Assembly (NCBI GenBank): GCA_000681355.2
Contig: JJNX02000005.1
Coordinates: 1 to 63,639, forward strand
Origin: Peptococcaceae bacterium SCADC1_2_3
GTDB lineage: Bacteria; Bacillota; Desulfotomaculia; Desulfotomaculales; Nap2-2B
Direction of reading: 5' to 3'
DNA: 63,639 bases
Of this stretch, positions 1 to 63,639 are shown one piece after another (the stretch's first letter is position 1; each line of letters starts with the position of its first letter). The translations under genes were made by a program, and so were the position numbers. The notes under the pieces are model-generated. The model made no database searches. It was not told the origin of the DNA and saw nothing but the letters and a program-made list of their open reading frames with translations.

Positions 1-796
1 CGATCACCGGTTTGATTTGATACCGATCCCAGCATTTCTCGATTAGTTTTGTATCATCATAGCCCTTGTCGCCCGCCCATGTTTGGGCTATCCGCAAAAT
101 CTCCGGCTGTTTCTCTTCTATCTGTTCGGCTAAGGCGTGCCCTTCTTTGATGTCTGACGCCGAAGCTTTCGTGACCTTGTAGGCCACGGGCAATTCATAT
201 GTTGCATCCACAACTAAATGTAGTTTGTAGCCAAACCATTTCACGATCTTTTCCCAGAGGCTGCCGTCTTTGTGCTGGCCCCGGTATTCTTTTTTCCCGT
301 AATCGGCATCTGTATCACGTCTGCCATCCGGGGTCTGATTGCCATTCTTCCGCTTGGCAAAGGATGAGATGGCTTTGCTGTCTACGGCTAGATGCTTGCC
401 GAAATCAGGCAATAGTTTCCGCAACTGCTCAACCAGCTTTTCGAAAATCTTATCCACTTCTTCCGCATGTTTTAATACTTTCTTCAAAAATCGCGTATAC
501 ACCCACGCCGGGGGTACTTTTTCACAAAAACCGCACATCTCCCGTAATTGCCCATTCCGAGCTAATTCCCGGCGTAGTTTTTCTACGTTATCATGCTGAA
601 ACACGGTGCCGGCGAGTACGGAGTTCCACATCGCCCGCACGGGATAATCGTCCCGACCTTTATATCGCTCTTTTTCCAGCTGTCTCATTAGTTTTTCGTC
701 CGGCATATATTCCAGCACGAGACGTAACCGTTCTAAGTCACCTAATTCTTCGATTTCCTTCCAGCCAAAAATGCGAAGTTGTGGTATAATAGCCAT
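1..796 (-). CDS. IS transposase, DDE type, partial (C-terminus off the left edge)
   Basis: Transposase of an insertion sequence; it would cut and rejoin DNA at the element ends. Only the first 265 residues are visible because the gene runs off the window. The ATG (794..796) lies nine bases after a GGGAGG ribosome site (806..811). AVDSKA holds the first catalytic Asp (about residue 139) and AGDKGYDD the second (about 243); the last acidic residue would be outside. The helical N-terminus and spacing suggest the IS1182/IS5-like DUF772 group, which is inference. No stop or frameshift is seen in the visible part, so it may be active. Confidence 0.85.
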   Translation of the reverse strand, partial: MAIIPQLRIFGWKEIEELGDLERLRLVLEYMPDEKLMRQLEKERYKGRDDYPVRAMWNSVLAGTVFQHDNVEKLRRELARNGQLREMCGFCEKVPPAWVYTRFLKKVLKHAEEVDKIFEKLVEQLRKLLPDFGKHLAVDSKAISSFAKRKNGNQTPDGRRDTDADYGKKEYRGQHKDGSLWEKIVKWFGYKLHLVVDATYELPVAYKVTKASASDIKEGHALAEQIEEKQPEILRIAQTWAGDKGYDDTKLIEKCWDRYQIKPVI

Positions 797-892
797 GCAG
801 GTGAGCCTCCCTAAATAGTGGTTTCTTCAATTACTATTTTACCACGGGAGTCTTTACCTGTTTTCTTTTTTTTCAAACTTGTGGTGGATTTG

Positions 893-914
893 TAGGGTAG
901 GCTTCCAGCCTGCC
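893..914. repeat. Dispersed GGCTTCCAGCC-type repeat, short copy
   Basis: Contains TAGGGTAGGCTTCCAGCCTG, which is shared in part with longer copies at 24311..24380 and 35947..36001. The core GGCT-TCC-AGCC is palindromic. It lies in the noncoding stretch after the IS transposase. The rest of 797..1343 holds no convincing gene. Confidence 0.6.
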
Positions 915-1178
915 TTTAGTAATCCATGATTTCTACCCCACAAAACCTTATTTTTCCTTTTATTATGGGGTAAAATCTTTTTTTGTGTTCCTTTTAACGC
1001 TTGTGCGGTCTAGCTTCCCGAACATCGCAAAAAGCTCTTATCTTATCAGTACTTTTATCTTTTATTCAGATAGATAATGTTCTATTTGCCTCGGTTTGTT
1101 AATTATGCTAAAGTGAAAGCACCGAAGAGTTTTAAAGCAGAAGATGGATGGTCTTTTTATGGATAATGAGGTGCTAGG

Positions 1179-1313
1179 ATGTACCAGGCAGGATATTTAC
1201 CAAATGTGGAATTAGAAGATATTCAGGTTTATGCTCAAATGGATCATAATCAGTGCCAGGGTAAGCTACCAAACTGCCTGGACAATGACCCACAAAATTC
1301 GCAAAGCATTTAA
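1179..1313 (+). other. Possible gene remnant (44 codons), unassigned
   Basis: A 44-codon frame opens at an ATG and reads YLPNVELEDIQ near its start. This faintly recalls the tail of DUF433 antitoxin-like proteins, but it is too short to assign and has no clear ribosome site. It may be debris of an older toxin-antitoxin cassette just upstream of the TumE-like pair. Function unknown. Confidence 0.2.
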
Positions 1314-1343
1314 AACTAGGTAAGTGTAAAGGAGGTAAAATAA

Positions 1344-1631
1344 ATGCCGAGCTTAATCCAGATGGTAGAAAAGGAACTAAAGATTCCTAAAAAACGGTTG
1401 ATTGAAGAGGGGGTCAAACACTTTCTGGAAGTTGAGATAAAAAATTTATCTATTGAAATAAGAAAACTATCAAGCCGGCATGGTGTAATTTCTTTTGATG
1501 AACTATGGAAAAAACTTGAGGCTGGGGAGATAACTGAGTCAGAGTGTTTTGATGATTTGAGCAGGCTTGAGTATCTTGAATTAGAAAGAGAGAAGGTTGC
1601 TAATCTATTGCAGAGGGCTATACAGAAATGA
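1344..1631 (+). CDS. Putative antitoxin of a TumE-type toxin-antitoxin pair
   Basis: A 95-residue soluble, charged and largely helical protein. Residues about 1-30 (SLIQMVEKELKIPKKRL) could form a small DNA-binding or dimerisation unit; the rest looks helical and acidic. I do not recognise a named family. The antitoxin role is inferred from its place: its stop overlaps the next start by four bases (ATGA), so the two genes are translationally coupled, and the second gene is a TumE-like toxin. A strong AAAGGAGG ribosome site precedes the ATG. It probably binds the toxin and represses the operon. Confidence 0.6.
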   Translation: MPSLIQMVEKELKIPKKRLIEEGVKHFLEVEIKNLSIEIRKLSSRHGVISFDELWKKLEAGEITESECFDDLSRLEYLELEREKVANLLQRAIQK

Positions 1632-1999
1632 CTTCCAGAGACAAGTTATATTCACAACTTGTACAGATTGCTTTAAGTGATTTTGCAGATATAGTGGAGG
1701 GCACATTGGTTGTAGATGGCAAGTTACGGATTTTGCTAAAGGATGAGAGCTTCATTGATATTTGGCTTTCGATTAAGAAAAAAGGTATTTATGCCTATCA
1801 CTGGGAAAGAAAAAATGTTGATGGGACGATATATCGATATAATAATCTCCCTGACAGAGAAGCAAAAAAGCTGCGAACCTATCCAAAGCATTTTCATAAA
1901 GGAGCTCAGGAAAATGTTACAGAAAGTGATTTGAGTGATAATCCCAAAGAGGCTATAAGAGCCATATTAGAATTTGCCAGGAGAATCATTAAAGCTTAA
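1628..1999 (+). CDS. TumE-like toxin (DUF6516 family)
   Basis: A 123-residue protein of the family annotated as TumE/DUF6516 toxin. The middle carries the family pattern: an acidic beta-strand region (about 35-55), then YAYHWERK (60-67), then RYNNLPD and a basic-histidine stretch around YPKHFHKG (90-97), and a C-terminal helix. Members are thought to be growth-inhibiting toxins paired with a small upstream antitoxin; the target is not shown by this sequence. Its 3' end overlaps the 3' end of the truncated nifD-like gene on the other strand by 11 bases, so the cassette sits right at the point where that gene is cut short. Confidence 0.7.
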   Translation: MTSRDKLYSQLVQIALSDFADIVEGTLVVDGKLRILLKDESFIDIWLSIKKKGIYAYHWERKNVDGTIYRYNNLPDREAKKLRTYPKHFHKGAQENVTESDLSDNPKEAIRAILEFARRIIKA

Positions 2000-2997
2000 A
2001 AACGGTTTGTTTAAGCTCGGCTACTTTTGGCTCAACCCTTTTTCGCTCTTCGGCTATGATTTTCTCCACCTCCTCCTTTCTTCCAAGCCGATTGCCAATT
2101 TCCCTGAGCCACAGGTCTGTGTTATCAAGCCCAATGGGCATTACTTCCTGGGTGTACGGAACTTGGAAACGCTCTTGCAATAATTTTACAAAGTACTCGC
2201 TATAGGTTGGGCAAAGGCTCGTGGTAAGCACGGCCTCGGCTGAGTTTCGGAGGGCGTCCGTGGTCGCAAAGCAGGGGATGAAGTTAGCTTTAAGTCCCAG
2301 CTTGTTCAGGAGCCGCTCTATCTCAACTTCGTCAAGCCTTCCGACAGTGAGCGGATTAACTACGTTGATTAAATCATCCTTTTTTGCCGCCGGCTCTTTT
2401 ACTAAATAGCTTAAAACACCGTGGAATGAACCGTCGTAGCCGGATGCCCACACCTTTGACCTGAATCCATCGCAATGCACCGGAACCACAAGCGCAGTTA
2501 CTTCAGGCTGCACTTTTTCTACCACCGCATCAATATCTTCGCCAATAATCCCGGCTACGCAGGAGGTAAATACAAAGATTGATTTGGGCTGGTACCTTTT
2601 ATCCGCCTCTATAATCGCCTCCTTAAGCTTTTCTTCCCCTCCGTGAATTGTATCTGCTTCCAGGAGATTCGTAGAAAGCCATCTTGTGTTCGACGGCGCC
2701 CTTCCTCGCAGGATATGACCTAAACGGTTAAAGATATTGATGCAGGACAGAGAGCTGCTGCAGCCGACCGGCGCGTGGATGATGGAGACCGCGTCCGTTA
2801 TCGTTGCGAGCGTGACCATAGCCAGCCATTCCTGGCAGAAGGTCGTCTGGGTAAACGACCGGTCCTACGCCTTAAGGCACCGCCGCGCCGCCAGATCAAC
2901 AAGTTCGTTCGCTCTCCCCCCGTACGCAATGATCGTACCCAAACGATCTTCTCGGGTGGGAACAATCTTCTCGCTTAGTTTAACTTTTTTTTACCAT
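1989..2997 (-). pseudogene. Nitrogenase component-1-like (NifD-like) gene, broken and truncated
   Basis: Homologue of the NifD/NifK/NifE family, likely once the catalytic partner of the adjacent NifH-like reductase. Cysteines typical of cluster binding are present in FCQEW, APVGCSSS and FTSCVAG. Two lesions are visible. The ATG at 2995..2997 follows a good GGAGGAGG site, but an A8 run straight after it puts the rest of the gene one base out of frame. An in-frame TAG at 2866..2868 then separates RRCLKA from DRSFTQTTFCQEW. The longest uninterrupted piece is 1989..2819. The C-terminal third of a normal NifD is missing: the frame ends at VFKL where the toxin cassette begins. No second component-1 subunit gene is present. 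Confidence 0.8.
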
Positions 2998-3879
2998 TTA
3001 AATTCCTCCTCCTTTACTATCCTGTATCCCCTCGTAGGCCGCCTTTTTTTCTCCTAACAGCCGGCTTACCCACGTTGAGCCCCAGCTCCATAATTCTTCG
3101 GGGTCGAGTGGTTTTGGAACGTAACTATTCCCATTTTCAATAATTTTCTTGGCCAGACTCCGGTAAACAGCCGCCTGCTTTGATCTTGGAGAGCCTTCAA
3201 TGGTAGTCATGCCATCAAGTTCACACTTCGTAACGGTTTGCGACCGGGGAATATATTCAACCACCTGGGCCCCGGTTTTCCTGCTGAAATCGGTAATCAT
3301 CTCCTGCTGCGCCGTCTTGTTGATTGAATTGCCAATAATTCCGCCAAGAAGTGCCCCTCCGCTGTTGGCATACTTTACTATTCCCTTAAAAAGATTATTT
3401 GCCGCGTACAGCGACATGAAATCCGAAGAGGTTACCGCGTATACCTGCTCCGCAACCCCCTGCCGGATCGGCATCGCAAACCCGCCGCAGACCACGTCCC
3501 CAAGCACATCATAAATAACCACGTCCGGCGAATATCCCTCAATTATGCCCTTTTGATTTAAGAGTTCTATCGCGGTGATGATTCCTCTTCCCGCACATCC
3601 AACGCCAGGTTCAGGTCCCCCCGCCTCAACGCAAAGAATTCCTTTATATCCTTCATGGACAATCTTGCTTAAATCGCTTGAGCCGCTTCTTAAAGTATCG
3701 AGTACCGTGGGAATAAATCTTCCCCGCCGCAGCGTATTTGTGGAATCGCTTTTTGGGTCGCATCCAATCTGCATTACCTTATATCCCATTTCGGCTAAGG
3801 CTACGCTAAGATTGGAAGTGGTAGTGGACTTTCCAATACCTCCCTTCCCGTAGATGGCAATCTCTTTTCGTTTTCTCAT
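2998..3879 (-). CDS. NifH-like ATP-dependent iron-sulfur reductase
   Basis: A 293-residue relative of nitrogenase reductase. Homodimers of this family bind one [4Fe-4S] cluster and pass electrons to a component-1 partner on ATP hydrolysis. The P-loop GKGGIGKST is at 11-19; the two cluster cysteines are Cys95 (GVGCAGRG) and Cys131 ([10 protein letters not shown]), both kept. GCDPKSDST (39-47) replaces the usual GCDPKADST. It is probably not a true nitrogenase reductase, since no nifK, nifE, nifN or nifB is visible here. Strong AGGAGG site before the ATG; its stop codon abuts the start of the broken nifD-like gene. Substrate unknown. Confidence 0.85.
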
Positions 3880-3947
3880 TTTTTTCCTCCTATTCTATTA
3901 TTTTTTTATTTTTCGCCCGAAAAATCCTCTTATGTAATTCTGAACAT

Positions 3948-3975
3948 GTAGGGGCGTTAAATTTAACGCCCCTAC
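3948..3975. repeat. 28-bp perfect palindrome, family A copy 1
   Basis: Two 14-base arms, GTAGGGGCGTTAAA and its complement, with no loop. Other copies are at 38002..38029, 43500..43527 (variant centre), 45380..45407 (inside folC) and 46110..46136. This one lies between the nifX-like and nifH-like genes, and its right arm supplies the TAG stop of the nifX-like gene (3972..3974). It could form a cruciform or RNA hairpin; no target-site duplication is evident. Confidence 0.9.
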
Positions 3976-4415
3976 AGTCCTACCTCTTTAATCAAAGCAG
4001 GTTTTTCATTCTTCTCATTTGTGTTTCTATGAGATATGGATCTTTCATCATAGCTTCTAAAGGCTCCTTGTGTTGTATCTGCATTGGTTCTTAACAAAAC
4101 CAACTGCTTTAAAGCATCCTCTATGAAATTGGGAATTACGTAAGGCTGGATTCCGCGCAAAACAAGAGCTTCTGCTGCCCCCGGACCAACCCGGCTTACC
4201 AATACTGCCCGGCAGTCGGAAATTAAGTCTAACGTTTTGGTCAACAGGTCATCATGGCTCTCTCCGCTATTGCATGGCGGGGTATTTTTCCGCAAGGCCA
4301 GAAATTCATAGTCGCCGTTATCCTTTACCTCAAAAATAAGGAACTGACTAGCCCGGCCAAAATACTGGTTTACAAATTTACCGTCACTGCTGGCAACGGC
4401 CACCTTAAACGACAC
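3972..4415 (-). CDS. NifX/NafY-type cofactor-binding protein (Nitro_FeMo-Co domain)
   Basis: A 147-residue member of the dinitrogenase iron-molybdenum cofactor biosynthesis family (NifX, NafY, C-terminus of NifB). Members bind metal clusters or cofactor precursors. The typical opening is visible: KVAVASSDGKFVNQYFGRA (about 4-22) followed by LIFEV, then a CNSGESHDD loop and a second alpha/beta half with LVSRVGPGA (about 75-83). The last 40 residues are extra and polar. It is the first gene of the minus-strand nif-like set and probably served the same complex as the nifH-like gene. The stop codon lies within a palindromic repeat, so the native C-terminus may have been altered by the repeat. Confidence 0.75.
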   Translation of the reverse strand: MSFKVAVASSDGKFVNQYFGRASQFLIFEVKDNGDYEFLALRKNTPPCNSGESHDDLLTKTLDLISDCRAVLVSRVGPGAAEALVLRGIQPYVIPNFIEDALKQLVLLRTNADTTQGAFRSYDERSISHRNTNEKNEKPALIKEVGL

Positions 4416-4800
4416 GTAAATCCTCCTTTTCCGAAGTATTAGCCGTAGGAATACTTGGGCGTAAAAAGTTTCACCTCCTCAAGGTCCTATGTACTATGCG
4501 CTATATGCTATGCCACGGTGCATGTAAACTTTGTTTATCATTATACTAATCTATACCCTAAAAAAAGAAGACTGTCAAGTCCTTTTTTAAAAAAATTAAT
4601 TCTGATTTATCATCAATCATTTTCTCCTATATTCTCCGGGTTGTTATGATGGTTCCTTTCTTCCTGCGTTACTGCTGGATTACAAGGCCTAAAATCCTGC
4701 TGCTTTCTTCTGAAAGTCTATTGGTAAAAACCAAGAATATTTTACAGTAACACCTGGAATTTTGCCATTATTTACTTTCTATGATTCATTTTAAATTTTA
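4416..4800. other. Noncoding stretch between divergent nifX-like and bioB genes
   Basis: I see no gene here. It should hold the promoter of the minus-strand nif-like genes. The part nearest bioB is described separately. Confidence 0.5.
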
Positions 4801-4802
4801 GA

Positions 4803-4880
4803 TTGACTTTGCTTAAGGCTTCATGATATATAATAAACTATAATTAATTGTTAACCAAATTATGAATACAGGTTGACGTA
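4803..4880 (+). promoter_or_regulatory. bioB promoter with BirA operator
   Basis: The BirA-box half sites ATTGTTAACC (4847..4856) and GGTTGACGTA (4871..4880) face each other across a 14-base spacer, matching the Firmicutes biotin operator pattern TTGTTAACC-N14..16-GGTTAACAA with small changes in the right half. Upstream lie TTGACT (4803..4808) and TATAAT (4829..4834); the spacing of 18 to 20 is slightly long. The operator overlaps the expected start of transcription, so BirA loaded with biotinyl-AMP would block bioB. Confidence 0.75.
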
Positions 4881-4909
4881 ATGACATAAAGACATCCGGA
4901 GGTAATAAT

Positions 4910-5890
4910 GTGGCTCTTATTACGAGACAAGAAATTAAAGGTAAGGTTCTGGCGGGGGAAGGCCTGTCCCCAGAAGAGGCTTTCGGACTGGCCGGCTGGC
5001 CGCTAGAAAGATTAGAAGAATTGCTGAGTCTGGCTCAGGAGGTACGGGAACGTTTCTGGGGCCAGGAGGTAGAGCTTTGTTCCATTATTAATGCCCGCTC
5101 AGGGCTTTGCCGGGAAGACTGCCGCTTTTGCGCCCAGTCATCCCGCTACCGTACCAATGTGGAAATATACCCGCTGATTAGTCCGGAAAAGGCTTTGGAA
5201 AAGGCCCGGTATATGGAAATCGTTGGAGTAAGGCATTTCTCTCTGGTAACCAGCGGACAAAGTATTGAGGAAAGAGATTTTAAGCAAGTGCTGGAGATTT
5301 ACCGGATGTTGCGTGCCGAAACCAGCCTGGAACTGCACGCTTCTTTAGGAAGTATTGATCAGGAAAAAGCCCGGCAATTAAGGGAAGCTGGGGTAACCAC
5401 CTACCATCATAACCTGGAAACCGGACGCCATAATTTTCCACATATTTGCACCACCCATACCTTCAAGGACCGGGTGGCCACCATCCGGGCCGCAAAATCG
5501 GCAGGCCTTGCGGTTTGTTCGGGAGGAATCATTGGCCTGGGAGAAAGTATGGCCGACCGGTTGGAAATGGTCTTGGAGTTGCGGGAACTGGGGGTGCGTT
5601 CGGTGCCGGTGAACATTTTAAACCCCATTCCAGGTACACCTTTGGCCGAGCAAAAGCCCTTGCCGGTAGAAGAAATTTTAAAGACCGTAGCTATCTTCCG
5701 TTTAATCATGCCCCGCTCAGTCTTGCGCTTATGCGGGGGACGGGAACCGGCCCTTAAAGAAAAGCAAGCCGCGGCTTTACGTCTGGCTATTAACGGGATG
5801 ATGGTGGGAGGCTATCTTACTTTACCCGGTAACGAAATCCAAAAAGACCTGGATATGCTTTTTGCGGCGGGGTTACAACCTTCAAGGTAA
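4910..5890 (+). CDS. bioB: Biotin synthase
   Basis: Radical SAM enzyme that inserts sulfur into dethiobiotin to make biotin. The 326-residue length is normal. The radical SAM cysteines are Cys67, Cys71 and Cys74 (GLCREDCRFCAQSS); the biotin synthase pattern continues with YHHNLET (about 166-172), GGIIGLGES and NILNPIPGTPL, with RLCGGRE near the C-terminus. The start is GTG at 4910, placed by GGAGGT eight bases upstream; the overlapping ATG at 4908 is out of frame. It stands alone: no bioA, bioD or bioF follows, so the cell may take up dethiobiotin or keep the other genes elsewhere. Control by BirA is indicated by the operator upstream. Confidence 0.97.
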   Translation: MALITRQEIKGKVLAGEGLSPEEAFGLAGWPLERLEELLSLAQEVRERFWGQEVELCSIINARSGLCREDCRFCAQSSRYRTNVEIYPLISPEKALEKARYMEIVGVRHFSLVTSGQSIEERDFKQVLEIYRMLRAETSLELHASLGSIDQEKARQLREAGVTTYHHNLETGRHNFPHICTTHTFKDRVATIRAAKSAGLAVCSGGIIGLGESMADRLEMVLELRELGVRSVPVNILNPIPGTPLAEQKPLPVEEILKTVAIFRLIMPRSVLRLCGGREPALKEKQAAALRLAINGMMVGGYLTLPGNEIQKDLDMLFAAGLQPSR

Positions 5891-5929
5891 TATTTTCTTC
5901 CGTACAATATTTATAGAATTACTGATGCT

Positions 5930-6388
5930 TTAACCCTGCGCTTTTTCAAAACTTATGGGATCAAGCGTGGTCAAGCCCCATTCACCAGCCAACCGCAATA
6001 GTTTTTGATCGGAGCAAATAAACGTTGGTTTTTCTAAAAGCGATAAAGCCGAGGCAAGCTGGATGGCATCTAAAGGAGTTATATACTGCTTTGAACAAAT
6101 TTCCAAACTGCTTAAGATAATAGCTGATGTTAGCTCCACAATGCCAAATATTTCATCGCTTACATCACCCAGGAAAGTAGCTTTTAGTTCCTCAAATTCA
6201 TCTTCGTTTATAATTTTATCTATATCTAAAAGCCGGCGAAGATTAGAAATTACTTCACAAAGAGTAATCTCCGAGATAAAGATACTTGTTTTTAGTTTAA
6301 ACAGTTCGTTTATATACCGTGCGCCTTTTTCTTGGACATATCTTTTAAAAAGGACACTGGTATCGAGGAAATAATTTTTATCCCCCAT
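5930..6388 (-). CDS. PIN-domain toxin, VapC-like
   Basis: A 152-residue PIN-fold ribonuclease, the toxin half of a type II pair. Likely metal-binding acidic residues are Asp9 (FLDTSVLFKRY), Glu45 (ITLCEV), Asp107 (LDAIQLA) and Asp127 (CSDQKL). VapC toxins cut tRNA or rRNA when freed from antitoxin. It follows the AbrB-type antitoxin gene by two bases, so both are made from one minus-strand transcript. The target RNA cannot be read from the sequence. Confidence 0.9.
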   Translation of the reverse strand: MGDKNYFLDTSVLFKRYVQEKGARYINELFKLKTSIFISEITLCEVISNLRRLLDIDKIINEDEFEELKATFLGDVSDEIFGIVELTSAIILSSLEICSKQYITPLDAIQLASALSLLEKPTFICSDQKLLRLAGEWGLTTLDPISFEKAQG

Positions 6389-6390
6389 AA

Positions 6391-6669
6391 TTATTCTTCC
6401 TCCCGAAGCTTGCCGACCCTTTCAGTTAGCGAAAAAGGCACCTTTGTTAAAATCTGACTTGCACGTTCTAAACTAACCCGCCGACTGCTTTGCCTCTTGC
6501 AATATTCCAAAATGATTTCCTTACCGCTTTGGCGCGGAACGGGCTTTAAGACCAGACTATTACTATATATAAAGGCATCTAAATAATCGCCTTTTTCAAG
6601 CTTTAGTTTTTCACGTAACGACTTAGGTAAAGTTATTTGCCCCTTGGTAGTTATTTTAATTCTTTCCAA
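6391..6669 (-). CDS. AbrB/SpoVT-type antitoxin, VapB-like
   Basis: A 92-residue protein whose first 45 residues form a swapped-hairpin AbrB DNA-binding domain: ITTKGQITLPKSLREKLKLEKGD-type pattern at about 5-28, then DAFIYSNSLVLKP. The remaining 45 residues are helical and charged, fitting the toxin-neutralising tail. It precedes the PIN toxin by two bases and probably represses the pair and blocks its nuclease site. A ribosome site AGGAGG lies just before the ATG. Confidence 0.88.
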   Translation of the reverse strand: MERIKITTKGQITLPKSLREKLKLEKGDYLDAFIYSNSLVLKPVPRQSGKEIILEYCKRQSSRRVSLERASQILTKVPFSLTERVGKLREEE

Positions 6670-6844
6670 AATAAAAACCTCCTCTTTGTAATGCCATCCT
6701 TACTTCTTACATTATACTATATTTTTTGTTAAAGAGTCTATATACTCATATAAATCATAATTTCAAGATTTGGGCTCTCTTTTTTGCTTACACTAGAATA
6801 GGATAACTCAGGTTATAATATTTGGTTATTCCTGGGAAGCGTGC

Positions 6845-7084
6845 TTATATTTCCTGTTTTATATATTTTTTAATTTCATTTTTACTGAGAACCTTACCGG
6901 ACGATTTAACCTTTCCGTTAATTACCAAACCAGGTGTAAGCAGTACGCCGTAGCTGACAATTTCGTTAATATCCTTAACTTCAACGATATCAGCCGCAAG
7001 GTCCATTTCCTGGATAACTTCGCGCACAGTCCTTTCTAAGGCGTGGCATTTTTGACAGCCGGGTCCCAAAACTTTAATTTGCAT
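6845..7084 (-). CDS. Small thioredoxin-like redox protein (CQKC)
   Basis: A 79-residue thioredoxin-fold protein of the small redox-disulfide type. The active-site pair is Cys10 and Cys13 (GPGCQKCHAL) and a cis-Pro loop is seen at TPGLVING (about 54-61). Such proteins often sit next to ArsP-type permeases, as here: it is the last gene of the arsenic operon, 35 bases after the permease. It may supply electrons for arsenical handling or act as a metalloid-binding thiol protein; that is inference. A GGAGGAGG site precedes its ATG. Confidence 0.85.
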   Translation of the reverse strand: MQIKVLGPGCQKCHALERTVREVIQEMDLAADIVEVKDINEIVSYGVLLTPGLVINGKVKSSGKVLSKNEIKKYIKQEI

Positions 7085-7119
7085 TTCTTCCTCCTCCTCC
7101 TTTATGTTTACATAAAAAT

Positions 7120-8292
7120 CTAACCCTTTAAAGCCCCAAAAAACATTCCGGCCAGGGTAGACATAACTATCACCAGCAGGATATAGACCAATGTTTTTTT
7201 CGTACCCATAACGCTTCTGATAACGATCATGCTGGGCAGGCTTAAAGCCGGACCGGCCAGCAAAAGAGCAAGCGCCGGACCCTGTCCCATGCCGTTGCCT
7301 AATAGCCCCTGGAGAATAGGCACCTCGGTTAAGGTGGCAAAGTACATAAAAGCTCCCACTATAGACGCCAGTAAGTTTGCCTCTAGGGAATTGCCTCCTA
7401 CCCAGGCCGAAATATACCTGGCCGGAATAATTCCCGTATCCAAACCAGGGCGCCCCATAAAAAAACCCGCTGCCAGTACACCGCCAAGCAAAAGAGGAAA
7501 AATCTGCTTAGTAAAACCCCAGGTAGAATCTACCCAGGTCATTATTTCCTCTTTATTAAACCAAAGCTTAAGCATGACCAATAGCAAGAGCAGGAAAAAG
7601 CCGGCCAGGTACCAGTGGATTTCATAAACCGCGCTAAAGAAACCTACCGGTTGGGCTGGTTTACCCCAGGCGGCAAAAATAAGGATTAAAACCATAGCTA
7701 AAAAGTACAAAGTATATTGCCACAGGGCACGCTTATCTTCTTCAGGTGGCGGCAGGTGCAGGGCAGCCGCTTCTTTTTCCTTCTCTTCTTTGAGGAAAAT
7801 AAAGTGCATTAGCAGCCCAATAACAACGGCAAAAACCACCGCACCAACAGCCCTGGCAATACCCAGTTCCAGTCCCAGCACCCGGGCCGTTAAAATAATG
7901 GCCAGTACGTTAATGGCGGGACCAGAATACAAAAATGCCGTGGCCGGACCAATCCCTGCGCCACGGGTATAAATACCGGCAAATATAGGCAGTACCGTAC
8001 AGGAACAAACCGCCAGCACGCTTCCCGATACCGAGGCTACGCTATACGACAAAATTTTATTTGCTCCTGCCCCAAAATACTTTAATACCGACGCCTGGGA
8101 AACAAACACGGCAATGGCCCCGGCAATGAAAAATGCCGGTACCAGGCAGGTAAGCACGTGCTTTTGGGCGTAATCCTGGAGCAGGTAAAAAGCTTCCAAG
8201 ATGGCCGACTGCACCCGATGGTGGCCCAGCGGAATATAAAAGGCAATTAAAAAGACAATAACCATTAAGATAAACTTGTCACGCTCTTTCAC
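7120..8292 (-). CDS. ArsP/DUF318-family permease
   Basis: Integral membrane permease with about eight to ten helices, of the family that includes ArsP, an exporter of trivalent organoarsenicals. The signature VCSCTVLPIF with its paired cysteines is in the first half and a second motif with TEVPILQGLL in the second half, giving the two-repeat layout. A hydrophilic charged loop (EEKEKEAAALHLPPPEEDK) divides the halves. I prefer the GTG at 8292 (VKERDKF), twelve bases after AGGGG; a TTG start at 8346 would add 18 residues but has no ribosome site. It lies between acr3 and the thioredoxin gene in one operon under arsR. Confidence 0.85.
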   Translation of the reverse strand: MKERDKFILMVIVFLIAFYIPLGHHRVQSAILEAFYLLQDYAQKHVLTCLVPAFFIAGAIAVFVSQASVLKYFGAGANKILSYSVASVSGSVLAVCSCTVLPIFAGIYTRGAGIGPATAFLYSGPAINVLAIILTARVLGLELGIARAVGAVVFAVVIGLLMHFIFLKEEKEKEAAALHLPPPEEDKRALWQYTLYFLAMVLILIFAAWGKPAQPVGFFSAVYEIHWYLAGFFLLLLLVMLKLWFNKEEIMTWVDSTWGFTKQIFPLLLGGVLAAGFFMGRPGLDTGIIPARYISAWVGGNSLEANLLASIVGAFMYFATLTEVPILQGLLGNGMGQGPALALLLAGPALSLPSMIVIRSVMGTKKTLVYILLVIVMSTLAGMFFGALKG

Positions 8293-8387
8293 GATTAAAA
8301 AACAACCCCTAAAATTTAATTTCTTCCGGTTTTTAAGCAGGGACAACGTACATTTGCTGCCGCTTGTTTACACTTGGGTTAATATTT

Positions 8388-9452
8388 TTACGTCTGTAAT
8401 TCACGTCTAAAGTACCTCCGCCTGAAATAAAAGGCTACATTTACTAAACTGATCAGCACCGGCACTTCCACTAAAGGTCCGATAACGGTGGCAAAGGCCT
8501 GACCCGATTGAATGCCAAAGACAGCCACCGCTACGGCGATAGCTAACTCAAAGTTATTGCTGGCAGCAGTAAAGGAAAGGGTAGCTGTTTGTTCATAGTT
8601 AACACCTAACCGCCAACTAGTGAAAAATGAAACTAAAAACATGATGATAAAATAAAGGACTAACGGAATAGCAATCCGAATTACATCGAAGGGCAGGGTT
8701 ACAATATACTGACCTTTTAAGGAGAACATAATGATAATGGTGTAAAGCAACGCAATTAAGGTTAGTGGGCTGATCCTGGAGATAAACCTGGTTTCGTACC
8801 ATTGTTTCCCTTTAGAAGGCAAAAGAAGAAGCCTGGTCAACAACCCAGCTAAAAATGGGATGCCCAGGTAAATGCCTACGCTTTTAGCCACCTCGGCCAT
8901 GGAAACATGAATTGCCATAGAGTTTTGGGTCAGGCCAAGCCATTTCGGAAATATAGTGATAAAGAAGTAAGCAAATACTGAGTAAAACAGCACTTGAAAG
9001 ATTGAATTTAAAGCTACCAACGCCGCTGCATATTCGTTATCGCCTTGGGCCAATTCGTTCCAGACAATCACCATGGCAATGCAGCGGGCTAACCCAATTA
9101 GAATTAACCCAACCAGATATTCTGGGCGGTCGCGCAAGAAAATATAGGCCAGGAAAAACATCAGGAAAGGGCCTACAATCCAATTCTGAATCAGGGAAAG
9201 GCTAAGTATTTTTCCATTACGAAATACTTTGCCAATTTCCTCGTACTTTACTTTGGCCAGAGGGGGATACATCATTAGGATAAGGCCAATAGCAATAGGT
9301 ATGTTTGTCGTTCCTACCTGGAATTTACCCCAGAAGCCAGCAATTGGGGGATATAGATAACCTCCGCTTACGCCCACAAACATTGCTAAAAATATCCATA
9401 AAGTTAAGTACCGGTCAAGAAAAGAAAGCTTACGGGTAACCGGCTTGGTCAC
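8388..9452 (-). CDS. acr3: ACR3-family arsenite efflux pump
   Basis: A 354-residue arsenite/H+ antiporter of the bile-arsenite-riboflavin transporter superfamily with ten predicted membrane helices. The conserved substrate cysteine lies in [13 protein letters not shown] (Cys124), and the [13 protein letters not shown] motif near residue 295 is typical of ACR3. It pumps As(III) (and possibly Sb(III)) out across the cytoplasmic membrane. It follows arsR by 82 bases and is followed by the ArsP-like permease. I call it acr3 and not arsB because the sequence belongs to the ACR3 fold. Confidence 0.93.
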
Positions 9453-9534
9453 AACGGCTTTACCTCCTTGTTAAATAACCTGGTTTTCATAAAAACTTAA
9501 GCTAAATATTTTAATCTCCAATAAGTTACCTCTT

Positions 9535-9906
9535 CTAAATTGCCTTTCCCTTGACCGCCTCTTGCTTTAGTTCCTCACATAAACAAGGTTCTAGGCGTAT
9601 CCGGGAAGGAAGAGTTCCTTTTTTATAATATTCCCGGATAGGTAAAAAAAGTTTATTTTCTAAGTCATTCCCTAAGTCTTCAAATTTTTGGTGGTCTATT
9701 GTATAAAAAATCCATTTACCTTTCCTATTATCTTTTACCAACCCGGCCTGCTTTAAAATTTTTAAGTGATGTGAAACCGCTGGTTGAGATAACTTTAAAG
9801 CGTTTATAAACTCACAAACCGCCATCTCCTGCCTAGAAAGAAGCAAAATTATTTTTAAACGCGTCTCGTCAGCAATTGCTTTTAATAGCTCTACGGTTTT
9901 TTCCAT
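9535..9906 (-). CDS. arsR: ArsR/SmtB-family metalloregulator
   Basis: A 123-residue winged-helix repressor. The recognition helix is SQPAVSHHLKILKQAGLV (about 40-57). The classical ELCVCDL metal site is absent; candidate As(III) ligands are Cys31 (MAVCEFI) at the helix before the DNA-binding unit and Cys108 and Cys110 (EPCLCEEL) at the C-terminus, which would be a differently placed three-thiol site. It leads the arsenic operon and should release its operator when As(III) binds. AAAGGGGG precedes the ATG. Confidence 0.9.
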   Translation of the reverse strand: MEKTVELLKAIADETRLKIILLLSRQEMAVCEFINALKLSQPAVSHHLKILKQAGLVKDNRKGKWIFYTIDHQKFEDLGNDLENKLFLPIREYYKKGTLPSRIRLEPCLCEELKQEAVKGKAI

Positions 9907-9987
9907 TATAAAGGCCCCCTTTTGCTAATCAATTCAATAAATTTATAAATTAAAGAATTTAAATATTTAAATATGTTATTTCTTTTA

Positions 9988-10015
9988 ATTTTATAACTAT
10001 TTATTTTTTTGTCAA
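9988..10015 (-). promoter_or_regulatory. Promoter of the arsenic operon
   Basis: On the minus strand TTGACA (10015..10010) and TAAAAT (9993..9988) are separated by 16 bases, a sigma-A type promoter. Between it and arsR the sequence is extremely AT-rich with overlapping palindromic ATTTAAATATTTAAAT units (about 9958..9975), a plausible ArsR operator. The operator assignment is inference. Confidence 0.6.
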
Positions 10016-10175
10016 GACATGAGTATCTTGACTGGACACTTACAGGCAAGTTACTATATAAGATAAGCCCATAAATAAACAAAACCAGGAAAAGATGAAA
10101 GGTTTTCTGAAAAGTTCATACGACTGGGGAACTTATGAAATTAGGGATAAGGAGGTTTGCAACAGCTACATAAAA

Positions 10176-10215
10176 CATAATTATACTATATATAACTATA
10201 TATAGTATAATTATG
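10176..10215. repeat. 40-bp near-perfect AT palindrome before the IS607-type relic
   Basis: Two 18-base arms (CATAATTATACTATATAT and its complement) around a 4-base centre. It directly precedes, and touches, the start of the serine-recombinase relic. It may be the operator or end-binding site of the element. It has no GC stem and no U-run, so it is not a normal terminator. Confidence 0.85.
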
Positions 10216-10217
10216 TC

Positions 10218-10542
10218 ATGGAATTATTATATATAGGTCAAGCAGCAAAAAAACTAGGCGTGCATCCAAATCGTTTACGTGCTTGGGAAAAACAAGGATA
10301 AATTAAACCAATAAAGTCACGCTAGTGATCATAAAAGATACCCGATTGATGAAATCAACCGTATTTTAGGAACTGAAAGAACAAAGACGAAATCAGAAAC
10401 AGCAGTTCTTTACGCCCGGGTATCAACTAAAAAGCAAGCCGATGCAGGCAATCTAAACCGGCAAATAGAAAGGTTGCGTCAATATGCTCAAAAGCATGAC
10501 TTTATTATTAAAGCAGAATTTAATGCAGAAAAAAAACCTTAG
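10218..10542 (+). pseudogene. IS607-type serine recombinase (TnpA), broken
   Basis: The reading frame opens with a MerR-like helix-turn-helix (LYIGQAAKKLGVHPNRLRAW) and, after damage, continues with a resolvase N-terminus (VLYARVSTKKQADAGNLNRQ). This is the layout of IS607 TnpA. Lesions: a TAA replaces the Tyr codon after KQG, then a one-base shift near KPIKS breaks the frame, and the gene stops after AEKKP, long before the rest of the catalytic domain. No tnpB follows. A dead element. Confidence 0.85.
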
Positions 10543-10614
10543 TTTTCAAGAATTATAAGATTTTAGACAAAAATTTGTAGACTAAAGTAAAAATAACTTT
10601 TCCTTGATTCTCAA

Positions 10615-10695
10615 CGGGATACCACATATATTCCGACAGATGAGGGCTGGTTGTATTTGGCTGCTGTGGTTGATCTTGGCCGCCGGAAGGTTTAG
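10615..10695 (+). pseudogene. IS3-family transposase fragment
   Basis: A 26-codon remnant reads [20 protein letters not shown] then GRRKV and a stop. This is the first part of the rve integrase core of IS3-family OrfB, holding the first catalytic Asp. Nothing else of the element is present. Together with the IS607 relic it marks this spot as an insertion hot spot next to the AlbA/PHP gene pair. Confidence 0.75.
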
Positions 10696-10698
10696 ATC

Positions 10699-11925
10699 TC
10701 ATCCCTTAGATTTTTCTCTCCATAGCCGTACCATAAATGAATATTCTTCTCCAATTAAATCTGGCTCTATGCCGTTGTGTTTAAGCATACCAGCAATAAT
10801 CTTTCTTGGAACTCCAAGACCAGTTGCTTCAACATAATGATAATCTCTCAGTATTTCTTTGATCAACTCATTACGCGTCGCCCTACATCCTGCTTTCATT
10901 CGTTCTACCGTTACAGTATTGGGAAGTCTTCCTGGACTGATCACTTCCAAGCGATCACTGTAAATTGATAGCTCAATATCTGTCCCGCTGATAGTATAAT
11001 CTCTGTGGGCAATCGCATTGACAATCGTTTCTCTAATGACTTCTTCGGGATAATCAGGTTTGTCAATGCGTCTACCTTCCACTAGATATGCTCTGGTACC
11101 TGTGTTTCTACGAACAAATTCTATTGCTCGCTCCACCAGGCCTGTATCAACAATTTCTCCAGCCTCATTAAATCTTGCCACTACAGGACCTCTAATTATA
11201 CCACGTTCGGTGGTATTGTAATCCTTCTCCTGACCTTTATATGCTACAGCAGAGATGCCTGCCTGGGGAAGATAATGATTTGGGTTCTTCCCAAACAGAA
11301 GAATTCCCCCCACAGAAGGGATGATCCTATCCTGGTCGACAACCATTATCTCTGTATTAAACAGAAGCTGCTGCCAGGCTTCCACGTCATCAGGAAGTAT
11401 ATCTTGTCCCCTTATATTTCTGAAATAATTCTTTAGCCGAAGCATATCTAAGTCATCAAAGGTAGCTCCCGAAACAGACTTTAGGTCAAATCGAATCTGA
11501 CCCCGTTGTTGGAAAAGGCGCTGGAGTTCTTCCGGACTTGCTTCTCTGCTTGTAGAACCTACACGTATATAGTAATACCGATGTTGATTATGCCACCTAT
11601 GATGTACATAAAGTCCTTGAGAGAAAGTACAAACTGCTATCACTTTACCTTCAATCTCAACTTTCTCATAATAGGGTATGACTTCGGGTTTTACTTTGTC
11701 TCTGCATATATTCATTACCCACTCTTCCAGGTTTTGCCGGGTTGTGCCTCGAATCGTTCCGTCATCGTCTATCCCCAGAAGAATAATCCCTCCTTGAAAA
11801 TTCAAAAATGCAACAATCTCTTTTGCCAAGTCAACAGGTTGCACATCATCTCTTTTAAACTCAACCCCTGAGTTTTCACCGTTTCGAATAATTTCCATTA
11901 ATTCCGTTCTATTCATAGCTATCAC
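10699..11925 (-). CDS. AlbA_2 (Schlafen-like) DNA-binding protein with C-terminal GHKL-like ATPase domain
   Basis: A 408-residue protein in two parts. Residues about 15-135 form an AlbA_2 domain: GVEFKRD (20-26), then AFLNFQGGIILLGIDDDG (39-56). After a linker, residues about 290-380 match the HATPase_c_4 module: NAIAHRDY, LEVISPGRLPN and GLGVPRKII. Proteins of this form are usually annotated as transcriptional regulators or RecG-like ATP-binding proteins, and many lie in defence islands. It is the second gene of a two-gene operon, starting nine bases after the stop of the PHP/SMC ATPase gene. I infer that it works with that gene, perhaps as sensor or effector. Confidence 0.8.
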   Translation of the reverse strand: MIAMNRTELMEIIRNGENSGVEFKRDDVQPVDLAKEIVAFLNFQGGIILLGIDDDGTIRGTTRQNLEEWVMNICRDKVKPEVIPYYEKVEIEGKVIAVCTFSQGLYVHHRWHNQHRYYYIRVGSTSREASPEELQRLFQQRGQIRFDLKSVSGATFDDLDMLRLKNYFRNIRGQDILPDDVEAWQQLLFNTEIMVVDQDRIIPSVGGILLFGKNPNHYLPQAGISAVAYKGQEKDYNTTERGIIRGPVVARFNEAGEIVDTGLVERAIEFVRRNTGTRAYLVEGRRIDKPDYPEEVIRETIVNAIAHRDYTISGTDIELSIYSDRLEVISPGRLPNTVTVERMKAGCRATRNELIKEILRDYHYVEATGLGVPRKIIAGMLKHNGIEPDLIGEEYSFMVRLWREKSKG

Positions 11926-11934
11926 CCACCATTT

Positions 11935-14643
11935 TCAAAATCCATATTTTGCCCTACGAATTTCAAAGGCTTCTTTGCCTCCCTCCAAGATTTCTTCCAC
12001 ATTCAATCGGACATTTTCATCATCAATGGAGCCCATCCATTCCACAGGGATTTCTCCATGCCCCTCTTCTGCCTCGCCAACTGCTCTAAGACCAACGATT
12101 AGTTCTGCATCACCAAGAACAGGGATATTTGCATTATGAGTAGAAAAAATGAATTGTCGTTTACGCTTTTCTTCCCGCATTTTTGGGACTATTCCTTCAG
12201 CAATAAAGAAGTTATCGAGATCATCCTCGGGTTGATCAATGATGAGCGGAGCATCGGATTCAAGCAAAAGGAGTAAAAGAATTGTCGTCGCCTTTTGTCC
12301 AGTTGACAAGTCTTTCATATCTTTCCAGACTTCTCTATCCAATGAACCGATATTGAGTTCCATGATAGTGGTATGAGGTAAATCGTGTTCTTCAAGTTCC
12401 CTAAATACTTCTTCTCCTGCTTCACTAATCCTACGTGCTTGATCTAGTGTGATATTAAATTTGTTTTGTAATTCAGTAGCTCCTTTTCTACACGTTGCTA
12501 TAAATTCAAGCAGCGAAAAATCATCTCTTTCCCGCAATGTAACGATTGTTTCACTTAAGTGTCCACCTATCTTTTCACGTAGCATATCAAAGAGTGGTTC
12601 CCTGTCACCACAGAAAAAGACTTTTACCCTGACCTGTTTGCCCAATTTTTTGTTTACTTTTTTAGCAGCTTTTTCTAAATTTCTGAATTCTGCCGTCTTT
12701 AGATCCTCCCAATCTATCAGTAAATTGCGTCGTCTTATAGAAAGAGCCTCTTTTTCTTTGTTTAATTTCTCCTGACGGTCTTTTAATGGCTTCAATTCCT
12801 CAATCTGCCTGCTGAGTCTAACGAATTCTTCTCCATCAATAGCTTCTTTCTGAAGCTCGCGTAATAACTTTTCGTATTCATGTTGCACCTCCTGACGGCG
12901 TTGATCCCACGTCTCTGACACTTTCTCTATATCTGTTTCTGCTGCCCTTAAATGTCTCTCATATTCTTTAATAATCTTTCTGATATTGGTTTCTAATAAT
13001 GCTAAAATGAAGTCAATCCTACGAAGTGTCTCTTTAGCTGGAAAGCCTTTTAAGGCCGCTTCGGAGACGAATGCCCGATCAATTTCCACTACCATGCGTA
13101 TGTTTTCAAGACCATCTCTTACTTGAGATAAACGGGACTTCGCAGTTTTCAAAACCTGTTCTTCTTTAACTAATAGATTCTGATTTTTTAAACGCTCTTC
13201 TAATTCCGCATCTTTAAACCGTTTAAAAGTCTCTTCAATGGCTGGCAAACGACTGAGGTTTTCGGAAATTTCATCAAGTTCCTTTTGAATATCATTCAAT
13301 TTCCTCCTATTGAATGCCAATTCTTTATATATCTTTCTCTTTCTTTCCGCTAAATGGATGTCTTTATCTAAAAAGCGGTCTAATAATCTCAACAATTTAG
13401 TGGGGGATTTTGTAAGTTCACCGATTTCATGCTGACCATAAATTTCTACATTTCGGCAGATATCCTGTGGAGTGAGATTGAGCACGTTTCCTTCTGCATC
13501 TCTTATTACAGGAGGATTTGGATAGGTTCTTTCGATGAGGTAATCCTTAAGAGAAGGATGATAGGAGCGAACAAGCAAAGAAATCTTCGTACCACTTCGA
13601 ATTACCTGTTTCAATATTCCGGAAGAAGCCTTTTTTGCCTCTTCGCCAAATGGTTCAAGATCAAGGACATAGCGAATACTCTCTATGATTGTGGATTTAC
13701 CTGTTCCACGACCTCCAATCAGCGTATTCAAATTACCGTTTAAATGAATCGCGGCACCGTCAAGAAAACCGCCTTCCCACGTCAATGCTACCAACTCTGT
13801 ATGTTCTGGTGGTTCTTCTTCGGATAGAAGGCGTATCCTCGAATCTGGATCCAGAAATGCCTGCCTTAGTCCTTCAACACTTGGCTGAGACATCTTTATA
13901 TAGATTGACGCATAAACAGATTCTAAATCTTCTGGTCTTACTATATCCAGTGCATTGACAACAGCAACTCTGCTTCGTCTTTCATAATCTTTATTTTTGT
14001 TCTGAATAATTTGGCGATCTGCATATTCTAAATCACTAATAGGACCCGGAATCTGGACAGCATAAAGATTAGAGTCACACCATGCATTTATCCTGGCCTC
14101 TCCTGTCAGCATCCGCAGGAGTCCCCCATTATTGGTAATATGGGCAGCAACACAAATGCCCTCCCATTCCTCCTGAACCTTTCGCAAAATTTCCGAGAAT
14201 GGTTCTGATGAATTCTTTGTTGAAGGGCCCGGTGTATGGATCCCAAAATCGCCCAGATACCTCTCTAATACATTAGTTTCTGTATTTGGGTCAAAAACGC
14301 AAAGTAAATGTACACCTTCGGAGGAAGCAACTTCAAAGCCTGGAAAGACAGTTATACCTAAGGGTTTTGCTTTATCCCTTATAGCGTTAATTCCGCCAAC
14401 ATCGTTATGGTCAGTAATAGCAATAACCATTATACCTGATTCAAGGCATTTGCCGATCAAAAAAGAGTTATATTCTTCTTCACTAAGCCTATGGTCTTCT
14501 CCTCTATGGTTTTTCAAGTAACTAAACGGATTTACCTGGAGTGCACAGCGAAAAAACTTAGCACCTGAAGGAAGGTTTAAAACCCCTCCTATGCTTTCTG
14601 GCCATTTATTGTTTGGAATTATCTGTTTTGGTTTTTCAATCAT
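11935..14643 (-). CDS. PHP-domain plus SMC/RecN-like ATPase (TrlF-type), putative defence protein
   Basis: A 902-residue fusion. Residues about 30-270 form a PHP metal-hydrolase domain: AITDHND (75-81), GFEVASSEGVHLL (102-114, Glu104 and His112) and AAHITNNGG (His168). Residues 310-318 are a Walker A (GGRGTGKST), followed by a long coiled coil (about 430-680) and the distal ATPase half: STGQ signature (781), Walker B IIDQPEDDLDN (about 801-811) and an STHNAN switch (834). This matches the family annotated as TrlF AAA-like ATPase. The first PHP motif, usually DxHxH, reads ALQVN here, so one metal site looks lost. Likely a DNA-sensing ATPase that drives a phosphoesterase. Confidence 0.82.
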   Translation of the reverse strand: MIEKPKQIIPNNKWPESIGGVLNLPSGAKFFRCALQVNPFSYLKNHRGEDHRLSEEEYNSFLIGKCLESGIMVIAITDHNDVGGINAIRDKAKPLGITVFPGFEVASSEGVHLLCVFDPNTETNVLERYLGDFGIHTPGPSTKNSSEPFSEILRKVQEEWEGICVAAHITNNGGLLRMLTGEARINAWCDSNLYAVQIPGPISDLEYADRQIIQNKNKDYERRSRVAVVNALDIVRPEDLESVYASIYIKMSQPSVEGLRQAFLDPDSRIRLLSEEEPPEHTELVALTWEGGFLDGAAIHLNGNLNTLIGGRGTGKSTIIESIRYVLDLEPFGEEAKKASSGILKQVIRSGTKISLLVRSYHPSLKDYLIERTYPNPPVIRDAEGNVLNLTPQDICRNVEIYGQHEIGELTKSPTKLLRLLDRFLDKDIHLAERKRKIYKELAFNRRKLNDIQKELDEISENLSRLPAIEETFKRFKDAELEERLKNQNLLVKEEQVLKTAKSRLSQVRDGLENIRMVVEIDRAFVSEAALKGFPAKETLRRIDFILALLETNIRKIIKEYERHLRAAETDIEKVSETWDQRRQEVQHEYEKLLRELQKEAIDGEEFVRLSRQIEELKPLKDRQEKLNKEKEALSIRRRNLLIDWEDLKTAEFRNLEKAAKKVNKKLGKQVRVKVFFCGDREPLFDMLREKIGGHLSETIVTLRERDDFSLLEFIATCRKGATELQNKFNITLDQARRISEAGEEVFRELEEHDLPHTTIMELNIGSLDREVWKDMKDLSTGQKATTILLLLLLESDAPLIIDQPEDDLDNFFIAEGIVPKMREEKRKRQFIFSTHNANIPVLGDAELIVGLRAVGEAEEGHGEIPVEWMGSIDDENVRLNVEEILEGGKEAFEIRRAKYGF

Positions 14644-14813
14644 ACCCTCACCTCTTTATTTTGACAGCATCGACCGTGTAAAAATCCTACCACTACTATA
14701 CATTTTATGGTATAATTAAACAAGAAAAAATTCAAAATAAGCTTACTTTTTATTTTCTCACTTTTTTAAAATAGTCTTCCTTGCTAATAAATATTTTATA
14801 AATTACCTGTTTA

Positions 14814-15227
14814 CTCAACTTTCCCAGGCTAATTCCTGGGGTTGCACCTTGATAAAATAATACATTCAAGCGCTCAACTTTAATTTTTGCTTCCAAATTT
14901 CTGGCAAAACAAGGATAAATGCATCCATTATTTTATACACAGTTTCTTCACTACACTGAATGCCACCTTTTTTGTAGAAATTCGACTTCTTCATTAGCTT
15001 GGAGATTGAAAAATTTCTAAAAATGATATCAATTTTGGTAGAAATAGTATTTTCAGCGTTTGAATTATCTGTTATAATAAAATTCATAAAAGTCCTCTTT
15101 TCATTGGTATTAGTGAGTTATAAACAATTCTATTGTATCATGAAAAGTAGGATTTTTATATTTTTTTTTAACATATTAGTATTAATTTATCAATATTCAG
15201 TGCCACTTTTTAAGTGGGAAAGTTGAG
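14814..15227. mobile_element. Small TIR-bounded deletion derivative of an IS4-like element
   Basis: The 13-base inverted repeats CTCAACTTTCCCA (14814..14826) and TGGGAAAGTTGAG (15215..15227) bound a 414-bp unit. Each end also carries a short hairpin just inside the repeat. The flanks share at most a TA, so no clear target duplication is seen. Inside is only a shortened transposase-like frame (14866..15087). It would need a full relative elsewhere to move. Confidence 0.7.
14866..15087 (-). pseudogene. Internally deleted IS4-like transposase
   Basis: A 73-codon frame. The start (ISTKIDIIFRNFSISKLMKK and following SNFYKKGGIQCS) resembles the N-terminus of IS4-type transposases of thermophilic Clostridia. 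It then joins directly to a short C-terminal piece (EETVYKIMDAF). The whole catalytic DDE core is missing. It is the only content of the TIR-bounded mini-element, so I treat it as a remnant and not a gene. Confidence 0.55.
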
Positions 15228-15353
15228 TATATAAGAAATAAATTTAAAGAACTTCTGTTTTTCTTTTTTCTTTTTGTCTTTATAAAGTTTACAGGGAGGT
15301 TTTCTCATGCTCATTAACTGTCCTATAGATTTTATTTATACCGTGTACAAAGT

Positions 15354-15470
15354 TGTCCTGGCGGAAAACAACACTGTCTGCGCGACTGGGAGCGTTATTC
15401 TAACCGCCAAAACACGAAAATTAAAATGGGTGGTTTGGTTGGGGAAGCAGTATATAAAGGTCCGGTAAAG
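15354..15470 (+). pseudogene. cas6 remnant (C-terminal region)
   Basis: The frame reads RDWERYSNRQNTKIKMGG then LVGEAVYKG, which is the conserved C-terminal RAMP segment of type I/III Cas6 crRNA endoribonucleases (DWERYSNRQ...GGxVGE). The usual closing glycine-rich loop (LLxLGEYxHVGKGTTFGLG) is absent; the frame runs on into unrelated sequence and then into the cas1 remnant. No start codon or N-terminal domain is left, and no CRISPR repeat array is visible nearby. Confidence 0.6.
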
Positions 15471-15542
15471 GAAGCGGGAAAGAAGGCTGGGATTGATCAA
15501 CGCAAAAAAAGAAGGACCACAAAAGAAACTGAAGGGGTACTT

Positions 15543-15690
15543 ATGCGGGAAATTGTTATCCTTAACTTTGGTACAACCCTGGGCAAAAAAAAGCGAGCGC
15601 CTACTCATTAGAGAACAGGGCAAAATGATCGAGGAAATTCCTTTCCGGGATATTTCTTCCCTGACCATTGCCACCAGAGGTGTTTCTAAT
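15543..15690 (+). pseudogene. cas1 remnant (N-terminal region)
   Basis: From ATG 15543 the frame reads MREIVILNFGTTLGKK; after an A8 run, one base later, it continues SERLLIREQGKMIEEIPF then RDISSLTIATRGVS. This is the beta-strand N-terminus of the Cas1 integrase, with the typical KKSERLLI and EEIPF blocks. The A8 tract at 15586..15593 breaks the frame by one base, and the homology stops after RGVS, where a transposon-type sequence begins. The helical catalytic domain is missing. Confidence 0.65.
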
Positions 15691-16278
15691 CTCACTGTAC
15701 CCGTGGTTGTAGAACAGAAGCTTGATGGGGTATTTTTAGGCCTTTCCTCTTACTTGATTATAGAGGAGATAGATCCAGGGCTGTCTGGAGAATGTTATCC
15801 TGGTAGAAATAATGAATTCCCCATAATTAACTCTTGCCCGATATGTAAGGCTGTTACAGTTCTTAGAAAGAACGGCTTCTACGAAAGATATGCCTTCCTT
15901 TCCAAAAGAGACTTGCGCATACATGTCCGCAGGTTAAAATGTTCTTGCTGCAGGAAAACTTTATCCATCCTTTCGTCATTTTTACTACCACATTATCAGC
16001 ATCCAGTAACCTTTATTCTTGAATGCATAAAAGGTTATTTTCTCTTGGGTAAACTTAAGTCATATTACCAAAAGATTTAATTTTACCGGCGACTTTTTTA
16101 AAAAACATTAAGTTAATAGAAACCTTCTTTAGAGACCAGGGCTATCGGGAGGTGATTCCCCAAAGGGTTAAAGAAAAAGCCATAAAGCTACTGAAAATGA
16201 TTGAGGCCTTCGCCTCACCCCAAACCTTCGCCCAAAGGTTTTATAATCACTTCCAACGCAGTTTTATGGCAACTTAAT
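15691..16278 (+). pseudogene. DUF6431 transposon-associated gene, broken
   Basis: Carries a zinc-ribbon-like CPIC...CSCC pair (SCPICKAV and LKCSCCRKT, codons in 15830..15960), then LLPHYQHPVTFILE, the usual DUF6431 pattern found with IS elements. The frame, shared with the cas1 remnant, stops at 16080. After a one-base shift the family resumes as KNIKLIETFFRDQGYRE and ends with FAQRFYNHFQRSFMAT at 16278. The gene therefore has a frameshift and seems to have replaced the middle of cas1. Function of the intact family is not known to me. Confidence 0.65.
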
Positions 16279-16507
16279 TTTACCATCCTTTGGGCACACA
16301 GAGAAGTATTTTTTTAAACACACACCTTTTGCCTGGCCTTTTCCTTCTCCTTCTCTTAAGGTGAAAAACCTTACCCACTCAGTTTGAGAAAGAGACATAT
16401 TTTATTAGGTCATAATAAAATTACTAAAGAAAATAAAATAATCGTGGAAAGATTTATCCGTACCCAGTTATTACAAGATTTAGATATTACCGTTGCTTTT
16501 TTCTAGC

Positions 16508-17155
16508 TTAGCCCAAAAAAGCGGCTACAATCCCTACTAAAAAAATCCCGTCAAAAATTCCGGCCCCGCCAATACTAACCGCTTGCGCCCCAAGGCTTTG
16601 AATTTTTCGCCAGTTTAAGAGGTCGGCCCCTATCAAGGTGCCCAGTGTTCCGGCAATGTAGGCTACTGGCGCCGCCTGGGCCGGCGCTAAAATAAGAGCT
16701 ACGGCTGCCGCCGCAATTGGTGGAATAAAGGCGGGCATAACTATTCCTACTCCCTGCACCGACCGGGCAACTAACTTTGCTACTATAGCCACCACTATTA
16801 TTCCTAAAAAAGCAGGTAAAAAAGGAGACCGGGTAAATAAAAGATAAAAAGAAAATATTACGGGTAAGCCGGCCCCGCCCACATTAAAATAAATCGTTTG
16901 TTTGTTAACCACCGGAGGGTAATAAAAAAAGTAAAAGGGGAAAGGCAAGAGACGGCGCGGTGAAATAGCTACTTGCCGGCGCGAAAGAGGAATATTAATC
17001 ATACTTCCTAAAACAGAAGCCGTAAGAAAAAGGACGGCTCCGTTAGGAGAAAGGCCCAGGTGGGTAAATGACAGGGTAGCCACGTGTAAAAAGATAAGTA
17101 ATAATAACAAGGGCAAAAGCAGGAAAATTATAAGGGGCAAAATAATACCACCCAA
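16508..17155 (-). CDS. DUF1614 family membrane protein
   Basis: A 215-residue integral membrane protein with about six hydrophobic segments, matching the uncharacterised DUF1614 family found in anaerobic Firmicutes. The glycine-rich stretch ending in IGGAGIFDGIFLVGIVAAF near the C-terminus, and GADLLNWRKI before it, are the most distinctive parts. No enzyme motif is seen. It stands alone between the transposon relics and the SDR gene. Role unknown. Confidence 0.75.
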   Translation of the reverse strand: MGGIILPLIIFLLLPLLLLLIFLHVATLSFTHLGLSPNGAVLFLTASVLGSMINIPLSRRQVAISPRRLLPFPFYFFYYPPVVNKQTIYFNVGGAGLPVIFSFYLLFTRSPFLPAFLGIIVVAIVAKLVARSVQGVGIVMPAFIPPIAAAAVALILAPAQAAPVAYIAGTLGTLIGADLLNWRKIQSLGAQAVSIGGAGIFDGIFLVGIVAAFLG

Positions 17156-17286
17156 ACTAAAAATTTATATTTACTATTACGAGTCTAATATTACCATAAT
17201 TAAAGATTGTTAAAAAAGATAACCTTTAAAAAATTTTAACCGTATAAACTTATGCCTTCCGGATATAACTAAAATTAAATAAAATA

Positions 17287-17477
17287 GTAACTACTCAGGT
17301 TCATAGGGGTAAAGGCACAGAGGCACAAAGTTTTTTTGCCGGACTTACAGATCTCTAGTAGTAGGTAGTTGACAGTTTTTAGTTTACAGAAAAGGAAGTA
17401 ACAATGTTGAGACTAAAAACTCAAAACTATCCACTAAAAACTATCAATTGGACCTCTGTGCCTACCTGAATAGTTAC
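17287..17477. mobile_element. TIR/TSD mobile element, short (decayed) copy of the S23-gene element
   Basis: Bounded by GTAACTACTCAGGT (17287..17300) and ACCTGAATAGTTAC (17464..17477), an imperfect 14-bp inverted repeat, and flanked on both sides by ATAAAATA (17279..17286 and 17478..17485), a perfect 8-bp target duplication. Inside, 17334..17357 still matches the first codons of the four-helix-bundle gene in the copy at 27156..27464 (minus strand, YRDLQVWQK region). The rest of that gene is gone and replaced by an unrelated TAGTTTTTAGT-rich inverted repeat. Confidence 0.85.
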
Positions 17478-17529
17478 ATAAAATAACTAAAAATTTAAAT
17501 TTAAAAAAACAAAAAGGGGAGATCTTGCC

Positions 17530-18291
17530 ATGGCCCAACTTTTTGACGGAAAAGTGGTTCTGGTTACCGGGGCGGGTTCAGGTATTGGCCGGGCCAGTGC
17601 TTTGGCTTTCGTCCGGGAAGGGGCTAAAGTGGTGGTGGCTGAATATAACCCGGATAGCGGCGAAGAAACCGCCGCCTTAATTAAAAGGGATAAGGGAGAA
17701 GCTGTCTTTATTTGTACAGACGTTTCAAAAGAAGATGAGGTAAAAACCTTAATCGAAAAAACCATTAGCGCGTTCGGACGCCTTGACTGTGCTTTTAACA
17801 ACGCCGGTATTGAAGGTAAGATAGCCTCTACGGTAGAATGTCCCACGGAAAACTGGGACCATGTACTGGCGGTTAACCTGAAAGGGATATGGCTATGTAT
17901 GAAATATGAGCTTTTACTAATGCTCCGGCAGAAAAAGGGGGCTATGGTAAATTGTTCCTCTGTCGCCGGATTGGTTGGTTTTAAAGGTTTGCCTGCTTAC
18001 GTGGCCAGTAAACACGGGATTATTGGTCTTACCCGGACGGCAGCTTTAGAGTATGCTAAGGAAAATATTAGAATCAATGCCGTTTGCCCAGGGGTAATCC
18101 AAACTCCGATGGTTGAAAGGGTTACCGGAGGCAATGCTGCTGTCCAAGCCCAGTTTGAAGCTGGCGAACCCGTTGGCCGGCTGGGGCAACCGGAAGAAGT
18201 TGCCGCGGCAGTATTATGGCTATGTTCTGAGGCGGCTTCCTTTGTAACGGGACATACTATGGTGGTAGATGGCGGCTGGGTAGCCCAATAA
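17530..18291 (+). CDS. SDR-family NAD(P)-dependent oxidoreductase
   Basis: A 253-residue classical short-chain dehydrogenase with a Rossmann fold. The cofactor loop TGAGSGIG is at 13-20, NNAG at 90-93, and the catalytic Ser144, Tyr157 and Lys161 (AYVASKHG) are all present. Glu38 after the second strand (VVVAEYN) suggests NAD over NADP, by general family rule. The C-terminus TGHTMVVDGGW is standard. Substrate cannot be told; 3-oxoacyl-ACP reductase-like and alcohol dehydrogenase roles are both possible. It is a single-gene unit with a terminator directly downstream. AAAGGGGAG precedes the ATG. Confidence 0.9.
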   Translation: MAQLFDGKVVLVTGAGSGIGRASALAFVREGAKVVVAEYNPDSGEETAALIKRDKGEAVFICTDVSKEDEVKTLIEKTISAFGRLDCAFNNAGIEGKIASTVECPTENWDHVLAVNLKGIWLCMKYELLLMLRQKKGAMVNCSSVAGLVGFKGLPAYVASKHGIIGLTRTAALEYAKENIRINAVCPGVIQTPMVERVTGGNAAVQAQFEAGEPVGRLGQPEEVAAAVLWLCSEAASFVTGHTMVVDGGWVAQ

Positions 18292-18304
18292 TATTTTCTC
18301 TCCC

Positions 18305-18331
18305 TCCCGGTGATGCCACCGGGATTTTTTT
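18305..18331 (+). terminator. Rho-independent terminator of the SDR gene
   Basis: Stem CCCGGT/ACCGGG with a GATGCC loop, followed by a run of seven T. It starts about 14 bases after the SDR stop codon. Confidence 0.85.
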
Positions 18332-18366
18332 ATTTCGACCGGTTGATCATGGTAATCATATTTTAC

Positions 18367-18753
18367 CTATACAGAACATTTATGACACAAACCGTAAAAA
18401 AACAAGCAGTGGCCGGTTACTTTCATCCCAATACATTTATTTGCTTCTTCCTCCAGGTGATGTTGGGAGGGGAAATCAAAGTCGTAAATACGCTTACATT
18501 TTTCACATAAAAAATGGTAGTGTCTTTTAGGGTTGCCGTCAAAACAACTATATATTCCTAAATAATTTAGCTCTTGAATTTCGCCTGTTTTTTTTAAAAG
18601 GCTTAAATTTCGGTAAACGGTACTTAAACTAAGGCTAGGCATCTCTTTACGGGCCTGCTCAAAAATCCAATCTGCGGCAGGATGAATATTTGTACGGCGC
18701 AAAATATCCAAAATCAGCTTTTTTTGTTTGGTCATACGAATGTATTTAGGCAC
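18367..18753 (-). CDS. Fur-family metalloregulator (PerR/Fur/Zur-like)
   Basis: A 128-residue winged-helix repressor. The DNA-binding part ends in LSLSTVYRNLSLLKKTGEI (about 41-59), the usual Fur recognition helix. The dimer domain holds the structural zinc pairs CEKC (about 83-86) and CHKC (about 123-126), and the regulatory metal side has HYHF (78-81). It could sense iron, zinc, manganese or peroxide; the key PerR residues cannot be decided by eye. It lies convergent to the SDR gene and 18 bases after the M20 peptidase gene on the same strand, so it may be cotranscribed with it. Confidence 0.9.
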   Translation of the reverse strand: MPKYIRMTKQKKLILDILRRTNIHPAADWIFEQARKEMPSLSLSTVYRNLSLLKKTGEIQELNYLGIYSCFDGNPKRHYHFLCEKCKRIYDFDFPSQHHLEEEANKCIGMKVTGHCLFFYGLCHKCSV

Positions 18754-18771
18754 AATTTCTTACCCCTATGG

Positions 18772-19932
18772 TTATAAGTTTCCCTCCGCCGTTTTTTTTA
18801 TGATTTCCACCATATACCGGGCGCTGGTTACTAAGTCTGCCACCCGGATAAATTCTTCGGTGGTATGTACTTTTTGCATCCCAAGGCCCAAATTAGCCGT
18901 GGGTATGCCCTGGGAATTAAAAATATTAGCGTCACTGCCTCCGCCTGATTTTTTTAGGCGTGGAGTTAAGCCAAGACTTTGGGCGGCTTTAACCGCTACT
19001 TGAACTACCGGCGCCTCTTCCGAAAGGCAAAACCCGGGGTAAATAGTTTCGGTATTAATACACGCTTTAGCCCCAAAGGAAGCGGCGGTTTCTTTTAAAA
19101 TGCCGCATATTTCTTCAGTTTGCTTTTGACGTTTAGTCTCATTTAAACTTCTTGTTTCCCCTTCTAAATAAACAGCTTCCGGAACTATGTTCGTGGCTCT
19201 GCCTCCTGATATAAGGCCAATGTTAGCGGTAGTTTCTTCGTCCAGGCGGCCTAAGGACATCCTGGCAATGGCATGGGCACACACATATATAGCGTTAAGG
19301 CCTTCCTCAGGATTAATACCCGCGTGCGCTGCCCGGCCTTTGATCGTGGCCGTTATTTTATCCTGCGAGGGAGCCTGAATTACAATTGTTCCCGGTGGTC
19401 CATCGCAATCTAAAACATAGCCCAGGGGAACCCTGCTTGAGGTGTAGTACAGATTCTTCGCCCCGTACAAGCCCCCTTCTTCCCAGATGGTAAAGACAAC
19501 TACCAGGCCACAGCGGTCAAACCAACCCTCTTCTTTAATTACCTGTACCGCCTCTAAAATAACCGCAATCCCAGCCTTATCATCAGCGCCAAGCACAGTA
19601 TTTCCTTTTGCTCGAATTATCCCTTTTTCAACAAGGGGCTTAATTCCCTGTCCTGGTTCTACGGTGTCCATATGAGCGCATAAAAACAGCCTGTCCCTTT
19701 GGCTAAAATCAGACGTGCGGGCTATAAGATTGCCGGTCGTACCACCCATTTTTTGGCCTGCTTTGTCTTCCTGCACAAATAAACCTAAAGAAAGAAGTTT
19801 TTCTTTAAGTAAATCTGCCAGCTTTCTTTCCCGGCCACTGGGGCTGTCCACCTGAACCAGCTCAAGAAAATTGGCTACTAAGCGGCGCTCACTAATCACT
19901 CTTATAACCCGCCCTTTCACGTCGCTGATCAT
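18772..19932 (-). CDS. M20-family metallopeptidase, PepT-like
   Basis: A 386-residue zinc-dependent aminopeptidase of the M20 family, closest in form to tripeptidase T. Metal ligands and catalytic residues: His87 and Asp89 (CAHMDT), Asp117/118 (GADDKAG), Glu151/152 (WEEGGLYG). A dimerisation domain lies at about 190-300 and the closing His is in KVHTTEEF (about 357). It releases N-terminal residues from small peptides in the cytoplasm. The preceding kor genes end 80 bases upstream across a repeat, so a common transcript is possible. Confidence 0.88.
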   Translation of the reverse strand: MISDVKGRVIRVISERRLVANFLELVQVDSPSGRERKLADLLKEKLLSLGLFVQEDKAGQKMGGTTGNLIARTSDFSQRDRLFLCAHMDTVEPGQGIKPLVEKGIIRAKGNTVLGADDKAGIAVILEAVQVIKEEGWFDRCGLVVVFTIWEEGGLYGAKNLYYTSSRVPLGYVLDCDGPPGTIVIQAPSQDKITATIKGRAAHAGINPEEGLNAIYVCAHAIARMSLGRLDEETTANIGLISGGRATNIVPEAVYLEGETRSLNETKRQKQTEEICGILKETAASFGAKACINTETIYPGFCLSEEAPVVQVAVKAAQSLGLTPRLKKSGGGSDANIFNSQGIPTANLGLGMQKVHTTEEFIRVADLVTSARYMVEIIKKTAEGNL

Positions 19933-19978
19933 TAGTTGTTAAAAGTAAATAAGCCTAAAAAATATCTTTTAACTATTC

Positions 19979-20010
19979 CTGACGTCCGACGACTAACGTC
20001 CGACGACCGA
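19979..20010. repeat. GACGTCCGACGAC-type direct repeat
   Basis: Two tandem units ACGTCCGACGA. Related GTCGTC/GACGAC strings occur at 41242..41262, 44638..44668 and 44697..44737. All are at gene ends or between genes. Confidence 0.7.
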
Positions 20011-20011
20011 A

Positions 20012-20572
20012 TTAGCCTGCCTTTTCTTTTGCCAGGTGATCAAAAAATTGAGCTCCTGCTTTTAAAGCTCTTTGGTTAAGGGCAATTAATTTTTGGTGGC
20101 GGGGGGGGAATACTTTACCCAACGATTCTATGGCTAATTCCAGGCTTACTATTTGGGTTAAGAAAATAAGCGCGCCTAAAACAATATTCACGGCAACTTT
20201 ATTATTGCCTAACTCCTCGGCCAGTTTATTGGCGGAGATGTACATCACCTGAACATCTTTACGCGCTATCTTACAATTAACCAGAGAACTATTTACTACA
20301 ATTAAGCCATTCGAGACCACGCTTTGTTCGAATTTTTCAAGCGATGGCCTGTTCATAGCCATCAGGGCCTCCGGTTCACTTACAATTGGGGAACTGATGG
20401 GCCGGCTAGATATAGTTACCCCGCAATTAGCCGTACCGCCGCGCATTTCTGCCCCGTAAGAAGGTACCCAGGTTACGTGTTTACCGGCTAAGGTTCCTGC
20501 GTAAGCCAGTAACTGGCCGGCAGATAAAATTCCCTGACCACCAAAACCTGCTAATAAAACGCTCTCAAACAT
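20012..20572 (-). CDS. korC: 2-oxoacid:ferredoxin oxidoreductase, gamma subunit
   Basis: The 186-residue gamma subunit of a KGOR/VOR-type enzyme, which oxidatively decarboxylates a 2-oxoacid to acyl-CoA using ferredoxin. The opening [18 protein letters not shown] (10-27) and [13 protein letters not shown] (39-51) are the family hallmarks. Its start overlaps the stop of the beta subunit gene by eight bases. Likely substrates are 2-oxoglutarate or branched-chain 2-oxoacids; the sequence by eye does not settle which. It is the last gene of the minus-strand kor set. Confidence 0.9.
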
Positions 20573-21323
20573 TTTTTGCCTCCTCTTTTGGTATCTTAAA
20601 ATCCCCTAAAGGATAATAAGCAATTAAATTTTCAGCCAGCCAATTCAAAGCTTCGGCTGGTGATAAACCCCAGTTGGTGGGACAGGTCGAAAGTATTTCC
20701 ACTAGCGCAAAGCCCAATCCTCTTAACTGAACTTGAAAAGCCTTTTTAATTGCTTTTTTAGCTTTTATAATGCTAGCCGGATTATGAACTGAAACCCTGG
20801 CTACATAAGCCGTGCCTTCTATAACGCTAAGCATTTCACAGACCTTTATTGGATTGCCGTTAATTTCTCTATCTCTCCCGTAAGGAGTAGTGGCGGTTAT
20901 CTGCCCGGGCAAAGTGGTTGGAGCCATTTGTCCGCCGGTCATCCCGTAAACACTGTTATTAATAAAAAAAACAGAAATTTTTTCTCCCCGGGCCGCCGCG
21001 TGGATAATTTCCCCCATTCCAATGGCTGCTAAATCACCATCACCTTGATAGGTAAATACTACCCGGTCAGGTAAAGCCCTTTTAATGCCTGTGGCTACCG
21101 CAGGCGCGCGTCCGTGAGCCGCCTGAAAAATATCGCAGGCAAAATAATTATAAGCAAACACCGCACAACCAACTGGACAAACGCCAATTGTCTGCTCAAA
21201 AATATTTAACTCCTCAATTGCCTCGGCAATTAACCGGTGAATAATACCGTGAGTACAACCAGGACAAAAGTGAAAGGGCACATCTTCTAAAGCCTTGGTT
21301 CGGGCAAAAACCTTTTTAAACAC
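20565..21323 (-). CDS. korB: 2-oxoacid:ferredoxin oxidoreductase, beta subunit (TPP-binding)
   Basis: A 252-residue thiamine diphosphate-binding subunit. FCPGCTHGI (18-26) and the TPP motif GDGDLAAIG (about 95-103) with [18 protein letters not shown] (119-136) are clear. It starts with GTG at 21323, whose first base is the last base of the alpha-subunit stop, so the two are tightly coupled. It forms the active site with the alpha subunit and passes electrons through the ferredoxin-like delta subunit. Confidence 0.93.
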
Positions 21324-22390
21324 TAGGGCTCCTCCTCTAAAAGCAACTTTTTTACTTCCTTAACCACGTCAGTTAGTACAGGTAGCATACCCCCATAACG
21401 GCCGTAGAAAAATACCGGACGGCGACCATTAACAGCCAGACGTACATCTTCTATCATTTGTCCCGTACTCATTTCCACCGATAAAAAATAATGCACTGTA
21501 TCTAAACTTAATATAGAGTCAAAAGCCTTAACCGGGAAAGGCCACAGGGTGATAGGTCTTATTAACCCTACCGGTAATCCTTGGTCACGACAATAATCTA
21601 CTACCCCCATACAAATACGCGCTGCTGTACCAAAAGCTACCAGCACAAGCTGGGCGCCTTCTGTTTGGTAGTTTTCCCACCGCTGTTCATTAGCTTCTAT
21701 TTTCTTATACTTTTGGTTAAGTTTGAGGTTATGCTTTTCGGCTTCTTCAGGCACTATATAAAGGGTATTAATAATTCTTTTTGGTCCTCCCATTCTACCG
21801 CTTGCTGCCCATGGCCGGGGAGGGATAAAAAAGTTTTTTTCTTCGTTTAATTCCATTGGCTCCATCATTTGACCCAAAAGACCGTCTCCTAACATTAAAA
21901 CTGGATTAAGATACTTTTCCGCCAAATCAAAGGCCTCCCGGATTAAATCAATGATTTCCTGCACTGAGGAAGGAGCTAGTACTATTAACCGGTAATCGCC
22001 GTGACCACCTCCGCGCGTTGCCTGAAAATAATCAGACTGTACGGGAGCAATATTACCCAGACCAGGCCCCCCGCGCATAATATTTACAATTACGCAAGGC
22101 AATTCGGCACAGGCAATAAATGAAATCCCTTCTTGCATTAAGCTTATGCCTGGTCCTGAAGAAGAAGTCATTGCGCGCGCACCCGCCCCGGCGGCCCCAA
22201 AAACCATATTTATCGAAGCCAGTTCGCTTTCTGCCTGGAGAAAAGTGCCCCCTACTTCAGGCATTCGTTTAGCTAAAAAATGGGCTAACTCACTTTGAGG
22301 GGTAATGGGATAGCCGAAATAAAAACGGCAACCTGCCCGGATGGCTCCTTCGCCAAAGGCTTCATTGCCTTTCATTAATACTTTTGCCAA
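21323..22390 (-). CDS. korA: 2-oxoacid:ferredoxin oxidoreductase, alpha subunit
   Basis: A 355-residue alpha subunit. Hallmarks: [15 protein letters not shown] (20-34), then [11 protein letters not shown] (75-85) and [10 protein letters not shown] (104-113), which belong to the pyrimidine-binding half and its TPP contact region. A TTG start at 22390 has AGGTGG at a good distance; an in-frame ATG at 22375 is possible. It overlaps the ferredoxin-subunit gene by 29 bases. With korB, korC and korD it makes a four-subunit enzyme typical of anaerobes that make or oxidise acyl-CoA with ferredoxin. Confidence 0.93.
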
Positions 22391-22646
22391 CTACAACTTC
22401 CACCTCTTTTTCTACTTCAATAACTATATCCGGGCATATCAGAGCACAAAGAGTGCAACCCGTACATTTTTCTTGCTCTTTAACCGTTGCCGGCCGAAAA
22501 CCCAGGCTGTTAACGCAATCAGCCGGAATAATAATTTTTTGGGGACAAACCAGCTTGCATAATTCACAACCCTTACAGCGGTCTTCTCTAAAGGTTACGC
22601 GGGCCAAAAACCATTCCTCTCCTTCAACTGGGTATTTCTTTGGCAT
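22362..22646 (-). CDS. korD: 2-oxoacid:ferredoxin oxidoreductase, delta subunit (2x[4Fe-4S])
   Basis: A 94-residue bacterial-type ferredoxin with two full cluster motifs: Cys24, 27, 30, 34 (CKGCELCKLVCP) and Cys61, 64, 67, 71 (CTGCTLCALICP). It transfers electrons from the TPP centre to free ferredoxin. I chose the ATG at 22646 (MPKKYP), since the nine extra residues of the longer frame (to 22673) lie inside the upstream ATPase gene. It still overlaps that gene by 23 bases, which implies translational coupling. Confidence 0.9.
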   Translation of the reverse strand: MPKKYPVEGEEWFLARVTFREDRCKGCELCKLVCPQKIIIPADCVNSLGFRPATVKEQEKCTGCTLCALICPDIVIEVEKEVEVVVGKSINERQ

Positions 22647-23355
22647 TTTGTGGTATTTTAAGCAGCGGGTCAATAATACCGTAATACCAGGGGGGTTGCA
22701 TAAATATTTCTAACGGAAGTAAAAATATATCTTCATTTAACTTCCGCCGTACTTGGAGCATTAAATCTCTGCGGACACTTAAGAAGGCTACCGGTAAGTC
22801 TAATTCTGCCGCCACCGTTTTTACTACTTCATGCCCTTTAAAAATAGTCTGGACATCGGTGGCCCAACCTAAATTAGTGTTACTAACTAAACCCGTTATC
22901 TTAAGCCTGGCTGATTTTTCAATGAAGTGGATATTTTTTACAATACTCGCTTTATCCCTCGTAAAAGGCCGGCACTGGTTAATTACGTAATAAAGGGCGT
23001 ACGAATTTTTTAATAAAAAAGCTTTATAGCGTCCTAAAATTGTCGCCCCTATTTCATCGCCGCCTACATCAAATACTCCGTAGTCAAAAGTATCTTCCAA
23101 AACGCCTTGGATAGCCGGTGGAAGAGAAGGTAAATCTGCATTAGCCAGTTCACCGCGGGGACAAATAACTTTAAGTCCCATGTGTTCTAAAACGTGCCTC
23201 ACCATACGGGTACGAAAGTAGGGATTGATAATATCTAAATCAACTATAGTGGTAGGATAACCTTGCTTAACTAAAAACAAAGCAAAGTTAAGTGCGATTT
23301 CTGTTTTGCCGCTTCCTAAATTACCTACAAAGATAGTTAATTTTTTTTCGTGCAA
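22624..23355 (-). CDS. MinD/ParA-like P-loop ATPase upstream of kor genes
   Basis: A 243-residue P-loop protein. The Walker A is GNLGSGKTE (11-19), followed by the TTIVDLDIINPYFRTR pattern, and a second acidic motif is at VFDVGGDEIGAT (about 94-105). It lacks the deviant-Walker second lysine seen in MinD, so it is a looser SIMIBI relative. It overlaps the ferredoxin subunit gene and heads the kor operon, which suggests a role in assembly or regulation of the oxidoreductase, perhaps cluster loading; this is inference from position only. Confidence 0.75.
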   Translation of the reverse strand: MHEKKLTIFVGNLGSGKTEIALNFALFLVKQGYPTTIVDLDIINPYFRTRMVRHVLEHMGLKVICPRGELANADLPSLPPAIQGVLEDTFDYGVFDVGGDEIGATILGRYKAFLLKNSYALYYVINQCRPFTRDKASIVKNIHFIEKSARLKITGLVSNTNLGWATDVQTIFKGHEVVKTVAAELDLPVAFLSVRRDLMLQVRRKLNEDIFLLPLEIFMQPPWYYGIIDPLLKIPQNAKEIPS

Positions 23356-23449
23356 TTTTTTTTCCCCATGATTTAAAAAATAAAAGCGATCCTAAAAATA
23401 ATCCTTTATGGTTTTGTATACTTTCGCTAAAAAAACTTAATTTCCTGCT

Positions 23450-24283
23450 TTATTTTCGACCTAAAAGGTCTAAAAAATTTAAAAAACGATTTTGGGCTAT
23501 TATTTGGGTAAAGGAATATTTTTCCGTAACGATATGAAAGATTATTAAACAAACCAGGTAAATTATTTTTACCGGAGCGGCTAAAACCCAAACTGCAACA
23601 ACCCCTAGAGCAGCTCCTAAAGCATTTGCCCCTGTATCACCCATCATTGTCTTGGCCTTTAAATCAAACCCTAGGTAAGCCAGTAAACTTCCGCTAACGG
23701 CAGCCAAAAAAATTATTTCTTCTTCTCCCCAACCTAAAATAAAAAAAATAACGGTCAGGAATAAAAACCCTTTTCCAGCCCGGCCTGGCCTTAAGTCTAA
23801 CAAATTTATGGTGTTTACCGTAAGTACCACCATTAGAATATTTACCAAAACCCATAACCAGGAACCGGTATTTACAGTCAACAGGGCTGCTCCCACTAAT
23901 CCAAATGTAGCCTTAATTGCTCCGGTGGTTAGCTGGCCCTTCTTAAAACTGGCGAAAAGGTGCCCTTTTAAACCTGAGGTGACCTTTGAACCCCAAACAT
24001 CATCTACCAAACCCAAACAAGTAAATATGGCAAAGGCAAGCAAAAAAGCATCCGCTTTTATACTTGCCCTTTCAGGCAAAAAAGGAAGAAAAACAGTTAT
24101 CACCAATAAAGTAGTTAAAAAGAAAACTATTCCTACCCCAACCGGGATAAGCTCATTTTTGTAATTAAGCCTTAAAAAACTAGCTTCTTGTATTATAGTA
24201 ATTATTTTAGGCAAAATCAAGTAAGAAAATAAAAAACTTATTAAAAAAAAACTTATTAAAAAAAATAGTACTTCACACCGCAC
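23450..24283 (-). CDS. MraY/WecA-like polyprenyl-phosphate sugar-phosphate transferase
   Basis: A 277-residue membrane protein with about eight to ten helices. The family acid motifs are present: LVDDVWGS (about 92-99), NTINLLDLRPGRAGK (156-170) and MGDTGANALGA (about 214-224). Enzymes of this superfamily join a UDP-sugar phosphate to undecaprenyl phosphate. It is shorter than MraY (about 320) and lies in a conserved sporulation/envelope neighbourhood beside GT2, SteB- and SteA-like genes, so it may serve a special wall or spore-surface polymer. The exact substrate is unknown. Confidence 0.82.
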   Translation of the reverse strand: MRCEVLFFLISFFLISFLFSYLILPKIITIIQEASFLRLNYKNELIPVGVGIVFFLTTLLVITVFLPFLPERASIKADAFLLAFAIFTCLGLVDDVWGSKVTSGLKGHLFASFKKGQLTTGAIKATFGLVGAALLTVNTGSWLWVLVNILMVVLTVNTINLLDLRPGRAGKGFLFLTVIFFILGWGEEEIIFLAAVSGSLLAYLGFDLKAKTMMGDTGANALGAALGVVAVWVLAAPVKIIYLVCLIIFHIVTEKYSFTQIIAQNRFLNFLDLLGRK

Positions 24284-24310
24284 CTCTTCTTTTAAAGTCT
24301 AAAGCCTAAC

Positions 24311-24380
24311 CGCTTCGAGCAGGGCCAGGCTGGAAGCCTGGCCTACCGGAAGCCCGTTCTACCGGAAGCCTGCCCTACCA
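24311..24380. repeat. Dispersed GGAAGCC-type repeat, long copy
   Basis: About 70 bases built of GGCTGGAAGCC, CCGTTCTACCGGAAGCC and CCTACC units. The reverse complement of nearly the same arrangement lies inside the rodA coding region at 35947..36001, and a short piece at 893..914. Here it is between the GT2 and MraY-like genes. Confidence 0.85.
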
Positions 24381-24395
24381 GATAGCCAACGGCCA

Positions 24396-25061
24396 TCAGG
24401 CACGCCAGGCCAGGGCCAATACTTTTAACACATCATAGAACTGGCGGGAACGATGGATAAAACCTTTTAGGTTCCGGCCGGTTTCTTTATGCCTCATTTG
24501 AACGGGTACCTCACAAACCCGAAAGCCGAGCCTGGCGGCTTTAATAGTCATATTTACTTCTACCCCAAAGTGTGAGGCAAAAGGTAAAATCTTTAAAAAA
24601 ACAGCCCGGCGCATAGCTCGTTGACCGGAAAGAGGAGCTTCGGCTAAAATTCCCGTGTAATACCTTATTCCCATTCTAGCCAGCCCTTTTACGAAACCAA
24701 AGCCACCTTTTTGCCTGGCCGGCGGAAAGCGGGCTATAGTTAAGTCCGCTTCTCCGTTTATTACGGGCCAAAGCAAATGCTTGGCTTGGCCGGCGCTGGG
24801 TCCTAAATCAGCATCCAGGAGAAGAACTATATCCCCGGTTATCTTTTTGGCCCCCTGGTTTAAAGCTTCTCCCTTTCCCATATTGTAAGGCAAAGATATT
24901 ATTTTGGCGCCGGCGGCTTGAGCCTGGGTAGCCGTGTGATCAGTGGAACAATCATCAATAACCAGTATTTCTTTGTCTTCAGGCAAAAAACCAACCGCCT
25001 TTACCGTATCATAAATAAAAGCTTCCTCGTTATAAGCAGGAATAAGCACGGATATTTTCAC
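24396..25061 (-). CDS. Glycosyltransferase family 2
   Basis: A 221-residue GT-A fold transferase. VLIPAYNEEAFI (5-16), the nucleotide Asp in VIDDCSTDHT (about 35-44) and LLDADLGPS (about 81-89, the DxD-like metal site) are present. There are no clear membrane helices. The GTG start at 25061 begins two bases after the SteB/MctB-like stop; a longer frame reaching 25142 would overlap that gene by 80 bases and is rejected. The product probably decorates a lipid-linked sugar together with the adjacent MraY-like enzyme. Confidence 0.87.
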   Translation of the reverse strand: MKISVLIPAYNEEAFIYDTVKAVGFLPEDKEILVIDDCSTDHTATQAQAAGAKIISLPYNMGKGEALNQGAKKITGDIVLLLDADLGPSAGQAKHLLWPVINGEADLTIARFPPARQKGGFGFVKGLARMGIRYYTGILAEAPLSGQRAMRRAVFLKILPFASHFGVEVNMTIKAARLGFRVCEVPVQMRHKETGRNLKGFIHRSRQFYDVLKVLALAWRA

Positions 25062-25062
25062 G

Positions 25063-25950
25063 TTAGATTTTACCTTTATCCTTTTTGCCCGAACTTGCGT
25101 CCAATTTTGGCAAAAGGCTTTGGGCGGTTGGCTTAACACCATAATGACCGGGATTTCCAGCCATGGCCAAAACTAAAGCTGCCTGACCAGGGATAGTGTC
25201 AATATTGTCTATGGTAGTAATTTCTTTTCGCTGGTATGCTTTCATGCAGGAACGGTCAACCTTTGTTTCCTCTACTCCAAAAACAGAAATTTTCTGCTTT
25301 AAAAAATAGTCAATTAAAGGCAAATCAAACGTATCTACTTCATAACACGCTTTTTGTTCCTGACTTCCCCTAATAATGATTACCCCGTTTAAAGGAACTC
25401 CGTACTGGCCAGTTGCTTTAATTATACCCTGGGCGGTTAAAAAGTTTATTAGTTCCTGGTTACCACCGGTGACAATGGTTTGGCCAATTTCATTTGCCAA
25501 ACGCCTGGTTATAAGTTCCGGGGTAAGGTCTTTTTGCCCCCAAAAGGATTGGATTTCCTCCTGGTCAAAACCAGGGTCAGAAAAAATCGTAGTAACTGAG
25601 GATACGGTTACTCCACTTGTTTTTAATGTTTCGGTAAACTCAGGTAAAAAACGATAATTATTAATTTCTACGATGGCTACCTGGTATCCTGACAGGCGCC
25701 CGGCTAATAAAAAAGGTAGACTTTGTTTTTCAAACTGTTCTTTAACGTCATTACTTGTCTCCAAATTATTCACTATAGCTTGAACAGCTTCGTTTTTTTT
25801 CCTTAATTCTTCTATTTGAAGCTCCAGCTTTCGGGTTAGTTGCTGCTGCTGCTTAACCAGCGTATCGTTTCCCAACATAATACTCCCTATTAAAATACCA
25901 ATTCCCAAGGCAAGAAAAGTAGCCACCAAAGAGGCTATGTGGTAACGCAA
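25063..25950 (-). CDS. SteB/MctB-like membrane-anchored protein (DUF3186)
   Basis: A 295-residue protein with one N-terminal membrane helix (IASLVATFLALGIGILIG, 5-22) followed by a coiled coil (about 30-65, rich in Gln, Leu and Glu) and an outside alpha/beta domain. The family was named copper transporter MctB in mycobacteria; its corynebacterial relative SteB pairs with SteA at the division ring. Here it directly follows a SteA-like gene (26-base gap), so a cell-envelope or septum role is more likely than copper export. Confidence 0.75.
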   Translation of the reverse strand: MRYHIASLVATFLALGIGILIGSIMLGNDTLVKQQQQLTRKLELQIEELRKKNEAVQAIVNNLETSNDVKEQFEKQSLPFLLAGRLSGYQVAIVEINNYRFLPEFTETLKTSGVTVSSVTTIFSDPGFDQEEIQSFWGQKDLTPELITRRLANEIGQTIVTGGNQELINFLTAQGIIKATGQYGVPLNGVIIIRGSQEQKACYEVDTFDLPLIDYFLKQKISVFGVEETKVDRSCMKAYQRKEITTIDNIDTIPGQAALVLAMAGNPGHYGVKPTAQSLLPKLDASSGKKDKGKI

Positions 25951-25976
25951 ATTTATAATCAGACTCTATCCACTCC

Positions 25977-27113
25977 TTATATTCCCAGCATAAGCCGGAA
26001 ATGAATGTAAAGCAGACGGAGCAATTCTCTGGTGGTTGGGGAAATAAGCAAGATTGCGCCGGCCGGCAGTAAAGCCGCTAAAATAATCTGCGCTAAATAA
26101 CGAGTTTTAAGGCGGTTGCGGTAAAGCTTGCTTACCCCTTTAGCGTCTACAAAAATTGAGCCTATCTTTAAGCGGACTAAAAATGTGCTGGCCATTCCCT
26201 TCCGGCCTTTCTCCAAAAAATCTTCCATACTTGAATGTGTGCCTACCGCCACGATAAGGTCCGCGCCTTTTTCGTAAGCCAAAAGAAGGGCCACATCCTC
26301 ACTGGTTCCCGGAGCCGCAAATATTTCCGCTCCTAAACCCAATTGCTCCACCCTGGCCAACCCAGGAGCATACCCGTTTGGGTACGCGTGCACAATTAAG
26401 TCTGCTGCTTCTCTTAAAGCGTCATCACTTACACTATCCATATCCCCAATAATAACATCCGGACGATAGCCGTGTTCCCTTAGGGCATCGGCCCCGCCAT
26501 CAACCCCGATTAAAATTGGTTTTACTTCGTCAATGTAAGATTTAACGGCCTGTAAATCTTCTTTATAATTTTTGCCGCGGACCACTACCAAAGCGTGTCT
26601 TTTGGCAAAATTTGTTTTTACATTGGGCGTGGCGTACGAACCAACAATAAGACCTATTTCTTGTTTGGCATATTCTAACGTATTTTCTACAAAAAGGGGT
26701 AATACTTTTTTTACATTTAGTTGGACCCTGGTCATATGCTCTTTAATTTCTAAAGCATTTAAAAGATGTCCCTTGGCAATCTGGCGTTTGTCTTTATAAA
26801 TATCCTCCCCAACAATTATTATTTCTTCGCCTTCTTCAATTAAACCCATAATTTCTTCGCCGGCATTATCTAGTAAAACAATCCCGGCTTTAACTAAAAT
26901 AAGTGGTCCGGGGTTAGGATATTGATTACTTAAAGAAGGAACAGCATTTATAACCGCTTTTGTCCGGGCAGCCACTAATGATTCTGCGGCTACTTCATCA
27001 AGCTCACAATGATGAATTACCGCAATTTCATTTGGGGTAAGCCGTTTAACCAGGTCTTTTGTACGTTTGTCTACCCTGGCAATACCTTTAATTTCCATAT
27101 ATTCTACTTTCAA
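25977..27113 (-). CDS. SteA-like protein with thiamine-pyrophosphokinase-like domain
   Basis: A 378-residue protein. Residues about 165-330 resemble the catalytic half of thiamine pyrophosphokinase: GVDGGADAL (203-211), DVIIGDMDSVSDDAL (219-233) and GTSEDVALLLA (271-281). The N-terminal 160 residues are specific to the SteA family and the end carries a membrane segment (about 343-365). Corynebacterial SteA binds SteB at the cytokinetic ring. The gene precedes the SteB-like gene in the same order, which supports a conserved two-part complex. Whether it binds a nucleotide or pyrophosphate ligand is unknown. Confidence 0.8.
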   Translation of the reverse strand: MKVEYMEIKGIARVDKRTKDLVKRLTPNEIAVIHHCELDEVAAESLVAARTKAVINAVPSLSNQYPNPGPLILVKAGIVLLDNAGEEIMGLIEEGEEIIIVGEDIYKDKRQIAKGHLLNALEIKEHMTRVQLNVKKVLPLFVENTLEYAKQEIGLIVGSYATPNVKTNFAKRHALVVVRGKNYKEDLQAVKSYIDEVKPILIGVDGGADALREHGYRPDVIIGDMDSVSDDALREAADLIVHAYPNGYAPGLARVEQLGLGAEIFAAPGTSEDVALLLAYEKGADLIVAVGTHSSMEDFLEKGRKGMASTFLVRLKIGSIFVDAKGVSKLYRNRLKTRYLAQIILAALLPAGAILLISPTTRELLRLLYIHFRLMLGI

Positions 27114-27155
27114 CCTATAGTCAAATGCTGATAGCGAAGTAATTAATAATTATTT

Positions 27156-27464
27156 GTAACTACTCAGGTTCAGAGGGGCAAAGGCACAGAGGCACAAAGT
27201 TTTTTCATTTCCCTTTGCCCCTCTGTGCCTACCTGAATAGAGTTTCGACCATAACCTTCCGCCATGTTGCTGGGAATTGAAATCGCACAACGTCTCATTT
27301 GAGAAGTTAATCCGTAAGCTTCATCCTTGGGAAACCCTTTAGAAATCTTATATATTTCAGTAACTAAAGTCATTGATTTTTGCCAGACTTGCAGATCTCT
27401 ATATGTTTTCATTTCCCTTTGCCCCTCTGTGCCTTTGCCCCTCTGTGCCTACCTGAATAGTTAC
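27156..27464. mobile_element. TIR/TSD mobile element carrying a four-helix-bundle (S23/IVP) gene
   Basis: Ends are GTAACTACTCAGGT (27156..27169) and ACCTGAATAGTTAC (27451..27464). Both flanks read AATTATTT (27148..27155 and 27465..27472), a perfect 8-bp target-site duplication. Just inside lie repeated GGCACAGAGG/CCTCTGTGCC blocks, including an internal partial copy of the right end (27213..27240), so each end can fold into a long hairpin. The single cargo gene encodes a truncated four-helix-bundle protein. No transposase is encoded. It is inserted between the steA-like and spo0A genes. Confidence 0.9.
27170..27412 (-). pseudogene. Four-helix-bundle protein (S23/IVP family), truncated
   Basis: The start (YRDLQVWQKSMTLV, residues 4-17) and SIPSNMAEGYGR (about 48-59) are hallmarks of the four-helix-bundle family first found in intervening sequences of bacterial 23S rRNA genes. 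Full members have about 115-125 residues; here the family sequence stops after EGYGRNS, and the last 20 or so residues are encoded by the element's terminal repeat. Helices three and four are missing, so the product is probably not functional. The family's biochemical role is unknown; a nucleic-acid-binding role has been suggested. Confidence 0.8.
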
Positions 27465-27527
27465 AATTATTTAAAGCTATTTTAGTTTTTTGATCGGCCT
27501 AAGTCAAGTTTCGAGTTACTTATCCTT

Positions 27528-28301
27528 TTAGCTTACTTTAGCTTCAATTCTTAGCTTATCCGCAATCATGGCAATAAATTCAGAATTAGTAGGTTTGCCT
27601 TTTTCTACGTTAATTGTATACCCAAAAAACTTAGTTATCATATCTACGTTTCCACGATCCCAGGCCAGTTCTATGGCGTGACGAATTGCTCTTTCTACCC
27701 GGCTAGGGGTAGTTTGGTATTTTTGGGCAATCATAGGGTACAATTCTTTGGTTATTGCCCCCAATAAGTTTATTTCATCAATAACCATTAAAATAGCTTC
27801 CCGTAAATAATGATAACCCTTAATATGGGCTGGTACACCCATTTCGTGAATGATATTTGTTACGGCCAGATCTAAATTTTTATGGCGCGCCGGCGAAACG
27901 TAAGTGGTGGTACTTTTATTTACTCCTGCCGTAAGCTGCCTAATCCGGGCAGCCAAAACAGAAAAATCAAAGGGCTTAAGAATATAATAATCTGCCCCTA
28001 ATTCTACGGCCCTTTGGGTAATATTTTCTTGACCAAAGGCGGTAAGCAAAAGCACTTTTGGCCGGGGATTAAACGCTCCTGAAGCAACTTTTTCTAGTAC
28101 CCCAAGACCATCCAAATGAGGCATAATAATATCCAGGATTATTATATCAGGGGTTTTTTCTTCCATAAGCTTTAATACTTCCAAGCCGTTGTAGGCTGTA
28201 CCGGTAAGGACAAAATCCTTTTGCTGACTAAGATAATCTTTAAGTGATTCACAAAATTCACGGTTATCATCAGCAATAAGTACTTTAATTAAATTTTCCA
28301 T
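27528..28301 (-). CDS. spo0A: Stage 0 sporulation response regulator Spo0A
   Basis: The 257-residue master regulator of sporulation. Receiver domain 1-125: acid pocket Asp11/Asp12, phosphorylated Asp57 (LDIIMP), Thr at LLTAFG and Lys in LKPFD. The C-terminal DNA-binding domain (about 150-257) has the conserved [18 protein letters not shown] start and the [15 protein letters not shown] recognition helix. Phosphorylated Spo0A binds TGTCGAA-type boxes and switches hundreds of genes. It follows SpoIVB, the order kept in most spore formers. Confidence 0.97.
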
Positions 28302-28469
28302 TTTTTGCCCCCCTAGATTTTAATAATTATTCATTTAGTTGTATTAAATACCTTCGCTATGAAAATTAAATTTCCTGCTTTTTAACAAAATAATTTTAAA
28401 TTTTTCCATATTTACTTATTTCTATATTTTTAGCTATTTTAGCCCTTCATTGCCTTATATTTTTCTTTT

Positions 28470-29849
28470 TTAAGCTATTTTTCGTGTCTTTTCTATTTTA
28501 TTTGAGGTAGTTATTGTTTTATTTTCCCATAACATCCATTCTACTGGAATACCGTACCCGCACGTTGGGTCATTAATAAAAACATGCGTAACAGCTCCAA
28601 TAAATTTTCCCTCTTGAATAATGGGACTACCGCTCATTCCCTGAACAATTCCTCCGGTTTGTTTAAGCAATTCGGGATCGGTAACTTTAAGCATTAACCC
28701 TTTCCCGCTGGCTTTGGCGTAAGGTAGTATTTGCTGTATTTCAACGGTAAATCGTCTGATCTGATTTTCTTTTACTACGGTTAGTATTTCAGCAGGACCC
28801 TCTTTAATCTGATAACTTAAAGCCGCAGGTAAAGGCTTAGGGTAAATTGGATTAGTAAGCGGCTGCTGCAAGTAACCGAATATACCATAATTAGTATTTT
28901 TAACTATATTTCCTATTATACTGCTTTTAACTTGAAAATAACCGATTTTCTCCCCTGGCTGCCCCGGTTGACCAGTTCTTACTCCTTGAACGGTTGCGGC
29001 AACTATCCTTCCCCTGGCTAAATCCATTTGTTGGTTAGTATTTAGGTTATTAATAGAATGACCAAGGGCACCAAAACTTTTACTTAACGGTTCGTAAAAA
29101 GTTAAGGTTCCAATACCGGCAGCACTATCTTTAATAAACAAACCAATACGGTACCGTCTGGTTTCCGGACAAAAAATCGCTTTAACCCTTAACGTAAAAA
29201 TTTTTTTGTCCCGTTTAATTTCTAGGACTATAATTTTTCCTTTTTTGCCGCTCCGGTTAATTTCCTCCTGCACCTGTTTCTCGCTAACCGCTTCCTGACC
29301 ATTAATTTTGGTTATTAAATCACCAATACTGATACCGGCCTGACCAGCCGGGTCAGCTTTTCGGCCTCCGGCATCATAAATTAGGGCCCGGCCAACTACC
29401 ATTAACCCTTGCGGTTGGACCAAAATACCAATAGAATGCCCGCCGGGAACTATTAGGACCGAAGGAACAATATCAACTACTAACTGGTGCACCGGGATCA
29501 AGCCAAATAACTTTAGCCTAAGACACAATCTACCCGGCTTAACTGCAATAGGGGTATATTCGGTTAAAATAAAATTTATATGTTTTTTTTTGTCATTTTG
29601 CCAGAGAATATTTTTCCGGTCAGCACTAACCTGAACAATTAGATTACGAAACAATTGGGTCGGGTAAACCAATTCGGGCAGGATGGAATCACCAACATTT
29701 ATATGCTGCCTGTTTAGAAGGGAAAGAAAATTAGCTAAAGAAACACCCAAAACTAAGAAAAAGCTTAAAAAAACTAAAAAAAGTTCTTTGGACGCTTTTT
29801 TCTTCATCATGATATAAGTTAATTGCCCCCCCCTTAAAGCGATAACCAT
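28470..29849 (-). CDS. spoIVB: SpoIVB serine peptidase (S55)
   Basis: A 459-residue secreted forespore protease that triggers sigma-K activation by cutting SpoIVFA. A membrane anchor is at about 20-40, a PDZ domain at about 165-225 (GRKADPAGQAGISIGDLI), and the S55 domain follows with catalytic His in GALGHSINNL (about 261) and Ser in GMSGSPIIQ (about 417). The frame opens at 29849, but the ATG pair at 29810 (MMKKKASKE) gives a more usual N-terminus; neither has a strong ribosome site. Its targets spoIVFA/spoIVFB are 5 kb away in this window. Confidence 0.93.
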   Translation of the reverse strand: MVIALRGGQLTYIMMKKKASKELFLVFLSFFLVLGVSLANFLSLLNRQHINVGDSILPELVYPTQLFRNLIVQVSADRKNILWQNDKKKHINFILTEYTPIAVKPGRLCLRLKLFGLIPVHQLVVDIVPSVLIVPGGHSIGILVQPQGLMVVGRALIYDAGGRKADPAGQAGISIGDLITKINGQEAVSEKQVQEEINRSGKKGKIIVLEIKRDKKIFTLRVKAIFCPETRRYRIGLFIKDSAAGIGTLTFYEPLSKSFGALGHSINNLNTNQQMDLARGRIVAATVQGVRTGQPGQPGEKIGYFQVKSSIIGNIVKNTNYGIFGYLQQPLTNPIYPKPLPAALSYQIKEGPAEILTVVKENQIRRFTVEIQQILPYAKASGKGLMLKVTDPELLKQTGGIVQGMSGSPIIQEGKFIGAVTHVFINDPTCGYGIPVEWMLWENKTITTSNKIEKTRKIA

Positions 29850-30046
29850 TAAACCTAAAATTAATCGTCCGTGAGTAATAAATTACCGTAAAAGTAAGCA
29901 TATAATTAATAATAAAAGTATTTCATTGTAATATTAAGATAACCTAAGATATTAACATTTATTCCGTATATATGTGTTATTTTTAGCTAAAACGGTATTT
30001 ATTAGCAATACTAATGTATATAAAAAAACCTTAGGAAAAGGTTTTC

Positions 30047-30095
30047 ACCCCCTCCCTTCCCTCCCCCTTGAAGGGGGAGGGAAGGGTGGGGGTGG
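30047..30095. repeat. Long G/C-strand hairpin between spoIVB and nadK
   Basis: Arms CACCCCCTCCCTTCCCTCCC and its near-complement meet around CCCCTTGAAGGGG, giving a roughly 24-bp near-perfect stem. All pyrimidines are on one side. It could form a strong RNA hairpin or a triplex-like structure. The rest of 29850..30191 shows no gene. Confidence 0.85.
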
Positions 30096-30191
30096 GTCGG
30101 TAATTAAAGCGATAATTACAAAACATTATGCTAGCTGTTCACGCAAAGACAGGTAAATGCTGAATGCTAATTCATGGCAGTTGTTTAACGG

Positions 30192-31070
30192 TCAGTCGCT
30201 AGAATTAAACGGGATATTTTCGTGTTCGTGTAGTTTTTGGCGGAGGAGATAAAAAAAATCGTGTTTTTTCAAGCGGATAAAACGGGCGTAAGTAGCTGCT
30301 TTTTTTACCTGGATAAGGTCATGGCAATCAACGTGAAAGCCGCGCTGTCCGTCTATGGTAAGCACAACTTCTTCTGGTAAGGCAAGTAAAGTTACCTCGA
30401 TTGTACTTATGGCGCTTACCAGCAAAGGTCTGGCCCACAAAGCATGGGAGCATATAGGAGTAAGGAGCATTAACTCAAGTTCCGGGGTAACTAAGGACCC
30501 TCCGGCGGAAAGAGAATAGGCCGTAGACCCAGTTGGAGTAGCGATGATCAAACCATCGGCCGGATATGTATTTACATATTCACCGTTTACTTTGGCCTGT
30601 AAAAATATAAGCCGGGCAAAAGCACCTTTAGAAATTACGGCATCGTTAAGCGCGATGGCCTGTTCAACTACCTGACCAGCCCGGTAAACCTTTACTTCAA
30701 GCATCATTCTTTCTTCAACGTAGTATTTTTTCTGAAACAATTTATCTAAAGAAACAAGCAATTCAGGGAGCTCAATTTCCGTTAAAAAACCCAGGTGGCC
30801 TAAATTTACCCCCAGTAAAGGTACTCCCGCTGGTGCTGCCTGTCGGGCAGTGTGTAATAAAGTACCGTCCCCTCCCAGCACAATTAAACAATCAACCTCT
30901 TTTATCATTTGCTCTATTGGGTAACCGGGCTCAAAAAGACCCAGCGCCCGGGCCGCCTCAGCCTCCATAACAACCCGGCAATTTTTTTCTTTTAACCAGG
31001 CCACTAATTCTCGCACCAGTTCACTTACCCGGTCTTTATTTAAATTAACCACTAATCCAATTGCCCGCAA
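30192..31070 (-). CDS. nadK: NAD kinase
   Basis: A 292-residue enzyme that phosphorylates NAD to NADP. The diagnostic GGDGT (66-70, LGGDGTLLHTA) with the catalytic Asp, then NLGHLGFLTE (about 90-99) and the second motif TPTGSTAYSLSAGG (about 182-195) are present. Length is typical. It sits upstream of spoIVB and spo0A as in other Firmicutes, but argR and recN, usually between them, are not here. Confidence 0.96.
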   Translation of the reverse strand: MRAIGLVVNLNKDRVSELVRELVAWLKEKNCRVVMEAEAARALGLFEPGYPIEQMIKEVDCLIVLGGDGTLLHTARQAAPAGVPLLGVNLGHLGFLTEIELPELLVSLDKLFQKKYYVEERMMLEVKVYRAGQVVEQAIALNDAVISKGAFARLIFLQAKVNGEYVNTYPADGLIIATPTGSTAYSLSAGGSLVTPELELMLLTPICSHALWARPLLVSAISTIEVTLLALPEEVVLTIDGQRGFHVDCHDLIQVKKAATYARFIRLKKHDFFYLLRQKLHEHENIPFNSSD

Positions 31071-31354
31071 ACATTTACCTGGTTCAAAAACTGAACTATG
31101 CTTAACTTAGCTAAAACTTTACCCTTTAAACAATTAAGCCGGTTTTTTGACCAGGTTTTCGCCTCCTTTAATTAAAATTTTTTACTCTCTTTCATATAAT
31201 ACCTTTCCTAATATTTAGTTTCAAGGGTAAAGGCTCTAAAGTTTACGTATAGAGCAATCTGGAAATAAGCCAAAACTTTTTGTTGCCTAACTGACCAATT
31301 ATCAGCTAAAATTAACGGTAATAGGAAAAATAGCCGTAAGCAAGGAGAATAAAC

Positions 31355-32134
31355 ATGCCCGAATTCCTTGATTATTCAATTATTGACCGGTCCATGGTCC
31401 TTAATTTTATTTTTTACCCTCGAAAAATCTTTACCAAATGTCCGACTGAGGCCGTTGACTTTTTTATTCCGGTAGACGAAAAAGCTCATGTTTCCTGCCG
31501 TTTTTACTTAAAAGATAAAAAACTGCCTTCCTTGCTTTATTTTCACGGCAACGGGGAAGTAGTAAGCGACTACGACGAAATAGCTCCTTTTTACCACCAA
31601 ATTGGGCTTAACTTATTTGTGGCCGATTACCGGGGTTACGGGGCAAGTACGGGTACGCCTAACTTTTCTAACTTAGTTAAAGATGCCCACGCCATATTTT
31701 GGGCCATAAAAAAAGAACTGGCCCAAGGAAATTATCACCATGATCTATTTATTATGGGCAGGTCCTTAGGCAGCATTTCCGCTCTAGAATTAGCTTCTTC
31801 TTACCCCGCTAATCTTAAAGGATTAATTATTGAAAGTGGTTTTGCCGGCGTAATGTGCTTGCTTAAATACCTGGGACTAACCATTAAAGAAGACGAAAGA
31901 TTAGCCGCCCTTGAACAAGCAATTTTGGCTAAAGTTAAAAATATACCCGTACCCGTTTTAATTATCCACGGGGAGTATGATTCTTTAATTCCTTTAAAAG
32001 AAGGGCAAAAGCTTTTTCAAAGCTTGACCGGTAAAAATAAAAAATTAACCATCATCCCTTTTGCCGACCATAATAACATTATGCTGGTTGGTTTTAAGCA
32101 GTATTTTGCTGTTCTTGGTTCTTTTGTTAGGTGA
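31355..32134 (+). CDS. Alpha/beta hydrolase
   Basis: A 259-residue serine hydrolase of the alpha/beta fold. FHGNGEVVSDY (64-74) forms the oxyanion region, the nucleophile elbow is GRSLGSISALE (about 135-145), the acid is Asp in HGEYDSLIP (about 208-216), and the His is in FADHNNIML (about 236-244). No signal peptide is evident, so it acts in the cytoplasm. Substrate unknown; relatives are esterases or acyl-peptide hydrolase-like proteins. A GGAG site lies ahead of the ATG. It stands alone on the plus strand. Confidence 0.87.
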   Translation: MPEFLDYSIIDRSMVLNFIFYPRKIFTKCPTEAVDFFIPVDEKAHVSCRFYLKDKKLPSLLYFHGNGEVVSDYDEIAPFYHQIGLNLFVADYRGYGASTGTPNFSNLVKDAHAIFWAIKKELAQGNYHHDLFIMGRSLGSISALELASSYPANLKGLIIESGFAGVMCLLKYLGLTIKEDERLAALEQAILAKVKNIPVPVLIIHGEYDSLIPLKEGQKLFQSLTGKNKKLTIIPFADHNNIMLVGFKQYFAVLGSFVR

Positions 32135-32185
32135 GCAGGATTTTGGCCAAAGGCTGATGGGCAGGCAAGAACCGTCCTTACTTGC

Positions 32186-32398
32186 CTACTTGCCCCATTT
32201 TATTTCTACTTCCAGTTCTACTTCGTCTTCTTTTTCTTCTAATTCTACTTCTAAGTTTAATATTTCAGGAAGGGGAACTTCCGCAAAACCTACCATTACG
32301 CGTCCCTCACGAATTTGCTGCAGCAGCCTTTCCAGATACAAAACTAATTGTTCTTTGGGGCATTCACTTACTTTTAATTCATTTTTCACGCTTGTCAC
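32186..32398 (-). CDS. Amphi-Trp domain-like small protein
   Basis: A 70-residue protein: a helix with LVLYLERLLQQIREG (18-32), then alternating beta-strand segments rich in Glu and Val, ending in VEIKWGK. The helix-plus-strand layout and the closing W resemble the amphi-Trp family of unknown function. It lies on the minus strand between the hydrolase and purC. It is highly acidic, so a role in protein interaction is possible, but none is shown. Confidence 0.6.
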   Translation of the reverse strand: MTSVKNELKVSECPKEQLVLYLERLLQQIREGRVMVGFAEVPLPEILNLEVELEEKEDEVELEVEIKWGK

Positions 32399-32594
32399 TC
32401 CTTCATTTATTTGCTATAATTGCTCCGACTATTTTATGGACTATCTTATGTCAATTTAACCTATCTTATACGTCCAGCATAAAGTAGTCAAGGAAAAAAT
32501 TAGTAGCTGAAGCTGACGACCAAGTACTAGCTTGAAAAGAAAATTTTTCATCACTTTCTGTACCTTGATCAAAGCGAAAGGAATGACTGTTAAA

Positions 32595-33635
32595 ATGGGT
32601 AGTGTAAAAGACTTAATAATTCAAGAAACACCTGCGGAAAACAAAAGTGGAAGAGGCCGGTTTCTCTTTTCTGACCGGTATTCTGTTTTTGACTGGGGGG
32701 AAATGCCTGATTTAATTAAAAATAAAGGAGCTTCCTTATGCCTGACCAGCGCTTATTTTTTTGATAAGCTAGCTAAAAATGGAATAAAATCCCACTACCT
32801 GGGCCTATCAGAAAATGGTGTCCTTAAAAATTTCGACGAACTAAAAGGTCCGGCCATCAACATGGAAATAAAACTTTTGCGGGTAATAAAACCCGAAATC
32901 AAAGACACTGGTTATGATTATTCGGCTTACCAAAAAGAAAGGGCTAATTTTCTTATCCCCCTAGAGGTAATTTACCGTAACTCTCTTCCCGAAGGATCCA
33001 GTATTTTTAAAAGATTAAAAGAAGATGATTTAAGGCCGGAGGACCTGGGTTTAAAAGAAATGCCTGCCCCAGGGCAGGTTTTAGAAAAACCCTGGTTGGA
33101 TGTTTCCACCAAACTAGAGGCAAACGATAGATACTTAAGCTGGGAAGAGGCCAAAGAACTGGCCGGACTTACTTCAACTGAAGTTGACCAAATTAAACAC
33201 ACTACCCTGCTCATTAACGAAATTATTACCAAAGAAGCAAGCAGGGTAGGGCTTACGCACGAAGACGGTAAGGTAGAATTTGGCTTTGATGTAAACCGTA
33301 CGCTTATTGTAGTAGACACAATAGGAACTCTGGATGAATGCCGTTTCACTTTGGCCGGTTTTCCGGTGAGCAAAGAAATTACCCGCATCTTTTACCGGAA
33401 TACATCATGGTATCGGAAAGCAGAAGAGGCAAAAAAAAGGGACCGTCTTACCTGGCGCGAAAAAGTAGTCAGCCACCCCCCTCAGTTGCCTCCAAAATTA
33501 AAAGATTTGATTTCCCTGCTTTATACCGCCTGGGTTAATGAAATAACCCAAAGAACATGGTTTGAAGGTACCCCGCCTTTACAGGAGATTTTGCCCGAAA
33601 TTAAGCAAATTATCGCCGGCGTTAATCTTAAGTAA
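32595..33635 (+). CDS. purC: SAICAR synthase-like enzyme (PurC family)
   Basis: ATP-dependent ligase that joins aspartate to CAIR in purine synthesis. The start MGSVKDLIIQETP is followed by a nucleotide-binding DRYSVFDWGEMPD (about 27-39) and, in the second half, KVEFGFDVNRTLIVVDTIGTLDECRF-type residues (KVEFGFD about 229, DTIGTLDE about 243). I chose ATG 32595, 12 bases after AAAGGA; a TTG at 32532 would add 21 residues without a ribosome site. At about 346 residues it is longer than the compact 240-residue bacterial type. No other pur gene is nearby. Confidence 0.85.
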   Translation: MGSVKDLIIQETPAENKSGRGRFLFSDRYSVFDWGEMPDLIKNKGASLCLTSAYFFDKLAKNGIKSHYLGLSENGVLKNFDELKGPAINMEIKLLRVIKPEIKDTGYDYSAYQKERANFLIPLEVIYRNSLPEGSSIFKRLKEDDLRPEDLGLKEMPAPGQVLEKPWLDVSTKLEANDRYLSWEEAKELAGLTSTEVDQIKHTTLLINEIITKEASRVGLTHEDGKVEFGFDVNRTLIVVDTIGTLDECRFTLAGFPVSKEITRIFYRNTSWYRKAEEAKKRDRLTWREKVVSHPPQLPPKLKDLISLLYTAWVNEITQRTWFEGTPPLQEILPEIKQIIAGVNLK

Positions 33636-33644
33636 TTATACGGG

Positions 33645-34517
33645 CTAACCCATGAGTTTGCTTACGGGCAAATCTAGTCCGTGAGCAAGCAGACCGTCTA
33701 TTATTTTAGCTTCGGTAACCATCCCTTTATACTGCCACTGCCGGTCCAAGACCAAAACCAGATGAAATTTTTGCGGAACAAAAGGCCGGATTATTTCACC
33801 CAGGGTAACGTCTTCATAAGTTACCAAAGATTCGGCCCCCAGGATGCCGGTACGGAATAGCTCGTTCTTTTTTTGCGTTAAATGCCGGATAAATAAGTAA
33901 GGAGCCATATTTTTTTCCCGGGAGGCGGCATAAAATAAAAATAATCCATTTAAAGAGATATCAAAACCGGTATAACCCAAAACCATACTAAGTGTACCTA
34001 AAAAAATAATGGTCACCGCCCATATTTGCCCAGATTTGCTTGCCTGGTAGGTAGCTGCCCTAAGTCCAATCCGCCGGCCCAGATAAGCCCGGTAAACCCG
34101 CCCCCCATCCAGAGGCAGGGCTGGTAAAAGGTTAAAACCGGCCATAATAAGATTGCATTGCAAAAAGTAGGGGCTCCACGTTTCAGACCAAAAACCATAA
34201 TTTTTTAAGGCCAAACTTAAAAATACCAGGGCCAGGTTGCTCGCCGGCCCCGCTACAGCCACATATAGTTCCTTACGAGGATCAAGCTCTAACTCGCTGC
34301 TTATGCGGCTTACGCCACCAAAAGGGAGCAGTTCTATATCCTTTACTTTTAATCCCAGGCGCCTGGCAACCAGGACGTGGGTTAGTTCGTGAATTATCAC
34401 GATTCCAAAAGCCAGCAACCCCTTGTCCAACACTCCGGCCGCAAAAAAAAGACCCAACAAAAACAGAAAAAAAATATTTAAATAAAGCTCAATCCCCCAT
34501 ACCCGTCCAAGACGCAT
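33645..34517 (-). CDS. spoIVFB: SpoIVFB-type site-2 protease (M50)
   Basis: A 290-residue intramembrane zinc protease. The HExxH site is IIHELTHVL (about 42-50) in an early membrane helix and the third ligand is in the later PALPLDGGRV. The C-terminal 80 residues form a CBS-like pair as in SpoIVFB of Clostridia. In sporulation it cuts pro-sigma-K in the mother cell. I chose ATG 34517, five bases after the SpoIVFA-like stop; a TTG at 34547 would overlap that gene. It is the last gene of the mre-min cluster. Confidence 0.9.
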   Translation of the reverse strand: MRLGRVWGIELYLNIFFLFLLGLFFAAGVLDKGLLAFGIVIIHELTHVLVARRLGLKVKDIELLPFGGVSRISSELELDPRKELYVAVAGPASNLALVFLSLALKNYGFWSETWSPYFLQCNLIMAGFNLLPALPLDGGRVYRAYLGRRIGLRAATYQASKSGQIWAVTIIFLGTLSMVLGYTGFDISLNGLFLFYAASREKNMAPYLFIRHLTQKKNELFRTGILGAESLVTYEDVTLGEIIRPFVPQKFHLVLVLDRQWQYKGMVTEAKIIDGLLAHGLDLPVSKLMG

Positions 34518-34524
34518 ATTTACT

Positions 34525-35292
34525 TTACTTAAACTCCTTTTCGGCAAAGGGTAACCTGGTTAACGGGTCAATTAATTTTTCCTTTTCTCTTAACTCAAAA
34601 TGTAGCCCTCCTCCAGGCACATCACCTTTTTCTCCTATTCGAGCCATAACTTCACCCGCGTTAACCTCTTGGTTAACCGCAACCATAATTTCCGTAACTC
34701 CGGCGTATAAAGTGCAGGCACCTTCCCCGTGAGTCAATAAAATATATTGACCTAAAGCAACATCCCTTCCCACCTTGATTACTTGCCCGCTTAGCGCGGC
34801 TCTGACGGGCGCACCAGGTGAGGCGGCAATATCCAGTCCGTGATGAAAACGTTTTAAATTATCTAAAGGATCAAGCGACCAACCAAAGCCCCTGACTACC
34901 TTACCGGAAACAGGAACAATTATTGGGGCGGTGAGCACCTTGGGATTCATAGCTTCTTTTGCTTTAACCTCATTATCTTTAGGAGTTTTAGGAATCACCC
35001 ATCCGTAAAATTGATGGTCTACATTAACCATCCGCAGGCCAATTTCAACTACTTTTTGCACTACTGGCTGAAAATTCCATTCCGTAGTTAGAATATAACG
35101 CAGCCCCTCCCGAGCTTGTTGCCCTAAAGGATGGGAGGTTTGACGCAAAAACAGTACCACCGCCAGGATAACCAGGACAATCAAAAGGCGCCGGAAAGTC
35201 CGCTTGATTTTTTGCTTTTTGGAAGGCCAGCGGCGCGGCGTAGCGGAATAATTTGGCCACCAGTTTTCGGGTTGGTATTTACCGGAACGCAT
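34525..35292 (-). CDS. spoIVFA: SpoIVFA-like membrane protein with degenerate LytM (M23) domain
   Basis: A 255-residue protein: basic N-terminus, one membrane helix (about 32-48), a spacer and a LytM domain (about 125-245). The zinc-binding HxxxD is present as HHGLD (about 163-167), but the HxH motif reads GLHFE, so the first His, the catalytic base of M23 enzymes, is missing. This fits SpoIVFA, an inhibitory partner of SpoIVFB, better than an active wall hydrolase. It directly precedes spoIVFB, the usual order. Confidence 0.85.
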   Translation of the reverse strand: MRSGKYQPENWWPNYSATPRRWPSKKQKIKRTFRRLLIVLVILAVVLFLRQTSHPLGQQAREGLRYILTTEWNFQPVVQKVVEIGLRMVNVDHQFYGWVIPKTPKDNEVKAKEAMNPKVLTAPIIVPVSGKVVRGFGWSLDPLDNLKRFHHGLDIAASPGAPVRAALSGQVIKVGRDVALGQYILLTHGEGACTLYAGVTEIMVAVNQEVNAGEVMARIGEKGDVPGGGLHFELREKEKLIDPLTRLPFAEKEFK

Positions 35293-35376
35293 AAATTCCT
35301 CCTCCTGTCGCCAGGTTTTTGCTACAATTTTCCTTGCCTTTTATATATACTGACTTACGAAGAGGAATATGACCGC

Positions 35377-36768
35377 TTAAAAAATAATCTTTTTCCGCCG
35401 TGTGTAAATATTTAACAGTAAGCCTAGGGCGGCTAAATTCATAATAATGTTACTTCCCCCATAACTAAATAAAGGTAAAGGAATACCGGTAATGGGCATA
35501 ATACCTATGGTCATCCCTATGTTCACAAAAACATGAAAGGCAAACATAGTCACTATCCCGCTGGCTAAAAGAACGCCCTCGTTGTCCCGGGCCTGCATAA
35601 TTACTTTGAGCCCCCGGTATAAGATAATAAAATATAAGCTTAAAAGAAATAAGGCTCCCAGAAACCCAAATTCTTCTCCCACCACGGAAAAAATAAAATC
35701 AGTATGCCGGATAGGCAAAAAAGTAAAGTGGCTTTGAGTTCCTTCTAAAAAACCTTTGCCTACCAGCCCCCCCGATCCAACCGTAATTAATGATTGCCAG
35801 ATATGATACCCTGCCCCCAATATATCCTTTTGGGGGTTTAGGAAAATAATTAACCGGTTCATTTGATATTCTTTTAAGGTATAACGGTGAAATAACTTAT
35901 GGTGTTCACTAATAGCCTGGTATTTTTCTTCTAGGGCAATTAACCTAGTAGGGTAGGCTTCCGGTAGAACGGGCTTCCAGCCCGTTGGCCTGCTCGAAGC
36001 GTTTTTTTCTTTTGCCTCATCTTTTTCCTCTATATAGTTAATTATTTTTTCTTTTGACCGCAAGGCTAAAATTTGTTTTTCCAGGTTATCTTGTGTCTGG
36101 TGAAGATACATATGAACGGTAAAAATCCCGGCGGTGAAAATTATTCCTATTCCTAAAAGAACCAATAAATGAGCAGGTTTTGCGCCGGCAAAAAAAAGCA
36201 TGCCAAACATAATGGCTATAAATACTAAAGACGTACCCAAATCAGGTTGTTTTAAAATAATTATGAAGGGTAAACCTACATATAAAAAACACGGCCATAG
36301 CCCTGACCAACTGTTAAGCCGTCCTTCTCTTTTAGCCAAAAAGGCGGCAAAGGTAATAATGATTAAAAGCTTAGCAAATTCAGAAGGTTGAAAGGTTAAA
36401 GGACCAATTTGAATCCAGCGCTGCGCTCCTAAAGCAGTATGTCCTACAAATAAAACCATAATTAGCATAAATAAGTTAAGGGCGTAAAGAAAACGGGCTT
36501 GCTTAATTATATCTTCGTAAGGAACATAAACCATCAAAGCCATGATCCCAAAACCTAAAAAAATCCATAAAATTTGCTTGCTAAAATAAGTATAGTCCAA
36601 ATGTAATAAACGTAAAAATATATTTAAATTTTCAAATTGCCGCAAAGAGCTAGGAGTATATTCAAGGGTGGCGCTCCCAATCATTATTAGACTAAAAAAA
36701 ATTAAAATAAATGTAGCCCCAAGCAAAGTATGGTCCAGGCTTTTATACAGCCTTTTATTAAACAACAC
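35377..36768 (-). CDS. rodA: SEDS peptidoglycan polymerase RodA/FtsW with a repeat-derived insert
   Basis: A 463-residue membrane glycosyltransferase with ten or so helices that polymerises lipid II with its PBP partner. GAQRWIQIGPLTFQPSEFAK (about 119-138), KQPDLGTSLVF (about 173-183) and GIPLPLFSYGGSN near the end are SEDS hallmarks. It is longer than the usual 370-400 residues because the large loop (about 225-305) holds a charged stretch and RPTGWKPVLPEAYPT, which is the translation of a dispersed DNA repeat (35947..36001). Position in the mre-mrdA cluster favours RodA over FtsW. Confidence 0.92.
   Translation of the reverse strand: MLFNKRLYKSLDHTLLGATFILIFFSLIMIGSATLEYTPSSLRQFENLNIFLRLLHLDYTYFSKQILWIFLGFGIMALMVYVPYEDIIKQARFLYALNLFMLIMVLFVGHTALGAQRWIQIGPLTFQPSEFAKLLIIITFAAFLAKREGRLNSWSGLWPCFLYVGLPFIIILKQPDLGTSLVFIAIMFGMLFFAGAKPAHLLVLLGIGIIFTAGIFTVHMYLHQTQDNLEKQILALRSKEKIINYIEEKDEAKEKNASSRPTGWKPVLPEAYPTRLIALEEKYQAISEHHKLFHRYTLKEYQMNRLIIFLNPQKDILGAGYHIWQSLITVGSGGLVGKGFLEGTQSHFTFLPIRHTDFIFSVVGEEFGFLGALFLLSLYFIILYRGLKVIMQARDNEGVLLASGIVTMFAFHVFVNIGMTIGIMPITGIPLPLFSYGGSNIIMNLAALGLLLNIYTRRKKIIF
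35947..36001. repeat. GGAAGCC-type repeat inside rodA
   Basis: Reverse complement of the 24311..24380 repeat, with blocks GGTAGGCTTCCGGTAGAACG and GGGCTTCCAGCCCG. It is read in frame through rodA and adds about 18 residues, with no stop or shift. Confidence 0.85.
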
Positions 36769-36781
36769 CCTTTCCTCCCGT

Positions 36782-37069
36782 TTAGGGACCGGAAACTATA
36801 TTTTCCGGTAATCGCTTCATTTGCTTTATGGGAATATTGGCAATTAAGGCTACCTGATTTTCGCTGCTGTCCAAATTAACTTCTAAACCCTGTTCATCAA
36901 TTTCCATATAATTGGAAATTACTTTAATTAATTCTGATTTAAGGGCCTGAAGTAATTGTGGTGACACACCGGCCCGGTCATGAACTAAAACCAAACGCAA
37001 TCTCTCTTTGGCTATATCTTTGCTAGTGCTGCTTTCCCGGCTAAAAAGACGGGTTAGAAATTCCAACAA
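36782..37069 (-). CDS. minE: Cell division topological specificity factor MinE
   Basis: A 95-residue protein that drives MinD oscillation and restricts the MinCD inhibitor. The anti-MinCD segment with AKERLRLVLVHDRAG (about 20-34) is diagnostic; the topological domain follows with LLQALKSELIKVISNYMEI and strand segments VNLD and ALIANIPI. It comes directly after minD, 30 bases downstream. Its presence, and not DivIVA alone, shows a pole-to-pole Min system. Confidence 0.95.
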   Translation of the reverse strand: MLEFLTRLFSRESSTSKDIAKERLRLVLVHDRAGVSPQLLQALKSELIKVISNYMEIDEQGLEVNLDSSENQVALIANIPIKQMKRLPENIVSGP

Positions 37070-37099
37070 GGCCGTTTCCCCCTTTCTTTAATCCCTATC

Positions 37100-37891
37100 T
37101 TACTTTAGCCCAATAATCCGGCGCAGTTTGTTTAACATTCCGTTTTGATTCAGATTCATCAGGGGGATGGCTTCCCCTTTAATTCGTCGCACAATATTAC
37201 GAAAAGCCTGACCGGAGCGCGAACGCTCATCCTGGATAACCGACTCCCCTTTATTTGTACTAACAACCACCTGCTCATCTTCCGGCACCACCCCTAACAA
37301 GTCAACGGCTAAGATATCAATAATATCTTCAATGCTCATCATGTCTTTTTGCTGGACCATCTTATAGCGAAAACGGTTAATAATAAGCTTGGGATTGCGT
37401 AATTCGGCCGCTTCCAAAAGACCAATAATCCGGTCTGCATCTCTTACTGCCGCCACTTCGGGGGTGGTGACTACAATGGCCTTATCCGCCCCGGCAATTG
37501 CATTGCGAAATCCCTGCTCAATGCCGGCCGGACAATCAACAATTACGTATTCAAATTCCTGGGCTATGTCCTGACATAATTTTTTCATTTCTTCCGGATT
37601 TACCGCCGTCTTATCTTTTGTTTGTGAGGCTGGTAAAAGATGAAGCCCCTCACAATGTTTATCTTTAATTAAAGCTTGCTTTAAACGACAACGACCCCCG
37701 GTAACATCTGTCAGGTCATAAACAATGCGATTTTCCAAGCCCAATAAAACGTCTAAATTACGTAAACCTATATCGGCATCTATTAAAGCTACTTTATGTC
37801 CTAAAGCAGCCAAACCCACTCCCAGATTAGCCGTAGTAGTGGTTTTACCCACCCCCCCCTTTCCGGAAGTTACTACAATTACCTCGCCCAT
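37100..37891 (-). CDS. minD: Septum site-determining ATPase MinD
   Basis: A 263-residue ParA/MinD ATPase. MGEVIVVTSGKGGVGKTTTT gives the deviant Walker A (GKGGVGKTT, about 10-18), IDADIGLRNLD is at about 39-49, and the C-terminal amphipathic membrane helix MLNKLRRIIGL is present. I chose the ATG at 37891 with AAGGAGG upstream. The open frame reaches 38032, but those 47 extra codons translate a palindromic repeat (VGALNLTPLH) and spacer. With MinC it blocks Z-ring assembly at the poles. Confidence 0.96.
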   Translation of the reverse strand: MGEVIVVTSGKGGVGKTTTTANLGVGLAALGHKVALIDADIGLRNLDVLLGLENRIVYDLTDVTGGRCRLKQALIKDKHCEGLHLLPASQTKDKTAVNPEEMKKLCQDIAQEFEYVIVDCPAGIEQGFRNAIAGADKAIVVTTPEVAAVRDADRIIGLLEAAELRNPKLIINRFRYKMVQQKDMMSIEDIIDILAVDLLGVVPEDEQVVVSTNKGESVIQDERSRSGQAFRNIVRRIKGEAIPLMNLNQNGMLNKLRRIIGLK

Positions 37892-38001
37892 ATTGGATAC
37901 GCGCCTCCTTTCTAACCCTTTTTTAGAATTGTAAACTGGCAGACAAGTAGACGGTTGACAAGGAGAACCGTCCCCTTGTCTGCCCAAAAAAAATCCTTTG
38001 T

Positions 38002-38029
38002 GTAGGGGCGTTAAATTTAACGCCCCTAC
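38002..38029. repeat. 28-bp palindrome, family A copy 2 (before minD)
   Basis: Identical arms to the copy at 3948..3975. It lies between minC and minD and is in an open frame with minD, creating a false upstream extension. Confidence 0.9.
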
Positions 38030-38050
38030 CAACCAGCCCCTACTATTTCT

Positions 38051-38518
38051 CTATCGTTCTCCGCCGGTGGAAAAAGCTTCAATGGTCACCACGCCATCTT
38101 TAATGTGAGCTACTTCCGGATAAGTACCAGACATTTCTTCTTCATCCGGAGAACGAGTGATGTGATTGGCAATTCTTAGTTGGATGGGCTGCAGGCGAAA
38201 AGCCATTACCACTGCCTGGGTGTCCCCTTCCGCTCCCGCGTGAACAACGCCGCGGACATTACCCATTACAATAATATTACCCGCCGCTACTACCTCTGCC
38301 CCGGGATTAACGTCTCCAAGGATAACCACGTTACCATTAAAATGAATTTTTTGACCGGCGCGTAAAGTACGCTGAACTAAAATAGTATTTGAATCAATAA
38401 AATTACTTTTTATTCCGGTTAATGTTTTTTCTGGTGAAGATGGTGTTTCTTTCTTTGCTTCACTGGCCAAAATAATATCCTCCCGTTTTGCTGTATTAAT
38501 TCTACAATAAAAAACCAT
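38051..38518 (-). CDS. minC: MinC, C-terminal domain only
   Basis: A 155-residue septum inhibitor. Residues about 45-155 are the beta-helix C-terminal domain: TLRAGQKIHFNGNVVILGDVN-type repeats (about 51-71), AAGNIIVMGNVRGVVHAGA (81-99), then AFRLQPIQLRIA (111-122). This domain dimerises and binds MinD. The usual N-terminal FtsZ-inhibiting domain of about 100 residues is missing, replaced by a 45-residue polar lead. Only 51 bases separate it from mrdA, so there is no room for a hidden domain. It overlaps nothing and precedes minD. Confidence 0.9.
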   Translation of the reverse strand: MVFYCRINTAKREDIILASEAKKETPSSPEKTLTGIKSNFIDSNTILVQRTLRAGQKIHFNGNVVILGDVNPGAEVVAAGNIIVMGNVRGVVHAGAEGDTQAVVMAFRLQPIQLRIANHITRSPDEEEMSGTYPEVAHIKDGVVTIEAFSTGGER

Positions 38519-38569
38519 TTCCTGCTAAAATAAAAAAAATTAAAAAAGTAATCAATTGATAACTAATTC

Positions 38570-40630
38570 TTACTCTTGATATACCTCTCTTTGAATAGTC
38601 AGCTTACGCGGCTTTAGCTCTGGCGGTCTATTTTGGGCCGGGGGCTGGTCAGCCAGCGATTGACCGGTTTCCTCAGGGGCTAAAGTCAGTTTAGTTTTAT
38701 CTAAATCAAAATAACCATCCAGGATTTGCCTGGCTACCGGCCCGGCCATCCCGCTTCCCTTGCCGCCGTATTCTATTACCACCGCTACGGCTATTTCAGG
38801 TTTTTCGTAAGGAGCAAAAGCCAGGATTAAAGCGTGGTTATCATGCCCGTGAACTTCGGCCGTACCTGTTTTAGCCCCAGCTTTATACGGCACCCCGGCA
38901 AAAACCCCTGCGGCCGTTCCAGCAGGAGGCAAAGTAGTTAGGTGCAAGCCCTCTTTAATTATTTTTAAAGTTTGGGTCGAAGCATTTACTTTACGTACTT
39001 CCTGAGGATCAACTTTCCGCAATAACCTTCCGTCAGGGGTGACTATTTTTTTCACCAGGTAAGGACGATAAACAATTCCTTCGTTAACCATGGCTGCTAA
39101 ATAATTAGCCAGTTGTAAAGGGGAATAATAATTATCTCCCTGGCCAATAGCCATATCCAGCGTATCGTACTCCCGCCATTTTAATTCCCATTCAATTTTA
39201 CTCCTCTTTTGCTCTAAGTCAGCCAGTTTTCCTCTTGAGCTCCGATTCTCTTGTCTTATTTGGTCAATTTCTTTTTTTATCCTTACTAACTCTTTTTGCC
39301 ATTTTTCATATTTTTGGGCCGGGTTAGGAACCCGTCCTGCTTCTTCACCGGGTAAATCCACCCCGGTTTTTTCGCCCAGGCCATATTCCCGGGCATAATA
39401 AGCCATTTTTTCAGGTCCGGTTAACACACCCAAAGTCCAAAAAAAAACATCACAGGAAACCTGCAAAGCTTTACGTAAGTCTACGCGTCCATGTGGCTTC
39501 CAGTCTTTTTTATATTTATAATAACCGGTACAATTAAGAGCGTAGGCACCGGTAATTTTTTTACTTTCTAAGGCGGCCGTAGCCGTAACCATTTTAAAAG
39601 TCGAACCAGGAGGATAACGAGATAGGGCCCGGTTTATTAAGGCTTTTTTTTCATTTACCTCCGCCCAGTCTTTCTCTCGAATTCCTCCTACAAAAATATT
39701 CGGATCATAGGCAGGATAGCTGGCCATGGCCAGTATTTCTCCTGAATATACTGAAAGCGCCACGGCTGCCCCGGCCCGGGCCTTTGGGTAGCCGGCAGTT
39801 AAAGCACGCTTTATCCCTTGAGCCAAAGCATCCTGAGTAAGGCGCTGCAGGTGAGCGTCAATGGTTAAAAATAAATTGTTTCCCGGCACGGCTTCTTTAA
39901 TCCCTAAGTCACGTACGGGCCGGCCCAATGCATCTACTTCCACCTGGCGTGCACCCGGCGTGCCCCTTAAGTATGGTTCATAAAATTTTTCCAGGCCTTC
40001 TTTACCAATCAAATTCTTTAAGTAATAACCTTCGTCCTTATGAGCCGCCAACTCATGCTCGTTAATCTCCCCAATGTAACCCGCCACCGGCACCAATAAA
40101 TCCCCGTAAGGATATTTACGCTCCGGCTCAACATCAACCACCACCCCGGGTAATTTTAAACGTTGCTCCTCTATTTTAAAAATAGTTTGGGGGGTAATGT
40201 CGCGGGCTATTTTTATTGGTTCGCCAAGAGGAAATTTTTCTTCTACCTCCCTGTTTTTGGTAAATTTAGTTATTTTAGCTTGAATTTCGGTTTTAATTTG
40301 CGCTCGGGTTTTTCCCTGAAAAGATTTTTCCCCTTGCAGTAATTCGGCCAAATAATTTACCACCTGAGCCGATTCCTTTAAACCCAAATTGGTCAAAGAA
40401 ATGGTATAAACAGGACGATTGCTTACTATCCTAACGCCTTTACGGTCAAATATCTCCCCGCGGGGAGCGGACAGGCGGGTTAACCGCAGGTGATTTTGGC
40501 GGGCTAAAGTCCGGTACTCATCCGCTTTAACCAATTGTAAAAAGCCCAGCCGTAGAAAAAGTATTATCAACGCCCCCAAAATTAAAGCTAGGAGAACGCG
40601 CGTCTTTTTTTCAAGCTCTTTTTTTTCCAT
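38570..40630 (-). CDS. mrdA: Penicillin-binding protein 2 (class B transpeptidase)
   Basis: A 686-residue elongation transpeptidase that crosslinks new wall with RodA. Membrane anchor about 11-32, dimerisation domain 55-245, transpeptidase domain from about 250. The catalytic SxxK is STFK (343-346), KTGTAEV comes at about 600, and SCD serves as SxN. Between VPNPAQKYEKW and DTLDMAIGQGD there is an extra coiled-coil insert of about 55 residues (roughly 435-490) rich in Lys, Glu and Arg. It follows mreD by about 100 bases. Confidence 0.95.
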   Translation of the reverse strand: MEKKELEKKTRVLLALILGALIILFLRLGFLQLVKADEYRTLARQNHLRLTRLSAPRGEIFDRKGVRIVSNRPVYTISLTNLGLKESAQVVNYLAELLQGEKSFQGKTRAQIKTEIQAKITKFTKNREVEEKFPLGEPIKIARDITPQTIFKIEEQRLKLPGVVVDVEPERKYPYGDLLVPVAGYIGEINEHELAAHKDEGYYLKNLIGKEGLEKFYEPYLRGTPGARQVEVDALGRPVRDLGIKEAVPGNNLFLTIDAHLQRLTQDALAQGIKRALTAGYPKARAGAAVALSVYSGEILAMASYPAYDPNIFVGGIREKDWAEVNEKKALINRALSRYPPGSTFKMVTATAALESKKITGAYALNCTGYYKYKKDWKPHGRVDLRKALQVSCDVFFWTLGVLTGPEKMAYYAREYGLGEKTGVDLPGEEAGRVPNPAQKYEKWQKELVRIKKEIDQIRQENRSSRGKLADLEQKRSKIEWELKWREYDTLDMAIGQGDNYYSPLQLANYLAAMVNEGIVYRPYLVKKIVTPDGRLLRKVDPQEVRKVNASTQTLKIIKEGLHLTTLPPAGTAAGVFAGVPYKAGAKTGTAEVHGHDNHALILAFAPYEKPEIAVAVVIEYGGKGSGMAGPVARQILDGYFDLDKTKLTLAPEETGQSLADQPPAQNRPPELKPRKLTIQREVYQE

Positions 40631-40738
40631 AAGTAAATTTCCTTTTTTAAATCATAGTTGACCTGCGCTTGCCACTTAACCCCTCTCTCTCTCTTCTCTT
40701 TTACTTATCATGGTAATTGAGTGGCCAACGCCTGATTT

Positions 40739-41227
40739 CTAATTAGGAATATATAATTTACTGGCGCGTGAAAACCAACGGTAAAGAAAGGGTACCGTTA
40801 TAGCGTTATAAAAAGAGACCAAAAGAATTATTTTCACCAGAACCGGGCCGGGTGAAACTAAAAAACCAGCGTAAGTTAATAAAGTATACTGCACCAGACC
40901 ACTAATAATGGAAGCAAACCAAGTAGTTATAACCACTACCAAAAGGCTGTCTTTATAAAATTGTTTTTCAACCAATCCTACCAGGCAACCGATAAACATT
41001 TTAATCAGGATATTTAAACCAAAAAAGTTACCGGTGTAAATATCCTCTAACAATCCTCCTACAAATCCCCACCAACACCCGGCCTTGTAACCACGTAAAA
41101 AAGCGACAAAAATTACCATAACCAGCCCTAAATCAGGTTTTACACCCTCTATCTGGATAAAATTTAAAGCGGTAAATTGAAGAAATACGGCTACGGCAAA
41201 AAACCCAAACAATACAAAATTGGACAA
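40739..41227 (-). CDS. mreD: Rod shape-determining protein MreD
   Basis: A 162-residue membrane protein with five predicted helices, the partner of MreC. The family pattern GVKPDLGLVMVIFVAFLRG (about 28-46) and WWGFVGGLLEDIYTG (52-66) is clear. It lies between mreC and mrdA as usual. Upstream of it is a GTC-rich direct repeat. Confidence 0.93.
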   Translation of the reverse strand: MSNFVLFGFFAVAVFLQFTALNFIQIEGVKPDLGLVMVIFVAFLRGYKAGCWWGFVGGLLEDIYTGNFFGLNILIKMFIGCLVGLVEKQFYKDSLLVVVITTWFASIISGLVQYTLLTYAGFLVSPGPVLVKIILLVSFYNAITVPFLYRWFSRASKLYIPN

Positions 41228-41241
41228 TTTAAAAACCTGCC

Positions 41242-41262
41242 TTGTCGGTCGTCGGTCGTCAG
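41242..41262. repeat. GTCGGTCGTCGGTCGTC repeat between mreC and mreD
   Basis: Tandem GTCGGTC units related to the copies near 19979, 44638 and 44697. Confidence 0.7.
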
Positions 41263-41278
41263 GATTCTATCCCGTTGT

Positions 41279-42100
41279 TTAAAAAATAAGCACTTCTTCC
41301 AAACGATTAAAATCCGCAAAAGGCTGAATTGTAGCCTTAAAAAATAAACCCGAAGGCTCCCGGGTCACCTTTTTAATTCTTCCTACCGAAAGACCACGGG
41401 GATATAAATCGCTTAAACCAGAAGTTATCACTGTTTGATCTTTTTGGATTTTAAAATCAGTGGGAATATGGATCATCTGCAACTGATTAGTGTTGCCACT
41501 CATCCCTTCCACCAAGCCAGGGGCACGGTTTTCCTGAACCAGACAACTTACCCCGCTGCGCGGATCAGTAATCAATAAGACCTCGGCTGTTTTCTGGCTA
41601 ACCGAAATAACCCTTCCTGCCAGACCGGCCGGAGTAATAACGGTCATATTTACCTTTAATCCTTCTCTAGCCCCTTTGTTTATGGTAATAGTACCAAACC
41701 AGTTATTCAAATCACGGCCAATTACGGCCGCGCTATAAACACTTATGCCGGTAGTTTTGATTTTCGTTTCTTTAAAATCCAGTAATTTTTTTAATCGCTG
41801 GTTCTCCAACCGGTATTCATTAGCTTCCCGTAACTGCTCTTCAAGCCGGCTAATTTTCTCTTTTAGTTCCTGGTTTTGTTTTACCGCTTTAACCAGGGAA
41901 ACAGGTAATTTTAAAACATTACGTATTGCTTGCCCGGTCTGCATAGTTATCTTGCTTACCGGAGCCAGCACATCCCTTAGAGTCTTCGCAGGCGGCGCAA
42001 GCTCATTTTTAGCCGTGGCTTTAAGGATAACCAGTAAAAAAATCAATACCGCTAATAAAAGCAGTATTTTACCCAGCGGGGGGCGGGGCAACTTTACCAC
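41279..42100 (-). CDS. mreC: Rod shape-determining protein MreC
   Basis: A 273-residue single-pass membrane protein: helix at about 10-27, coiled coil about 70-108 (KQNQELKEKISRLEEQLREA), then two beta-barrel domains with GRDLNNWFGTITINKGAREG (about 128-147) and the closing VTREPSGLF. MreC links MreB to the PBP2/RodA machinery. It follows mreB by nine bases. Confidence 0.94.
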   Translation of the reverse strand: MVKLPRPPLGKILLLLAVLIFLLVILKATAKNELAPPAKTLRDVLAPVSKITMQTGQAIRNVLKLPVSLVKAVKQNQELKEKISRLEEQLREANEYRLENQRLKKLLDFKETKIKTTGISVYSAAVIGRDLNNWFGTITINKGAREGLKVNMTVITPAGLAGRVISVSQKTAEVLLITDPRSGVSCLVQENRAPGLVEGMSGNTNQLQMIHIPTDFKIQKDQTVITSGLSDLYPRGLSVGRIKKVTREPSGLFFKATIQPFADFNRLEEVLIF

Positions 42101-42109
42101 CCCTTTTAT

Positions 42110-43141
42110 TTAAGTAAGTTTTCTAGGGTTAATCAATACCCGGCGCAGTAAGTCAATATTTTCCAATACCCGGCCGGTCCCGTAAGCTACCGCTAAGAGG
42201 GGATCTTCCGCCACATGAACCGGCATCCCGGTTTGCTCGCTAACCAGCTTGTCCAGACCCTTTAATAACGCTCCCCCGCCGGCCATCATCACCCCGCGGT
42301 CCATAATGTCTGCGGATAGCTCAGGCGGGGTTTGCTCTAAAGTAGCCTTAATGGTTTCCAGGATGGCCGCCACCGGTTCAGATAAGGCTTTATAAATTTC
42401 TGTGTTAGTAATGCTCACTGTTTTGGGTAAGCCGTTAATTAAATCTCGCCCCCTGATATCGTAAGTTTGCTCTTCTTCCTGAAGGTAAGCAGAACCAATT
42501 TCAACCTTAATTTCTTCCGCCGTACGTTCCCCAATTAAAAGATTAAAAACTTTTTTTACGTGCTGAATAATCGCCTCATCTATTTCATCGCCAGCCACCC
42601 GGATAGAACGGCTAGTAACAATACCACCCAAGGAAATAACCGCTACTTCTGTTGTCCCTCCCCCAATATCAACAATTAAATTCCCCGTCGGTTCGTGCAC
42701 CGGCAAACCAATACCAATGGCGGCTGCCATGGGTTCTTCAATCAAGTACACTTCCCGCGCCCCGGCTTGCAGCGCGGCTTCCCTTACGGCACGTTCCTCT
42801 ACCGGCGTTGCCCCAGAAGGAACGGAAATCACCACCCGGGGCCGGACTAAAAAGGTGCGGTTACGCAATGACTTGGCAATAAAATATTTAATCATGCTTT
42901 GGGTAACGTCAAAATCAGCAATTACCCCGTCTTTCATGGGACGGATGGCGACAATATTTCCGGGCGTACGGCCAATCATTTGCTTGGCCTCTGACCCTAC
43001 GGCTAAAACACGGTGGGTGTCCTGCTGAATAGCCACCACCGAAGGTTCTCTTAAAACTATTCCCCTGCCCCGAACATAAACCAGGGAATTTGCCGTACCT
43101 AAATCAATCCCCATATCCTTGGAGAACAGGCCTAAACGCAA
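42110..43141 (-). CDS. mreB: Rod shape-determining actin MreB
   Basis: A 343-residue bacterial actin. Phosphate loop 1 is [13 protein letters not shown] (about 11-23), phosphate 2 [15 protein letters not shown] (about 157-171), and adenosine loop [12 protein letters not shown] (about 289-300). It makes short filaments under the membrane that guide wall synthesis. First gene of the mreBCD-mrdA-minCDE-rodA-spoIVFAB series. Confidence 0.97.
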
Positions 43142-43221
43142 TTACCTAACCCCTTTCCCCGTTATTAGAATTATAAATTTTAAATTTCAAGAAAAAATCC
43201 TTTGTCCCTTTACTTTAGCAT

Positions 43222-43488
43222 TTATAACCTTTTATAAAGAAAATAACCAAAGAGCATCCCTAAAACCGTTAAAGGACCTAAGGCAATAGTAAAGCCAAAA
43301 GTAAGCTTAAAAAAACTTAAGTCCAAGGTCGCCGTGGGAAGGCCAAAAGAAGCCGTGGCTTTTAAAACAGGTAAAGTAAGCATACCAGCCACCACATTTC
43401 CAATCAGGCCCCCAACTATCAAGAGAAGGCCTAAAAACCATGGATTTTGCCTGTTTTGTTTTATCTTTATATTTTTAGCCATAACCAT
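43222..43488 (-). CDS. DUF4321 family membrane protein
   Basis: An 88-residue protein with two membrane helices (about 18-36 and 68-85) separated by a short outside loop with ATLDLSFFKLTFG. It matches the uncharacterised DUF4321 family, which is often found next to mreB in Clostridia, as here. A link to cell-wall elongation is inference from the neighbourhood. Confidence 0.75.
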   Translation of the reverse strand: MVMAKNIKIKQNRQNPWFLGLLLIVGGLIGNVVAGMLTLPVLKATASFGLPTATLDLSFFKLTFGFTIALGPLTVLGMLFGYFLYKRL

Positions 43489-43499
43489 CCCCGCTTTTT

Positions 43500-43527
43500 G
43501 TAGGGGCGTATGGCAATACGCCCCTAC
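43500..43527. repeat. 28-bp palindrome, family A variant
   Basis: Same outer GTAGGGGCGT arm as the other copies, but the centre reads ATGGCA. It lies upstream of the DUF4321 gene. Confidence 0.85.
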
Positions 43528-43582
43528 TGATCGCTAAACACAGTTTAACACTTTGCCTTTAATTGAACAAGCTAATGTTTAA

Positions 43583-44599
43583 TCAACTTATAATACCCGT
43601 AAGAGCAGCAATTAAAAAAACAAGGTAAAAAACCCCTCCGTAAGTCAACAAATGCCGGGCGTCTAAAAATCCCCGGTACTTAATTATCGTTAAGGTAAAC
43701 AGGGCGGATACTAAAGCCAAAATAGCACTTAACAAAGCAGCCTCAGAAAGAACCCATGAGGTAAGCAAAATACCGACCGCCGGAATTATCGAACCTTGAA
43801 AGACCATAGCCCCGGTGATATTACCCAAAGCCATAGTGTCTTTACGCTGGCCTAACCAGATAATACTGTTAATTTTTTCGGGCATTTCCGTGGCCAAAGG
43901 AGCAATAAGCAAGGAAAAAATTAGGGCTGGTATACCCCATAAGACGGATAAAGCTTTAATTCCGTCTACAAAAAACTTTGCCCCTATTATGATCCCGGCT
44001 AAAGCTATTCCTATCTGGAGAAGGACTAAAAATAAGGGGGGATTGGTAGATTTACGGGCTATTAAGAGGGGATCCATCTCTACTTCTTCACCAGCACATT
44101 TTTCTCCACAGGTAATGGTATGATAAACAAAAAACAAATACGCCATAATCAAAACTACCACTACCGCTATTTTTAAGGGCCAACTGAAAAAAGTAGCCAA
44201 AACAGCTAAGGTGTATAAGGGCACAAAAAAAGTCAGGTCCCGCCGGATTACCAAAGGTTCGGGTTCAATACGGGGGTAATTTTCCTGACGTACCTTTTTA
44301 AAGGCTAATACTGATCCCCCGCTTAAAAAGAGGGCCAGAGTACCAAGCATAAAAGGGGCTCCTAAAATAGCCCCGATCCCGATTTCGTGCCCTACTTCAC
44401 CGCGGCTAAATAAAATAGCAATTAGCGGGATAATTGTCTCCGGCATAGCTGTCCCTATAGCCGCCAGGATGCTGCCCACCGCCCCTACGGTAAGATTCAT
44501 TTTCTTACCTAACCATTCAACACCGTTGGTAAAAAAACCGGCACTAATTAAGATTAACCCTAGACTAAGCAACAAAATGCCTATTTCCCAAACGGCCAT
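43583..44599 (-). CDS. Sodium/calcium exchanger family protein
   Basis: A 338-residue CaCA-family antiporter with ten or eleven helices in two inverted halves. The alpha-repeat signatures are AIGTAMPETIIPLIAI (about 46-61) and APLATEMPEKINSI (about 236-249), with Glu in each as the ion-binding residue. A polar loop with TCGEKCAGEE divides the halves. It exchanges Na+ or H+ for Ca2+ or another cation across the membrane. It stands alone between folC and DUF4321. Confidence 0.9.
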   Translation of the reverse strand: MAVWEIGILLLSLGLILISAGFFTNGVEWLGKKMNLTVGAVGSILAAIGTAMPETIIPLIAILFSRGEVGHEIGIGAILGAPFMLGTLALFLSGGSVLAFKKVRQENYPRIEPEPLVIRRDLTFFVPLYTLAVLATFFSWPLKIAVVVVLIMAYLFFVYHTITCGEKCAGEEVEMDPLLIARKSTNPPLFLVLLQIGIALAGIIIGAKFFVDGIKALSVLWGIPALIFSLLIAPLATEMPEKINSIIWLGQRKDTMALGNITGAMVFQGSIIPAVGILLTSWVLSEAALLSAILALVSALFTLTIIKYRGFLDARHLLTYGGVFYLVFLIAALTGIIS

Positions 44600-44637
44600 T
44601 AACTCTTACTCTCCTTAAAAATAATGCTGCCGAATTC

Positions 44638-44737
44638 GGTTGTCGGATGTCAGACGTCAGACGTCAGAAATCAATGGCAAAAATGCACGTTCAATTCGGT
44701 CGTCAGTGTCAGGATATAATCCCGACGACTGACGACT
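44638..44737. repeat. GTC/GAC-rich repeat cluster at the end of folC
   Basis: Contains GTCGGATGTCAGACGTCAGA at the left and TCCCGACGACTGACGACTGA at the right, arranged as partly inverted units around TTCGGTCGTCAG. The right part encodes the last residues and stop codon of folC. Confidence 0.75.
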
Positions 44738-46082
44738 GATATTGAAGTTCGCTTAAAACCTCAGCCACCAGGTACAAAGAACCGGTAAAACAAATAACTT
44801 CTTCCGGCATAGCCGCCTTCAATGCCTGGTGCAGCGCGGCCGGTACAGTTTCTTTGACCAGCACTTGATTTACGTACTTTGCCGCTTCGGCCGCCAATAC
44901 ACGGCAATCCAAAGCCCGGGGATTGCGGGGCTTAGTAATAATAACTGCTTTGGCACGCGGGGCCAGTTCGGCCACAATTTTTGGGTACTCCTTATCTTTT
45001 AACACACCCAATACCATTATTATTTCCTTTCCTTTAAAATAATCGTCCAGGGCCTGACGTAAATTTTTAGCTCCGGCGTGGTTATGGCTCCCATCAACTA
45101 CCACCGTAGGATTTTGCCTGATAATTTCAAACCGCCCTGGCCAACGGACAACTGCCAGACCTTGCCGGATAGCCTGTTTACTAACTTTGTAGCCAAATTC
45201 CCGTAAAACTTCTATGGCCGCAATAGCCAGGGTAGCATTGATTAATTGATAACGCCCAAGCAAAGGTAAAAAAAGAGCTTCATAAGTATCCTTTATTCCT
45301 TTAACCGTAAAATCCTGCCCGCTTAAAGAAAAATTTTTACTTTCCCAGGTAACCTGCCCGGCCACGGGTATTTGCCGGTATAGGGGCGTCAAATTTAACG
45401 CCCCTGCGGCTTGACTTTTAACCCAAAATAAAGGAGCTTTTTTCTGCCGGCACAAGCTAAAGATAACGGCCAGGGCTTGCCTTTCATCGCAAGCCGTAAT
45501 TAAGGGCACATTTTCCTTAATAATACCGGCTTTGTTTAGCGCAATTTCTTTAATTGTCCTCCCCAGGTATTCCGTATGGTCTATGGAGACATTAGTGATT
45601 AGGCTAACCATAGGCTCAACTACGTTAGTAGCATCCAAAGACCCGCCCAAACCTACTTCTAAAATCACCGGGTCTGCTTCTTCTTCGTAAAAATACCGTA
45701 AAGCAACCGCCGTAATAACCTCAAATTCAGTAGGGTGTCCGTATCCTTCAGCCACCATTTCTGATTGAACAGAAGAAACAAGGGTAAGCAGGTCCTTTAA
45801 GCGGGCGGGGTCAATTTTCTTTCCACCCAAACAAAAACGCTCCGTATAACAATAAAGGTGGGGGGAAGTAAAAACACCTGTTTTGTAACCGGCCGCATTT
45901 AAAATACTGCCCAGGATGGCCGTAGTAGAACCTTTGCCGTTAGTACCGCCGACATGAATGACCCGTAAGTGATGGTGAGGATTGCCCAGGCGTTTTAAAA
46001 GTTCCTTAATCCGTCCCAAACCAAGGTTAACCCCCAAGCGGGTTAATTCTGATAAATAGTCTTGCACCCCTCGATAATCCAC
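44709..46082 (-). CDS. folC: Folylpolyglutamate/dihydrofolate synthase
   Basis: A 457-residue Mur-ligase-type enzyme that adds glutamate to folates. The P-loop GGTNGKGST is at about 44-52, the Omega-loop SPHLYCYTERF at about 77-87, and DGSHNHAGAKN (about 323-333) marks the C-terminal domain. A family-A palindrome lies in the coding frame and adds AAGALNLTPLY near residue 228, and the C-terminal QSSVVGIIS is encoded by a GTC-rich repeat. Both are in frame and the catalytic motifs are untouched. It follows valS by 94 bases. Confidence 0.93.
   Translation of the reverse strand: MDYRGVQDYLSELTRLGVNLGLGRIKELLKRLGNPHHHLRVIHVGGTNGKGSTTAILGSILNAAGYKTGVFTSPHLYCYTERFCLGGKKIDPARLKDLLTLVSSVQSEMVAEGYGHPTEFEVITAVALRYFYEEEADPVILEVGLGGSLDATNVVEPMVSLITNVSIDHTEYLGRTIKEIALNKAGIIKENVPLITACDERQALAVIFSLCRQKKAPLFWVKSQAAGALNLTPLYRQIPVAGQVTWESKNFSLSGQDFTVKGIKDTYEALFLPLLGRYQLINATLAIAAIEVLREFGYKVSKQAIRQGLAVVRWPGRFEIIRQNPTVVVDGSHNHAGAKNLRQALDDYFKGKEIIMVLGVLKDKEYPKIVAELAPRAKAVIITKPRNPRALDCRVLAAEAAKYVNQVLVKETVPAALHQALKAAMPEEVICFTGSLYLVAEVLSELQYQSSVVGIIS
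45380..45407. repeat. Family A palindrome inside folC
   Basis: Arms TAGGGGCGTCAAA and TTTAACGCCCCTGC with two mismatches from the perfect copies. Read in frame by folC as AAGALNLTPLY. Confidence 0.85.
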
Positions 46083-46109
46083 CTTATCCCCCTAAGTGGA
46101 AGCTGGTTG

Positions 46110-46136
46110 GTAGGGGCGTTAAATTAACGCCCCTAC
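46110..46136. repeat. Family A palindrome between valS and folC
   Basis: 27 bases: arms GTAGGGGCGTTAA and its complement around one central base. Upstream of folC on the minus strand. Confidence 0.9.
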
Positions 46137-46176
46137 TTAAAAACGGTATAACAACCATACCCATACTTTAATTACG

Positions 46177-48861
46177 CTAATCCTTGCCTTCCAATAGTAC
46201 CAGCCGTTCTTTTACGGCTGCTTGTTTGGTTAAGAACTCCGATTCCTTAGCGCGCTCCTTGGCTATTATTTCCGTTGGCGCTTTGGTTAAAAAGCTATCC
46301 TTTTTTAACTTGTCCTGCACCCTGGCCAGTTCTTTTTCCAATACCGTTAATTCTTTGTACAACCTGGCTGTTTCTTTTTCTAAATCAATTAAGCCCTTTA
46401 AAGGTACAAATATTTCCACCTCGCGGGTTACGGCGTGGGCGGCCTGAGTTTTCTTTTCCGCCAGTTCAGGGTAGATTTTTACCTGGCACTGGGCCAGGTT
46501 TTCCACGTAAAAAGACCACCGGTCAAGCAAGGTGGCTACCTCATCTGCCGGGGTAATTATAATAGCTTCGGCCTTTTTCCCGGGCGGGATGTGCATTTCA
46601 CTCCGGATGTGCCGGATTGCTTTTACCACATTCATGATAACTTCTACTTGGGCTTGTGCTTGCGGCCTAATCCACTTTACATTTTCTACCGGCCACTTTG
46701 CCTGCATGATGGTGTTTCCCTGGTGAGGTAAGCGCTGCCAAATTTCCTCAGTAATAAAGGGCATAAAGGGATGAAGCATTTCTAAAGTACCCCTTAAAAC
46801 TTCAACTAAAACGTATTGGGCCGTCTGCCGGTCAGTAATATCTTTTGTAAGGTGCTCCCTCCCAGCGTCAATAGCACTCCCGTATAAACGAGGTTTAGCC
46901 AGTTCAATATACCAATCACAAAGTTCATTCCAGATAAATTCATACAAAACCCGGGCGGCCTCACCCAGTTCATAAGCCGCCAGATTACCAGTCACCTCTT
47001 TAATCACGGTATGGTAGCGGCTTAAAATCCACCAATCGGCCAGGGTAAAATGGTCGGGGCTAGGGCTTTTTCCTGGCTGGTATCCATTTAAGTTCATAAT
47101 TACAAATCGGGAAGCGTTCCAAATTTTATTGGCAAAATTACGCGCCCCCTCCAAACGTTCAAAATAAAAGCGTAAATCATTACCAGGTGTGTTGCCGGTC
47201 ACCAGCATAAAGCGCAAACTGTCCGCCCCGTGGCTTTTAATAACCTCAATAGGGTCAATCCCGTTGCCTAAAGACTTACTCATTTTGCGTCCTTGAGCAT
47301 CCAGAACTAAGCCGTGAATGAATACTTCCTGGAAAGGCACATCACCCATAAAGGCAAGCCCGCTAAAAATCATGCGCGCCACCCAGAAAAAGATAATATC
47401 CCGGCCGGTAACTAAAACAGAGGTGGGATAATAATACGCCAGGTCAACGGTTTTTTGCGGCCAGCCAAGAGTAGCAAAGGGCCACAGGGCAGAAGAAAAC
47501 CAGGTATCCAGTACGTCAGGGTCCTGGTCTAAATTGGTACCGGCACAACGACTGCATTTTAGTGGTGCTTGGTGGGAGACTATAATTTCGGCACAGTCCC
47601 GGCAGTACCAAACCGGAATACGATGCCCCCACCAAAGCTGGCGGGAAATACACCAATCCCGAATATTCTCCAGCCAGTTTAAATATATTTTGGCAAAGCG
47701 CTCCGGAATAAAACGGATTTGACCTTCTTGAACAGCCTTAATGGCCGGCTGGGCCAAGGGTTTCATGCAGACAAACCACTGCCTGGAAAGCATAGGCTCG
47801 ATAACAGTTTGGCAGCGATAACAATGGCCTACCGCGTGCTGGTGGTCTTCTGTTTTAATTAAATAACCGTGCTCTTTAAGGTCAAAAACAATTTTTTCGC
47901 GACAGGCCCAGCGGTCCAGTCCCTGGTACACACCAGCCTCTTCCGTCATTTCGGCGCGGGTGTTAATTACTTGAACCTGAGGAAGGTGATGTCTTTTCCC
48001 CACTTCAAAGTCATTTGGGTCGTGGGCTGGGGTAATCTTAACCGCCCCGGTCCCAAAAGACGGGTCTACGTAATCGTCGGCTATAACCGGCATTTCCCGT
48101 CCTACCAGGGGAAGAATCAATGTTTTACCTATTAAATGGCGAAAACGGGCGTCTTTAGGGTTTACGGCCACAGCTACGTCGCCCAAGATAGTTTCCGGCC
48201 TGGTGGTAGCAATGGGAAGATACCCTCCATTATCTTTAAAGGGATATTTAAAATAATAAAGTTTACCCGCTATATCTTTATGTTCCACTTCAATATCAGA
48301 AATGGTGGTATGGCAACGCGGGCACCAGTTGATAATATAATAATCCCGGTAAATTAATCCTTGCTCATAAAGGCGAATAAATACCTCGCGTACTGCCTCC
48401 GAATAAAGGGTGTCCATGGTAAAACGCTCGTGCTGCCAATCACAAGATGCACCCAGGCGACTGAGCTGGCCGGTAATACGCCCGCCATATTTTTCCTTCC
48501 ACGCCCATATCCGGGCCAAGAATTCCTCCCGTCCTAAAGCGTCTCTGGAAAGACCTTCCTCGGCTAACTGTTCTTCCATCTTTGCCTGGGTAGCAATACC
48601 AGCGTGGTCGGTCCCAGGAACCCAAAGGCTATTAAAGCCTTGCATCCGGCGCCAGCGGATTAAAATATCCTGTAAGGTGTTATTTAAAGCATGCCCCATA
48701 TGCAGTTCCCCGGTAACATTAGGGGGGGGCATCACCATACAGAAAGGTTTTTGCTCTCTCTTCTTTTTAGCTTGAAAAAATTTATTTTCTTCCCAGTAAC
48801 GATACCACTTACCTTCCACTTTCTGCGGTTCATAAGTGGTGGGCAAATTATCATGGCCCAT
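46177..48861 (-). CDS. valS: Valyl-tRNA synthetase
   Basis: An 894-residue class I aminoacyl-tRNA synthetase that charges tRNA-Val. HMGH is at 54-57 (GELHMGHALN), the editing domain spans about 190-340 (TTRPETILGD), a zinc-ribbon-like CRDC...CSRC lies near 420, KMSKS in GRKMSKSLGNG at about 526, and a C-terminal coiled coil follows (about 830-890). Length is typical. The 110-base leader on the 5' side is too short for a T-box. Confidence 0.97.
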   Translation of the reverse strand: MGHDNLPTTYEPQKVEGKWYRYWEENKFFQAKKKREQKPFCMVMPPPNVTGELHMGHALNNTLQDILIRWRRMQGFNSLWVPGTDHAGIATQAKMEEQLAEEGLSRDALGREEFLARIWAWKEKYGGRITGQLSRLGASCDWQHERFTMDTLYSEAVREVFIRLYEQGLIYRDYYIINWCPRCHTTISDIEVEHKDIAGKLYYFKYPFKDNGGYLPIATTRPETILGDVAVAVNPKDARFRHLIGKTLILPLVGREMPVIADDYVDPSFGTGAVKITPAHDPNDFEVGKRHHLPQVQVINTRAEMTEEAGVYQGLDRWACREKIVFDLKEHGYLIKTEDHQHAVGHCYRCQTVIEPMLSRQWFVCMKPLAQPAIKAVQEGQIRFIPERFAKIYLNWLENIRDWCISRQLWWGHRIPVWYCRDCAEIIVSHQAPLKCSRCAGTNLDQDPDVLDTWFSSALWPFATLGWPQKTVDLAYYYPTSVLVTGRDIIFFWVARMIFSGLAFMGDVPFQEVFIHGLVLDAQGRKMSKSLGNGIDPIEVIKSHGADSLRFMLVTGNTPGNDLRFYFERLEGARNFANKIWNASRFVIMNLNGYQPGKSPSPDHFTLADWWILSRYHTVIKEVTGNLAAYELGEAARVLYEFIWNELCDWYIELAKPRLYGSAIDAGREHLTKDITDRQTAQYVLVEVLRGTLEMLHPFMPFITEEIWQRLPHQGNTIMQAKWPVENVKWIRPQAQAQVEVIMNVVKAIRHIRSEMHIPPGKKAEAIIITPADEVATLLDRWSFYVENLAQCQVKIYPELAEKKTQAAHAVTREVEIFVPLKGLIDLEKETARLYKELTVLEKELARVQDKLKKDSFLTKAPTEIIAKERAKESEFLTKQAAVKERLVLLEGKD

Positions 48862-48971
48862 TAAAAATAAAATCTCCTACTTTCCTTAATTTTAATCCTA
48901 CGCTAATATATCCTATCTATTTTTATTTTTTCTGTCAACAAAGCACAAAGACATAAAGCTTACCTCTATTT

Positions 48972-49973
48972 TTAAGATAAAAGACTTATTTCTTTAACTA
49001 ATTTATAATATTTTCCACCCAGAATTCCTTCCCCGATAAGGTAAGCCCCACAGGCTGCTTCTTTGGCTACTATTGATGGTTTGTTTACCAGAACCACCTT
49101 CCCGTACTTTTCCAGGGTGGCGGTAAAGCTATCCCTTATAAAATTATCTTTCATTAACCTGCCCGACAGAATAATTTCTTTAGGGTTAGTTACAGAAACC
49201 AGCAAAGAGGACACATCTTTGGCTATATTTTCCGCCCAAAGAAGCATTCCTTCCGGGTAATTTTTTAAATCTTCCGGTTCAATATCTTTATCTCCGTTAA
49301 GGCTGCAGACAAAATCTTTTATGCCCCCGGCAAAACAAACTTCCTGGGTAGGTGATTTTAACCGGATGGCTACTTCAGCGTCCATTCCGCCCCCGGATAG
49401 AAAACCAAAGGCCCCGTTTGTCCCGCCAATACCATCTACGATCTTACCGTTGGCCACACCCATTGCGGCCGTAAAGCCATACCCCACTTCAAGGTAGATA
49501 AACGAGGTCTGGTGGTAGGGAAGGTTTAGGCGTTCACTCTGGTCCTTAATTCCTAGAGCCACACAACAAACCTTATCGGCGGTTCCCATGTCCTTTTTAC
49601 CCCACTTCCGGTAACGGGGAACAGTTTTAAGTTGGCTCACCCCTGGGGTAAACCATACGGGGTACTTTCGGGCTTTCATTTCCAAAAGCAAAAGCTTAAT
49701 TCCCTCGTTTACGGCTACTTCGGTATCTAAAGGAATCATGTTTGCCAGATCAGACCCGGACATATCCCGAATATTTTTTAACGGTATGCCGTAACCCGAA
49801 GGACCAACAATGGCATCCAGAGGCATTAGGGCCTCTAATTTTTCCATTAACAAAAAGGGATTATTAAAAACCTGGGTCGAACTTACAGCCTCATCAATAA
49901 TAATTTTAGCGTCATCTTCCAGACCAAAAAGGTCAAAACTGTACGTTCCTGGGTCAATACCTACTATTCTCAT
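48972..49973 (-). CDS. DUF1464 family ASKHA-type protein (predicted kinase)
   Basis: A 333-residue protein with the actin-like ATPase fold. GIDPGTYSFDLFGLED (about 4-19) is a phosphate-1-like loop, GTNGAFGFLSGGGMDAE (about 184-200) resembles phosphate 2, and IILSGRLMKD and ACGAYLIGEG close the fold. The family (COG2441) is mainly archaeal and is listed as a predicted butyrate kinase. Its start overlaps the radical SAM gene stop by four bases (ATGA), so the two are one operon. The reaction is unknown. Confidence 0.75.
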   Translation of the reverse strand: MRIVGIDPGTYSFDLFGLEDDAKIIIDEAVSSTQVFNNPFLLMEKLEALMPLDAIVGPSGYGIPLKNIRDMSGSDLANMIPLDTEVAVNEGIKLLLLEMKARKYPVWFTPGVSQLKTVPRYRKWGKKDMGTADKVCCVALGIKDQSERLNLPYHQTSFIYLEVGYGFTAAMGVANGKIVDGIGGTNGAFGFLSGGGMDAEVAIRLKSPTQEVCFAGGIKDFVCSLNGDKDIEPEDLKNYPEGMLLWAENIAKDVSSLLVSVTNPKEIILSGRLMKDNFIRDSFTATLEKYGKVVLVNKPSIVAKEAACGAYLIGEGILGGKYYKLVKEISLLS

Positions 49974-51037
49974 CTTTCTCCTCCTTTGAGAAAATAATCG
50001 TCAATATTAAAAGGACAGGCAGGATCAGCTTTTAACCAGTCCCCGGTTAAAGCAAAGGTCCGAGAGCGACAGCCACCGCAAATATTTAAATATTTACACT
50101 TTTGGCAACTCCCTTGCCGGGTACTTAAATCTTTAATTTTATTGATTAGCTTAGAATTTTGCGTTTCTTCCCAAATTTCCTTTAAAGACTTTTCTTTTAA
50201 ACTACCCAGGCTTATTGGCGCAAAAGTGCATGGTTTAACCTCACCATTAGACTCAATAAAAAGATAGTCCCCAAAGATGCAATTACTAAGGGAGGAAACA
50301 ACAATGCCGTTTGCGACAGGCAAAGTAAAAGGGATGCCGCGGGCAGCTAAAAAGGGTTTAAAAAAGGGCTCGTCAAAAACTATTTCTATTTTAGACTTGG
50401 CCTGCAAAGCCACCACCAAAGGAATAATTTGGGAGTAATTTTCCCCTTTTAATACGTAATCCTGGTAATTGTCACAGGGTTTTAGGCCTAAAAAAACAAT
50501 TTTAGGTACTCCTAGCACAGCGGCAAAATTAAACATATCTTCTATTTGACGGTAATTGTGTTGTCCCAGAGTCATATTGCAAGCATCAAAAATCCCGTAA
50601 TTTTTTAAAAGCGCGCCGGCTTCTTTTAACTGGTAAAAATTAGCCCCGCGCCGTACTTCCTCGTAACTTTTTTTATCTGTCCCGTCAACGCTTAACATTA
50701 CCTTTACCTTTAAAGAGGCCAGTTGCGCCACTATGCTTTCATTAAGCAACATGCCGTTAGTAATAAGGTATATTTGCCGTGCCCCTTGGCCGCATAGCTT
50801 TATTACTTCAAAAATTTCCGGACGTAAAAGGGGTTCTCCTCCCTCAATAATCACCCACTGCGGAGATAGGGCCGGAATTTGGGCCGCCACTTCCAGCGTT
50901 TCCTCCCCGGTCAACTCCTGGGCGGGCATACCCCGGCAGTGCAGGCAATTTAAGTTGCACTTATTGGTAATGGCCCAGTCAACAAAGTAAGGAGGCGGAT
51001 AAATTTGATTTTCCGTCAAACAATATTCCTCCCTCAA
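49970..51037 (-). CDS. Radical SAM/SPASM-domain protein
   Basis: A 355-residue radical SAM enzyme. The cluster motif is Cys27, Cys31, Cys34 (CNLNCLHC), with GGEPLL (about 67-72). The C-terminal SPASM-like region has Cys residues in SNCIFGDY, EVKPCTFA, CQKCKYLNICGGCRS and DPACPF, enough for two auxiliary clusters. Such enzymes modify peptides or mature enzyme cofactors. It is coupled to the DUF1464 gene. No small precursor-peptide gene is evident beside it, so the substrate is open. Confidence 0.88.
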   Translation of the reverse strand: MREEYCLTENQIYPPPYFVDWAITNKCNLNCLHCRGMPAQELTGEETLEVAAQIPALSPQWVIIEGGEPLLRPEIFEVIKLCGQGARQIYLITNGMLLNESIVAQLASLKVKVMLSVDGTDKKSYEEVRRGANFYQLKEAGALLKNYGIFDACNMTLGQHNYRQIEDMFNFAAVLGVPKIVFLGLKPCDNYQDYVLKGENYSQIIPLVVALQAKSKIEIVFDEPFFKPFLAARGIPFTLPVANGIVVSSLSNCIFGDYLFIESNGEVKPCTFAPISLGSLKEKSLKEIWEETQNSKLINKIKDLSTRQGSCQKCKYLNICGGCRSRTFALTGDWLKADPACPFNIDDYFLKGGER

Positions 51038-51253
51038 AAGAATATAAAAGAAAAGGACAAAAAAATAAAATCAACAATACCTATTTTAACAGTTTTTTTT
51101 CCAGTATAATATACATTTAAAATAAAAAATATTATAACAAATTTAATTGAGGAACCGAAAAGTAATGGCTAAAGAAAAAAAACAGCCAAAAGAGGAAAGG
51201 TGTTTTTCAAAACTCACAATTTTTTGACGGGCGGGTTTTGTAAATCAAGCTAA

Positions 51254-52147
51254 ATGATTAAAACCATATTTATACTTTTAACGGGAATTATATCTTTATC
51301 GTTTGCTTCAATTTTTATAAAATTATGCAGTGATGTTCCGGCAATTATGATCGCCGCGTACCGTCTTGGGGTGGCTTCTGTTATTCTGTTTATAATTTTT
51401 AAATTGAAAGGACATTCTCTTAAAGAGGTACCCAAAAAAGACCTTCTTTTTTCCCTTGTAGGGGGTCTTTTTTTAGCTTTTCACTTTATTGCCTGGATAA
51501 CCTCTCTTAAATACACTTCTGTTGCCAGCAGTGTGGTTCTGGTTACGACAAATCCAATTTTTGTGGGGCTCTTTTCTTATTTCTTGTTTAAAGAAAAACA
51601 AGAAATCGAGCTGGTTATAGGAATTGTTCTGTGCCTTCTGGGAAGTATTATGATTGTATCGGGTGACAGCGGAATTCATGAATTAACCCTGTATAATAAA
51701 AAGGTAATGGCAGGAGACGTCCTCGCCTTGATTGGGGCAATTATGGCCAGCGGTTATTTAATTGTGGGGAGCAAAGTAAGAGAAAAACTTGATATATTAC
51801 CCTATGTGACCGTAGTATTTACCAGCAGCGCTATATTTCTGCTGGTAATATCCGTGGTGATGAAAATACCCTTTACCGGCTACCGGTCTACCTCTTACTT
51901 ATATATGGTGCTTCTGGCCCTCATCCCCCAACTAATAGGGCACACTTCAATTAATTGGGCCCTAAAAAATTTGAAAACAAGCCTGATAGCCATTTCCATT
52001 CTTGGAGAACCTGTTGGGGCAACAATACTAGCCTATATTTTTTTTAAAGAATCAGTAGGCCCTCTTCAGTTTATAGGAATGAGCTTAATTTTTGCAGCTA
52101 TTATCACCGCCTCAAGAAAAGGAAAAAAACTAAAAATTCCGGCTTAA
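51254..52147 (+). CDS. EamA/DMT-family transporter
   Basis: A 297-residue membrane protein with ten helices in two EamA repeats (about 1-135 and 150-290). Pattern pieces: SVASSVVLVTTNPIFVGL in the first half and LGEPVGATILAYIFFKE in the second. The family exports metabolites or amino acids; substrate unknown. The ATG at 51254 has no strong ribosome site. Its 3' end overlaps the convergent radical SAM gene by 18 bases. Confidence 0.88.
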   Translation: MIKTIFILLTGIISLSFASIFIKLCSDVPAIMIAAYRLGVASVILFIIFKLKGHSLKEVPKKDLLFSLVGGLFLAFHFIAWITSLKYTSVASSVVLVTTNPIFVGLFSYFLFKEKQEIELVIGIVLCLLGSIMIVSGDSGIHELTLYNKKVMAGDVLALIGAIMASGYLIVGSKVREKLDILPYVTVVFTSSAIFLLVISVVMKIPFTGYRSTSYLYMVLLALIPQLIGHTSINWALKNLKTSLIAISILGEPVGATILAYIFFKESVGPLQFIGMSLIFAAIITASRKGKKLKIPA

Positions 52148-53644
52148 ATCACTAAATGACCTTTTAAGATCTCCCAGTTTAAAATGGTAGCCTCTTTCAT
52201 CTTTGTAGCTAATTTTTTGGATTAATAACTTCACCCAATCTTCCTTTTGAGGTTGGGTATGTTTCGCCATCAAATTTAGTTTTTGTTCATTAATATTTTC
52301 CTGAAGCATTTGTACATATTTATCATCTTGAAGCCAATTAGTTATTAATATATCCATATGGTACTCAAATAAATTTTTCTGAAACCTTTGAATATATTTG
52401 GCATCCTGAGAACAATCATTTATTAATATGTCTATCTTATTGTCAACCGCATATTCCATTATATCATAGGTTATTTCTCTAGATATGGTAGGGGAGATGT
52501 AAATTTGTGACAAATCTCTACCCGTAACTGACTTGCCAATTATGGAATCATAAAGATACAATTCATACTGTTGAAAATATTCTAGCGCCCTTCTAAACCC
52601 AAGGGGGAACCTCTCTATCTCATCTACCGATATTCCGCTAAGCTCGCCAAGATTTATTTGATACACTCCAATATCTTCTAATAAGAATATCCCTTTTTTA
52701 TCAATCAAAAATTCCTTTAGCTCAGGATTCGATGGCGTCTCAACATTCACGTAATCCATTATTTTTTTTGCCAATTCTATCTTTTTCAAGACTTCCTTAT
52801 TAAAATCAGTAGCACCAAGGTGAAATCTTACTTCTTTTACCCCACTATCATATACGGCTTTTAGCTTATCTTCGGTGACGGGTAAGCCATTTGTATATAT
52901 CCACTGGTAGATGTGACCATGATATTTGGATACGAATTTTGTCAAATCAATAACTTTGTCAAGATATAAAAATGGCTCTCCTCCCGAATAGCCAATGCCT
53001 TGGATATTTGAGCCTGTCCATATTGAATCAGGGCGGTTAAATATATTTTTTATATCTTCAATATTATAGCTATCATTTATGAGTCCAGGACGTTCTGGTG
53101 CAGCTATCTTTTCCTGTCTTGTACCTTGAGGGCAATATACGCAATCTACGTTACATTTTTTACCAACGAAGAGACATTGCCACCTCCCGGCTTTACATGA
53201 TTGACACCCTCTTGACAAGGCCTTACCGCCCGGAGTTTTTGTCCAAACAGATAATCCGTTATCACTAATTTCAAGAAAGTCTCTTATTTTTTCTTGTCTT
53301 TCGTGGATTCTTCCCATGAACTCTACCCGGCTAGATATCGGATATGAAGTATTTACTTCTATATTTTCCCCATCGGGCGAAGACATTTTTTGCTTCAAGT
53401 TTGTTGAATGTGTTTTTGTTTTTTGCTTTTCAAAAAGAGCCAGTATCTGACTGTCAGTCATATTTTTGGTTTGTTCGTATGTAAGCCCGCTTGCGGGAAG
53501 ATCATTTAAATATTGAGCCACCATAAGTCTAGGAACATTAAGATCCCTGGCAATTCTCCTTTGACCTATGTTGCCGGTTTCGCTAAGCCGAATAATTTCG
53601 CGAATTTTCTTTACATCTAAAGTCTTCTTTGTCATTTGGATCAC
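52130..53644 (-). CDS. Radical SAM protein with N-terminal IstA-like HTH domain
   Basis: A 504-residue two-domain protein. Residues about 8-70 form a helix-turn-helix region of the kind at the start of IS21 IstA transposases (KIREIIRLSETGNIGQRRIA, then GLTYEQTKNMTDSQILALFE). Residues about 145-390 are radical SAM: Cys164, Cys168, Cys171 (CNVDCVYC), with an upstream Cys147, Cys150, Cys157 cluster, and YSGGEPFLYLD (about 220). The C-terminal 120 residues hold two repeats of a DILI...QD.KY.Q..Q.N pattern. Function unknown; a DNA-directed radical enzyme or regulator is possible. Confidence 0.8.
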   Translation of the reverse strand: MIQMTKKTLDVKKIREIIRLSETGNIGQRRIARDLNVPRLMVAQYLNDLPASGLTYEQTKNMTDSQILALFEKQKTKTHSTNLKQKMSSPDGENIEVNTSYPISSRVEFMGRIHERQEKIRDFLEISDNGLSVWTKTPGGKALSRGCQSCKAGRWQCLFVGKKCNVDCVYCPQGTRQEKIAAPERPGLINDSYNIEDIKNIFNRPDSIWTGSNIQGIGYSGGEPFLYLDKVIDLTKFVSKYHGHIYQWIYTNGLPVTEDKLKAVYDSGVKEVRFHLGATDFNKEVLKKIELAKKIMDYVNVETPSNPELKEFLIDKKGIFLLEDIGVYQINLGELSGISVDEIERFPLGFRRALEYFQQYELYLYDSIIGKSVTGRDLSQIYISPTISREITYDIMEYAVDNKIDILINDCSQDAKYIQRFQKNLFEYHMDILITNWLQDDKYVQMLQENINEQKLNLMAKHTQPQKEDWVKLLIQKISYKDERGYHFKLGDLKRSFSDLSRNF

Positions 53645-53727
53645 CTTTAACGTAACTTTCTTATTATTTTATCTTTTTTTCTTCCACCAATCAAGATAAT
53701 ATACTAAAGGCAAGTTAAAAATATTTT

Positions 53728-54402
53728 TTAATATAAACGACGGTAATAAATATTCTCAGGCCAGCATACTTGAACAAAATTAACTACAATTTTGGCTGTT
53801 GCCCCCCAAATAACCCTTTGTTCGTATTCAAAAAAGTATACCTTCAGACGCCAACTTAGGCGCCATTTTTTATCATAAACGGCAGACACTTTTTCAAAAG
53901 GGAAATCCAAGGCAAAACGAGTCGCCACATCTATGGAACTTACCCGCGGTGGATTCTTTAAGAAAAAATCAACCGGCACGGTAAATGTTTCTTTTACTTC
54001 CGAATGATTGGGTATAATCTTTTGCGGTGCGGTTATTCTCCCCACGTAAGGATAAACCAGAAACCCCATCGGGCCAATTAAATAATCCAAGGCCCCGACT
54101 ATTTGAACTTGCTCCCCATTTAAACCTAATTCTTCCGTAGTTTCCCGAACGGCTGTAAGTTGCGGGTTATTAATTTCTGCTTCCTCAATTTTACCCCCGG
54201 GAAAACAAATTTCTCCTGGCTGCCGGTTAATGTGAGGAGCCCGAACTTCAAAAAGGATGTGCATTCCGTCAGGTTTTTCAATTAAGGGCAACAAAACTGC
54301 TGATACCAAAAATTCCGCGTGATTTTGTATTCTGGGTTGCCTGTTTACCAAATTTTCTAACCCTGACCCCATTATATCTTTCCTTTTTATTTTAAAGCTC
54401 AC
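53728..54402 (-). CDS. CoA pyrophosphatase-type Nudix hydrolase
   Basis: A 224-residue Nudix enzyme of the NudL/CoAse group, which splits CoA and its derivatives to 3',5'-ADP and phosphopantetheine. The group motif before the Nudix box, VRAPHINRQPGEICFPGGK (about 53-71), is clear, and the box continues AVRETTEELGL (about 84-94) with the catalytic Glu residues. It stands alone and probably removes damaged CoA. Confidence 0.88.
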   Translation of the reverse strand: MSFKIKRKDIMGSGLENLVNRQPRIQNHAEFLVSAVLLPLIEKPDGMHILFEVRAPHINRQPGEICFPGGKIEEAEINNPQLTAVRETTEELGLNGEQVQIVGALDYLIGPMGFLVYPYVGRITAPQKIIPNHSEVKETFTVPVDFFLKNPPRVSSIDVATRFALDFPFEKVSAVYDKKWRLSWRLKVYFFEYEQRVIWGATAKIVVNFVQVCWPENIYYRRLY

Positions 54403-54530
54403 GTTTTAAAGCCTACGGGATTTATAAATTTAGAAACTTATCTTTTTTTATTATACTATATATTACGTTCTCGTAAATATTGATAATTTTTTAAGTAAAA
54501 TATATAATTTAGCCAAGTGAATAATTTTTT

Positions 54531-54569
54531 AATCTTATTTTCTTTGGTTTGAATAAAGAAAATAAGATT
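54531..54569. promoter_or_regulatory. 15-bp perfect inverted repeat upstream of the SLC13-like transporter
   Basis: Arms AATCTTATTTTCTTT and its exact complement are separated by nine bases. It is AT-only in effect and ends about 70 bases before the TTG start. It could be a repressor operator or an mRNA leader hairpin. Confidence 0.5.
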
Positions 54570-54639
54570 AATATGTATTTCTTTTTTTATATAATGATAT
54601 TTCTCTTTTTTATTTAATTTTTTAACGGGAGGATCTTTC

Positions 54640-56070
54640 TTGACTCCAGAAGCCCAGGTAATTTTTGCTATCGCCGTTTTTATAGCTGTTTACGTCTTTA
54701 TCATTTCGGAAAAAATTCACCGCACAGTAGTTGCTTTTTGCGGTGCCGCCCTGGTGGGAGTAGCAGGTATCCTAACCCCCACAAAGGCACTGGCCTACAT
54801 TGATTTTAATACCATTGGTCTTTTAACCGGCATGATGATTATAGTGGGAATTACCCGCCGCACCGGCTTTTTTGAATATTTAGCTGTGAAAGCCGCTAAA
54901 AGTGCCGGTGGTGAACCGCTGCGTATTCTAGCCGCCCTGGCTTTAGTAACGACCGTGTTATCGGCTTTTTTAGACAATGTCACCACCGTTTTATTAATCG
55001 TCCCGGTAACTTTTGCTATTTCCCATCAGCTTAAAATTAACCCCCTGCCTTTTTTAATTACGGAAATCATTGCTTCTAACATAGGCGGAACGGCCACTTT
55101 AATTGGCGACCCCCCAAATATTATGATTGGCAGTGCTACCGGTCTTGGTTTTTTAGATTTTATCTTAAACCTTACTCCGGTAATAGTAGTTATTTACGTT
55201 CTTACTATTTTCATTTTAGGTTTTATTTACCAAAAGGATTTAAATTGTGAGCCGGCCTTAAAACAAAATATTCTTTCTTTAAATGAACAAGATGAAATTA
55301 AGGACGCCAAGCTCCTTTACCGCTGTCTTTTCGTGCTGGGTCTGACTATTTTAGGTTTTTGTGTCCACCAGTTTTTACATTTAGAAAATTCGGTGGTGGC
55401 TTTAAGTGGCGCGGCATTGCTTCTTTTAATCACCAAATCGGATCCCGAGCATGCCCTTCAGGCTGTAGAATGGCCGGTTATTTTTTTCTTTTTAGGCCTC
55501 TTTATTGTGGTAGGAGCTTTAGAAAAAGTAGGGGTAATCGAAGCCTTAGCTAAGGCAGCCGTGGACGCCACCGGAGGGTCTTTAGTGCTAACCGGCGTAA
55601 TTGTGCTCTGGCTTTCCGCCATTGGCTCTGCCTTTGTGGATAATATTCCCTTTGTAGCCACCATGATTCCTTTAATTCAGGATATTGGCCGCCTGGGCGG
55701 AATTCAAGATCTTTCTTTTTTATGGTGGTCTTTGTCCTTAGGAGCCTGTTTGGGGGGTAACGGCACAATTATTGGTGCTTCGGCCAATGTAATTGTTGTT
55801 GGTCTGGCCGAAAAAAAGGGCTACCCCATTACCTATTTTGGCTTTTTTAAAGTAGCTTTTCCTTTAATGCTAATGTCCATTTTGGTAGCTCAGCTTTTCC
55901 TCTTGGCCTGGTACCATCTGCATACCATCCTGGCGCTGGTGGTTACTTTATCTATTGGTCTTGTTTTAGCTATCCTGGTGCGCTTCCTAAATAAACGTTT
56001 TTTGTATATCAAGCCAGAATCAAAAAAGAAAGAGCCAGCGGAGAGTATCGTTAAAAAAACTGAAAGCTAA
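54640..56070 (+). CDS. ArsB/NhaD-type (SLC13-like) ion transporter
   Basis: A 476-residue membrane protein with 11-12 helices of the ion-transporter superfamily. Paired motifs NIGGTATLIGDPPNIMIG (about 145-162) and GACLGGNGTIIGASANVIVVG (about 367-387) are the two hairpin signatures, each with the FLDNVTT/FVDNIPF helix before it. Substrate may be Na+, arsenite, citrate or a dicarboxylate. The TTG start is placed by GGGAGG seven bases upstream. It is far from the ars operon, so an arsenic role is not supported. Confidence 0.88.
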   Translation: MTPEAQVIFAIAVFIAVYVFIISEKIHRTVVAFCGAALVGVAGILTPTKALAYIDFNTIGLLTGMMIIVGITRRTGFFEYLAVKAAKSAGGEPLRILAALALVTTVLSAFLDNVTTVLLIVPVTFAISHQLKINPLPFLITEIIASNIGGTATLIGDPPNIMIGSATGLGFLDFILNLTPVIVVIYVLTIFILGFIYQKDLNCEPALKQNILSLNEQDEIKDAKLLYRCLFVLGLTILGFCVHQFLHLENSVVALSGAALLLLITKSDPEHALQAVEWPVIFFFLGLFIVVGALEKVGVIEALAKAAVDATGGSLVLTGVIVLWLSAIGSAFVDNIPFVATMIPLIQDIGRLGGIQDLSFLWWSLSLGACLGGNGTIIGASANVIVVGLAEKKGYPITYFGFFKVAFPLMLMSILVAQLFLLAWYHLHTILALVVTLSIGLVLAILVRFLNKRFLYIKPESKKKEPAESIVKKTES

Positions 56071-56174
56071 ACGCTAAGTACAGTTCCACGTAATTAAGCA
56101 TCCATTTCGTATAGAGATATACTAATAGCCAAATAATTAATATTGGACTATAGTTTGGCGTATATATATTTTGG

Positions 56175-57230
56175 GTGGAAGAGGTGAAAATATATTTTAA
56201 TAAATATGGTGGATTATTGCTATTTCTTTTAATCCTGGCCTTAGGTACCGGAATTTATTTTCTTCACGGTAAACATAATAAATTGGCTGAAAAAACTGAA
56301 ACCGTAAAGGTTTTAGGAACCCAGCGTCCTATTTATTACCTGACCCTAGAAATTGCCGGAAATTTAGGTTTTTTTCAGGAGCAAAAGCTAAGGGTAGAAG
56401 CAGCCGCCAGGGCTACCGAAGAGGCATTAATCCCGGCCTTATTATCTGGCCAAGCTGATATTGCGCTGGTTGACCTGGAAAAGGCCATTTACGCCCGGGC
56501 CGAAAATAAGCCGGTAGTAATATTTGCGGCGCTAACAGCTAAGAACGACTCTTTTTTAATGGGCCGGCCAAATAACGTTTCCTTTTCTTGGTTAAACTTA
56601 AAAGGCAAAGCTATTATTACTGATTCTCCCGAAAGTCAGGAAACCGTCCTTCTGAAAAGCGTCTTGCGGAAAAATAACCTGGTTTTATATCGCGAGGTAA
56701 CTCTTTTTACTAATATTCCCGCTTCTTTGCGTGAGGAGGTTTTTCTGGCCGGCACCGGAGATTTTATGTTGGCTGCGGAGCCGGTAGTTTCTTTACTTGA
56801 AAATGAAGGCGCCGGTAAAATAATTGCTTCTTTAGGGCAAGAAAAGGGTAATTTTCCGGCCCAGGTTTTTGTTACTAGAATAAATTTTGCCCAAGAACAT
56901 CCTCAAGTCCTTTTACGTTTTACCAAAGCCATCTACCAAACCCAGTTCTGGCTTAAGTCCTCTTCTCCTGCCACCATAACGTCAATATTATCCCCTACTT
57001 TTTACCAGCAGCAAAAAATCAACCGGCAAGATTTAAGTAAGATTTTAAAACGTTATTTGGGCCAAAATATATGGGCAGATAGCCCTTTTATTGAGCCCGA
57101 ACAGTACGATTACTTTATCCACTTGTTGATGGAGTCAAAAGAAATAGCCCGACCGGTGGCTTACAAAAAAATAATCAATTCCTCTTTTTGCCCGCGAGGC
57201 TTTAAAAACCATAAAACCAATAAATTATAA
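56175..57230 (+). CDS. Periplasmic-type substrate-binding protein, NMT1/SsuA-like
   Basis: A 351-residue protein with an N-terminal membrane anchor (about 11-27, LLLFLLILALGTGIYFL) and a binding domain of the NitT/TauT class: GTQRPIYYLTLEIAGNLGFF (about 47-66), then LLSGQADIALVDLEKAI (about 90-106). There is no lipobox Cys. No permease or ATPase gene is adjacent, so it may be an orphan ligand sensor. A GTG start at 56175 or 56184 is possible; neither has a clear ribosome site. Confidence 0.78.
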   Translation: MEEVKIYFNKYGGLLLFLLILALGTGIYFLHGKHNKLAEKTETVKVLGTQRPIYYLTLEIAGNLGFFQEQKLRVEAAARATEEALIPALLSGQADIALVDLEKAIYARAENKPVVIFAALTAKNDSFLMGRPNNVSFSWLNLKGKAIITDSPESQETVLLKSVLRKNNLVLYREVTLFTNIPASLREEVFLAGTGDFMLAAEPVVSLLENEGAGKIIASLGQEKGNFPAQVFVTRINFAQEHPQVLLRFTKAIYQTQFWLKSSSPATITSILSPTFYQQQKINRQDLSKILKRYLGQNIWADSPFIEPEQYDYFIHLLMESKEIARPVAYKKIINSSFCPRGFKNHKTNKL

Positions 57231-57310
57231 GCAACTTAGCTTTTAATGATTAATTTTATTAAAATGCTGATAGCTGATAATTAAGCGCTAAATAATTGAT
57301 AACCAAATAG

Positions 57311-57342
57311 AAAAACCCTGGAAAGCTTGTTCTAACCAGGGC
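57311..57342 (-). terminator. Rho-independent terminator downstream of lon
   Basis: On the minus strand GCCCTGG pairs with CCAGGG around a 14-base loop and is followed by TTTTT. It lies 36 bases after the lon stop codon. It can also slow transcripts from the plus-strand gene. Confidence 0.8.
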
Positions 57343-57377
57343 TTAAGCATCAATTAATTAACTATTTATTTAATATT

Positions 57378-59804
57378 TCAATACAATTGAAAATTACTTC
57401 TACATTGAATATCATGCAACGAAGGCTGGTAGGAAGTGTCTAACTCTAGGTGAGGTAAGGCTCCTAAAATTGCTGGCTTTGGTTCGAATTCTTTAGCTAA
57501 AAGAGCCTGCGCTAATACCTCATTCATATTTTCCACCAGGATAAACTTTAATTTATTTTTAACGTTAGCTGGTATTTCCTCTAAATCCTTCTGGTTATCC
57601 TTAGGGAGAATTACCGTTTTAATTCCCGCCCGGTGAGCAGCCAGTACCTTTTCCTTTATTCCTCCTACCGGCAAAACCCGGCCCCGTAAGGTAATTTCGC
57701 CGGTCATGGCTACATCACGCCTCACCTTGCACTGAGTAAGGGCAGAAACTAAAGCGCAGGCCATGGTAATACCGGCTGACGGACCATCTTTGGGAATAGC
57801 CCCTTCCGGAATATGGACGTGAATGTCATGACGGTCAAAATATCCGTCCTCAATTCCAAAATTACCGGCTAAAGTACGTACGTAACTGTAACCAGCCTGA
57901 GCTGATTCCTTCATAACGTCACCTAGTTTACCAGTTAGCATGAGTTTGCCGTTGCCTTGGTAGAGGGTAACTTCAATAGCCAAAATGTCCCCGCCTACTT
58001 CAGTCCAGGCTAAACCCATAGTCACCCCAATCTGGTCGCTTTGTTCCGCTGCACCGTAACGAAACCGGGGAGAACCTAAAAATTGTTCTAAGTTTTGGAC
58101 TGTAACCCGTACCTTTTTAGCTTCTTTAACGACAATTTGCTTGGCCGACTTACGGCATAAGGCAGCCAACTCTCTTTCCAGGTTACGCACTCCACTTTCA
58201 CGGGTGTGCTCACGAATTACTTTACGGATAGAGTTTTCAGAAATACGAAGCATCTCACTGGTTAAACCGTGTTCTTTTAACTGTTTTGGCAATAAATGAC
58301 GGAGCGCAATTTGGGTTTTTTCTTCCTCAGTGTAACCCGAAAGATAAATAACCTCCATCCGGTCTAATAACGGACGGGGAATAGAGTACTGAACATTAGC
58401 CGTGGTAATAAACATAACGTTAGATAAATCAAAAGGCACTTCAATATAGTGATCGCTGAAATTGTTGTTTTGTTCCGGATCAAGAACCTCCAGCAAGGCA
58501 GATGAAGGATCGCCCCGAAAATCCATAGACATTTTATCAACTTCGTCTAAGAGAAAAACTGGGTTTTTGGAACCAGCGTTGCGCATTCCTTGAATAATAC
58601 GGCCTGGTAAAGCTCCTACGTAAGTACGCCGGTGACCGCGAATTTCTGCCTCATCCCGTATCCCGCCTAAAGAAATACGCACAAAGTTACGTTCTATTGC
58701 CCGGGCAATAGAACGCCCCAGGGAAGTCTTTCCTACTCCCGGAGGACCAATAAAGCATAGGATAGAGCCTTTTTTCTTTTCCGATAGCTTTTGAATGGCC
58801 AGATATTCTAGAATACGTTCTTTAACCGGCTTTAGACCATAGTGGTCTTCTTCTAAAATGGTCTGGGCCGCTTTAATATCCAGCCGGTCCTCCGTGCTTT
58901 TGCTCCACGGCAAGGCCAAAAGCCAATCTAAATAAGTACGGATTACCGCCAATTCTGCCGCCATAGGAGGCATTTTTTCCAGGCGCTCCACTTCTTTAAG
59001 AACCTTTTCTTCTACCTCTTTAGGTAGATTGGCGGTAGTTATTTTTTCCCGGTATTCTTCACCCTCCATCATTCCACCGCCTTTCTCTCCCAGTTCTTGT
59101 TGAATAGCTTTCATTTGTTCCCGCAGGTAATATTCTTTTTGGGTTTTTTCCATTTGCTTACGTACCCGCAGGTTAATTTTTCTTTCTAGCTCTACAATTT
59201 CTAACTCTTTAGCCAGAATGGCACCCAAGAGTTCCAGCCGGGAAACAATATCAACTGCTTCTAACAAATGCTGCTTATCTTCCACCCGTAAATTTAAATG
59301 TGAGGCAATAATATCAGCCAGATGTCCGGGTTCTTTTAGGTTAGTCACCGTAGATAAAGTTTCCGCCGGAATACGTCGGGACAACTTTACGTATTGCTCA
59401 AATTGATAAATTAAATTACGCGTTAAAGCCTCTACCTCAGGTGTTTTAATGGGCTCTTCAGTATACTGCTCCACTTCTACGCTTAAAAACTCATCCTGGC
59501 CGTAGTGCCGAATAATTTTTCCTCTGGCTATTCCTTCCACCAGCACCCGCAACACTCCGCCCGGTAACTTTAAAATTTGTTTAATTTCCGCCACGGTACC
59601 AATGGGAAAAATATCCTCGCTCAGGGGACTATCATTTTGAGCTACTTTTTGAGCGGCTAAAAAAATAATCTTATCGCCAAGCATAGCTTTTTCAATAGCG
59701 TATATTGATTTCTCCCTACCCACATCCAGGTGGCTGACGGTATAAGGAAATACCAAAACACCTCTTAAGGGAATTAAAGGATAAATCCGAATAAAGGAAC
59801 CCAT
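57378..59804 (-). CDS. lon: ATP-dependent protease Lon
   Basis: An 808-residue AAA+ serine protease. The N-terminal LON domain (about 5-200) is followed by coiled coils, the Walker [10 protein letters not shown] (about 353-361), Walker B in [10 protein letters not shown], and the catalytic dyad Ser in KDGPSAGIT (about 676) and Lys in [10 protein letters not shown] (about 719). It removes damaged and regulatory proteins in the cytoplasm. It follows clpX, separated by a terminator, so it has its own promoter. Confidence 0.97.
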
Positions 59805-59926
59805 CGTGCTAAACCTCCTTTGAATAACAAGTTCAACTACTTCTTGATCAAGGTCTTATTGTTATCTTAACACATTTTTAATTCCTTTGCCACAACAATA
59901 ACTACCAAAAGAATCTGCTTTAACCC

Positions 59927-59966
59927 AAAAAAGTACACCCCATAATTGAAAGGGGTGTACTTTTTA
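59927..59966 (-). terminator. Terminator between clpX and lon
   Basis: Stem AAAAAGTACACCCC/GGGGTGTACTTTTT with a loop of about ten bases; the minus-strand side ends in TTTTTT. It lies 28 bases after the clpX stop. The A/T tails on both sides make it bidirectional in form. Confidence 0.88.
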
Positions 59967-59993
59967 ATTTTAAAACTTTTTGCTTTAAAATCT

Positions 59994-61244
59994 TTAAGCT
60001 GTTTCTTCTTTTTTCTTTTTGCGCTCGATAGACATAATTAATGGTTTTTCCCGCTTTAAGATGGTTTCTTTGGTCACAATGCATTTGGTAATATCTTGCC
60101 GGGAAGGAATTTCGTACATTACATCCAACATAACTTCTTCTAAAATAGTCCTTAGGCCACGTGCCCCCGTATTACGCTTTAATGCTTCAGCGGCAATAAC
60201 TTTTACGGCTTCAGATTGAAATTCCAAGCTAACCCCATCCAGTTCAAAAAGTTTTTCGTACTGTTTGATTAAAGCGTTTCTAGGTTCGGTAAGAATACGG
60301 ATTAAAGCCGCTTCGTCTAAAGCTTCCAGGGTAACAATTATAGGAAGACGGCCCACAAATTCCGGGATTAACCCATACTTAAGCAAGTCCTCTGGCAAAA
60401 CATGGGTCAAAATTTCCCCGGTCTTCTCCTCTTGCCGGCTCTTAAGTTCCGCTCCAAAACCCATGACTTTCTTGCCAATCCGGTTTAAAATAATTTTTTC
60501 AATCCCGTCAAAAGCACCCCCGCAAAGAAAAAGGACATTAGTCGTATCAATTTGGATAAACTCCTGGTGGGGGTGTTTGCGACCGCCCTGGGGCGGTACA
60601 CTGGCTACCGTACCCTCCAAAATCTTCAACAGCGCTTGCTGTACTCCTTCTCCGGAAACATCCCGGGTAATGGAGGGATTTTCTGATTTACGCGCTATTT
60701 TATCAATCTCGTCAATATAAACAATCCCTTTTTCTGCTTTTTCTACGTCATAATCAGCAGCCTGGATAAGTTTTAAAAGAATATTCTCTACATCTTCGCC
60801 AACGTAGCCAGCTTCGGTAATTGAAGTGGCGTCAGCAATAGCAAAAGGTACGTTAAGTAAACGCGCCAAAGTCTGGGCCAACAATGTCTTGCCACAACCG
60901 GTAGGACCAAGCATGATAATATTGCTTTTTTGTAATTCAACATCGCCCACTTTTCCTCCCATGTTAATCCGCTTGTAGTGGTTATAAACCGCTACGGCCA
61001 AAGTTTTCTTGGCCTTTTCTTGACCAATTACATACTGGTCAAGGATATTTTTAATTTCCCTGGGCTTAGGAATATCCCCTAAATCAAAACCTAGCTCATC
61101 ATTTAACTCCTCTTCAATGATTTCGTTGCACAATTCAATGCACTCATCACAAATATAAACACCTGGTCCGGCAACCAATTTTTTTACCTGTTCTTGAATC
61201 TTGCCGCAAAAAGAACACTTGAGCTGCCCTTTTTCGTTAAACAT
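59994..61244 (-). CDS. clpX: ATP-dependent Clp protease ATP-binding subunit ClpX
   Basis: A 416-residue AAA+ unfoldase that feeds substrates to ClpP. N-terminal zinc finger CSFC...CDECIELC (about 11-39), Walker [12 protein letters not shown] (about 113-123), Walker [11 protein letters not shown] (about 178-187), and the IGF-type loop in [12 protein letters not shown] chose ATG 61244 (MFNEKGQL), 12 bases after AAAGGA; the ATG at 61256 lies within that site. Same order tig-clpP-clpX-lon as in many Firmicutes. Confidence 0.97.
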
Positions 61245-61311
61245 AATTATAACCATTCCTTTCTAGGCACAAAACATTAATGAAAGCATTTCTTTCAGAC
61301 TTTCACCTCTT

Positions 61312-61905
61312 TTACTTTGGCTTACGTTCGGTAAAAATTTCATCAATAATCCCGTAATCTTTTGCTTCCTGAGCCGACATAAAAAAATCACGCTCGGTAT
61401 CCCGCGTTATTCTATCCTTGGGTTGACCCGTATGCTTAGCCAATAATTCATTTAAAGTATCTTTCATCCTGAGGATTTCCCGGGCGTGAATATCTATATC
61501 CGTAGCCTGACCTTGTACCCCGCCAAGGGGCTGGTGCAACATAATTCTAGCGTAAGGAAGGGCAAAACGCTTTCCTTTTGCTCCTGAAGCCAACAAAAAT
61601 GAACCCATACTGGCCGCCTGGCCAATGCATATAGTTGATACGTCCGGCCTTACATACTGCATAGTATCGTAAATAGCTATACCGGCGGTAACTATTCCTC
61701 CTGGTGAATTAATATAAAAATGAATATCTTTTTCCGGATCTTCGGCCTCCAAAAACAATATTTGGGCAATGACTAAATTAGCTACGTAGTCGTCAATTGG
61801 CCCGCCTATAAAAACAATACGGTCTTTTAAAAGACGGGAATATATATCGTAAGCCCGCTCACCACGGCTGGTTTGCTCCACCACAATAGGCACCAAGACA
61901 GACAA
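61312..61905 (-). CDS. clpP: ATP-dependent Clp protease proteolytic subunit ClpP
   Basis: A 197-residue serine protease that forms a 14-mer. Catalytic Ser99 ([11 protein letters not shown]), His124 (MLHQPLGG) and Asp173 (RDTERDFF) are present, and the N-terminal axial loop region reads [25 protein letters not shown] precedes the ATG. It lies 48 bases after tig and 55 bases before clpX. Confidence 0.98.
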
Positions 61906-61953
61906 AAAACACCCTCCTTTTTTACTATTTTTTTTTCTTAGTTCACCGTTTAA

Positions 61954-63402
61954 CTATTCTGCCTGGCAAATTCCTTCTTCCTGAACCGGTACTTTCGATT
62001 GCTCTTGCTCTTGCTCTTCATGCCCTTCTGTTTGATTTATTTCTGCCTGCACTGTCTCTTGGCTTTCTTCTTGTTTCCCCTTTTCTTGGCCTTCTTTTTC
62101 TTCAACAATCTTAGATTTTTCAATTAAAAACTGAATTGTTTTTTCTTGTTGAAGATCCTGAACAAAGGGAATAAACTGTTCCTGCTTACTTATGTATTCC
62201 CGGATAACACTTACCTCCTGACCTGTTTGGTCCGCTATCTCGGTTAACTTTTTATCTATATCCTCTGCTTTAATCTGAAGGCCTTCTTTTTTAACTATAG
62301 CCTCTAAGACAAACATTGTTTTTAAAGACATTTCCGCTTCCGGGTAAAAATCTTCTTTCAGCTTTTCACGACTGGACTTGGTCTCTTGGTAGTATTTATC
62401 TATTGTGAGATCCTTAGGTAAAACATTTTCTTTAATATACTTTTCCATATTCTGGACCATAAGTTCAGCCTGGTTATTAATCATCTCTTCTGGTGTTTCT
62501 AAAGTGGCGCTATCCACTACTCTTTTAATTATTTCTTGACGAACGCTTGCTTCGGCTTTATTCACCATCTTTTCTGTTAGTTTATTCTTAATATAGTCTT
62601 TTAATTCCGCCAGAGTTTCAAACTCACTTATATCTTTGGCAAATTCATCATCAAGCATAGGGATTCTTTTTCGGCGAAGGGACTTTAATTTCACGGTAAA
62701 TACCATTTCCTGGCCGGTCAATTCTTTTTTATAGTAATCTTCAGGAAGACTAATTTTAACTTCTTTTGTTTCGCCGCAAGACATCCCATACAATTGATCG
62801 TCAAAACCAGGTAATAATTCATTTCTTCCTGTCTCCAGGATAAAATCGTTGGCCTGCCATTCTTTTATAGGCTCACCGCCTACCTTACCCTCAAAATCAA
62901 TGGTCACCTCATCCTCCGGCAGAACCTTTCCCTCATCTAAAGTTACCAATTGAATATGATTTTTTCTTAATAATTCCAGCTCTAAATCCATGTCTTCGTC
63001 CCTTACTTTAAAGAGGGGTTTTATAATCTCAAAATCAGTGTATTGGCCAAGCTGAACTTCGGGCTTAACCATTACTTTAGCGTTAAATTTAACGGGCTTT
63101 CCTTCCTCGGTCTGGACTAGATCTAATTCAGGAGCAGAAATGGGCTCAATTCCCGTTTCCTCCACCGCCTTGTGATAAGCATCATTAACTAAAATTTCTA
63201 CGGCTTCATCTAATAAGTGCTTTTTGCCTACATGACGCTCTAAAACAGTCCGTGGCGCTCTTCCTGGCCTAAAGCCAGGAATATTAACACTTTTTACTAA
63301 CTTGCGGTAAACCTGGTTAATAGCTTGCGCAAATTCCTCTGTTTCTACTTCAACTTTTAAGAGTACCCGATTATTTTCCATTTTTTCTACGTCTGTTTTC
63401 AT
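61954..63402 (-). CDS. tig: Trigger factor with extended acidic tail
   Basis: A 482-residue ribosome-bound chaperone and prolyl isomerase. The ribosome-binding loop GFRPGRAPR is at about 42-50, the FKBP-type domain at about 150-245 (EDEVTIDFEGKVGGEP), and the C-terminal chaperone arms after that. Beyond about residue 430 there is a tail of some 50 residues made mostly of Glu, Gln and Lys, which most trigger factors lack. It heads the tig-clpP-clpX group. Confidence 0.95.
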   Translation of the reverse strand: MKTDVEKMENNRVLLKVEVETEEFAQAINQVYRKLVKSVNIPGFRPGRAPRTVLERHVGKKHLLDEAVEILVNDAYHKAVEETGIEPISAPELDLVQTEEGKPVKFNAKVMVKPEVQLGQYTDFEIIKPLFKVRDEDMDLELELLRKNHIQLVTLDEGKVLPEDEVTIDFEGKVGGEPIKEWQANDFILETGRNELLPGFDDQLYGMSCGETKEVKISLPEDYYKKELTGQEMVFTVKLKSLRRKRIPMLDDEFAKDISEFETLAELKDYIKNKLTEKMVNKAEASVRQEIIKRVVDSATLETPEEMINNQAELMVQNMEKYIKENVLPKDLTIDKYYQETKSSREKLKEDFYPEAEMSLKTMFVLEAIVKKEGLQIKAEDIDKKLTEIADQTGQEVSVIREYISKQEQFIPFVQDLQQEKTIQFLIEKSKIVEEKEGQEKGKQEESQETVQAEINQTEGHEEQEQEQSKVPVQEEGICQAE

Positions 63403-63585
63403 CTACGTTCCCCCTTATAACTATAACCAAAAACTAAATCCAATCTTATGATCTTTCTCCGTTGAATACTTATTACTATATGGCTATATTTTACCTAAAA
63501 AACTAAGTTAATTCAATAAAACTGCAAAAAGCTTTTTGAAAAGGAAGTCGTTTTTTTACCAGGCGTCCTTTAAAATTAAGCTTTC

Positions 63586-63639
63586 TGGTGTCGGAGACGG
63601 GACTTGAACCCGTACGGTTACCCACACGCCCTTCGTTTC
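63586..63639 (-). tRNA. Partial tRNA, class II (Leu or Ser), 3' part
   Basis: The minus strand ends in CTCCGACACCA with an encoded CCA, preceded by a T-arm ACGGGTTCAAGTCCCGT. The bases ahead (GGGCGTGTGGGTAACCG) are too long for a normal short variable loop, so this is a long-variable-arm tRNA. A73 favours Leu, but the anticodon lies beyond the right edge and Ser cannot be excluded. Confidence 0.75.

What the first reader, a model, noticed from the sequence alone, without database searches (positions are those of the whole stretch)
17287..17477. Second, decayed copy of the same element with its own perfect 8-bp duplication (ATAAAATA)
Two independent insertions in one window, each with a different perfect 8-bp duplication but the same ends, make chance very unlikely. 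This copy keeps only the first codons of the four-helix-bundle gene (17334..17357) and has a different filler with TAGTTTTTAGT repeats. So the ends suffice for past movement, and the cargo may be exchanged or lost.
Basis: seen in the sequence. Interest (0 to 1): 0.75.

Follow-up and report, generated by a model that had tools for sequence, protein, structure and literature searches.

The report
IS66-type MITE with rRNA-intron-like gene remnants
The stretch is one of several dozen short jumping-DNA copies in this bacterium whose ends match a known transposon group (ISBst12/IS66) and whose inside derives from the small gene usually found inside split ribosomal RNA genes; a related species carries the same arrangement with that gene apparently intact in about twenty recent copies.

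Summary
17287-17477 has inverted ends GTAACTAYTCAGGT and a perfect 8-bp duplication (ATAAAATA). Three congeneric genomes lack the insert; the closest has a single GTAAAATA there. It is not a decayed copy. It belongs to a uniform ~190-bp subfamily (8 of 11 copies within 2-8 bases of consensus) of a MITE family with 125 end-motif matches in the draft genome. Of 42 adjacent end pairs, 20 have perfect 8-bp duplications (shuffles: mean 0.5). The ends match the ISBst12 group of the IS66 family: IS66 elements in the same order end GTAACTACTCAG, and ISDge4 (GTGACTACTCAGCA/GTAACTGCTCAGCA, 8-bp repeat) was seen transposing (PMC12898284). [quoted passage not shown] this copy keeps codons 5-12. At least three IVP lineages carry such ends: the window's, one in a sister genus (22 right-end junctions, open IVP frame, 6 of 7 left flanks matching a right flank over 8 bp), and one in Desulfobacterota. 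Best explanation: IVP elements mobilised in trans by an ISBst12-type transposase, then shrunk by internal deletion. No transposase with exactly these ends was found in the host draft, so the driver is inferred.

The parts
17279..17286 (.). target-site duplication, left copy (ATAAAATA)
   Evidence: read directly; single copy GTAAAATA in the empty site of G002
17287..17303 (+). left terminal inverted repeat GTAACTACTCAGGTTCA
   Evidence: 125 genome matches to the 14-base core; matches ends beside IS66 transposases
17304..17330 (+). left subterminal arm of short degenerate repeats (AGGGGTAAAGGCACAGAGGCACAAAG)
   Evidence: conserved in copies; pairs with the right arm in the fold
17334..17356 (-). 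remnant of the IVP (23S_rRNA_IVP, PF05635) gene, codons 5-12, with an in-frame TAA
   Evidence: family of the longer copy
17357..17449 (.). filler with TAGTTTTTAGT repeats, shared by the ~190-bp subfamily and also found alone elsewhere
17450..17462 (+). right subterminal arm (GGACCTCTGTGCC)
17463..17477 (-). right terminal inverted repeat (GTAACTATTCAGGTA on the - strand)
17478..17485 (.). target-site duplication, right copy (ATAAAATA)
27148..27155 (.). target-site duplication of the second copy, left (AATTATTT)
   Evidence: single copy in G002
27156..27464 (.). second copy, 309 bp, longer IVP remnant
27170..27412 (-). 80-aa ORF: IVP N-terminal part (residues 5-59 match PF05635) running out through the element's arm and end
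27465..27472 (.). target-site duplication of the second copy, right (AATTATTT)

Best explanation
17287-17477 is a MITE with ISBst12/IS66-type ends. Shown: (1) it inserted into an AT-rich intergenic site and duplicated 8 bp; (2) many copies with the same ends moved independently; (3) the terminal 12-17 bases match ends found next to IS66-family transposase genes; (4) longer members carry IVP gene parts between the same ends. Inferred: (5) an ISBst12-type IS66 transposase, acting in trans, recognises GTAACTAYTCAG and moves the element; (6) the family arose when an IVP element (hairpin arms of short degenerate repeats around a 23S-rRNA intervening-sequence-protein gene) acquired such ends, after which internal deletions and nested repeats gave shorter forms such as this ~190-bp one. 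The IVP remnant here codes for nothing and is a passenger.
For: Duplication statistics and genome-wide copies. Empty sites in relatives. IS66-family elements with GTAACTACTCAG-type ends: L168 with perfect 8-bp duplication TTTATAAT, L169, L161, L136, and L246 matching 16 of 17 end bases. ISDge4, ISBst12 group, TIRs GTGACTACTCAGCA/GTAACTGCTCAGCA with an 8-bp repeat, seen to transpose (PMC12898284). IVP between the same ends: 27156 copy, near-complete but frameshifted IVP in G003 L253, open IVP frame in the G009 element with 6 of 7 matched flanks.
Against: No transposase gene with exactly these ends was found in the host or its closest relatives: two IS66 elements in the host have ends that only partly match, and G001 and G002 have none. 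All are drafts, and repeats break assemblies. The shared end is short (12-17 bases). The order capture-then-deletion is reconstructed, not observed.
Confidence: 0.85

Rival explanations
1. The element is a MITE, but the driving transposase belongs to another, unrecognised family that happens to make 8-bp duplications at GTAAC ends.
For: No IS66 transposase with matching ends was found in the host, G001 or G002 although copies are many; G009 shows only a fragment at a contig end.
Against: The 12-17-base end identity with several IS66 elements of the same order and with ISDge4, plus the same duplication length.
Confidence: 0.08
2. The IVP protein takes part in the movement (for example by binding the hairpin arms), with longer IVP-coding copies as partners of the short ones.
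For: G009 has 22 right-end junctions of an element whose IVP frame is open in the pieces read. Three IVP lineages carry such ends.
Against: In the host genome the IVP copies between these ends are truncated or carry stops, yet ORF-less forms moved. IVP has no known catalytic activity; the Coxiella homologue is probably not expressed and is eroding (PMC4990558). Recent copies are intact without selection.
Confidence: 0.06
3. Dispersed repeats spread by recombination or gene conversion rather than transposition; the 8-bp repeats are chance in AT-rich DNA.
For: Flanks are 87.5% A+T; several pairs have no matching flanks.
Against: 20 perfect 8-bp duplications against 0.5 expected, sharply at length 8, and clean empty sites in relatives.
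Confidence: 0.01

Closest known systems
ISBst12 group of the IS66 family (e.g. ISDge4, PMC12898284)
   Same: End sequence GTAACTRCTCAG and 8-bp target duplication
   Different: No transposase gene; 85-400 bp instead of about 2 kb; interior not derived from the IS
Bacterial MITEs (e.g. MITEPsy1, PMC3189936)
   Same: Short, no transposase, inverted ends, target duplications, probably moved in trans
   Different: MITEs are thought to arise by internal deletion of an IS; here the interior comes from an IVP element. MITEPsy1 resembles ISPsy2 and duplicates 4 bp
23S rRNA intervening sequences coding for IVP/S23p (PF05635, TIGR02436; e.g. Coxiella, PMC4990558)
   Same: Protein family; ORF framed by inverted arms of short degenerate repeats. 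A true IVS of this kind is in the host (L110); Coxiella has GACAGAT repeats upstream of its ORF
   Different: Intergenic and dispersed, with transposon ends and 8-bp duplications; in this genome mostly ORF remnants
IS66-family transposons carrying passenger genes (tIS66, e.g. ISPa75 with fosZ, PMC12888890)
   Same: A non-transposition gene lies between IS66-type ends
   Different: Those keep their transposase genes; these elements have none

Membership tests
MITE (miniature inverted-repeat transposable element) | short, no transposase gene | tested here: met
   191 bp; no ORF of 80 aa or more inside
MITE (miniature inverted-repeat transposable element) | terminal inverted repeats | tested here: met
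MITE (miniature inverted-repeat transposable element) | target-site duplication and empty sites | tested here: met
MITE (miniature inverted-repeat transposable element) | multiple dispersed copies | tested here: met
   125 end matches; 42 pairs in fetched regions
MITE (miniature inverted-repeat transposable element) | an autonomous partner with the same ends in the genome | tested here: inconclusive
   two IS66 elements with partly matching ends in the draft; matching ends only in other genomes of the order and in Desulfobacterota
IS66 family / ISBst12 group | encodes an IS66 (DDE) transposase | tested here: not met
   none inside any element of this family; so it is not an IS66 element, only one with IS66-type ends
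IS66 family / ISBst12 group | ends begin GTAA, in ISBst12-type members GTAACTRCTCAG | tested here: met
IS66 family / ISBst12 group | 8-bp target duplication | tested here: met
IS66 family / ISBst12 group | moved by an ISBst12-type transposase | not testable with these tools
   needs a transposition assay
23S rRNA intervening sequence (IVS) | lies inside a 23S rRNA gene | tested here: not met
   intergenic, upstream of an SDR gene; the true IVS is L110
23S rRNA intervening sequence (IVS) | codes for IVP | tested here: not met
   this copy keeps only codons 5-12 with a stop; longer relatives keep more
23S rRNA intervening sequence (IVS) | inverted arms that fold into a long stem | tested here: met
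   minimum free energy -61.7 kcal/mol, z = -6.1 against dinucleotide shuffles

The most novel reading that the evidence does not exclude
IVP elements are a distinct class of small bacterial mobile elements that repeatedly adopt IS66/ISBst12-type ends, with the IVP protein itself aiding spread; 23S rRNA intervening sequences would be members that landed in a tolerated rRNA site, and the window's MITEs their ORF-less parasites.
Probability: 0.12. Interest if true: 0.85.

Novelty: new variant of a known kind. Interest (0 to 1): 0.55.

Why it matters
How the IVP-coding intervening sequences that fragment bacterial 23S rRNA spread is an open question; a transposition origin has been only a hypothesis (discussed in PMC4990558). 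Here IVP genes or their remnants sit in elements with recognisable transposon ends and target duplications, in three IVP lineages and two phyla, in one case with an open reading frame at about twenty recent sites. That gives a concrete, testable route for IVP dispersal and names a likely transposase group. It also shows that a MITE interior need not come from its parent IS.

Tried and rejected
'Decayed copy' was rejected by the uniform 190-bp subfamily. Chance was rejected by the reversed-pattern and shuffle controls. The host's own IS66 elements as exact parents were rejected because their ends match only in part, though cross-mobilisation is possible. Viral contigs and plasmids gave no match; Rfam gave none in the window. 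No held paper was found that describes an IS66-type MITE carrying IVP; absence from this library is not proof of absence. The best IVP loci elsewhere in the same order lack these ends, so the association is lineage-specific. Duplication boundaries of the free-standing 87-bp filler could not be settled. A call for a stretch of E. coli K-12 served no purpose.

Full report
Observation. The element at 17287-17477 begins GTAACTACTCAGGTTCA and ends (other strand) GTAACTATTCAGGTA. It is flanked by ATAAAATA on both sides. The sister copy 27156-27464 has the same ends and AATTATTT on both sides. In the host genome the end motif GTAACTAYTCAGGT has 125 matches with at most one mismatch, against 1 for the reversed pattern. 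In the fetched regions 42 adjacent inverted pairs lie 60-500 bp apart: 20 have a perfect 8-bp duplication and 26 at most one mismatch. Shuffled partners average 0.5 and 1.1. Perfect duplications of other lengths number 2. The left flanks are 87.5% A+T. Of 26 elements checked, 22 overlap no ORF of 100 aa or more.

Empty sites. A search with the flanks found the locus in three congeneric genomes, none with the insert. In G002 the target is a single GTAAAATA, one base from the duplicated ATAAAATA; G001 and G003 have diverged there. For the second copy, G002 has an exact empty site with one AATTATTT. G003 has a different, reversed element at nearly the same place. The 190-bp copy at G000:C10 is shared with G002 at the same site and with the same duplication, whereas the window copy is not shared, and G002 has a further insertion close by. 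So elements moved both before and after these lineages split.

Not a decayed copy. Eleven pairs share the AGTTTTTAGT filler; eight of them lie within 2-8 bases of a ~190-bp consensus (5 for the window copy), the other three being longer forms. Other classes in the same genome keep a longer IVP 5' part (like 27156), only the IVP 5' end, the IVP 3' end with a second filler, or a second filler alone. Near-identical copies of the 87-bp filler stand elsewhere without these ends, so it may be an independent repeat.

What the interior is. The ORF at 27170-27412 matches 23S_rRNA_IVP (PF05635, E=2.3e-23) over residues 5-59 and then runs out through the arm and end of the element. The host has 18 PF05635 matches, most truncated. 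One intact copy is a classical intervening sequence inside a 23S rRNA gene (L110); it is 52% identical to the MITE IVP over 56 residues. G003 has a near-complete but frameshifted IVP between the same kind of ends (L253). In the window element only codons 5-12 remain, with a stop. The whole element folds as one long hairpin (-61.7 kcal/mol, z -6.1).

What the ends are. IS66-family elements in the same order end in the same motif. L168 (IS66 transposase plus DruA, PF14236) is bounded by GTAACTGCTCAGGTTA and GTAACTACTCAGCCAC with a perfect TTTATAAT duplication. L169, L161 and L136 have GTAACTACTCAG ends next to IS66 transposase genes or fragments. In a Desulfobacterota draft an IS66 remnant ends GTAACTACCCAGGTTCA, 16 of 17 bases of the MITE end (L246). 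Published support: ISDge4, ISBst12 group of IS66, has TIRs GTGACTACTCAGCA and GTAACTGCTCAGCA, made an 8-bp repeat and was seen to transpose (PMC12898284). IS66 ends beginning GTAA and 8-bp repeats are general (PMC11946415). The host's own two IS66 elements have perfect 8-bp duplications but ends that only partly match.

Wider picture. The same 33-base end occurs in Desulfobacterota drafts, some copies with perfect duplications (L224, L232). Element-borne IVP fragments there are up to 92% identical to the window's over 53 residues (L191), which suggests transfer between phyla, although draft genomes binned from metagenomes can hold foreign contigs. A second IVP lineage there, with GGTTCAAGG arms and about 70% identical to L259's IVP over about 34 residues, also lies between such ends with an ATATTTTA duplication (L231). 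In G009, another genus of the host's family, contigs break inside an element with ends GTAACTATTCAGG and GTTACTACTCAGG, GGCTGTAGG arms and an open IVP frame. There are 22 right-end junctions; 6 of 7 left flanks equal one of the right flanks over 8 bp (random mean 0.06). The 85-108-bp elements L052, L060, L070 and L079 of the host look like ORF-deleted forms of this element. Intact IVP genes with repeat arms but without such ends are also common.

Mechanism and limits. Shown: insertion with 8-bp duplication, many independent movements, ISBst12-type ends, IVP-derived interior. Inferred: the transposase acting in trans, the order of capture and deletion, and the lack of any role for IVP. No transposase with exactly these ends was found in the host draft or its closest relatives, which is the main gap. 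The element is therefore filed as a MITE with ISBst12/IS66-type ends, not as an IS66 element and not as a 23S intervening sequence.

Names. Relatives are unnamed in the genome search.

Noticed in passing
L305-L332 (G009 contig ends): An IVP-coding element with ISBst12-type ends and GGCTGTAGG arms lies at 22 right-end junctions of a draft genome and breaks its assembly; the IVP frame is open in the pieces read.
   Followed up: partly
L168:2886-5369: IS66 transposase paired with a DruA (PF14236) gene inside one element with a perfect 8-bp duplication; the host's IS66 element L123:779-3532 also has a second ORF after the transposase, not identified here.
   Followed up: partly
L113-L116 (host contigs C3, C12, C9, C3): The 87-bp filler of the 190-bp MITE occurs alone in near-identical copies without the IS66-type ends; its own boundaries and way of spreading are unclear.
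   Followed up: partly
L110 (host contig C16:9129-9446): A classical 23S rRNA intervening sequence with an intact IVP ORF in the same genome.
   Followed up: partly
L187, L194, L198, L208, L213, L236 and others (Desulfobacterota drafts): Nested elements: ends GTAACTATTCAGCCACAGATTC and GTAACTACTCAGGCACAGAG follow each other within 45-90 bases, with several different repeat-arm types behind the same GTAACTAYTCAG end.
   Followed up: no
L176:6290-6455 (G003): A different, reversed MITE sits at almost the same site as the window's 27156 copy, suggesting a preferred target or a rearranged shared insertion.
   Followed up: no
L248, L254, L259, L264 (G118): Full-length IVP genes outside rRNA, each framed by inverted arms of a different short degenerate repeat and without IS66-type ends; how these move is unknown.
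   Followed up: no
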